Of a stretch of 34,549 nucleotides of DNA, positions 1 through 34,549 are shown piece after piece. The translations under genes were made by a program, and so were the position numbers. The stretch covers positions 1 through 34,549 of the forward strand of contig CAMAWM010000023.1 in assembly GCA_945861965.1 (NCBI GenBank), given 5' to 3'. This DNA is from Chitinophaga pinensis. Lineage in GTDB: Bacteria > Bacteroidota > Bacteroidia > UKL13-3. The notes under the pieces are model-generated. The model was not told the origin of the DNA and made no database searches. It saw nothing but the letters and a program-made list of their open reading frames with translations. The stretch's first letter is position 1. The number at the start of each line of letters is the position of its first letter.

Positions 1-59
1 ATTAAAAGTAAACTTCAAACATTCCGAAATATTGTTTGATATAAACCTCTCAATCCTAT

Positions 60-1199
60 TTACGCTGCTGCTTTACTTTGTGCATATGCATCGCGTAAAA
101 GTTTGCCAATATACAAAGAAAGATTTAAAAGTATGATTTTAACATTTGCATTTCGTTCTACGTGATAAATTGAATCGCCTATAGATTTGCTAATAAGCGG
201 CAAATTGTGTGTGTTAAACATCTGACTGAATTTGATTAAGAAATCTAATTCCTCTTTCGTGTTTTTTCTCAAACTGGGATGCCCAAATTTGTAAATAAAA
301 GCCGAACGAATCATTTGTCCGCTATAGGTTAAAAAACTTTTTATTTGCTCTCTTCCGCCTTCTGTAAGTTTTTCATTCAACGAAAAAAGTTCTTTTGGTT
401 CTTTTGAATACTCAAAACTTTTTCGCATCCAATCAACAAATAAATTAAAATAATCTTCGTTATTTTCATCTATCAATTTTAATGCAAGGTTGTAATTTCC
501 GCAAACCAACCTTGCTAATGATTGGGCTCTATTATTTTCTATCGAATAATTACTGATCAATGCTCGCTCAATATCTTCATCTAAAATTTGGGGAATTTTT
601 ATAAGTTGTGTCCGAGATAATATTGTCGGCAAAACCGCTTCGGAATCATTGGCGACCAAAAGTATCAAGGTATTTTCGGGCGGCTCTTCTAACAATTTAA
701 GAAGTATATTTCCTTCTTTTTCCATGTACTCTGGCATCCAAATAATTAGCGTTTTAAATTTTGCTTCGTACGATTTTAAGCCTAATCTTCTTATTGCATC
801 TCGGCATTCGTTTGCAGTAATATTGCCTTGTTTATCTGGTGTTTTTGCAATTTGTGCAATCCAATCAAAATCCGATTGGTAGTAATTATCAATCAAACAA
901 TTTCTCCAATCTTCAATCAACTCGTTGCACAATTTATATGGCGAAATAGTTGGAAATGTAAAATGCAAATCGGGATGAATAAGTTTTTCAAATTTTACAC
1001 AACTTGAACATACGCCACAGCTATCTGTTTCATTTGGCGAAGCGCAATTTACATATTGTGCATAGGCAATAGCCAAGGCTAAATTGCCGCTTCCTTCATT
1101 GCCCAAAAATAACTGTGCATGGCTAATTCGACCACCTTTTATGGTCTGAATTAATTTTTGTTTGACAGAAGTCTGCCCTATTATTTTTGCGAATTGCAT
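60..1199 (-). CDS. holB: DNA polymerase III subunit delta' (clamp-loader subunit)
   Basis: This 379-residue protein is the delta' subunit of the clamp-loader complex that places the sliding clamp on DNA. The N-terminus has the AAA+ layout of the DnaX/HolB family: IIGQ near residue 7, a P-loop-like GNEGSGN at 33-39 in which the usual Lys is Asn, and a zinc-finger cysteine set at C52, C61, C64 and C67. A LLKLLEEPPENT segment and a TILSRTQ segment, where the SRC motif has Thr for Cys, follow as in clamp loaders. The altered P-loop agrees with delta' being a non-hydrolysing member. The start is an ATG. The gene stands alone; the next leftward gene upstream is the T9SS cargo protein. Confidence 0.93.
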   Translation of the reverse strand: MQFAKIIGQTSVKQKLIQTIKGGRISHAQLFLGNEGSGNLALAIAYAQYVNCASPNETDSCGVCSSCVKFEKLIHPDLHFTFPTISPYKLCNELIEDWRNCLIDNYYQSDFDWIAQIAKTPDKQGNITANECRDAIRRLGLKSYEAKFKTLIIWMPEYMEKEGNILLKLLEEPPENTLILLVANDSEAVLPTILSRTQLIKIPQILDEDIERALISNYSIENNRAQSLARLVCGNYNLALKLIDENNEDYFNLFVDWMRKSFEYSKEPKELFSLNEKLTEGGREQIKSFLTYSGQMIRSAFIYKFGHPSLRKNTKEELDFLIKFSQMFNTHNLPLISKSIGDSIYHVERNANVKIILLNLSLYIGKLLRDAYAQSKAAA

Positions 1200-1254
1200 A
1201 AAGAAATTTCAAGGGCAATGATAAGAAAATTTGATGGTTGCTTGTTGAAGTTTT

Positions 1255-2040
1255 TTATTCAATAAAAATTTTTTTTGTCAGCACGGCATCGGCACGTTTA
1301 ATATTAAGAATGTAAATGCCTTTGCTTAGTGTAGCTACTGAAATTGCTGAGTTGCTTTCTGCTTCGCCTTGCAAAACATTTTGTCCGTTTTGAGAAAAAA
1401 TTTGGTATGAAAATCCAACCGAGTTTTCGGGGAAATTAATTGAAATGCTCTCTCGTGCAGGTTGCGGGTAAACAGAAAAGTTTTGATAAATTGGATTGTC
1501 AATTCCTGTTCCTGATTGGCCTTCGTTGCCAGTTGATATTTTAACAGTAGGATCATCGTTGTAAGCGTATTTTATAATTTTTAATTCAGTTCCGCTTGCA
1601 TTCAAATTTATTAAAAACCAATAGTAGACAGTGTCAAAACCAAAAACCAATCTTCCGCCAAGGTATTGATTTCCTTTTCCATTAAATTCATTTACAATGC
1701 CAACGGCCTCGTTGTGCAAAAACGCACCCGTACTACCTCTCCAAGTTGGCGAATTGTTAAAAGTGCTGTTGTTTAAAATTTTTGACGCTTTGTAATTTAC
1801 ACCAGAAAATTGTTGAGCAACAATAAACGAATTAACTTTTCCGGAAACAGAAATGGCGCCATTGCCAAGAAAATAAGTAAATGCTATGTCGTTATCAAAA
1901 TCACCATTAACATCAAATTGTTGCGAAATTTTGGTGGCGTTTACTACCGAATCTAATTGTCGTGTAATTAATGTAGCACTTAAAAATTGAGGTGAAAAAA
2001 ATAGCGCAAGCGAAATAAAAATTTTAATTGTGTTGTTCAT
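1255..2040 (-). CDS. Secreted protein with T9SS type A C-terminal sorting domain
   Basis: The preferred start is the ATG at 2040; a longer frame would begin with TTG at 2067. From this ATG the protein opens with a signal peptide (MNNTIKIFISLALFFSPQFLSA) and is about 261 residues long. The C-terminal ~75 residues fit the type A sorting domain of the type IX secretion system: NFSVYPQPARESISINF, then QIFSQNGQNVLQG, then LSKGIYILNIK and a basic end (KKIFIE). The middle ~160 residues are rich in Asn, Gly and aromatic residues and look like a beta-sandwich, but I do not recognise the family. It is probably exported across the outer membrane and attached to the surface or released. Confidence 0.8.
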   Translation of the reverse strand: MNNTIKIFISLALFFSPQFLSATLITRQLDSVVNATKISQQFDVNGDFDNDIAFTYFLGNGAISVSGKVNSFIVAQQFSGVNYKASKILNNSTFNNSPTWRGSTGAFLHNEAVGIVNEFNGKGNQYLGGRLVFGFDTVYYWFLINLNASGTELKIIKYAYNDDPTVKISTGNEGQSGTGIDNPIYQNFSVYPQPARESISINFPENSVGFSYQIFSQNGQNVLQGEAESNSAISVATLSKGIYILNIKRADAVLTKKIFIE

Positions 2041-2098
2041 GTTTGTGTGAATGTTTTTTGGTTGCAATTAAAGTTTTTTTTTAATTCTGATATCAACA

Positions 2099-2106
2099 TA
2101 CCTTTG
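2099..2106 (+). promoter_or_regulatory. Putative -7 promoter element for tadA
   Basis: TACCTTTG matches the Bacteroidota -7 consensus TAnnTTTG and ends 23 bases before the tadA ATG. No good TTTG -33 element is visible; the expected position is a T-run. Confidence 0.5.
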
Positions 2107-2129
2107 AATAAGATATAATTTAGTAAACA

Positions 2130-2576
2130 ATGACAGATTTATTTACGGACGAATATTTTATGAAACAAGCGTTGATTGAAGCGCAGAAAGCGTTTGATTC
2201 AGACGAAATTCCCGTTGGATGTGTTGTGGTTTGCGAAAATAAAATTATTGGCAAAGGATATAATTTAACCGAACAACTAAATGACGTTACGGCTCATGCC
2301 GAAATGCAGGCAATAACTGCAGCAGCAAATTATTTGGGCGGAAAATATTTAAATGAATGTACGATGTATGTTACGCTTGAGCCTTGTGTTATGTGTGGTG
2401 GAGCAATATTTTGGAGTCAATTGGGCAAATTAGTTTTTGGAGCCAGCGATGACATTCGTGGATTTGTAAAAGTCGGAAACGCGTTGCATCCTAAAACAGA
2501 AATTGTACACGGAGTTTTGGCAAATGAAGCCAGCGAATTAATGAAAACATTTTTTAAAAAAATACGTGAAAAGTAA
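2130..2576 (+). CDS. tadA: tRNA adenosine(34) deaminase
   Basis: A 148-residue zinc-dependent cytidine/deoxycytidylate-deaminase-fold protein that should convert A34 to inosine in tRNA-Arg(ACG). The zinc/catalytic motif HAE is at H56-E58 and the PCxxC motif at C86 and C89 (TLEPCVMCGGAI), which is the TadA form of the second motif. The N-terminal MKQALIEAQKAF helix and IPVGCVVV strand are also typical. The length is normal. It is transcribed alone to the right, divergent from the T9SS gene and convergent with the TonB receptor. Confidence 0.93.
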   Translation: MTDLFTDEYFMKQALIEAQKAFDSDEIPVGCVVVCENKIIGKGYNLTEQLNDVTAHAEMQAITAAANYLGGKYLNECTMYVTLEPCVMCGGAIFWSQLGKLVFGASDDIRGFVKVGNALHPKTEIVHGVLANEASELMKTFFKKIREK

Positions 2577-2591
2577 ATTTGAAATCTTCAA

Positions 2592-4982
2592 TTAAAACGG
2601 AAAAACAAGTTTCAAACTAAAATTTCTTCCCATATTAAAAACTCCTTGAAGTCCCGTTGCTGGATTTACTGCCGCATATTTTAATCTGCTTAAATGATTT
2701 TGATAACCGATGTCAAAAAGATTGCTCGCGCTAAAATAAATAGATAAACATTTTTCGCCTTTTTTATTTAGCACATCCGATCCCCATCCTGCATTAAACA
2801 ACGTGTAATCGGGAGTTTCGGTTTCAGTATTGTTTTCTTTTAATATTTGATTTTGTTCGAAAAAATAGTTCAAATCAATTTTTGCGTAAGTATGTTTAAA
2901 ATATTTTAGCCTTGATTTAATATTCGCTCTCAATTCAGATTGAATTCGGGGAGCAGGAATAAAAGGCAAATATTTTGACAGCTCATTTTTTGCTGATAAA
3001 TTTTCGGCACGAACTATCGAAAATGAATTTTCAAAATGCAACCAATCAAATGGATGCGGATGCAAATCGATACTAAACTCTCCGCCATATAATTCTGCAT
3101 TTCCTTGACCATAAACATAAGTCGAAACTTCTTCAGTCAATGAATCTTGTCCTAGCATATTTTGCAACTTGACAGCATAAATATAATTTTCAATTCGATT
3201 GCTGAATACACTTAATTCAATAGATAAATGTTCGGAATTGTATTCCAAACCAAGATCGAATTGCATGCTTGTTTCTGCTTGTAAATTATTGTTTCCATGT
3301 TCAAATCTAAACGTTCCTTCGTGTCTTCCGTTTGAAGAAAGTTCGGACAAATTAGGAGCGCGAAAAGCGCGGGCAACATTAAACTTTGAAGTAAAGGATT
3401 GCGAAAAATGATACGATGCACCTACACTATACGAATAATTTTGGAACGTAACTTCAAATCCGGAAAATTTTAAATTGCCAGAAGTTGATGGATTGCCAAT
3501 CGAATCTAAATATAGATTTTGTGCATTTATAGTTCTTGAATCGTACCGTATTCCTGCGCTTAAAAATAAATTAGCAAACTGTTTCTGAACAAAAATAAAA
3601 CCGCCAATATCAAGCAAATTGTAATTTGGAATCAAGAATTCAATTCCTTTGTTTTCGTTTTTTTGCTTCATTCCGCTAATCCCAATCGTAGTTTTCCAAT
3701 TATTTATTTCGGGCAAAAAATATTTCAATTCATAGTTCCATGTCGGCAAATAAAAATACAAACCATACGCATCCATTTTTTCTGGATTGCCAAATTCTTG
3801 TCTTTGGTTTAATTGATATGAAACCATTGCAGACAATCGCGATTTACCGATAATAAAGTTATTGGTCGAAAAAATTCTTCGATGGCTTACTTTCTGATAA
3901 GGTGCGTTAATTTGATATCCATTCAATGCACTTTGCGAAACGGTAACAGACGTTGAATCGTTAATTGCTTTCGTAAAAAACCCCTCTGAATCTCTTTCGC
4001 CTTCGGTCATAGCGATGGTTTGATTAAACGATGAAAAAAGCAAATGCGAGAAACCCCATTTTCGATTAATGCCCACAAACCCGTTCACATCAAATTCATT
4101 AAATCCAGAATTAAAAACTTTTCCATCAAATACGTTTTGATAATTTCCTGCTATTTTCTTAGTTAATCTTGCTTGCCAATTTATGCCTTTTATGTTTCCT
4201 TCATTCATCATCGAATAGCCAAATAAATTTGAATTGCTTTGGTAATTTGAAATAAGATTGCTGCTTATTTTTCCTTCGGGAGTTGGCGTTGAGGTAATCA
4301 TATTTATTACACCGGCTAAAGCATCCGAACCATACATAATACTTCCAGGACCTTTAATAACCTCGGCTCGTTCAACCGAAAATTCATCCACTTCAATTCC
4401 GTGTTCATCGCCCCATTGTTGACCTTCTTGCCTCACACCGTTGTACAATACCACAACACGATTGTATCCCAATCCGCGAATAATGGGTTTTGAAATTGCT
4501 GCTCCAGTTGTAATTTGTGATATGCCCGGTTTGCGCGAAATTGCATCTATAATATTTGTAGATGAGTTTTCTAAAAGCAGCGCTTTTCCAACAATAGTAG
4601 TTGGCACAGGATTGTATTTTAATAAAGTAGCCGAAGAAACTCCTGTTACAATCACTTCCTGCATTTCGGTTATTCTTTGTTCAAGTTCAAAATCTAGTTT
4701 CTTAGTTCCCGATATTTCAACTTCAATTACTTTTGATGAGTACGAAATATATTTTACCTCAACTAAAAATTTTCTAGTCGGCAATCGTGCGATAAAATAA
4801 TTACCCAACGAATCGCTTATTGCACCGGTTTTTATTTCGTGTATATAAATTGTAGCGCCAACAATTGCTTGGCGAGAATTTTTATCAAAAATTTTTCCGC
4901 TCAAGGTGTTTTGCGAGAAAGAAAAAATGGGAGAGAAAAGCAAAAGAAAAGCAAAAATATTTTTTAGAGTGATTGAATTCAT
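2592..4982 (-). CDS. TonB-dependent outer-membrane receptor
   Basis: The start chosen is the ATG at 4982, which gives a signal peptide (MNSITLKNIFAFLLLFSPIFSFSQ) and about 796 residues. An upstream in-frame ATG at 5048 would overlap the preceding gene by 56 bases and bury the signal peptide. Order of parts: signal peptide; carboxypeptidase-regulatory-like domain (LSGKIFDKNSRQAIVGATIYI); plug with EVIVTG, IRGLGYNRVVVLYNGVRQEGQQWGD-type and PGSIMYGSDALAGVINM motifs; then a long beta-barrel ending in an aromatic residue (LVFPF). The barrel segment around HEGTFRFEHGNNNL resembles iron/zinc-type receptors more than SusC sugar importers, but the ligand cannot be read from sequence. It starts only 10 bases after the isochorismate synthase stop, so it is probably cotranscribed. 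Confidence 0.9.
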   Translation of the reverse strand: MNSITLKNIFAFLLLFSPIFSFSQNTLSGKIFDKNSRQAIVGATIYIHEIKTGAISDSLGNYFIARLPTRKFLVEVKYISYSSKVIEVEISGTKKLDFELEQRITEMQEVIVTGVSSATLLKYNPVPTTIVGKALLLENSSTNIIDAISRKPGISQITTGAAISKPIIRGLGYNRVVVLYNGVRQEGQQWGDEHGIEVDEFSVERAEVIKGPGSIMYGSDALAGVINMITSTPTPEGKISSNLISNYQSNSNLFGYSMMNEGNIKGINWQARLTKKIAGNYQNVFDGKVFNSGFNEFDVNGFVGINRKWGFSHLLFSSFNQTIAMTEGERDSEGFFTKAINDSTSVTVSQSALNGYQINAPYQKVSHRRIFSTNNFIIGKSRLSAMVSYQLNQRQEFGNPEKMDAYGLYFYLPTWNYELKYFLPEINNWKTTIGISGMKQKNENKGIEFLIPNYNLLDIGGFIFVQKQFANLFLSAGIRYDSRTINAQNLYLDSIGNPSTSGNLKFSGFEVTFQNYSYSVGASYHFSQSFTSKFNVARAFRAPNLSELSSNGRHEGTFRFEHGNNNLQAETSMQFDLGLEYNSEHLSIELSVFSNRIENYIYAVKLQNMLGQDSLTEEVSTYVYGQGNAELYGGEFSIDLHPHPFDWLHFENSFSIVRAENLSAKNELSKYLPFIPAPRIQSELRANIKSRLKYFKHTYAKIDLNYFFEQNQILKENNTETETPDYTLFNAGWGSDVLNKKGEKCLSIYFSASNLFDIGYQNHLSRLKYAAVNPATGLQGVFNMGRNFSLKLVFPF

Positions 4983-4992
4983 TTCTCTGATT

Positions 4993-5997
4993 CTATTTAA
5001 AAAATTGACCAATCGCTTCCATTTTATTTTCGGTTTCGTGCCATTCATTTTCAGCTATAGAATGTTTTGTAATGCCTGCTCCTGCATATAGTTTAATTTC
5101 ATTTCCTAAATATTGTACGCAACGCAAATTTGCAAATAAATGTGTCCCTGAATTTATGGTAACACCAACAAAGCCACTATAAAATTTACGCTCTAATTTT
5201 TCGTTTTCACTGATAAAATCAAGCGAAATATTTTTCTCTAAACCACAAGTTGCAGGAGTTGGATTTAGATCAGAAAGCAATTCGTTTATTGAATTAATAT
5301 TTTCAATTGTATAGGAACTCATCAAATGTTTTAAATTTCCTGACGAAATTGTCTGTGCTTCTTTTTTTGAAAAAGCACGGTGTTTTTTTTGTAAAATATC
5401 TTCAATGAAAAGTTCAACCAATCGATGTTCATTCATTTCTTTTTCATTCCATTTTTCTTCAGCGTTCATTAATGTTCCGGCAAGCGCAACTGTTTCAATT
5501 TCACTTTCTGTTTTTTTCAATAACAGCTCCGGACTTGCGCCAATCCATGTTCCGGTAATCTGCGATGAAAGCAAATAACAGAATGCATTTGGATATGCAA
5601 TGCACATGTCGTCAAATATTTTTCTTAGATTTATTTCAGTAGAAATATTTTTTGTTTTGCAACGCGCCAACACTACTTTTTGAAATTTTTCATTGTGTTG
5701 CATTTGCTTTTTTGCCTTTTCAACCAACGTTAAATAATCATCTTTTGACAAACAATTTTCAAAAATATCTGTGGGTTTAAATAAATCAAAATTTTCATCT
5801 TCAATGGTTAATCGACTATCGTTTTCAGAAAAAAAACAATAAGCATTGTCCTTGTTGTTAAATAATGAAATGTAAAAACATTTTTTTGATTGGTTAAAAT
5901 CAATCGCAATTTGATTATCGGTAATTTCACCTTCAATCAAATAAATTTTAGTGTCATTTGGCAATCGAAAAATGGCTTTTGCTAAAGAAGTGCCCAT
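4993..5997 (-). CDS. menF: Isochorismate synthase (chorismate-binding family)
   Basis: A 334-residue chorismate-utilising enzyme that should convert chorismate to isochorismate, the first step of menaquinone synthesis (EntC in siderophore producers). Visible family motifs are KVVLAR (K107), GASPELLL (153-160), LAGT (172-175), NEHRLVELFIEDI with the metal-binding Glu around 189, HLMSS (224-228), LNPTPATCG (244-252), ERKFYSGFVG (269-278) and GAGI (306-309). The N-terminus is shorter than that of E. coli MenF or EntC, which is common in Bacteroidota. The thioesterase gene ends 8 bases upstream and the TonB receptor begins 10 bases downstream. The menaquinone role is favoured by the hotdog thioesterase; a siderophore role is the alternative, given the receptor. 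Confidence 0.87.
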   Translation of the reverse strand: MGTSLAKAIFRLPNDTKIYLIEGEITDNQIAIDFNQSKKCFYISLFNNKDNAYCFFSENDSRLTIEDENFDLFKPTDIFENCLSKDDYLTLVEKAKKQMQHNEKFQKVVLARCKTKNISTEINLRKIFDDMCIAYPNAFCYLLSSQITGTWIGASPELLLKKTESEIETVALAGTLMNAEEKWNEKEMNEHRLVELFIEDILQKKHRAFSKKEAQTISSGNLKHLMSSYTIENINSINELLSDLNPTPATCGLEKNISLDFISENEKLERKFYSGFVGVTINSGTHLFANLRCVQYLGNEIKLYAGAGITKHSIAENEWHETENKMEAIGQFFK

Positions 5998-6005
5998 AAT
6001 TAATT

Positions 6006-6449
6006 CTAAACAGTTACATTTTTTCTTTCAATAACAGACATAGTAAGACGGCTGATGCAACATAATTTTCCATCGTCATCTGTAATTTTTATTTCCCAAA
6101 CTTGTGTCGTTTTTCCCAAATGAAAAAAAGTAGCCTTAGCATAAACCCATCCTTTATTTGCTGAGCGAATGTGATTGGCGTTTATATCCAATCCGACAGC
6201 AACAAATTTTTCGCGATCGATACACATATTGGCAGCCATGCTTCCAATTGTTTCGGCAAGGCAGCAATAAGCGCCACCGTTTACAACACCCAAAACTTGA
6301 ATAGTTCGATGGTCAACGGGCATTCTTCCCACAAGAAAATCATCGCCAATTTCGATAAATTCAATTCCAAGCCATTCGCTCATGGTGTTTTTATTGCGCT
6401 CGGTCATGGCTTCAAGAGTTACTCCTTCGCGCGAAAAAGTTGATGGCAT
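6006..6449 (-). CDS. Hotdog-fold thioesterase (EntH/MenI/PaaI-like)
   Basis: A 147-residue single hotdog domain. By analogy with YdiI/MenI and EntH it could hydrolyse 1,4-dihydroxy-2-naphthoyl-CoA in menaquinone synthesis, which fits the isochorismate synthase directly downstream. The block DHRTIQVLGVVNGGAYC aligns with the family block containing Gln, then His-Gly-Gly, and E66 in LAETIGS is the catalytic carboxylate. N57 replaces the usual His of the HGG motif, so activity may be altered. INANHIR near residue 93 keeps the second conserved His. The start is the ATG at 6449; M15 is a possible alternative. It is probably the first gene of a three-gene leftward operon. Confidence 0.8.
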   Translation of the reverse strand: MPSTFSREGVTLEAMTERNKNTMSEWLGIEFIEIGDDFLVGRMPVDHRTIQVLGVVNGGAYCCLAETIGSMAANMCIDREKFVAVGLDINANHIRSANKGWVYAKATFFHLGKTTQVWEIKITDDDGKLCCISRLTMSVIERKNVTV

Positions 6450-6537
6450 TTTAATAGTTTATTTTTATGCGAGATTAAGAAAATAAAAGCAATTGTTGAA
6501 GCTAAATTGCTAGAAAATTTAATGCGAATAATTAGAA

Positions 6538-7719
6538 TTATTCAAAATCTATTTGTGGAATTTCGTCTGTTGATTTTAAATATTCTGATTGATAATCATT
6601 CAAACTCGATTCGTTGTTTTCGTTCAAATTTAATGCATAGCGAAGTGCGCTTCCTTGTCCAATAACTTTTACAAGTTTCGTATCCAAAAGGTAGGTGAAA
6701 TCACGTTGAATGGTTTTGCGGTTGCACTCAAATTCACTAACCAATTCTTTGGTACTCACAAAACCACGATGTTGAATAATATACATGATGAGTTTTTGCC
6801 TTTTGTTTAAAATGCTTTCATCAATTTCTTTCAATCTGTAACCACGTTTGAAAACATAATTCATTATGTTTTTTTGACGAGGCTTTAATTTGTCGAAATC
6901 AACCTGTTTGCGAAAGTATGTTTGTAATAAATTGTAAATGCGCGATAGTTGTGCTGAGTGTAAATTTAAACCAAAACTAATCTGATCATTTAAGCTATAC
7001 GCATCTTCGTTTGGCGCCAAATCTCGTCTGCGATTTTCGTAAAAGAATTTTTGATAATCATTTTTATTCAAGTACAAATCGTGCTCAATGCTTAGCAATC
7101 CCTGCAAATCCATTCCATGTTTTTTAAGCCAAAAATTTTGCATTAAGGATGCTATTTTGCTTTTGCCTTCGCTAAACATAGGCAGGCCTAAAATTTTAAA
7201 CAGCAACATCCAGCTTTGTATAATTGGATGAAATTCGTTGTCGCTATTTAAAAACTCGCAAAGTGAATCCAACTCCATTTCCGATTCGGCACATAATTTT
7301 TCGGGTTGTTTAAAATTATTGCTATTAAACAAAGTGCTTTCGCCATTTCTGTTATACAATTCAGCAATTAATATTTTTTGCAATTGATAAATTAGCGATA
7401 ACGATATGGGCTCGTATAATTTTGAGTTTAAAAAATCTTCTGCTTTTTGTTGCTGATAAATTGAGCGCTCAGATAATCCATTGGGTTTTATGTTTCGATT
7501 GACAATGTACTTTACCGTTTTAATATCAAGCAAATTGTGGCTAAGTGCATTTGAGTAATAATTTCGAAGTATCGTGCTGTTTTGTTTTTCTAATTCTTTA
7601 ATGTTAGGCGGCAAATCAATAAAGTCAAGAATTTTTACCAACTCATCGTGTTGGTGTTTGCATTGAACAAAAACTTCATCAATACTTAAAGCGGCTTCGT
7701 ACTTATTAATTAAAATCAT
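6538..7719 (-). CDS. Degenerate Fic-family protein with C-terminal winged HTH
   Basis: A 393-residue protein with the layout of Fic proteins that carry a DNA-binding tail. The N-terminal part (LPPNIKELEKQNSTILRNYY) resembles the Fic N-terminal helix region. Residues 164-207 follow the Fic core (HPIIQSWMLLFKILG, then the motif, then a helix ending WLKKHG). The catalytic HPFx[DE]GNGR signature reads PMFSEGKSK at 180-188: His is Pro, Asn is Lys, Gly is Ser, Arg is Lys, while Phe182, Glu184 and Gly185 remain. The inhibitory Ser-x-x-x-Glu-Gly motif is also not recognisable. Residues ~300-365 form a winged HTH (STKELVSEFECNRKTIQRDFTYLL). AMP transfer is unlikely; a transcriptional or scaffold role is inferred. 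It stands alone. Confidence 0.72.
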   Translation of the reverse strand: MILINKYEAALSIDEVFVQCKHQHDELVKILDFIDLPPNIKELEKQNSTILRNYYSNALSHNLLDIKTVKYIVNRNIKPNGLSERSIYQQQKAEDFLNSKLYEPISLSLIYQLQKILIAELYNRNGESTLFNSNNFKQPEKLCAESEMELDSLCEFLNSDNEFHPIIQSWMLLFKILGLPMFSEGKSKIASLMQNFWLKKHGMDLQGLLSIEHDLYLNKNDYQKFFYENRRRDLAPNEDAYSLNDQISFGLNLHSAQLSRIYNLLQTYFRKQVDFDKLKPRQKNIMNYVFKRGYRLKEIDESILNKRQKLIMYIIQHRGFVSTKELVSEFECNRKTIQRDFTYLLDTKLVKVIGQGSALRYALNLNENNESSLNDYQSEYLKSTDEIPQIDFE

Positions 7720-7953
7720 TCTGTACGAAAATAGAAGCTAAGTAGATTTGATTTTCGATTGCCTCTAAAATTCAAATGGTGGATAATCTTTAAGCAATAA
7801 AAAAGCAAGCCGCTTTAGTGCTCAAAATCCTTGATTCAATTAGAAGTATGCGTATTAAATTAAAATAGACATTGATCAAAAAGCATGTGAACAATTGGTG
7901 TTTTTGAATGAAAAAAACCAGCGAGCATATTTGTTTTTCATCTCAAGCAAAAA

Positions 7954-10878
7954 CTAACTTCCGCCTAATGATTTGTAACGCTGCATACAGCCATCGTAAG
8001 CATTTTTATTTCCAAGTTTTTGATAAATATTTGCTAAATCAAACCAAGCTTGTGCATGGCTTTGATTGATACCCAATGCCATTTCCAACGCTTCGCGAGC
8101 TTTGTTTAAATTATTAATTGCTTCGTACGATTTTCCTAAATAATAATAAACCTCAAAAGTATTTCCGTTGTGTTTTGCAGCACTTTCCAATTGTTTGATT
8201 GCATTTGTGTAATCGCTCATATTTAAATAAGCCAACGCACTGTAATACCAAGCTTCGGTCAAGTTTTCTTTATACTTTACCGCTACATCAAAATATTTAT
8301 TTGCCTCTTTAAAACTTTTTTTATTAAAATAAACCAAACCCAAATTGCTATAAGCCGAATAATTTTCGGGAAAAATTTCAATGGCTTTTTTAAGATGTTT
8401 TTCTGATGAATCTAATTTGCCAGATGCCATTAATGCAAAGCCCAACATGCGATGCGCTTCTTCGTCAGCCGGATTCCATTCTACCGCTTTTTCGAATAAA
8501 TAAATTGCAGTATCAAAATTTTGTTTCTCGAGCAATGCATAGCCATCAGACATAAAATAATTTTGTCGTTTTACAACTGCAGCAAGCGGAACATCATCTG
8601 CCATAACTGTATAAACTGTTCCTTTTGGAGGGAAACTTTTTTCTTTTAGCAATTCGTTTTTCGAATAGGTTCGGCTTGTTATAAGCATATAATCCCAAGG
8701 TTGTTTTTGCTCCTCGTATTCGCGCGCCCAAACAAAAGATATTTTTGGATTTATTTGCGAAGCCCAGTATTGTGCAGTAGTTGTTTCGTTGTTGATAGCA
8801 ACTATCAACGAATCGTTTGGATGTTGTTTTGCAATCCATTCTGCAGCTTCTCTACAACTGTTGCTGTAATAATCCGTTTCGTAACTACCAAAAGCGCCAT
8901 TAATACCACCTACAAATTCGTTAAAATAAACATATTCGTTTGGGTGGTTTTTGATTATCCATTTTAATGGCAATGCAAACAATGCAAGTAAAATAATTGA
9001 AGTGCAGATGCTAATTATTTTGTGTTTTGATGCTATTAAAAACTCAAAACTAACAACAGAAAGTATAACCATTGCAGGCAAAATAAACAGATAATGTCTC
9101 CAACCATTGTAATAGTTTAGATTGGAATATTCAGCATAGATTACCGGAAAAAAAACCATAAAAAATAACATCAGCAGGTAGCCAATTTTGATTTTACTTT
9201 TCATAAACCAAGCTAAAGGAATGCTTAGAAAAAATCCAAAAAGAAGATAAATTGGATTGGCAATAGAAATAAATTTGGCTACGTAATACCAAGGAGCTTC
9301 GGTAAGCATATACATTCGATTGCCTTCAAAAATTTCGACATTGTTTGTATAAAAAGCATTTTCATTTGCTTTGGCAAAAGCAACAAATGGGTTTGTGAAA
9401 GGAGCGTGCAAAGCGAAAGCCCAAGTAATAACTCCGAAAGCATAGCCCAAAACAGTTACAATCAATACGATTTTTGCATAAGGCCAAATCAACTTTATTG
9501 CGTTGCTTGATTTATCGCGCAGTTTTGAAATCCAATTAACACCTAAAAACAATCCGAAATATGCAACTATTAGCAAAGCGCCAATTCGCGAACCCATTGC
9601 AATTCCAATTCCGATGGCAAGTAAAATTAAATGACTAGTTTTTGGTTTGGGTAACGATTTAAATATTTTTATAAAGTAATAAATTGAGAAAGCAAATCCT
9701 GTTGCAAAAGGGATGTCGGTTGGATTGTTCATACTATTTCCTAACCAGCTTGGATTGAAAAACATAAATAAAAGCCCTAAAATTCCTGCACGCCAACCGG
9801 CAAGTTCAACACACGCCAATGCGCAAAAAAGTATTCCAATCAATCCGTAAATTGAGTTTACAAAATGTCGAGTTTCGTAAGTTCCAGTTTCAAACCAATT
9901 GTACAAAAATGCCGAAACAGTATTCATCTGTTCGCCATAATATCTATACGCTTGTCTGACATATTCAGCGCTGTTTGTTGGTTCGGCCAAAGCTGCAGTA
10001 TCGCTGCCAAAACTTGAGTACCAATTGTATGAAAGCTGTGCATAATCGTTGTGTGCTTTTTCGTCCCAAGTGCTTCCAAAATCAGCACTTAAATAGGGCA
10101 TAAAAAACATGGCAAGCAACATCAACACAAAAAATAAAAGTCGATAAAATGGATGTGAAGCATCTGCAATTTTTAAATCATTTTTTAGTTTCATTTCAGC
10201 TAAAGCCGCTGTTAAAAAATAATTTATTTTTATGCCTATGCTGTTAAAAATAGCCGAAATAAAAGAAGGCGTTTCGGTGTTTTTTTCTGCGCTGATTGCA
10301 ATTTCTTTTAGCGAAACATTTGTCGATTTTAATTGATAAAGTATCGATAAAAATGAATTAGCAGAAAAAACATTGTTCTCAAAAATAGATTGCGCAAATT
10401 CTGTTTTGCTAAATAATAATCCGCTGTCGCAATCCGTTAAATTTAATGGCGTAAAAAAACGAATTATGGAATTGAAAAGCCGAGTTGTTAAAGCAGTTTT
10501 TCCTTTTGCGTTTTTGTTGCCAATGCAAATTGCCGATGAGGAAATGTTTTTTTTGTTGGCGCTTAATGTGGTAAGTAAATTTCCAATATTTAATGAAATG
10601 CCAGTTGAAATAACACAATAAGAACCGCTTGCTTGCGTAAGCGCTTCAGAAATAAGTGTGCTTAGTTTTTTGTTTTTTAATTCAATCAGAATGATTTTAT
10701 TTTTCGCAATCAAATCATCAATTGTTTTATCGTAAGCATTTTTATTTACAAGCAATAAAACTTCTATATCGCTTTTGTTTTTTGAAAGAGTATTGGCTAA
10801 AGCATTTAATTGATCTTTGCTCGAATCAATTGCATTGATGATAATACTTGTGCGGTTATCGCTTAATTTTTTTTCCAT
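7954..10878 (-). CDS. GT2-like / GT-C membrane / TPR fusion protein
   Basis: About 974 residues from the ATG at 10878 (a TTG five codons upstream is less likely). Residues ~8-220 have a DPM-like GT2 pattern: an ASGSYCVIST strand and a LTDCDSGLLFSKTEF block resembling the D-x-x-SGF motif. The DxD that should follow the first strand is missing (STGIS). From ~245 to ~680 there are about ten or more membrane helices in GT-C style, with a periplasmic-loop acidic motif WDEKAH at 271-276 and a GWRHYLF motif. A soluble region with ETDYYSNSCREAAEWI follows, then about five TPR repeats (~770-970). It may be a lipid-linked sugar transferase acting on the periplasmic side with a TPR docking tail; substrate unknown. 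Confidence 0.72.
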   Translation of the reverse strand: MEKKLSDNRTSIIINAIDSSKDQLNALANTLSKNKSDIEVLLLVNKNAYDKTIDDLIAKNKIILIELKNKKLSTLISEALTQASGSYCVISTGISLNIGNLLTTLSANKKNISSSAICIGNKNAKGKTALTTRLFNSIIRFFTPLNLTDCDSGLLFSKTEFAQSIFENNVFSANSFLSILYQLKSTNVSLKEIAISAEKNTETPSFISAIFNSIGIKINYFLTAALAEMKLKNDLKIADASHPFYRLLFFVLMLLAMFFMPYLSADFGSTWDEKAHNDYAQLSYNWYSSFGSDTAALAEPTNSAEYVRQAYRYYGEQMNTVSAFLYNWFETGTYETRHFVNSIYGLIGILFCALACVELAGWRAGILGLLFMFFNPSWLGNSMNNPTDIPFATGFAFSIYYFIKIFKSLPKPKTSHLILLAIGIGIAMGSRIGALLIVAYFGLFLGVNWISKLRDKSSNAIKLIWPYAKIVLIVTVLGYAFGVITWAFALHAPFTNPFVAFAKANENAFYTNNVEIFEGNRMYMLTEAPWYYVAKFISIANPIYLLFGFFLSIPLAWFMKSKIKIGYLLMLFFMVFFPVIYAEYSNLNYYNGWRHYLFILPAMVILSVVSFEFLIASKHKIISICTSIILLALFALPLKWIIKNHPNEYVYFNEFVGGINGAFGSYETDYYSNSCREAAEWIAKQHPNDSLIVAINNETTTAQYWASQINPKISFVWAREYEEQKQPWDYMLITSRTYSKNELLKEKSFPPKGTVYTVMADDVPLAAVVKRQNYFMSDGYALLEKQNFDTAIYLFEKAVEWNPADEEAHRMLGFALMASGKLDSSEKHLKKAIEIFPENYSAYSNLGLVYFNKKSFKEANKYFDVAVKYKENLTEAWYYSALAYLNMSDYTNAIKQLESAAKHNGNTFEVYYYLGKSYEAINNLNKAREALEMALGINQSHAQAWFDLANIYQKLGNKNAYDGCMQRYKSLGGS

Positions 10879-10929
10879 AAAATTTAGTGGCAAAATAAAC
10901 TAAAAAGGCAGCAAATTGAAAAATGAGAA

Positions 10930-11061
10930 TTATTTCAATGTTTCAATATCAGAAACGGTTTTGTGCCTTGTATTATAATCGCGCATTTTCATAAATAGCG
11001 AAAAGCCCAAAAGTTTTATGCAAGTAATCGAAATCAAAAAAAACAAAACTTGAGTTGCCAT
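10930..11061 (-). CDS. Small membrane peptide, 43 residues (hypothetical)
   Basis: An ATG-initiated frame of 43 codons. It encodes a hydrophobic N-terminal half, MATQVLFFLISITCIKLL, continuing to GFSLFMKM, and then a charged tail, RDYNTRHKTVSDIETLK. This is a plausible single-pass small membrane protein. Its stop lies 51 bases before the start of the giant GT/TPR gene on the same strand, so cotranscription is likely. A three-codon ATG frame directly upstream ends in TAATG, overlapping this start. I do not recognise a family, and there is no independent proof of translation. The rest of the 10879-11220 gap shows nothing else I can name. Confidence 0.45.
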   Translation of the reverse strand: MATQVLFFLISITCIKLLGFSLFMKMRDYNTRHKTVSDIETLK

Positions 11062-11220
11062 TATTTTTTCATTTGTTGCAACTTAATTTAAATTTAGCTT
11101 TTGGATTAGGAGTTGACATAAAAGCAAAGGTGCAGAAAACAAGATTTATGCGAAAAGCAAAACTGTAAAATCACTTAGAAACAGCGTAAACAAAGAAGAT
11201 TTTGGATTGTATAAAATACT

Positions 11221-11526
11221 TTACACCTCTTCTAAAACTGTGCGAAATGCATAAATTTTGTCGCCAAATATTTTTTTTGTTTCGGCTTGAAGCGAAGGCG
11301 CAAATTCATTTTGATACTTATCGTAAAGTTCAATAGACTGGCAAGTATATTGAATGGCATAAGTTGTACCTGTTTCATCAGGTTGGCGGCTAATAAGTTT
11401 TAACATTTTGTACGACAAAAACATTCCTGTTGCCATAACTTGAGGCAAATGAATTGCATTCATCCATTCAAACCATTGTTCGTGTTGAGCATCTTCTATA
11501 TTTACAGTTACGTTGTAAATTATCAT
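11221..11526 (-). CDS. DUF4286 family protein
   Basis: A 101-residue protein beginning MIIYNVTVNIEDAQHEQWFEWMNAIHLPQVMATGMF, the characteristic opening of the DUF4286 family, a ferredoxin-like alpha/beta fold found mainly in Bacteroidota. The conserved Y.IQY-type strand (TYAIQYTCQS) and the C-terminal FGDKIYAFRT strand are present. Its function is not established. It begins 9 bases after the purQ stop, so it is likely in the same transcript. It is about the size of PurS, the usual small partner of this type of PurQ, but the sequence does not look like PurS. Confidence 0.82.
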   Translation of the reverse strand: MIIYNVTVNIEDAQHEQWFEWMNAIHLPQVMATGMFLSYKMLKLISRQPDETGTTYAIQYTCQSIELYDKYQNEFAPSLQAETKKIFGDKIYAFRTVLEEV

Positions 11527-11535
11527 ATAAATAAA

Positions 11536-12231
11536 TTAAACAACTTGAGCTTGTTGTAACATGCTTTCAAAAATCAAACGCCCATCGGTATTGTACAATT
11601 CAGCATCAACTACTCTTTCAGGATGTGGCATCATGCCAAAAACATTTCTTCCTTCGTTACAAATTCCTGCAATGTTTTCAAGCGAGCCATTTGGATTTGA
11701 CTCATCGCTTGCGTTTCCATTTTCATCGCAATAGCGAAAAAGAATTTGATCGTTGGCAATTATTTTTTTCAAAGTTTCATCGTTGCAATAATATTTTCCT
11801 TCGCCATGAGCAACTGGAATTTTTAGTGCTACACCTTTAGATACTTTTTGTGTGATGAAGGAGTTATTCGTTTCGGCTTTTATAAAAACATTTTTGCAAT
11901 TAAATTTTTGATGGCTGTTGTGAAGCAATGCACCTGGCAACAAATGGCTTTCGCACAAAACCTGAAATCCATTACACACTCCAAAAACCAATCCGCCTTT
12001 GTTTGCAAAATCAATTACACTTTTCATTATGGGCGAAAATCGTGCAATTGCGCCACTGCGTAAGTAATCGCCAAAACTAAATCCACCCGGCAAAAAAATT
12101 AAATCTACATCCTTTAGGTCAGTTTCTTTGTGCCAAAGCTCAACTACCTCCTGATTATAAATGTTTGAAAAAGCCCAAACCGCATCTTTATCGCAATTGC
12201 TTCCCGGAAAAATAACTATACCAACTTTCAT
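11536..12231 (-). CDS. purQ: Phosphoribosylformylglycinamidine synthase, glutaminase subunit
   Basis: A 231-residue class I glutamine amidotransferase that supplies ammonia to PurL in the fourth step of purine synthesis. The glutaminase triad is visible: C86 in FGVCNGFQ, and H203 and E205 in MMPHPERV. The N-terminal KVGIVIFPGSNCDKDA and LPGGFSFGDYLRSGAIA blocks are typical of the separate PurQ protein. A stand-alone PurQ implies the split PurQ/PurL/PurS type of enzyme rather than the single long fused form. No purL or purS is in the window. A good promoter lies just upstream. Confidence 0.95.
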   Translation of the reverse strand: MKVGIVIFPGSNCDKDAVWAFSNIYNQEVVELWHKETDLKDVDLIFLPGGFSFGDYLRSGAIARFSPIMKSVIDFANKGGLVFGVCNGFQVLCESHLLPGALLHNSHQKFNCKNVFIKAETNNSFITQKVSKGVALKIPVAHGEGKYYCNDETLKKIIANDQILFRYCDENGNASDESNPNGSLENIAGICNEGRNVFGMMPHPERVVDAELYNTDGRLIFESMLQQAQVV

Positions 12232-12255
12232 CTTTTATTGATTAATAAAACAATG

Positions 12256-12286
12256 CAAATGTAAATAAAAACTAAACGCACAAAAG
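12256..12286 (-). promoter_or_regulatory. Putative Bacteroidota promoter for purQ-DUF4286
   Basis: Read on the minus strand, a TTTTG -33 element (12281-12285) is followed after 17 bases by TACATTTG (12263 to 12256), which matches the TAnnTTTG -7 consensus. The purQ ATG begins 25 bases downstream of the -7 element. This is the best two-part promoter match in the window. Confidence 0.6.
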
Positions 12287-12330
12287 GGAGTTTTATCCTC
12301 CATTATTTTATGTGGTTGTTAACCTGAAAT

Positions 12331-13368
12331 TTAAAACGCTTTCCATCCTTGAGCTTTAAGTTCGTGTTTAATTCCGCTTTTGCTAATTAGGTTTATACCT
12401 TCTTCTTTTTTAGTACAAAATCCTATAACGGTTAAATCGGGATGCTCTTTAATTTTTTCAAAATCGCTTTGATTAATTGTAAAAAGCAATTCATAATCTT
12501 CGCCACCGCTGAGCGCACAAAGTGTAGGATCAAGATCTAATTCTCGAGCCATGTTATAAGTCGTTGGGTCAATCGGAATTTTTTCTTCGTAAACGGTTAT
12601 TCCAACATTAGATTGTTTTGCAATATGTATAACTTCCGAGGATAAACCATCTGAAATATCAATCATTGCAGTGGGTTGAATTTTTAATGCTTTTAAAATG
12701 TCAATCACATCTTTTCTAGCTTCGGGTTTCAGTTGCCGCTCTAATATATAATCGTTTCCCGAAAGGTCGGGTTGTAATTGTGGGTTGTTGATGTACACTC
12801 TTTTTTCTCTTTCCAAAAGTTGGTAGCCAGCATAAGCGCCACCCAAATCTCCACTTACACAAAGCAAATCCATTTCTTTTGCTCCGTTCCGATATACAAT
12901 TTCATTTTCATCAGCTTCGCCAATTGCAGTTACCGAAATGATCAAACCTTGTTTGCTCGAAGTTGTATCTCCTCCAACCAAATCAACTTGATAATGTTTG
13001 CAGGCAAGTTCAATTCCACCATAAAGTTCTTCAACCGCTTCTAAACTAAATTTACTCGACAATCCAATGGATACCGTAATTTGTTTTGGCTTAGCATTCA
13101 TTGCGTATATATCGCTAAGATTTACAACAACCGCTTTGTAGCCAAGATGCTTAAGTGGAAAATAACTTAAATCAAAATGAATTCCCTCAAGAAGCAAGTC
13201 GGTACTTACTAGTGTATTTTTTGAATCAGGGGTTTTTAAAACAGCCGCATCGTCACCTACGCCTTTAATTGATGAGGGGTTTTTTAGTTCAATTTGCTTA
13301 GTTAAATGATCTATCAAACCAAACTCGCCAAGTGATTCAAGATTTGTTGTTTCTGGATTTTCAAACAT
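12331..13368 (-). CDS. thiL: Thiamine-monophosphate kinase
   Basis: A 345-residue ATP-dependent kinase that makes thiamine diphosphate from thiamine monophosphate. The motifs follow the ThiL order: GVGDDAAVL near residue 37, STDLLLEGIHFDL, a VNLSDIYAMNAKPK magnesium-site block, GGDTTSS, a MIDISDGLSSE block, and SGGEDYELLF near the C-terminus. The length is slightly above the usual ~320-330. The only early Met is the ATG at 13368, and the promoter -7 element ends only 4 bases upstream of it, so the message may be leaderless. No other thiamine genes are present. Confidence 0.94.
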   Translation of the reverse strand: MFENPETTNLESLGEFGLIDHLTKQIELKNPSSIKGVGDDAAVLKTPDSKNTLVSTDLLLEGIHFDLSYFPLKHLGYKAVVVNLSDIYAMNAKPKQITVSIGLSSKFSLEAVEELYGGIELACKHYQVDLVGGDTTSSKQGLIISVTAIGEADENEIVYRNGAKEMDLLCVSGDLGGAYAGYQLLEREKRVYINNPQLQPDLSGNDYILERQLKPEARKDVIDILKALKIQPTAMIDISDGLSSEVIHIAKQSNVGITVYEEKIPIDPTTYNMARELDLDPTLCALSGGEDYELLFTINQSDFEKIKEHPDLTVIGFCTKKEEGINLISKSGIKHELKAQGWKAF

Positions 13369-13372
13369 TCCG

Positions 13373-13380
13373 CAAAGATA
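13373..13380 (-). promoter_or_regulatory. Putative -7 element directly abutting thiL
   Basis: On the minus strand this reads TATCTTTG, a perfect TAnnTTTG match, and ends 4 bases before the thiL ATG. Given the usual spacing from -7 element to start of transcription, the transcript would begin at or beside the ATG. Confidence 0.5.
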
Positions 13381-13433
13381 TATATTATCTTATGCAAACT
13401 GCGATTATCACGCAATCAAACGGCTAATTATTA

Positions 13434-13874
13434 TTATGAAGTGTGGTCGATAACAATTACCCAATGTCCGTTTATTTTTTTCAAGATGGCTGAAAAATGT
13501 CCGCTTAAATCACCTTTGCTTTTTTCGCGAATTAAAAGCCATTTGCCTAATACAATTGCACTATTTTTTGAAAGCAAATCAATATCAAGTATATCAAAAT
13601 GCAATTTGCCCATTGTGGCTGTATCGGGATAGGATTTTAGATACATATCCAAAGTATTTTGCCACCCTTTTGTAATACCCTTTCGACCGACAAACTGAAG
13701 CGAATCGCTTTTCCAATAACCATTCATAAAGGATTTAATATTGCCATTATTCCAATCCGATTGTTGTTTTAAAAGTACATTTAAAAGTGCTGATTTTTTG
13801 TTTTCGAAAATTTGTGCTTGGCTTATTGTTGAAAATAATAGTGCACCGATTAAAATTAAAAATTTGGGTTTCAT
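13434..13874 (-). CDS. Secreted NTF2-like protein (SnoaL/DUF4440 type)
   Basis: The ATG at 13874 is preferred over a TTG at 13913 because it begins a clean signal peptide, MKPKFLILIGALLFSTISQAQ. The mature protein (~125 residues) has the NTF2-like cone-fold pattern: a first helix LLKQQSDWNNGNIKSFMNGYW, an SDSLQFVG strand, a KGWQNTLDMYLKSYPD helix, and terminal strands that end HWVIVIDHTS. These proteins are often of unknown function; they may bind small hydrophobic ligands or have isomerase-like activity. It is isolated between thiL and the rightward membrane-protein gene. Confidence 0.77.
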   Translation of the reverse strand: MKPKFLILIGALLFSTISQAQIFENKKSALLNVLLKQQSDWNNGNIKSFMNGYWKSDSLQFVGRKGITKGWQNTLDMYLKSYPDTATMGKLHFDILDIDLLSKNSAIVLGKWLLIREKSKGDLSGHFSAILKKINGHWVIVIDHTS

Positions 13875-14066
13875 GATATTTTTCAAAGCATATATTTTTG
13901 TTAATGCAATCAAGTCAAAAATATCAAAAAAGTATAAAATACCTGATGAAAATGTTCTTTTAGAATTTCAAATTGCACAAAATCAGCAAATTGCCTCTGT
14001 TAATAAATTTTTTATATGATTTATAAAAGGTTTTGTATTGTTGTTTTGTATTTTAGAATTTTAAGA

Positions 14067-14163
14067 ATGGATAAGATTAAGTATCTCTCAAAAAGAGTAG
14101 TCCAGAAAACTCTATAAAAAACGGGGCGAAATCCGAAAGGCCACATGAGTAGGAAACATTAAA
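14067..14163 (+). promoter_or_regulatory. Structured leader with alternative hairpins and short upstream frames
   Basis: The leader of the membrane-protein gene contains CTCT (14085-14088), AGAG (14094-14097) and CTCT (14110-14113). The central AGAG can pair with either neighbour, giving two mutually exclusive hairpins. A second GAGTAG copy at 14147-14152 repeats 14095-14100. Another hairpin, CGGG/TCCG, is at 14122-14135. Two short ATG frames are present: 16 codons at 14067-14117, overlapping the switching hairpins, and 5 codons at 14145-14162. The layout suggests attenuation or a ligand-binding RNA, but I cannot match it to a named class. Confidence 0.4.
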
Positions 14164-14174
14164 AACTAATTAAT

Positions 14175-14987
14175 ATGAAACAAATTTTTTGTCAAATCCT
14201 TGATTTTCCACAAATGGTGAATCAAAAAGTATTGGATGCAAAACTGAACTCAACAGTTAACGCTTTTGATTCTCAAGACGGAATTCGAAGCTATGTTAAG
14301 TTGATTTATCAGGTAGCCGCCTTAGTATTTTTTCTCACATGGGAGTGGGGAGTTATTAATGCTGCTATGGCTTATTTAAGCAATCCTGATGTAGCAGGCA
14401 TGGGAAAAGTTGGAAGTATTGTTACATTTATTTTGTTAGCGTACTCAGCATTGCCAATTTCTCAAGTAATCAGATCAAGAGGTGAAAGTCTTGGTGGTGC
14501 TCACAACGGAATGGTTGAATTTATCTTTAAAGATTTTGTTACTACCAACATTAAAATTGTTGGAGAAACAATGGCAATTGCCGGATTCATTTATGCACTT
14601 AATTTAACAATTGGATTCGTTTTAGATGCTGACTTGCTTTTAGCATATTCTAGCGACTCGGTTTTAAATATGATAGGAGGTATGTACACATTTCCTATTA
14701 ATATGATTTCTGAGTTGTTGGTTTTAATAAGACTCGATTTTCTTGCTAGCATATTGCATTCATTTACTGATCTTAAATTAAATGCAAGCGCATCGTTTGG
14801 TGGTGATTTTATTTGGAGCGCAAGCGATTTGATGGCAGTAGCAGGTGCATACATCAATGTAATTCTTGGCCTTGCAGTACTTTATGTTAACTTAGCAATT
14901 TACGGCTATTTATACTCGTTAGTTGCAGCTTTGGTTAACTTTGTTCCTAGATTAGCGATTCCTATTTCGTTAAAAAATCGCAGCTAA
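14175..14987 (+). CDS. Multi-pass inner-membrane protein of unknown function
   Basis: A 270-residue protein that I do not recognise. A soluble ~40-residue N-terminus (KQIFCQILDFPQMVNQKV) precedes about five or six hydrophobic spans: roughly residues 45-68 (VKLIYQVAALVFFLTWEWGV), 80-98, 130-155, 165-195 and 215-260. A GESLGGAHNGMVEF loop and a KDFVTTNIKIVGE segment between spans look conserved or functional. No transporter signature, metal motif or signal peptidase site is evident. It is a single gene with a long structured leader and a strong factor-independent terminator immediately after it, suggesting a well-expressed, separately regulated unit. Confidence 0.75.
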   Translation: MKQIFCQILDFPQMVNQKVLDAKLNSTVNAFDSQDGIRSYVKLIYQVAALVFFLTWEWGVINAAMAYLSNPDVAGMGKVGSIVTFILLAYSALPISQVIRSRGESLGGAHNGMVEFIFKDFVTTNIKIVGETMAIAGFIYALNLTIGFVLDADLLLAYSSDSVLNMIGGMYTFPINMISELLVLIRLDFLASILHSFTDLKLNASASFGGDFIWSASDLMAVAGAYINVILGLAVLYVNLAIYGYLYSLVAALVNFVPRLAIPISLKNRS

Positions 14988-15004
14988 AATTTAATAATTA
15001 AACC

Positions 15005-15038
15005 AAAAAACCCCGCTGAGTTTTCAGTGGGGTTTTTT
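15005..15038 (+). terminator. Bidirectional rho-independent terminator
   Basis: An A6CCCC arm pairs with a GGGGT6 arm. The 14-bp stem, with one G-T pair, has a short loop at about 15019-15024. It lies 18 bases after the membrane-protein stop, and the T6 on either strand lets it also end the leftward kynurenine monooxygenase transcript. Confidence 0.88.
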
Positions 15039-15087
15039 ATTGTTAAACCAAAAAAATTTGACGGCTGAATAGTTTACTTAAAATTTT

Positions 15088-16422
15088 TTAAGCAATAATA
15101 TTCCATAATTTTTCCATGAATTCGGGCTGTGAAATTTTATCTTCATCGCCAGCAGAAATTATTTTTTCAAGCAACAGTTCGTTCTTTTTTCCTTGTTCCA
15201 TCGCATAGCTATATGGAAGGCAGCTGAAAGTTACCAATTCGTATTGAGACTTAAATTTATCAGGATAAAGTTCGCTAAGTGTATGCTCAATATTTTTTTT
15301 ATGAAGAAACTTTTTATCTCCAACCTTGTCTGACATTTCGTAATAATTTTGAATTGCCAAATCTGCAATTGCATCCGAATTTGGTTTTCGTAAGGTTTGA
15401 TAATTTTCAAAAATCAATTTCCAGTTTGGGTAATGTTTTTCAACGCATTCGTCAAAAACCATTACATCTTCAAACGAACAATTCATACCTTGTCCAAAAA
15501 ACGGAACTATGGCGTGTGCGGCATCACCAAGCAAAGCAATCTTATCGTCCTTTATCCAAGGAAAACACTTAACCGTTACAAGCGATGAAGTTGGATTTGT
15601 AAAAAAATCATCCATCAAAGTTGGCATCAATTCTACTGCGTCCGAAAATTCCGTATCGAAAAAGTTTTTGACTTCTGCTTTGCTTTGCAAAGCATTGAAA
15701 CTTTTTTCTCCGTCAAAAGGCATGAACAATGTACAGGTAAAATCGCCACTAGGATTTGGCAATGCAATCATCATAAAGGCACCTCGAGGCCAAATATGCA
15801 ACGCATTTTTTTCCATCAAAAACTTTCCTGTTTTATCTGCAGGAATGCAAAGCTCTTTGTAGCCTACATGCAAATATTGTTGCGAATAATTAAACCGATC
15901 GGTTATTTGCAGACGCCCACGCGTAGCGGCAAAAGCGCCATCTGTTCCTAAAATTCTGTCAGAATAAACATGTTTATGCGATCCATCTTCCATCTCAAAA
16001 ACAGAAATGCCTTCGTCTATATTTACATCTACACAGCGCGCATTAAAATGTAAAGCTATATTTTCAAATTCATCGGCCAATTCAAGCAGTTTAATATTTA
16101 ATCTACCTCGCGAAACCGAATTTATAGATTGACCATTTTTGCCATAAGGTTGAAAATTTAATTCGCCAGTCTTGCTATGCATCATTCGGCCTGGCATTTG
16201 AATGGCATCTTTCATTATTTCTTCATCCAAGCCAATATTTTTTAGGGCCAACAATCCTCTTATTGAAAGCGCAAGATTGATCGATTTTCCAGCTGATATT
16301 TTATTTTTTCGCATATCCGGCCTGCGTTCAAACAAATCAATTTTATAGCCACGTTTGGCCAAATATATTGCAAGCAAAGAACCCGAAAGACCGCCACCTA
16401 TAATGTTTATTTTTTCTTGCAT
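15088..16422 (-). CDS. kmo: Kynurenine 3-monooxygenase (FAD-dependent)
   Basis: About 444 residues from the ATG at 16422; an upstream in-frame start would add 27 hydrophobic residues with no family counterpart and would begin inside a terminator hairpin. The enzyme hydroxylates L-kynurenine to 3-hydroxykynurenine using NADPH and O2. The Rossmann FAD motif GGGLSG is at 9-14, the RRPDMRK block follows, and the second FAD motif LLGDAAHAIVPFFGQGMN is in the second half, with the NCSFEDVMVF block specific to this group. The C-terminal helices are not clearly membrane-anchoring. Other tryptophan-to-quinolinate genes are absent nearby. A TAnnTTTG element 18 bases upstream supports this start. Confidence 0.91.
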   Translation of the reverse strand: MQEKINIIGGGLSGSLLAIYLAKRGYKIDLFERRPDMRKNKISAGKSINLALSIRGLLALKNIGLDEEIMKDAIQMPGRMMHSKTGELNFQPYGKNGQSINSVSRGRLNIKLLELADEFENIALHFNARCVDVNIDEGISVFEMEDGSHKHVYSDRILGTDGAFAATRGRLQITDRFNYSQQYLHVGYKELCIPADKTGKFLMEKNALHIWPRGAFMMIALPNPSGDFTCTLFMPFDGEKSFNALQSKAEVKNFFDTEFSDAVELMPTLMDDFFTNPTSSLVTVKCFPWIKDDKIALLGDAAHAIVPFFGQGMNCSFEDVMVFDECVEKHYPNWKLIFENYQTLRKPNSDAIADLAIQNYYEMSDKVGDKKFLHKKNIEHTLSELYPDKFKSQYELVTFSCLPYSYAMEQGKKNELLLEKIISAGDEDKISQPEFMEKLWNIIA

Positions 16423-16440
16423 TCTAATTTTAATGGGGCT

Positions 16441-16448
16441 CAAATATA
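16441..16448 (-). promoter_or_regulatory. Putative -7 element for kmo
   Basis: On the minus strand this reads TATATTTG, matching TAnnTTTG, and lies 18 bases before the chosen kmo ATG at 16422. It would be inside the coding region if the longer start were used. Confidence 0.5.
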
Positions 16449-16478
16449 ATAAAACACGCATTGCAATTAGGAGTAAAA

Positions 16479-16516
16479 ACAAAAAGAACAATTGCATATG
16501 CAATTGTTCTTTTTGT
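16479..16516 (-). terminator. Perfect 38-base palindromic terminator
   Basis: Two 19-base arms are exact reverse complements centred on CAT/ATG at 16497/16498, with an A5 run in the left arm and a T5 run in the right arm. It sits just downstream (leftward) of the Spy-like gene, so it most likely ends the sigma operon before the kmo promoter. Confidence 0.8.
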
Positions 16517-16537
16517 ACAAACTATTCAAGCTATTAA

Positions 16538-16978
16538 TTAATCCAATTTTCCGCCTTTTCGTTGCATCAATTTGTTTAATAACTCGCGTTTAAAATCATT
16601 TTCGGCTTTGAACAATAACACTACTTTTTTTACAGGCAATACTTTTTTAAATTCGGCAGCGTACTTTTTTATCAGTTCGGCTTCAGACACCTTAAAATTT
16701 GTCATTTCGTTCAACATTTTGTCTGCGTCTGCATCTGACATTTTTGATAGCTCATCAAATTCTTCAGAAAGCTTTCCTTTAGTTGTACGTCTTAGTTTTT
16801 TTAATTCATCAGAGTATTTGTTGTAAACGGGCCAAAACACCTTTGCTTCTTCAGTTGTAAGGTCTAATCTTTGTGTAATGAAACCCACTTTTAACGCTTC
16901 CACTTTTTCTTGTGGTTGCCCATTTGTTTTGATGCCAAATGCAAATACAATGCACAGTATTAATAGTATTTTTTTCAT
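16538..16978 (-). CDS. Spy/CpxP-like periplasmic protein of an ECF operon
   Basis: A 146-residue secreted protein with a signal peptide (MKKILLILCIVFAFGIKTNG) and a helical, highly charged mature part. The segment FITQRLDLTTEEAKVFWPVYNKYSDELKKLRR is the Bacteroidota version of the LTxxQ-type helix of Spy/CpxP and of periplasmic metal-sensor proteins. It is the third gene after an ECF sigma factor and a membrane anti-sigma candidate, 13 bases from the latter. A periplasmic stress-sensing or chaperone role is inferred from position. Confidence 0.75.
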   Translation of the reverse strand: MKKILLILCIVFAFGIKTNGQPQEKVEALKVGFITQRLDLTTEEAKVFWPVYNKYSDELKKLRRTTKGKLSEEFDELSKMSDADADKMLNEMTNFKVSEAELIKKYAAEFKKVLPVKKVVLLFKAENDFKRELLNKLMQRKGGKLD

Positions 16979-16991
16979 AGTTAAATTTAAT

Positions 16992-17549
16992 TTATAGTTC
17001 TTCTAATAGTGTTTCCTCATCGCTGTTTTCTATAATGTATTGTTCAATTTCATCGCTTTCAATTGGCTTTTTTGTTTTAGTATTATTGAATGCAATTTCA
17101 TGAATAAATTCAGCACTCAAATCGCTGCTTTCAACATGACTAAATAATTCTTCATCACTCAATTTGTTCCATTCATTTTCGCTCAATATTTCAGTAGGTT
17201 TAGTTGATTTTACAAAAACAAAAAGCAAAGAAATAAAGACAAACAAAGCTGCAATTCCCATTATCATTTTGAATCGAAAATTAGCGTACAATGGAATGTT
17301 AATCGAATTCTGCCTATAAATAGTTTTTAATAAAATGGTGCTTTCAAGAGCAACACAATAATTTTCTGGCACTTCAAATCCACCTGTATTTCCTTCGATC
17401 AAAAATTCAGTTTCAGTTTCATTTATTTTTGAAAACATTTTTGACTCTAAGGTTTCAAAATACTTTTCAGGAACAGTAAAACTGCCTATGCTTTCAAGCG
17501 AGTTTAAAAAGAGTTCTTCGGTATTTAATTTTTCGTTTTTCAATTTCAA
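16992..17549 (-). CDS. Single-pass membrane anti-sigma factor candidate
   Basis: A 185-residue protein with an acidic, helical cytoplasmic N-terminus, one membrane span at about 95-114 (MIMGIAALFVFISLLFVFV) and an acidic C-terminal tail. The zinc anti-sigma H-C-C motif is absent. Two copies of a short motif are visible: FTVPEKYFETLES (24-36) and FEVPENYCVALES (58-70). The most plausible start is TTG at 17549; no in-frame ATG occurs until residue 38. It follows the sigma gene by 16 bases. The anti-sigma role comes from gene order and topology, not from a recognised domain. Confidence 0.65.
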   Translation of the reverse strand: MKLKNEKLNTEELFLNSLESIGSFTVPEKYFETLESKMFSKINETETEFLIEGNTGGFEVPENYCVALESTILLKTIYRQNSINIPLYANFRFKMIMGIAALFVFISLLFVFVKSTKPTEILSENEWNKLSDEELFSHVESSDLSAEFIHEIAFNNTKTKKPIESDEIEQYIIENSDEETLLEEL

Positions 17550-17565
17550 TCAATTCGGATTAGTT

Positions 17566-18132
17566 TTAAGTCTTTTGGTTTAAAGTAAGTCGCATAAATT
17601 TTTCAATTTTTTTTACTGCATGGTGATACGATGCTTTTAATGCGCCAACAGTAGTTCCCAAAACTGCCTCCATTTCTTCATATTTCATGTTTTCATAATA
17701 TTTCATATTAAATACCAATCGTTGTTTTTCTGGCAATAAAAGTATCGCCTCTTGTAGTTTTAACTCAATGTTATTTCCATTAAAATAATTTCCTGTATGT
17801 AGTTTTTCTACCAGTTCGTAAGCCAAATCATCAATCGAAATATTTAATTTAGCTTTCTTTTTATTTAAAAACTGAATCGATTCGTTGGTTGCAATTCTGT
17901 AAATCCAAGTATAAAGCTTGCTTTCCTCTCTGAAGTTTGACAGGTTTTCCCAGATTTTTACAAATGTATTTTGTACCACATCGTCAGCATCATCGTGATC
18001 AATTACAATTCTACGAATGTGCCAATAAGTTTGTTTTTGGTATTTTTTTAATATCGCAGAAAATGCTTTTTCGCGCAAATGAGTCAGCTTAAACTGACGT
18101 ATTAATTCAATATCATCTGACGCTAAATTCAA
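17566..18132 (-). CDS. ECF-family RNA polymerase sigma factor
   Basis: A 188-residue group 4 sigma-70 factor. Region 2 is clear: DHDDADDVVQNTFVKIWENL, then LYTWIYRIATNESIQFLNKKK. Region 4 is also clear: LPEKQRLVFNMKYYENMKYEEMEAVLGTTVGALKASYHHAVKKIEKFM with its HTH. No in-frame ATG precedes region 2, and a stop lies two codons upstream of the TTG at 18132, so TTG is the likely start. It heads a three-gene operon with an anti-sigma candidate and a Spy-like protein, so it probably responds to envelope stress or periplasmic metal. Confidence 0.9.
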   Translation of the reverse strand: MNLASDDIELIRQFKLTHLREKAFSAILKKYQKQTYWHIRRIVIDHDDADDVVQNTFVKIWENLSNFREESKLYTWIYRIATNESIQFLNKKKAKLNISIDDLAYELVEKLHTGNYFNGNNIELKLQEAILLLPEKQRLVFNMKYYENMKYEEMEAVLGTTVGALKASYHHAVKKIEKFMRLTLNQKT

Positions 18133-18197
18133 TATCTATGATTTTAAGTTTGCTTATGATTTGTTGCAAGGTAATAGGTTTAATTTTTAAATAAAAA

Positions 18198-18226
18198 AAC
18201 CCCAAATCCTTGTGAGATTTGGGGTA
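18198..18226 (-). terminator. Rho-independent terminator after radC
   Basis: A CCCCAAATC arm (18200-18208) and a GATTTGGGG arm (18216-18224) form a 9-bp stem with a 7-base loop. On the minus strand it is followed by a T-run (A7 on the plus strand at 18193-18199), so it acts leftward on the radC transcript. Confidence 0.85.
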
Positions 18227-18313
18227 AGCCTATGAAACAAATATGCACCTCTACCCTAAGTACACATTTTGATACAAATATATTTATTTTTCAATAACAA
18301 AATTATTTTTTAA

Positions 18314-19015
18314 TTAGATAATTCCCTCGTCTGCAAAGCTGTAATACAATTCGTTTTCGCCTAATATGATATGGTCTTGAAGTGTTATATCCATAAGCTT
18401 TGCAGCTTCTTTTGTCTGCTTAGTAAGTTTAATATCCGATTCGCTTGGTTTTATATTTCCAGATGGATGATTGTGACAAAGTATAAGTCCACTTGCCAAT
18501 TCATCAACCGCATGTTTAAATATTATTTTTAGGTCTGCAACCGTTCCAGAAATACCGCCTTCGCTTATTTTTTTTCTGCTAATTACTTTGTTGTTTTTTG
18601 CCAAAAGCAAAATCCAAAATTCTTCGTGTTTCAAATCACACATAAGCGAATGAAAATATTGTGCAACATGCTTTGAAGATTTAATAATAACAGTCTTCTT
18701 TGCATCTTCATCATTTCTTCGTCTGCCAATTTCCAATGCCGCAATAATTGAAATTGCTTTTGCCTCACCAATACCACGAATTTTTTTTAAATCGCTGACC
18801 GAAAATTTTGCTAAATCATTTAAGTTATTTGAGCAAGCAGCAAGAATTTTTTTGCCCAAATCAACAGCAGATTCTTCTTTGGTTCCAGTTGAAATTAAAA
18901 TGGCCAAAATTTCAGCATTGCTAAGTGAATGTTTGCCTTTAAGCAAAAGTTTTTCTCTTGGACGATCGTCCTCTGCCCAAAGTTTTATGCTGAGTTTGTC
19001 AATTGAAGACTCCAT
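18314..19015 (-). CDS. radC: RadC-family JAB1/MPN-domain protein
   Basis: A 233-residue RadC protein of normal length. The N-terminal helix-hairpin-helix part (DLKKIRGIGEAKAISIIAALEIG) resembles DNA-binding HhH motifs, and the C-terminal JAB1/MPN metalloprotease-like domain has the metal signature CHNHPSG followed by PSESD. The family's old link to DNA repair is doubtful and its true role is not settled. It starts with ATG, with a TAnnTTTG element upstream and a clean terminator downstream, so it is a single-gene unit. Confidence 0.92.
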   Translation of the reverse strand: MESSIDKLSIKLWAEDDRPREKLLLKGKHSLSNAEILAILISTGTKEESAVDLGKKILAACSNNLNDLAKFSVSDLKKIRGIGEAKAISIIAALEIGRRRNDEDAKKTVIIKSSKHVAQYFHSLMCDLKHEEFWILLLAKNNKVISRKKISEGGISGTVADLKIIFKHAVDELASGLILCHNHPSGNIKPSESDIKLTKQTKEAAKLMDITLQDHIILGENELYYSFADEGII

Positions 19016-19025
19016 TTTGTAAGAG

Positions 19026-19033
19026 CAAACTTA
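19026..19033 (-). promoter_or_regulatory. Putative -7 element for radC
   Basis: On the minus strand this reads TAAGTTTG, matching TAnnTTTG, and ends 10 bases before the radC ATG, predicting a very short 5' untranslated leader. Confidence 0.45.
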
Positions 19034-19051
19034 TTAATTTACAACAAACAA

Positions 19052-19085
19052 AAAAGGCTTTTCATCTTATAATGAAAAGCCTTTT
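19052..19085 (-). terminator. Rho-independent terminator after rpsT
   Basis: The stem AAAAGGCTTTTCAT pairs with ATGAAAAGCCTTTT around a 6-base loop (19066-19071). On the minus strand the arm ends in a T-run. It lies 19 bases beyond the rpsT stop. Confidence 0.85.
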
Positions 19086-19104
19086 AGAAAATCTTTGTTA
19101 CTAG

Positions 19105-19407
19105 TTATGCTTTTTTCTTTTTAGTGCTTTTAACAACCTTTTTTGGAGCTTCAGTACCAATTTTATTTATAGCCCTAGCTAATTTTGATTTCTGATTAGC
19201 CGCTTTGTTTTTATGAATAACTTTAGTTTTAGCAAGTTTGTCAAGCATGGATGAAACTTTTTTCAAAAGATCACCAGCCTCTACTTTGTCTTCGCTATTG
19301 CGTAAGGTTTTTATTACTGTACGAGTTGATTTGGCTTGATAACGGTTGCGCAAACGTTTGGTAGAATTGCTTCGGTTTCTCTTTTCTGCTGATTTATGAT
19401 TGGCCAT
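19105..19407 (-). CDS. rpsT: 30S ribosomal protein S20
   Basis: A 100-residue, very basic protein beginning MANHKSAEKRNRSNSTKRLRN, the bS20 signature; it binds 16S rRNA early in 30S assembly. The helix pattern (STRTVIKTLRN, KKVSSMLDKLAKTKVIHKNKAANQKSKL) is typical. The C-terminus is extended by a lysine-rich tail (KKVVKSTKKKKA), making it longer than the ~87 residues of E. coli S20. Single-gene unit with its own promoter element and terminator. Confidence 0.96.
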   Translation of the reverse strand: MANHKSAEKRNRSNSTKRLRNRYQAKSTRTVIKTLRNSEDKVEAGDLLKKVSSMLDKLAKTKVIHKNKAANQKSKLARAINKIGTEAPKKVVKSTKKKKA

Positions 19408-19435
19408 TTTTTATACTTTCTTGTTATTTGGGCTG

Positions 19436-19443
19436 CAAATATA
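19436..19443 (-). promoter_or_regulatory. Putative -7 element for rpsT
   Basis: On the minus strand this reads TATATTTG, matching TAnnTTTG, and lies 28 bases before the rpsT ATG. Confidence 0.5.
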
Positions 19444-19475
19444 TGCTTTATTGTTAAAAATAAAATCCTGATTTT

Positions 19476-19802
19476 CTATACCGAAAAGCTTTCGCCACAA
19501 CTGCAAGTTCGGCTTGCATTGGGGTTATTAAAAGCAAATCCTTTTCCATTCAATCCATCCGAAAAATCGAGCTGAGTGCCAAACAGGTAAAGTACGCTAC
19601 GCTTGTCAGTTACTACTTTTACATTGTTATCAATAAAAATTTCGTCACCAGCCTTTGCTTCGTTGTCAAAATCAAGTTTGTACGAAAGACCTGAACAACC
19701 ACCGCTTTCAACTCCAACGCGCAAAAAGTAGTTTTCGTTGTAATTTGAATCCTTCATAATTTCATGAATTCTTTTTTTTGCTTTTTCCGAAACTGTAATC
19801 AC
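19476..19802 (-). CDS. A-type iron-sulfur carrier (IscA/ErpA/SufA family)
   Basis: A 108-residue HesB/IscA-type protein that carries or delivers Fe-S clusters to apo-proteins. The three conserved cysteines are present: C36 in GGCSGLSY, and C100 and C102 in TCSCGESF. The FNNPNASRTCSCG ending is typical. The start is a GTG at 19802 (no ATG until codon 16). A -7 element lies 29 bases upstream. No other isc or suf gene is nearby, so ErpA-, IscA- and SufA-like roles cannot be separated. Confidence 0.92.
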   Translation of the reverse strand: MITVSEKAKKRIHEIMKDSNYNENYFLRVGVESGGCSGLSYKLDFDNEAKAGDEIFIDNNVKVVTDKRSVLYLFGTQLDFSDGLNGKGFAFNNPNASRTCSCGESFSV

Positions 19803-19831
19803 TTGATTTGAATAAATTAGAAAATCAACTG

Positions 19832-19839
19832 CAAAAATA
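19832..19839 (-). promoter_or_regulatory. Putative -7 element for the A-type Fe-S carrier
   Basis: On the minus strand this reads TATTTTTG, matching TAnnTTTG, and ends 29 bases before the GTG start at 19802. It lies in the short divergent region shared with the dehydrogenase gene. Confidence 0.4.
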
Positions 19840-19888
19840 TAATTTGTTTTTGATTAAGTGATAAGTTTATTTTGAAGTGATAAAAATT

Positions 19889-20740
19889 ATGCAAGAGATT
19901 AAAACGATAGCCATTGCAGGCGCAGGCACAATGGGCGCTGGAATTGCACAGGTTTCGGCACAGGCTGGATACAATACAATACTGTTTGATATCAATTTAG
20001 AAATGTTGCAAAAAGGCAAAAATTCTGTTGAAAACAGTCTGAATAGTTTGCTAAAGAAGGGAAAGTTGTCTCTTGAGAAGAAGGAAGAAATCCAAACAAA
20101 AATTAAGTTTACTTCAGAAATTAATGAATTAAAAGCAGATTTAATTATAGAAGCAATAGTTGAAAACTTAGCAATCAAACAAAAGTTTTTTAAAGAAGTA
20201 GCAGAGCTAAATAGCCCAGAAACTATATTGGCAAGTAACACCTCTTCAATTCCGCTTACTCAAATTGCAGAAAAAATTTCAAATCCCGAACGCGTGGTAG
20301 GAATACATTTTTTCAATCCCGCTCCAGTAATGAAATTGGTGGAAATAATCAGCGGTGAAAAAACCAATCCGGAAATTGTTGAGGTATGCAAAAAATTATT
20401 AGCAGGCATGGGCAAAACATGTGTGATGGCGGCCGATTCGCCAGGATTTATAGTGAACAGAGTAGCGCGGCTTTATTATGTAGAGTCGTTAAAAATTTTG
20501 GAAGAAAATGTCGCTACGTTTGAAGACATTGATTTATTGCTTGAAAGCAGTGGATTTAAAATGGGACCTTTTAGATTGATGGATTTGATAGGAGTGGACA
20601 CGAATTTTTCTGTAACCAATTCTATCTACAATTTGTTTAATCAAGCAAGTAAATTTCGTCCAAGCAAAATACAACAACAAAAAGTAGAAGCCGGTTTTCA
20701 TGGCAAAAAAACAGGCAAAGGATTTTATGAATACGAATAA
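19889..20740 (+). CDS. 3-hydroxybutyryl-CoA / 3-hydroxyacyl-CoA dehydrogenase
   Basis: A 283-residue NAD(P)-dependent dehydrogenase from the ATG at 19889 (a GTG at 19877 would add four residues). It interconverts 3-hydroxyacyl-CoA and 3-ketoacyl-CoA. The dinucleotide motif GAGTMG is at 11-16, followed by ASNTSSIPLT with the catalytic Ser, GIHFFNPAPVMKLVEII with the catalytic His, and DSPGFIVNRVARLYYVES with the conserved Asn. The length fits the single-domain Hbd/PaaH type rather than the fused FadB type. Its last codons overlap the start of the Rieske-like lipoprotein gene by 14 bases. Confidence 0.93.
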   Translation: MQEIKTIAIAGAGTMGAGIAQVSAQAGYNTILFDINLEMLQKGKNSVENSLNSLLKKGKLSLEKKEEIQTKIKFTSEINELKADLIIEAIVENLAIKQKFFKEVAELNSPETILASNTSSIPLTQIAEKISNPERVVGIHFFNPAPVMKLVEIISGEKTNPEIVEVCKKLLAGMGKTCVMAADSPGFIVNRVARLYYVESLKILEENVATFEDIDLLLESSGFKMGPFRLMDLIGVDTNFSVTNSIYNLFNQASKFRPSKIQQQKVEAGFHGKKTGKGFYEYE

Positions 20741-21200
20741 AATTTTAGTTGTTATTGCTATTGCAACAAGCATTGTTTGTGCTTGCGAAAAAGATAATAA
20801 TTCCATTCAGAACCAAGATTTTTTCCCGCCAATTGTAGTTGATTTTTATGTTAATCTTTCATTGCCCGATGCTGCTGCATTGCAGTTTAACGGTGGTTGG
20901 ATTTACCGAAACGGTGTTGGTTATAGAGGTATTATTATCTACCGTAATTTCGATAATTTTTTGGCTTTCGACAGAACTTGCCCTTATAAAACGGATAGCA
21001 GCTGTAGCTTTGTAAGCGTTGACAGTTCAAATATTTTTATGCGCTGTGGCCAATACAATCCGAATTTTAATCTCTGTTGTGCTAGCGAATTTTACTTGTT
21101 AGAAGGAAGCGTAAAAAAAGGTCCAGCTAATAGACCATTAAAACAATATTACGTTCGCGAATCGGGCGGACAAATACGCGTAACAAGTTTTCCTCAGTAA
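20727..21200 (+). CDS. Rieske-fold-like lipoprotein lacking the iron ligands
   Basis: A 157-residue lipoprotein from the ATG at 20727, which overlaps the dehydrogenase end by 14 bases; the signal ends VCAC with lipid-attachment Cys20. The layout LAFDRTCPY, then CCASEFYLLEGSVKKGPANRPLKQY, then RVTSF follows the Rieske domain pattern (CTH box, C-x-CHGS-F box, GPA..PL..Y, final strand). The ligands are replaced: Tyr87 for the first His, Cys118 for the second His and Asn115 for one Cys. Five non-lipid cysteines (85, 93, 107, 117, 118) remain. A normal 2Fe-2S cluster is not expected; function unknown. Confidence 0.7.
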   Translation: MNTNKILVVIAIATSIVCACEKDNNSIQNQDFFPPIVVDFYVNLSLPDAAALQFNGGWIYRNGVGYRGIIIYRNFDNFLAFDRTCPYKTDSSCSFVSVDSSNIFMRCGQYNPNFNLCCASEFYLLEGSVKKGPANRPLKQYYVRESGGQIRVTSFPQ

Positions 21201-21204
21201 AAAA

Positions 21205-21975
21205 TTAACTTGTCAATTCTACACAAACTGGACAATGATCAGAATGCATAGCTTGTTGCATAATTCCTGAGTTTTTTAAATTGTTTTTCAGCGATTCAGA
21301 CACCATGCAATAATCTATTCTCCATCCCTTGTTTCTGCTTCTTGACGCAGCTCTATAACTCCACCAACTGTATTCGTGCGGAGCTTTATTATAAGCGCGA
21401 AACGAGTCAACAAAACCACTTTCAACAAACTGCGAAAGCCACTTTCTTTCATCAGGCAAAAACCCGCTGCTGTTTTTATTTCCGACAGGATCGTGAATGT
21501 CGATGGCTTGATGACAAATGTTGTAATCGCCACAAATAATAAGATTAGGTCGCTTTGATTTTAATTCATTTATATAATCCTGAAAAAAACGAAGCCAAGT
21601 CATTTTATATGCTTGTCTTTCATCGCCACTACTTCCGCTTGGAATATATACGCTTATGATACTTTTGTTTCCAAAATCAGCACGAATTATTCTCCCTTCT
21701 TTATCGTAGTCGGGATTATTAAAACCATATTCCACATGGTCGGGTTCGTTTTTGCAAAACAAAGCAACACCGCTGTAACCCTTTTTTTCGGCACTAAACC
21801 AATAATTGTTTTTATAACCAGCCACATCAAAAACATAAGGTTCTTCAATTTGTTCTTTCATTGCTTTGGTTTCCTGCAAGCAATACACATCGGCTTTTTG
21901 CTCTTGCATAAAATTAACAAAACCCTTGCTTATGGCCGAACGAATTCCGTTTACGTTGTATGAAATTATTTTCAT
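21205..21975 (-). CDS. xth: Exodeoxyribonuclease III (AP endonuclease)
   Basis: A 256-residue exonuclease/endonuclease/phosphatase-fold enzyme that cuts at abasic sites and removes 3' blocks in base-excision repair. Motifs in order are SYNVNGIRSA, LQETK with the metal-binding Glu, SVYIPSGSSGDERQ, GDYNICH with catalytic Asp and Asn, and the terminal SDHCPV with the catalytic Asp-His. The RAASRSRNKGWRIDYCMV block is also characteristic. It starts with ATG and is divergent from the SET-domain gene. Confidence 0.95.
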   Translation of the reverse strand: MKIISYNVNGIRSAISKGFVNFMQEQKADVYCLQETKAMKEQIEEPYVFDVAGYKNNYWFSAEKKGYSGVALFCKNEPDHVEYGFNNPDYDKEGRIIRADFGNKSIISVYIPSGSSGDERQAYKMTWLRFFQDYINELKSKRPNLIICGDYNICHQAIDIHDPVGNKNSSGFLPDERKWLSQFVESGFVDSFRAYNKAPHEYSWWSYRAASRSRNKGWRIDYCMVSESLKNNLKNSGIMQQAMHSDHCPVCVELTS

Positions 21976-22038
21976 TTATATGATTTTTTTCAAAAAACAA
22001 TTTTACACATAAATTATAACAAGTAAATCAAATCTTTA

Positions 22039-22052
22039 TCGCAAATTTGCGA
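22039..22052. promoter_or_regulatory. Perfect 14-bp palindrome between exonuclease III and SET genes
   Basis: TCGCAAATTTGCGA is an exact inverted repeat in the 90-bp divergent region, ending 13 bases before the SET gene ATG. It could be an operator for a dimeric regulator; there is no T-run, so it is not a terminator. Confidence 0.35.
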
Positions 22053-22065
22053 CCCTTCACAACAT

Positions 22066-22545
22066 ATGCTATCAATTAAAAAAAGTAAAATTCCAGGCGC
22101 TGGAAAAGGTTTGTTTGCCGAAAAATTATTCAAGAGAGGTGATAAAGTAGTTGAATATTTGGGCGAAATAGTTAGCTGGGCTGAATGCCTTAAAAGAAAT
22201 TCGAAAATAAAAAATGGCATTGGCACCTATTATTTTTATATTAACGAACGCAAATGTATTGATGCCCAATACAGCGTAAATGAGTTTGCTCGTTATGCAA
22301 ACGATGCGGCTGGTTTTGTTCGAATTGAAGGTGTGCGAAACAACTCGTTTTATCAGGTTGATAAAGGAAAGGCGTATATTGTAGCCAGTCGAAATATTAA
22401 AATTGGGGACGAAATTTTTGTTGCTTATGGAAAAGAATATTGGGATGCGCTTCGCGAAAACGATTTGGATAAGAAAGTAAAAAGGAAGAAAAAAAATGTT
22501 TCAGAATCGCTTCACCCTGCTGCCAAAAGAATGGCGCAGCATTAA
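22066..22545 (+). CDS. SET-domain protein-lysine methyltransferase-like protein
   Basis: A 159-residue protein consisting almost wholly of a SET domain. The N-terminal KSKIPGAGKGLFAEKLFKRGDKVVEYLGEIVS is the classic SET opening, followed by GTYYFYINERKCIDAQ, the RYANDAAGFVR block (the NHS/R.N region, here RYAND), and the C-terminal IKIGDEIFVAYGKEYW strand with the active-site Tyr. There is no pre- or post-SET zinc region. It is followed by a basic tail (KKVKRKKKN). The substrate is unknown. It begins with ATG and ends convergent with the DUF3108 gene. Confidence 0.85.
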   Translation: MLSIKKSKIPGAGKGLFAEKLFKRGDKVVEYLGEIVSWAECLKRNSKIKNGIGTYYFYINERKCIDAQYSVNEFARYANDAAGFVRIEGVRNNSFYQVDKGKAYIVASRNIKIGDEIFVAYGKEYWDALRENDLDKKVKRKKKNVSESLHPAAKRMAQH

Positions 22546-22552
22546 TTTCTTG

Positions 22553-23371
22553 TTATTTTATTTTTGAACTCAATGGATTTTTTATTCCACTGAAGTCAAT
22601 AATATCTGCTTTTATTGAACCCATAAAAATATCGCTTTCTACTCGTATTGGTATGTGGTTTTCATCGTCAGTAACCCAAAGCGTAAGGGCATCGTTATCT
22701 TTAAAAATGCGACCTTCAATTAATTGTGGTTTTACTTTTAGACAACGAAATATTCCTTTGCTTGTACTAATATTTTCTTTGCCAACGTATCTAAATCTAA
22801 GTTCGTAAGTTTTTCCGTCTAAATAAAAAGGCACTGGAAATAAATCGCCAATTTTAGCATTTCCCATGTCTGTAATTCTTGCATAATAAATTGCCGAAAC
22901 AACATCTTGCGAATTTGTTTCAATTTCAGTTTTGCCTCTTCGGCTTGCTGCCAAATGCCTTTCGTGATCAAATAAAATAAAGTCTGCATCGGTATATTTT
23001 CCTTCTCTTACTTTTTTAGTTGCTTTTAATGGAACAACAGATTCCTCATCAATAAAACTTTCAAATTCATCCTTTACTTTAAACATTAAATCAACCAAAC
23101 CGGCTGAATTTCCTGTAACTTTAACATGATATGTATTTCTACCGTTTACCATTTCGGGCTTGTCGGCAATTACAAATTTTGCTTTGCCGCCATCTAAAAT
23201 TCCGTAGTGAATTCGGTATGAAAGTTTTTCGCCATAGGTAAATGCTTTGTTCGTTTTTTTTATTTTTGAAAGTGTGTCGTTTAGCCCACTATTTCCTGCA
23301 GGAAAAATATTTTGATTTTGGGCGCAAAAAGCAATGGATAGTAAAATGCCAATTAATTTAAGTCGTTTCAT
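22553..23371 (-). CDS. DUF3108 domain-containing exported protein
   Basis: A 272-residue protein with a signal peptide (MKRLKLIGILLSIAFCAQ) and the DUF3108 pattern: FTYGEKLSYRIHYGILDGGKAKFVI near the N-terminus, KVTGNSAGLVDLMFKVKDEFESFID, the VSAIYYAR helix, GDLFPVPFYLDGKTYELRF, and LWVTDDENHIPIRVESDIFMGSIKADI at the end. The family is probably a lipocalin- or LolA-like envelope barrel; its function is not established. It lies 56 bases after the aldehyde dehydrogenase stop and may belong to the M1-ALDH-DUF3108 transcript. Confidence 0.87.
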   Translation of the reverse strand: MKRLKLIGILLSIAFCAQNQNIFPAGNSGLNDTLSKIKKTNKAFTYGEKLSYRIHYGILDGGKAKFVIADKPEMVNGRNTYHVKVTGNSAGLVDLMFKVKDEFESFIDEESVVPLKATKKVREGKYTDADFILFDHERHLAASRRGKTEIETNSQDVVSAIYYARITDMGNAKIGDLFPVPFYLDGKTYELRFRYVGKENISTSKGIFRCLKVKPQLIEGRIFKDNDALTLWVTDDENHIPIRVESDIFMGSIKADIIDFSGIKNPLSSKIK

Positions 23372-23427
23372 AATTTCTAAAAAATGTATTTGTGTGATTT
23401 CAAAAGCTGTTCCAAAAACAGAAAATC

Positions 23428-24975
23428 TTAAACATCAAACTTAATTCCTTGTGCCAAAGGCAATTCATTTCCATAGTTGATGGTATTGGTTTGCCTTCTC
23501 ATATAGTTTTTCCAGGCATCGCTTCCGCTTTCTCTACCTCCGCCAGTTTCTTTTTCGCCTCCAAAAGCGCCACCAATTTCAGCTCCACTAGTTCCAATAT
23601 TTACATTTGCAATGCCGCAATCGCTTCCCCAAGCCGACAAAAATGTTTCGGCTTCTTGCAAATTATCTGTAAAAATTGCTGAACTTAAACCTTGCCTTAC
23701 TCCATTTTGCAATGCAATGGCTTCGTCCAAATTTTTGTATTCTATCAAATACAATATTGGTGCAAATGTTTCGTGTTGAACTATATTATAACTATTTTCG
23801 GCTTCGCAGATTGTTGGCTTTACGTAGCAGTCACTTTCAAATCCTTCGCCTTGCATTACCTCATTTCCAAAAATCACTTTGCCGCCTTCTGATTGCAATT
23901 GTTTGATGGCATTTAGATAAGAATTAACGGCAGCTTTATCAATTAATGGTCCAACCAAATTTCCAGTTAGCGGATTTCCGATTGTAAGTTGAGAATAGAT
24001 TTTTAGTAATTTATTTTTCACCGTTTCGTAAATACTTTCATGAATGATAACTCTTCGTGTTGAAGTGCATCTTTGTCCTGCAGTGCCAGCAGCACCAAAG
24101 GCAACAGCACGCATTGCTAAATCTAAGTTAGCATTTTGCGAGATGATAATTGCATTATTTCCGCCAAGCTCAAGCAAGGATTTTCCGAACCGCGAAGCAA
24201 CAGTTTCGGCAACAATTTTTCCCATTCGAGTTGATCCTGTTGCTGAAACTAAAGCAACAGATTCGTCTTTGCATAACAATTCGCCCATTTTATAATCGCC
24301 ATTTATTAAACTAAAAATCCCTTCGGGCAAATTGTTTTCGCTAAGTACTTTTGATAAAATGTTTTGACAAGCTATTGCCGAAAGCGGAGTTTTTTCGGAT
24401 GGCTTCCAAATACAAACATTGCCACAAACAGCAGCCAACATAGAGTTCCAACTCCAAACTGCAACTGGGAAATTAAAAGCCGAAATAATTCCAACAATTC
24501 CCAACGGATGCCATTGTTCGTACATGCGATGATTTGCTCTTTCGCTATGCATTGTTAATCCATGAAGTTGACGACTCAGTCCAACAGCAAAATCGCAGAT
24601 GTCAATCATTTCTTGTACTTCGCCTAATCCTTCTTGTAGGCTTTTGCCCATTTCGTAGCTTACCAATTTGCCAAGTGAATTCTTGTGTTGACGCAAAACG
24701 TTTCCGTATTGCCTTACAATTTCGCCTCTCTTGGGAGCAGAAATTTTTCTCCAAACCAAAAACGCTTCTTGGGCTTGTTTGATAATTTTTGAATATTCTT
24801 CTTCAGTTGTAAATTTTACTTTGGCAATTAATTTTCCATCGACAGGCGAAAAAATTTCTTTTGATTCGGCATTGTTTGAAGAGAAAAATTTTTGACCGGT
24901 AGAGGTTCCATCGTTCAATTCTTTTATTCCTAATTCATTTAAAAAATCGAATGAAAAGGTGTTTGTTTCAGCCAT
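23428..24975 (-). CDS. Aldehyde dehydrogenase, ALDH7 (antiquitin-like) type
   Basis: A 515-residue NAD(P)-dependent aldehyde dehydrogenase. Catalytic residues are visible: N168 in SAFNFPVAVW, E269 in LELGGNN and C303 in AGQRCTSTRR. The C-terminus ETGGGRESGSDAWKNYMRR, followed by TNTINYGNELPLAQGIKFDV, closely follows the ALDH7A1 pattern, which points to oxidation of 2-aminoadipate semialdehyde (piperideine-6-carboxylate) in lysine breakdown. The substrate is inferred from the subfamily only. It starts 2 bases after the stop of the M1-type peptidase gene, so translation may be coupled. Confidence 0.92.
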   Translation of the reverse strand: MAETNTFSFDFLNELGIKELNDGTSTGQKFFSSNNAESKEIFSPVDGKLIAKVKFTTEEEYSKIIKQAQEAFLVWRKISAPKRGEIVRQYGNVLRQHKNSLGKLVSYEMGKSLQEGLGEVQEMIDICDFAVGLSRQLHGLTMHSERANHRMYEQWHPLGIVGIISAFNFPVAVWSWNSMLAAVCGNVCIWKPSEKTPLSAIACQNILSKVLSENNLPEGIFSLINGDYKMGELLCKDESVALVSATGSTRMGKIVAETVASRFGKSLLELGGNNAIIISQNANLDLAMRAVAFGAAGTAGQRCTSTRRVIIHESIYETVKNKLLKIYSQLTIGNPLTGNLVGPLIDKAAVNSYLNAIKQLQSEGGKVIFGNEVMQGEGFESDCYVKPTICEAENSYNIVQHETFAPILYLIEYKNLDEAIALQNGVRQGLSSAIFTDNLQEAETFLSAWGSDCGIANVNIGTSGAEIGGAFGGEKETGGGRESGSDAWKNYMRRQTNTINYGNELPLAQGIKFDV

Positions 24976-24977
24976 AA

Positions 24978-27900
24978 TTAAAACTTTAAATTACGCACAA
25001 ATTTAACAGGATTAATTGCATTCAGATTTAAAATAAAACTAACTCTTTCAAATGGACGTTCAAATCCATTTGAGCTCCAATAGGTATTTATATCTGATGA
25101 AGCAAAAAGCGGAAAATAGAATTCGCAGACATTTTTTGACACTCGAAAATAAATACCTCCAGCATAGCTAAATTTATTTTCGGCTGAATAGCGCACGTTT
25201 GTTGTAATTCCATTTTGCACTGTTCGAGTATATCCTTCGGGCGATTCCCAAAAAACAAAATCAGCATAAAATCCAAACGGCATTTTTTTAGGAAATGGAA
25301 CAGTAAAATTAAGTGCTGTTAGCCATGATTTAGACTGTCCAATCGCTACAAAATTTCTAAAGCCAGCATCGCGATTTATTATTTGTCGTGCAAAAAATGT
25401 CTCGCGTTGGTTGTTTTCTACTCTGCCAAACATGGCTTGATCATACATGTAATCGTAAGTTCCACTTACAGCACCCGCTTGAAAATAAATTCGTTGTTCG
25501 TTTGTTGAGTTTCCGGGATCTGATAAAAACATTCCTGCAAAAAAACGTATGTCCAAAGTTTCTTTATTGGCATCAAGCATAAAAGATTGATTGGCTTCGA
25601 GGCCTACTCTGCCCGAAGTTTTATTAATGTTACAGATTTGTGCATTCAGTTTTACGCTTGATGGATACAATACATTTTTATAGGAAAACAAATGCGTGAT
25701 ATCAACGAATGAAAAATTATTTTCATCAAAATTTTCGAAATAATTTTTAGCCAACTCCGTCTCATTTATCATTACATAACGCAGCTTTAGTGTGTTTGAG
25801 AAAAAACTTTTTGCGGATTTTGGAGCAAAGTCTAATTCAATAAATGGATCTATTTTTTCGTAAGATATATTTCCATTCCATTCAATAGTGTAAGGCAAAT
25901 TATTCATATCTAAAAATTCCCTTTGATAAATTCCTTGGCTTGCAAATCGCGCAATATTTATCCCGATTTGTACTCTACGATAAGTTGTTTTTGGATAAAT
26001 ATTTTTTGCAAAACTTGCGTAGCCATTCCAATCGTTTGTAACAGATGAGTAGAGCGGCACAAAAGTAAAATCCGTTTTTTGTGCCGGGAAAATATTGTTA
26101 GAAATTATCGCTCCATACATATTTCCATTGTAAAAATTCCATCCGTAAGCGGGCATAATAAACACTTGTTTTTTAGTTGAACTTTCTAATTTAGGAAAAA
26201 AACTGATGCTAGTAGGCGAACATGTTTTAAAGATTCCTTTGGTTTTTATTTGGTTGTTTTGTCTATACAATTCCAACGTTTTTTCTGCTTCATCCAATAT
26301 TATTTTATTGTTTGATTGAAAATAAATCACAGTATCTTTTTTAACTCCATCAAACCATTTTGTTTTACCACTCGTATCAGAAATACTGAACGGAACACTT
26401 GTTCCGGTTATATTTTTAATTTGAAGATTTCCGTTTTTATAAGCCGAAAGTTTGTAATCAACTTTCTTATTTGTCGAAAGCAATTCGTCAAAAAACCAAG
26501 TCAAATTTTTTCCGGTAAATTCTTCAGCATGATTTCTAAAATCATTTGGAAGTGGGTGTTTAAATTTCCATTTTTCATAATACGATTGCATCATGGCATC
26601 GAACTGCGCATCGCCCAAATAATTTTGTAAAAAATTAAAACTAAGCGGATTTTTCGAGTATACAATTGCACCATAATTGAAACTTGTGTACGCAGTAGAA
26701 TGTAAATTTCCGGCTTGATCAAAATTTGATCTTGCAGACATGTTATACAAAAGTTTTGTCATTCCAAATCCTTTAAATTCGAAATTGAAAGCCGAGAATA
26801 AAATAGTATTTGCACTGTCGTTAATTAGATCCTTTTTACCGTCTGTGTATCTATTTTCGTAATACGTATTTATGCTTTCGTCCATCCATGGATGTTCTCT
26901 TTCATTATTAGCCAAAATTCCGTAAAACCAATTGTGGCCCACTTCGTGAACTAGTGTAGTTTGGTCAACACTTCCACAATTTGTAATGGTTGGATATTCC
27001 ATTCCGCCACCAGCTTTGAGCGGAGTAATTACAACCTGCGCTAATGAGTAAGGATATTCACCAACTTTTTCGGAATAAAATTGTATGGCTTCGTTAACGT
27101 ATTTAATTCCTTTATTTAATCCGCTTTTTGCATAAATCCATGTATCCACTTTTTTGCCACTTTTCAAAATCACTTCTGACTTTTTTATTTCAAAACCCTT
27201 GTCGCAAAACCAAGCAAAATCGTGAACAGAGTCTTGAACAAAACGAAGTGTTTTTGTATTGAATTGCGAAGGATTGGCGATAGAATTGTTTTCGATTTTA
27301 TCGAGCAACCAAGTTTTTTCTTCTTCGTTTTGTAACACACCAGTTGCGGCTAAAACATATTCTTTTGGAACAGAAATTCTCACATCAAACTTTCCAAATT
27401 CGCTGTAAAATTCGCCTTGATCTAAATAGGGAAAAGTATTCCATCCGTTGGCGTCATAAACTGCGGGTTTTGGATACCACTGTGTAATGCAATAGGTCCC
27501 ATTCTCAACACCCATTCGGCTAAAAACGGAAGGAATTTTTACAAAAAACGGAGTTGTAATTTCAATTGAATTTCCGGGCAACAGCGGTTCATTCAATTCA
27601 ATTTTACAGATGTCAATATCGTTTTGCAACGCCCATTTTACGCTTTTTCCATTTACTTTAAAATCGAGCGAATCAATAAATCCACGGCTTTCGGGTTTGC
27701 TAAAATAAAAATCAATTGTATTGTTTTCTAGTTGTTGTTTTGCAAAAGCAGTTTGTGTATTTCGATATGCATTGGGCCAAAGATGAAAATAAATTTCGTT
27801 TAGTTGATTTGGAGAATTGTTGGTGTAAATAATGCTTTCAAAAGCCGAAATAGAATTTTGCATATCGTTCAGACTTGCATCAATTTTATAGCTAACGTGT

Positions 27901-27998
27901 TGTTGCCAGTTTGTCTGAGAATTTTTTCTTGAAATATTTTGAGCGACAATTGTGTTACAAGTTGCCAAAAAGAGTGTAAAGTAATAGAGAGTTTTCAT
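24978..27998 (-). CDS. M1-family metallopeptidase with long beta-rich C-terminus
   Basis: A 1006-residue protein with a signal peptide (MKTLYYFTLFLATCNTIVAQ). The gluzincin core is complete: exopeptidase motif GGGMEYP (330-336), zinc site HEVGH (351-355), third ligand E374 in WMDE, and a likely catalytic Tyr447 in VYSKNP. M1 enzymes remove N-terminal residues from peptides. Beyond about residue 600 there is a ~400-residue part with alternating hydrophobic and polar strands, ending in aromatic residues and RNLKF; it looks like an outer-membrane beta-barrel or a large beta domain rather than the usual helical M1 tail. It heads a leftward set with ALDH7 and DUF3108. Confidence 0.88.
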   Translation of the reverse strand: MKTLYYFTLFLATCNTIVAQNISRKNSQTNWQQHVSYKIDASLNDMQNSISAFESIIYTNNSPNQLNEIYFHLWPNAYRNTQTAFAKQQLENNTIDFYFSKPESRGFIDSLDFKVNGKSVKWALQNDIDICKIELNEPLLPGNSIEITTPFFVKIPSVFSRMGVENGTYCITQWYPKPAVYDANGWNTFPYLDQGEFYSEFGKFDVRISVPKEYVLAATGVLQNEEEKTWLLDKIENNSIANPSQFNTKTLRFVQDSVHDFAWFCDKGFEIKKSEVILKSGKKVDTWIYAKSGLNKGIKYVNEAIQFYSEKVGEYPYSLAQVVITPLKAGGGMEYPTITNCGSVDQTTLVHEVGHNWFYGILANNEREHPWMDESINTYYENRYTDGKKDLINDSANTILFSAFNFEFKGFGMTKLLYNMSARSNFDQAGNLHSTAYTSFNYGAIVYSKNPLSFNFLQNYLGDAQFDAMMQSYYEKWKFKHPLPNDFRNHAEEFTGKNLTWFFDELLSTNKKVDYKLSAYKNGNLQIKNITGTSVPFSISDTSGKTKWFDGVKKDTVIYFQSNNKIILDEAEKTLELYRQNNQIKTKGIFKTCSPTSISFFPKLESSTKKQVFIMPAYGWNFYNGNMYGAIISNNIFPAQKTDFTFVPLYSSVTNDWNGYASFAKNIYPKTTYRRVQIGINIARFASQGIYQREFLDMNNLPYTIEWNGNISYEKIDPFIELDFAPKSAKSFFSNTLKLRYVMINETELAKNYFENFDENNFSFVDITHLFSYKNVLYPSSVKLNAQICNINKTSGRVGLEANQSFMLDANKETLDIRFFAGMFLSDPGNSTNEQRIYFQAGAVSGTYDYMYDQAMFGRVENNQRETFFARQIINRDAGFRNFVAIGQSKSWLTALNFTVPFPKKMPFGFYADFVFWESPEGYTRTVQNGITTNVRYSAENKFSYAGGIYFRVSKNVCEFYFPLFASSDINTYWSSNGFERPFERVSFILNLNAINPVKFVRNLKF

Positions 27999-28085
27999 AA
28001 AGAGGTATTTTATTTTTTTAACAAGTGTTCAAAGATTTAAAAAAAAAACGAAAAACGAAATTAATGATTACACAAATGCTTCGAT

Positions 28086-28093
28086 TATCTTTG
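28086..28093 (+). promoter_or_regulatory. Putative -7 element for TPR protein gene
   Basis: TATCTTTG is a perfect TAnnTTTG match and ends 27 bases before the ATG at 28121. It lies inside the longer reading frame from 28025, so it argues for the shorter start. Confidence 0.45.
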
Positions 28094-28120
28094 CACAACG
28101 AATTTATATTTTTTACGCAT

Positions 28121-29524
28121 ATGATGGAAGGCGATGATTTTTTAGACGAGGAAGTTAGCAACGATGTGCAGCGATATGAAAAAATGTTGCGAAACCGCAG
28201 CACCGACTATTTTGACACCGAATCGTTGGGATCGATTATTGATTATTTTATAGCAAAAGAAAAACTTAAAAAAGCGCTAAACGCAATTGAATACGGACGA
28301 GATTTATACCCAACTCATAACGATTTTATTTTAAAGCGTGCTGAAGTTTTTGTGCTGCTCGAAAAATTTCCGGAAGCCCTAGAACAGATTGAATGCATTG
28401 AAATGCTCGAACCATTCAATCCTGAATTGTTGTTGCTAAAAGGAGAAACTTATTTGAACATGAATGAGTTTGATCAAGCGCATCAATATTTTGAAAAAGC
28501 ATTAAAATATACGGATGAAAGATTGGATGTATTATTTGAAATTGCGTATGTATATCAAGACTGCGATTTGTTTGGAAAAGCAATAGATTATTTCCAAATG
28601 ATAATAAACGAAGAGCCGGAAATAGAACATGCTTATTACGAAATTGCTCATTGTTTTGACATGGTTGGCGAATCTTTGAAAGCCATTGATTGTTATGAAA
28701 AACTAATAGATAAAGATCCGTACAACGCCACGGCATGGTATAATTTAGGAATAGTTAACAACAAATCGGGAAAGTTTGACGAGGCATTAAATGCTTACGA
28801 TTACGCATTGTTGATTGACGATACTTTTATTGCTGCCAGATTTAACAAAGCCAACGCTTTGGTTGAATTAGAAAGATACGAAGAAGCCATTGTTGAGTAC
28901 TTAAAAACTAGTGAGGAAGATGGCGCAGACTCAATAACTTATTGCAATTTGGGCGGATGTTACGAAAGAATGAACCAAGACAAACTTGCTCGAGAATATT
29001 ATAACAAAGCAACAGAATTAAATCCAAACATTGCTGAAGCTTGGTTTGGAATTGGGCTAACGTATGACAAAGAAAATTTACCAAAAGACGCATTGCAATT
29101 TTTTAAACGAGCCGTTTTGCTTGAGCCCGATAATACCGAATATTTATTGGTGCTAGGCGAAACAGAATACAAATTGGGAAGAATTGAAGATGCCGAAGAA
29201 GTGTATACCAAACTTTTAGAATTAGACCCAACAATGATGGAAGCTTGGCTTGATTGGAGTTATGTAAAATTTACGAAAGGCGAAATTGAAGAAGCGCTTG
29301 ATATGCTTCGCGAGGCAGTAAAAATGGATTACGAATGCCACAATTATCATTATCGCATGGTTTGTTATTTATTTGAATTAGGTAAAATACAAGAAGCAAA
29401 AAAACATTTAGAAATTGCATTGGTACTTTGTTACGATGACATGTTTCTGATGTTTGAAATATCGCCAAAACTTAGAAAAAATACAGAGGTTATGGAATTG
29501 ATAATTCAATATAAACCCGAATAA
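28121..29524 (+). CDS. Tetratricopeptide-repeat protein
   Basis: About 467 residues from the ATG at 28121 (MMEGDDFLDEEVSND); a longer frame from a GTG at 28025 is open but begins before the -7 element and has a poor basic leader. Almost the whole protein is TPR helices, about ten to eleven repeats of ~34 residues (for example AWYNLGIVNNKSGKFDEALNAYDYAL and AWFGIGLTYDKENLPKDALQFFKRAV). There is no signal peptide or membrane span, so it is probably a cytoplasmic scaffold. The partner is unknown. The stop is 4 bases from the end of the convergent rpoN gene. Confidence 0.88.
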   Translation: MMEGDDFLDEEVSNDVQRYEKMLRNRSTDYFDTESLGSIIDYFIAKEKLKKALNAIEYGRDLYPTHNDFILKRAEVFVLLEKFPEALEQIECIEMLEPFNPELLLLKGETYLNMNEFDQAHQYFEKALKYTDERLDVLFEIAYVYQDCDLFGKAIDYFQMIINEEPEIEHAYYEIAHCFDMVGESLKAIDCYEKLIDKDPYNATAWYNLGIVNNKSGKFDEALNAYDYALLIDDTFIAARFNKANALVELERYEEAIVEYLKTSEEDGADSITYCNLGGCYERMNQDKLAREYYNKATELNPNIAEAWFGIGLTYDKENLPKDALQFFKRAVLLEPDNTEYLLVLGETEYKLGRIEDAEEVYTKLLELDPTMMEAWLDWSYVKFTKGEIEEALDMLREAVKMDYECHNYHYRMVCYLFELGKIQEAKKHLEIALVLCYDDMFLMFEISPKLRKNTEVMELIIQYKPE

Positions 29525-29528
29525 ATTT

Positions 29529-30998
29529 TTAGATTTCTTTTCTCAATCGTGCCACCGGAATATGCAGTTGTTCGCGGTATTTGGCTACAGTTCTTCGCGC
29601 AATATGGTATCCTTTTAGTTTCAAAATTTCCATCAATTTTTCATCTGGAAGTGGTTTAGTTTTTGATTCTGAATCAATGGCTTCTTTTAATATTTTTTTC
29701 ACTTCGCGGCTGCTAACTTCTTCGCCATCCTCAGTTGCAATTCCTTCGCTAAAAAAGAATTTCAACGAAATTATTCCCCATTCAGTTTGAATGTATTTGC
29801 TGTTTGCCACTCTGCTTATTGTTGAAATATCAAGCTCGGTTGCATCGGCAATGTTTTTTAAAATCATCGGCTTTAATTTTGCCTCATCGCCATCTTCAAA
29901 ATACGCCTTTTGGTAATGCAAAATTGCATTCATGCTATTTAACAAAGTATTGTGTCGCTGTTTTATGCTATCAATAAACCATTTGGCTCCGTCCAGTTTT
30001 TGTTTGATAAATTGCACCGTTTCTTTTTGTTCGCGCGTGGGTTTTTTCGCCTCATCATATCCTTTCATTGCTTCCATGTAAGATCGGCTTACGCGCAAGT
30101 CTGGCGTGTTTCGGCTGTTCAGATGAATTTCATTTTTTCCGTTGTTATTAATTAAAATAAAATCGGGCATAATGTATTGCGCTTTGTCGTTGCTAATTGC
30201 TTCGCCTGGTTTAGGATTTAATTTTGTGATGGTATGAATTATTACCTTTAAACGCTCATCGGTTAGGTTTAAATGTTTTTGAATTTTTGTGTAATGTTTT
30301 TTGATAAAATCGTCAAAATATTTTTCTAAAACTTCAATGGCAAGTTCAATAGCGCGGTTGTAATAATCTTTGCGTTTTAACTGAATAATTAAACATTGTT
30401 GCAAACTGGTAGCGCCAATTCCGGGCGGATCGAGTTTTTGAATTTTTGCAAGACAATGTTGCATTTCATCAATACTTGTATCAATATTTTGCGAAAATGC
30501 CAAATCGTTTTGAATGGCTTCAAGTGGCCTGCGAAGGTAACCATCGTCATCAATGGTTCCAATAATTTGATTGCCGATTAGTTGATCTCGATCATCGCTT
30601 GCGACAGAATTAAATTGTTCAATTAAATTTTCGTGAAAACTAGAAGATTCAACAATGGGAGTTTCTTTTCTTTCCTCAACACCTTCATCGCTCAAATGAA
30701 AACCATCGGGCTCGTACTCGTCATTTACATAATCTTTTACATCCAACGATTCATCAACTAAATAATCTTCAACGCTTACATTTTCTTCAATTCCATCATC
30801 GGTTTCCGTTTCGTTTTTAACTTCTTCTGTTGGCGCAGCGTCCGAGTCATTGGAATTTAATAAAGCAGGATTTTCAATCATTTCTAGATCGATGCGTTGC
30901 AAAAAATCGGTTGTATTCATTTGCAACATTTTTACAAACTGAATTTGCAGTGGCGATAATCGCTGTTGAAGCTTTTGTTGTAATCCTAGTTTTAACAT
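29529..30998 (-). CDS. rpoN: RNA polymerase sigma-54 factor
   Basis: A 489-residue sigma-54. Region I is Gln/Leu-rich (LGLQQKLQQRLSPLQIQFVKMLQM), region II is an acidic linker (residues ~50-120, rich in Glu and Asp), and region III contains the core-binding and DNA-binding parts (DPPGIGATSLQQCLIIQLKRK and LDISTISRVANSKYIQTEWG HTH). The RpoN box ARRTVAKYRE near the C-terminus is intact. It should need an AAA+ activator, none of which is in the window. A -7-like element TAATTTTG is on the minus strand at 31010-31017, 12 bases from the ATG. Confidence 0.95.
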   Translation of the reverse strand: MLKLGLQQKLQQRLSPLQIQFVKMLQMNTTDFLQRIDLEMIENPALLNSNDSDAAPTEEVKNETETDDGIEENVSVEDYLVDESLDVKDYVNDEYEPDGFHLSDEGVEERKETPIVESSSFHENLIEQFNSVASDDRDQLIGNQIIGTIDDDGYLRRPLEAIQNDLAFSQNIDTSIDEMQHCLAKIQKLDPPGIGATSLQQCLIIQLKRKDYYNRAIELAIEVLEKYFDDFIKKHYTKIQKHLNLTDERLKVIIHTITKLNPKPGEAISNDKAQYIMPDFILINNNGKNEIHLNSRNTPDLRVSRSYMEAMKGYDEAKKPTREQKETVQFIKQKLDGAKWFIDSIKQRHNTLLNSMNAILHYQKAYFEDGDEAKLKPMILKNIADATELDISTISRVANSKYIQTEWGIISLKFFFSEGIATEDGEEVSSREVKKILKEAIDSESKTKPLPDEKLMEILKLKGYHIARRTVAKYREQLHIPVARLRKEI

Positions 30999-31009
30999 AT
31001 GCTTGGTCG

Positions 31010-31017
31010 CAAAATTA
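31010..31017 (-). promoter_or_regulatory. Putative -7 element for rpoN
   Basis: On the minus strand this reads TAATTTTG (TAnnTTTG), ending 11 bases before the rpoN ATG, so the leader would be very short. The -33 side is AT-rich without a clear TTTG. Confidence 0.4.
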
Positions 31018-31157
31018 AATAAAAAAATCTCACTCTGATACTAAGAAATTCTAAAAATCAGTTAATTCTTATTTTTTAGAAAATCCGCATAGAAAATCAT
31101 CAATAATTGAAAAAAATTACGTTTATTTGCAAAATAATTTTTTGAAAACGTATTTTT

Positions 31158-31547
31158 ATGTCTTTTGTATTAAGAATATTTTTTTGCCTCATTCTTTTGG
31201 CATATATGGTTGCGGGTCAATTCCTGTCTTCATTTTTTCTTTTTAAATCAGATTCTTTAAGCAGCTGTAAAATATGCACTGAAACTCCTATTGGCGATAT
31301 CCCTCATAGTGATGAAAGTAGCGAGGACATGCGATGCGAGTCACAAGAAACAGAGGAGGAGTCTAAAAAAATATCTCTGTCAACAGAATCATCATGTTTT
31401 TATTTCTCCCTTTGCAGTGAAACACATTACAACTTCCAGCAAATAGTCTTCTTTTCTCCTTACCGTAATATTTTTTCTCCTCCACCCGAGGATTTCTTGT
31501 CCTGGTTTTTTTCCCGAACGGTGTCAGGCTGGTCACATTATTTCTAA
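31158..31547 (+). CDS. Small secreted/membrane protein upstream of SulP (hypothetical)
   Basis: A 129-residue ATG-started protein. The N-terminus is a signal peptide or membrane anchor (FVLRIFFCLILLAYMVAG), the middle is a Cys/Ser/Glu-rich stretch (residues ~35-80, acidic) with cysteines around CKIC, and the end has an aromatic-proline stretch, FFSPYRNIFSPPPEDFLSWFF. A late SPPPE-type motif is a feature I associate with small Bacteroidota proteins beside transporter genes, but I cannot name a family. It lies 173 bases upstream of the SulP gene on the same strand. Its codon choice (more TTC, CTC, TCC) differs somewhat from neighbours. Real-gene status is likely but unproven. Confidence 0.55.
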   Translation: MSFVLRIFFCLILLAYMVAGQFLSSFFLFKSDSLSSCKICTETPIGDIPHSDESSEDMRCESQETEEESKKISLSTESSCFYFSLCSETHYNFQQIVFFSPYRNIFSPPPEDFLSWFFSRTVSGWSHYF

Positions 31548-31720
31548 GTAGTCTTTTTTCAGCAGTATCAACCGACAGTTTTTTGCTGTCGCATTCTGCC
31601 AGCTTAACCACATTCGGAAACGGGCAAACTAGGTACCCCCTTGCTTGATCTACATTCACCAATTTAAATTTTACTTAATTAAAAGAAGACCTATATTATT
31701 AACTTTTTAATCAACTTTTT

Positions 31721-33121
31721 ATGAAACGTAATAAAGAAACTGTATTAGGGCGACTTGCCTATTTTATGAATCCTTTTGACGGGAGGTATGAAGACTTGAA
31801 AAAAGGAAATGTTCTCGGAAATGTTATTAAGGACCTTACTGCCGGGTTGATAGTTGCTATGGTTGCTATTCCAATGGCTATGGGTTTTGCTATGGCATCC
31901 GGATTGCGACCAGAACAAGGAATTGTTGGTGGCGCAGTTGCAGGATTATTAGGTGCGCTGTTTGGCGGCTCAAAATATCAGGTGTATGGTCCTACAGCTG
32001 CATATATTCCAATTATTGGAGGATTAATGGCAACGTATAGCCATGGGTTTTTAGTTTTAGCTTCAGTTATTGCTGGAGTAATGCTAATGATAAGTGGTGT
32101 TGCAAAATTTGGAAGAATAATAGCAAAAGTTCCAAATTCCATAGTGGTAGGTTTTACTGCCGGAATAGCTGTTGTAATTGCTTTTTCTCAAATGGGTGAA
32201 GTATTGGGCTATAAAAGCAAATTAGGTTATGGATTAAGTGAGCAAATTCAAAACATTTTTAATTATATAAGTGAATTCAATATTTATGCTTTGATAATTG
32301 CAATTGCAACATTTATTTTATGTAGAATAGCAAAAAAAGTATCTCCCTTTTTACCCGGACCATTGCTTGGATTGGGACTAGGCTTGTTTGCTGCCCAAAC
32401 ATTTTGGTCGGATACCGGATTGTTATTAATAAAAGATAAATTCGGTTCGATCCCTACTGATTTTTTCGTTTTTACAATGCCTGTACTTCCTGAATCATGG
32501 AGTTCGCAAGTAATTTTTGATTTAATTTATTATGCAATTGCGATTTACTTTGTTGCTGCCGTAGAAAGTTTGCTTTGCTCTCGAATGGCTGATAGGCTCG
32601 CAAATAATAAAGGAATTCCTTTTAATCCAAACAAAGAGTTTTGGGGGCAGGGTATTGTAAACATATTTACTCCATTATTTAATGGATTTCCTCACACAGG
32701 TGCATTAGCGCGAACAGCTGTTAATATTAAACTTGGCGCAATATCACCATTAGCCGGAATAGCAAAATTTACTTTTAAATTATTGATGGCAGCATATCTT
32801 GCTACTTATTTGGAGAATGTGCCCATGGCGTGTATAGGCGGAATTTTACTATACGTAGCAACAAACATGGTTAAAATGGAAGAATTAAAAGAGGTTTTTT
32901 CAATGAAAAGCAACATTCATATTTTCCTTTTGATTTATACTGCGATAATGCTTCCCTTTTTCGGCTTCTTAACAGCTGTGCTAACTGCAATCGCGATATA
33001 TATTATTCTTAATTATATGGGAAATCATCACATGATCAAAAAATTAGATAAAGCAGACCACATTTCAAGAGCATTTAATTATATAAAAGGTAATAAAAAC
33101 GACATAAATAAATTTGATTAA
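31721..33121 (+). CDS. SulP-family inorganic anion transporter without STAS domain
   Basis: A 466-residue polytopic transporter of the SulP/SLC26 family. The N-terminal LTAGLIVAMVAIPMAMGFAMASGLRPEQGIVGG, then FGGSKYQVYGPTAAYIPIIGGLMATY, and later IYFVAAVESLLCSRMADRL and NGFPHTGALARTAVNIKLGA, are signature blocks. It ends soon after the last membrane segments (INKFD), so the C-terminal STAS domain found in most SulP proteins is absent. The carbonic anhydrase gene starts 2 bases after the stop, which favours bicarbonate as substrate over sulfate. Confidence 0.92.
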   Translation: MKRNKETVLGRLAYFMNPFDGRYEDLKKGNVLGNVIKDLTAGLIVAMVAIPMAMGFAMASGLRPEQGIVGGAVAGLLGALFGGSKYQVYGPTAAYIPIIGGLMATYSHGFLVLASVIAGVMLMISGVAKFGRIIAKVPNSIVVGFTAGIAVVIAFSQMGEVLGYKSKLGYGLSEQIQNIFNYISEFNIYALIIAIATFILCRIAKKVSPFLPGPLLGLGLGLFAAQTFWSDTGLLLIKDKFGSIPTDFFVFTMPVLPESWSSQVIFDLIYYAIAIYFVAAVESLLCSRMADRLANNKGIPFNPNKEFWGQGIVNIFTPLFNGFPHTGALARTAVNIKLGAISPLAGIAKFTFKLLMAAYLATYLENVPMACIGGILLYVATNMVKMEELKEVFSMKSNIHIFLLIYTAIMLPFFGFLTAVLTAIAIYIILNYMGNHHMIKKLDKADHISRAFNYIKGNKNDINKFD

Positions 33122-33123
33122 AA

Positions 33124-33783
33124 ATGAAAACATTAACAAAAGAAACGCAAGCAGCCATTACTCCTGCTATGGCATTAGAATCATTAAAAGACGGAAACAA
33201 AAGATTTGTAAATAATCTTAAAGTAAACCGCAATCTCTTACAACAAGCAAATGAAACATCGGACGGGCAACACCCCTTTGCGGTTATTCTCAGTTGCATT
33301 GATAGTAGAACTTCTGCCGAATTAATTTTTGACCAGGGATTAGGAGATGTGTTTAGTGTACGTATTGCAGGGAACATTATCAATGAAGATATTTTGGGTA
33401 GTATGGAATTTGGCTGTAAGGTTGCAGGTTCAAAAATTATTGTTGTTTTGGGGCATACAAAATGCGCTGCAATTAAAGGCGCCTGCGACCATATTGAAAT
33501 GGGGAACCTTACTGCATTGCTCACTAAAATCAGGCCTGCCGTTGATGATGAAACTTCTATTACAAAAAATCGAACTTCAAGTAATCCGGAATTTGTAGAG
33601 AAAGTAGCTACTATCAATGTAAAAAGAACTGTTAAAGCCATTATGGAACGTAGCCCGATTTTACAAGAAATGATTGAATCAGGCGCTATTGGTATTGTTG
33701 GTGGTATCCATAATATTACCACCGGTAAGGTTGAGTTTTATCCTGAAACTATGATTATAAATTCAACATTAATAAATGAGTAG
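33124..33783 (+). CDS. Beta-class carbonic anhydrase
   Basis: A 219-residue beta-carbonic anhydrase that interconverts CO2 and bicarbonate. The zinc ligands and dyad are present: C58, D60 and R62 in SCIDSR, and H111 and C114 in GHTKC. FSVRIAGNIINEDILGSMEFG is the typical follow-on strand, and GAIGIVGGIHNITTGKVEF closes the fold. No signal peptide, so the enzyme should be cytoplasmic. It is coupled to the SulP transporter upstream and overlaps the next gene by 8 bases (ATGAGTAG). Confidence 0.94.
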   Translation: MKTLTKETQAAITPAMALESLKDGNKRFVNNLKVNRNLLQQANETSDGQHPFAVILSCIDSRTSAELIFDQGLGDVFSVRIAGNIINEDILGSMEFGCKVAGSKIIVVLGHTKCAAIKGACDHIEMGNLTALLTKIRPAVDDETSITKNRTSSNPEFVEKVATINVKRTVKAIMERSPILQEMIESGAIGIVGGIHNITTGKVEFYPETMIINSTLINE

Positions 33784-34486
33784 TTCATTGTTTAATCATT
33801 ATTGTTGGTTAAGCATTGTAATATTTTTGATATGTAAGACCTCATTTTCTCAATCGCCATTGGCTACAACTGGTAACTGGTTGATGGGGTTTAACCAAAC
33901 ACGCCTGCACGATAAATGGAGCATTCATACAGAAGCACAATACCGCAGTTTTGAAATTACTCCCAACACCGAGCAAATGCTTTTGCGTGGTGGCATTAAT
34001 TATCATATAAACAATTATGCTTTTACAAGTATTGGATATGCCTATATTACAAATTATGCTTTTGATAAAGAACAATTGTCGGGAGTTCAGGTTTCCGAAA
34101 ATCGTATTTGGCAACAGTTTTTGATACGGAACAATTTAGGAAGATGTTTGTTTGAACACCGCTATCGCCTTGAACAACGATGGATACAATCAAGCAATAA
34201 TAACCGATACCTTAATAGGATAAGATATTTACTTCGGGTTACTGTACCACTTAACAAAAAAGAAATCGAAAAAAACACCTTGTTCCTTAGTTTTTATGAT
34301 GAAGTATTTATTCACTTATCACCTACACCATTTGATAGAAACAGATTATACGGAGCAATAGGTTATCAGTTTTTACCAAACGCAAATATTCAGTTAGGAT
34401 ACCTTGCTCAAACAGTAAATATTACTACAAAACAATATTTACAGGCAGCTGTTTTTTATAACATTGATTTCAGAAAAAAAGAGTAA
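33776..34486 (+). CDS. DUF2490 outer-membrane beta-barrel-like protein
   Basis: A 236-residue protein with a signal peptide (CWLSIVIFLICKTSFSQ) and the DUF2490 pattern: TGNWLMGFNQTRLHDKWSIHTEAQYRSFE, MLLRGGINYHIN, ENRIWQQFLIRNNLGRCLFEHRYRLEQRW, and alternating beta strands to an end rich in aromatics (LQAAVFYNIDFR). It is predicted to be an outer-membrane barrel. The start overlaps the carbonic anhydrase stop by 8 bases, so the three genes form a translationally coupled operon. A porin role for inorganic carbon is inferred only from context. Confidence 0.87.
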   Translation: MSSSLFNHYCWLSIVIFLICKTSFSQSPLATTGNWLMGFNQTRLHDKWSIHTEAQYRSFEITPNTEQMLLRGGINYHINNYAFTSIGYAYITNYAFDKEQLSGVQVSENRIWQQFLIRNNLGRCLFEHRYRLEQRWIQSSNNNRYLNRIRYLLRVTVPLNKKEIEKNTLFLSFYDEVFIHLSPTPFDRNRLYGAIGYQFLPNANIQLGYLAQTVNITTKQYLQAAVFYNIDFRKKE

Positions 34487-34549
34487 AAAAATAAAAGATA
34501 TCAATCGAACTTTATTTTTAAACGGTTTCTAGGCAGAATAATTTTACAA

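Follow-up and report, generated by a model that had tools for sequence, protein, structure and literature searches.

What is the leader that stands before a gene for a 270-residue protein in the window studied here, a stretch of 34,549 nucleotides from Chitinophaga pinensis? The original prediction, made from the letters of this one stretch, saw an undescribed control device in which CTCT, AGAG and CTCT segments form two mutually exclusive hairpins. It proposed a riboswitch, an attenuator or a leader peptide as the mode of control. The fold of the leader taken alone does not help, since it is no better than that of shuffled sequences (z = +0.41; of 200 shuffles, 127 fold as well or better) and so is indistinguishable from chance in a single sequence. 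About 175 relatives of the leader were compared in all. The comparison points to a portable element that controls protein synthesis.

The leader belongs to a catalogued family

The leader belongs to RF03081, the DUF805 RNA, and is not an undescribed element. It matches the full Rfam model, scoring 70.5 bits where the gathering cut-off is 51.1 (E = 3e-11, computed over the whole window), and no other Rfam family exceeds its threshold in the window. The letters of the window can form both consensus hairpins of the family, and these helices covary family-wide. The motif lies on the same strand as a coding gene, 15 nt before its ATG, and the orthologues keep this placement. The prediction of a structured leader was therefore right, but its novelty was not: the prediction itself had named an Rfam match as the result that would count against it, and there is one. 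Rfam lists RF03081 as cis-regulatory and places it in clan CL00115. Our literature search found no paper on the function of RF03081 and none tying the name "DUF805" to an RNA. One copy was found in the 2.1-Mb genome from which the window comes.

In its sequence, its two hairpins and its cis position upstream of a coding gene the window leader is like the rest of the family. It differs in the gene that follows, which encodes an unclassified membrane protein rather than the DUF805 protein that gave the family its name. The model does not require such a protein, and DUF805 proteins make up a small minority of RF03081 targets. The features of the locus are collected in Table 1.

Table 1. Features of the RF03081 leader and of the gene it precedes, in window positions
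Feature	Position	Strand	Basis
RF03081 (DUF805 RNA), whole motif	14090..14159	+	cmscan, 70.5 bits, model 1-68 of 68
Hairpin P1, GAGT 14095-14098 with ACTC 14109-14112	14095..14112	+	covariation at all four pairs
Pseudoknot PK-B, P1 loop CC 14102-14103 with GG 14123-14124	14102..14124	+	weak in discovery set, supported in hold-out
Hairpin P2, GGC 14125-14127 with GCC 14140-14142	14125..14142	+	covariation
Pseudoknot PK-A, P2 loop UCC 14132-14134 with tail GGA 14152-14154	14132..14154	+	covariation, confirmed in hold-out
Conserved tail GAGUAGGA	14147..14154	+	near-invariant columns
Gene led by RF03081, 270-aa membrane protein of no known family	14175..14987	+	ORF
Terminator-like hairpin AAAACCCCGCTGA-GTTT-TCAGTGGGGTTTTTT closing the unit	15007..15040	+	read from sequence

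The protein contains several hydrophobic stretches, as membrane proteins typically do. It was predicted to belong to no recognised family, and indeed neither Pfam nor NCBIfam returns a match even at E<=10. An AlphaFold model (pLDDT 46.5) is too poor to use for identification. We also considered a family uniting it with the RF03081-led protein of locus L014, and rejected this because the resemblance is confined to 38 C-terminal residues. Relatives in other Bacteroidota assemblies are 48-71% identical over the whole length, and at 10 of the 12 loci that carry a relative the same RNA stands about 15 nt before the start codon. RF03081 is absent from L043, the most distant full-length relative, which tells us that the gene can do without it, and from L044, where the protein match is confined to its end. 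The strong terminator predicted behind the gene is there as a hairpin plus T-run that we read from the sequence; a pattern scan did not list it.

Two hairpins and two pseudoknots

Rfam's own structure line for the family contains two hairpins only. We add two pseudoknots to it, and the case for them rests on two sets of sequences. The discovery set, about 130 RF03081 sequences mostly from other Bacteroidia, was located with a model of the two Rfam hairpins only. Its 129 distinct sequences were aligned with MAFFT without any structure, and the alignment was scanned for covarying columns. P1 supplies four of the eight strongest pairs, P2 two and PK-A two; the PK-A pairs are stacked and complementary and join CC of the P2 loop to GG of the tail (in the window, 14133-14134 with 14152-14153). 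A pair of PK-B, which joins CC of the P1 loop to the GG before P2, ranked tenth. When the null was pooled from every pair of columns, the pseudoknot pairs came out with E near or above 1, and so did most pairs of P1 and P2. A null this coarse does not clearly set apart even helices that are already established, and we replaced it with a per-pair null in which each column's substitutions are redistributed on a tree. Under this null the PK-A pairs, with 10 and 4 double compensatory events, have p(both measures) <1/1500, and the PK-B pairs have p of about 0.003.

The hold-out set was fetched only after the pseudoknot hypothesis had been fixed. Its 46 sequences come from 40 loci in further genomes, and other classes of the phylum contributed about half of these loci. 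The model used to align them contains P1 and P2 and leaves out the pseudoknots, so the fit is not biased toward them. PK-A is 98.9% paired in these sequences, with 12 exchanges of C-G for U-A at one pair. For PK-B the figure is 94.3%, and each of its two pairs shows exchanges on both sides. Taken together the four pseudoknot pairs beat 500 of 500 shuffles in percentage paired, in doubly changed cells and in covariation score, and they beat every slid version as well. In the tree null p(both) is <1/2000 for every one of these pairs but one, which is invariant.

These patterns of covariation show a predicted fold of two consecutive hairpins, the loop of each pairing with a GG just downstream of it, that is, two small pseudoknots in a row. 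Rfam prints neither with its model, and in that sense both are new, though they may have been described before. The helices are short, with two to four pairs each and just two in PK-B, and many positions outside them hardly vary across the phylum. The two units do not appear to come from a direct tandem duplication, an origin we rejected because their similarity is no better than that of shuffles (p = 0.45).

Several details of the original prediction can be set against this fold. The repeated GAGTAG is present, at 14095 and 14147. A GC-rich hairpin had been proposed at 14122-14135, and its letters, CGGGGCGAAATCCG, are there. Its CGG/CCG helix nevertheless has no covariation in the discovery set, has none in the hold-out set either and is only 80-93% paired there, and its G and C bases have other partners in the refined fold.

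Position and target genes

The distance from the RNA to the start codon is nearly fixed. The end of the motif lies a median of 15 nt before the ATG at 127 loci, mostly 11-21 nt, and 7-25 nt before it at 45 of the 46 hold-out loci; from GAGTA to ATG the median is 27 nt. No terminator fits in so short a space, which excludes control by transcription termination and with it the proposed transcription attenuator. On the other side of the motif, TAnnTTTG-like promoter elements peak just before it (16 observed against 2.4 expected in the bin from -5). This peak suggests that RF03081 is probably near the 5' end of the transcript, with a clear promoter element in a minority of loci only. Other stretches recur here too. 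One like GGGCTGACCACCCAATGTGACA stands shortly before RF03081 at L012, L013, L022, L047, L050, L053, L061, L064 and L070, and other loci share TTTGATAGTTCTTGA or CTTGACAGT-N7-ACTGACAAG; these are possibly shared promoter or regulator sites.

The genes behind the motif have little in common. The 127 downstream proteins fall into 77 clusters, 60 of them singletons. Their Pfam matches include rhodopsin, aquaporin, DUF805, TM2, vWA, TerB, aegerolysin, phosphatidylserine decarboxylase, scramblase, AHSA1, DUF1842 and outer-membrane barrels. Some species have several copies of RF03081 per genome. Bacteriorhodopsin-like genes are led by RF03081 in three genomes (L069 501-565, L105 2501-2569 and L106 2501-2570), and aquaporin genes are led by it at L123, L176, L202 and L204.

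Cassettes and probable transfer between phyla

Some RF03081 copies in other genomes resemble the cargo of integron cassettes, in that they follow inverted repeats, about 130 nt long, whose last letters are GTTATGGGC. One such locus is L060 (1-2300), where three successive RF03081-led genes are separated by imperfect repeats of this kind that start with CCATAAC or CGCTAAC. Similar attC-like cassettes occur in L087, L091, L101, L113 and L171, with many of their genes led by RF03081. In 39 genomes a search for CGTTATGGGCAAGTTTA returned 41 sites, and the reversed control returned 7. Among 41 distinct sites in the sequences analysed, 22 have an RF03081 core within 300 nt downstream, and many are preceded by an inverted repeat that clearly surpasses those of shuffles. 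The share of 22 may be biased, since the genomes were picked for RF03081. At L060 900-967, and in similar lower-scoring cassette copies, positions that are otherwise invariant have changed, such as GATAGGA for GAGTAGGA; these copies are perhaps decaying elements.

The likeness to integrons has limits. The boxes of these sites depart from the GTTRRRY of integron attC, and no integrase in the 39 genomes scores above the TIGR02249 cut-off. The window copy has no such repeat before it, and with no CGTTATGGGCAAGTTTA site in its genome we do not count it as part of an integron-type cassette. A plasmid search with a cassette leader gave no match. Very few integrons have been reported in Bacteroidetes (IntegronFinder 2.0, PMC9024848). 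Two tyrosine recombinases, at L135 3282-4325 (347 aa) and L136 3405-5048 (547 aa), match TIGR02249 in two pieces and below the cut-off. The L135 recombinase is followed, about 1 kb downstream and in the same orientation, by an attC-like site and an RF03081 gene, and it is a candidate for the integrase of the cassettes.

RF03081 also occurs outside the Bacteroidota. Conjugative plasmid pNK6d of Bradyrhizobium diazoefficiens carries a copy (L219 1914-1982) about 18 nt before a small gene, with an SD-like GGAG between motif and ATG. Relatives of this small gene are led by RF03081 on contigs from a viral collection with 54-57% G+C, and the 89-residue protein that follows RF03081 at the Bacteroidota locus L102 resembles its product. 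This suggests that RNA and gene were transferred together across phyla.

What the RNA is likely to do

We believe that RF03081 acts in cis on the initiation of translation. In the window the tail GG of PK-A sits 22-23 nt before the AUG, and because of this position the formation or melting of PK-A would alter the loading of the 30S subunit on the A-rich start region. With less certainty we take RF03081 to work like a riboswitch, as RNA alone, and to sense a general cellular signal. The generality of the signal is argued from the diversity of the genes. Three observations favor an RNA-only sensor over an operator for a dedicated repressor: unrelated targets, a single copy here and a fold kept across phyla. 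That RF03081 is a riboswitch is possible. For the whole of this reading, translational control together with the sensing of a general signal, we would put the chances at about even. A broader version makes it a portable double-pseudoknot translation switch that answers a general signal, serves unrelated accessory genes and spreads by integron-like cassettes and transfer between phyla; this we offer tentatively, as something that could well be wrong.

Other explanations must be weighed against the same observations. The pseudoknots might form a constitutive 5' module that protects the end of the mRNA or serves as a ribosome standby or enhancer with no signal involved. The unrelated genes, the near-fixed spacing to the ATG and the portability on cassettes would all suit such a module, as would the probable place of the motif at the start of the transcript in some loci. 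Yet the near-invariant unpaired positions exceed what a clamp needs, and simple hairpins would suffice for one, so we consider the module rather unlikely, though still a serious rival. A conserved RNA-binding or ribosomal protein could instead bind the motif and block or aid initiation. Conserved loop and tail letters beside short helices speak for this, as do the many targets per genome in some species. The protein would have to be a widely conserved one, however, given one copy in the genome of the window and one on an alphaproteobacterial plasmid, and in our judgment this operator, too, is a serious rival but an improbable one.

The two remaining explanations fare much worse. If the conserved stretch were a promoter or regulator-binding site acting as DNA, the promoter-like elements and lineage-specific conserved stretches directly upstream would be expected company. 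Compensatory changes in four interleaved helices would not, and the near-fixed spacing is to the ATG and not to the promoter, so that we see very little chance of it. Least credible of all is the model of the original prediction, in which CTCT/AGAG hairpins exclude each other and control is by a leader peptide or a transcription attenuator. Its segments do exist (CTCT at 14085 and 14110, AGAG at 14094), and one of the proposed pairings is real, GAGT with ACTC being helix P1. But the CTCT at 14085, which the alternative hairpin needs, is not conserved in the orthologues, and this removes the mutually exclusive pair. The short upstream frame of 16 codons is likewise present, at 14067-14117 (16 aa), and likewise not conserved: the orthologues carry different short frames or none, two having no short frame at all, and leader-peptide control falls with it. 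Add to this the lack of a terminator between motif and ATG and a single-sequence fold not above chance, and almost nothing is left of the switch as drawn. The general idea of a control device at the level of RNA or translation holds up better. The leader is a conserved cis-regulatory element before a single-gene unit, most likely acting on translation; attenuation and the leader peptide are what has to be given up.

Comparison with known riboswitches

Riboswitches for c-di-GMP (GEMM) occur in several copies per genome before functionally unrelated genes. RF03081 is like them by analogy only, in having multiple copies ahead of unrelated genes; the two have no common sequence or architecture, and there is no Rfam match to GEMM. 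The closer comparison is with the small H-type pseudoknot riboswitches that act on translation through loop-to-tail pairing, such as SAM-II and the preQ1 type. SAM-V is reported to be another H-type pseudoknot acting on translation (PMC6061858). RF03081 shares with these the compact pairing of loop to tail close to the start codon. It differs from them in having two units in a row, another sequence and no SD inside the motif.

Significance

The mechanism of RF03081 is now approachable, since the fold is specific enough to test, its distance from the start codon is nearly fixed and its unrelated targets are listed. If the sensing of a general signal proves true, RF03081 would be a common layer of post-transcriptional control in the Bacteroidota. 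Its presence in attC-like cassettes would show that horizontally moved genes can bring the control of their own expression with them.
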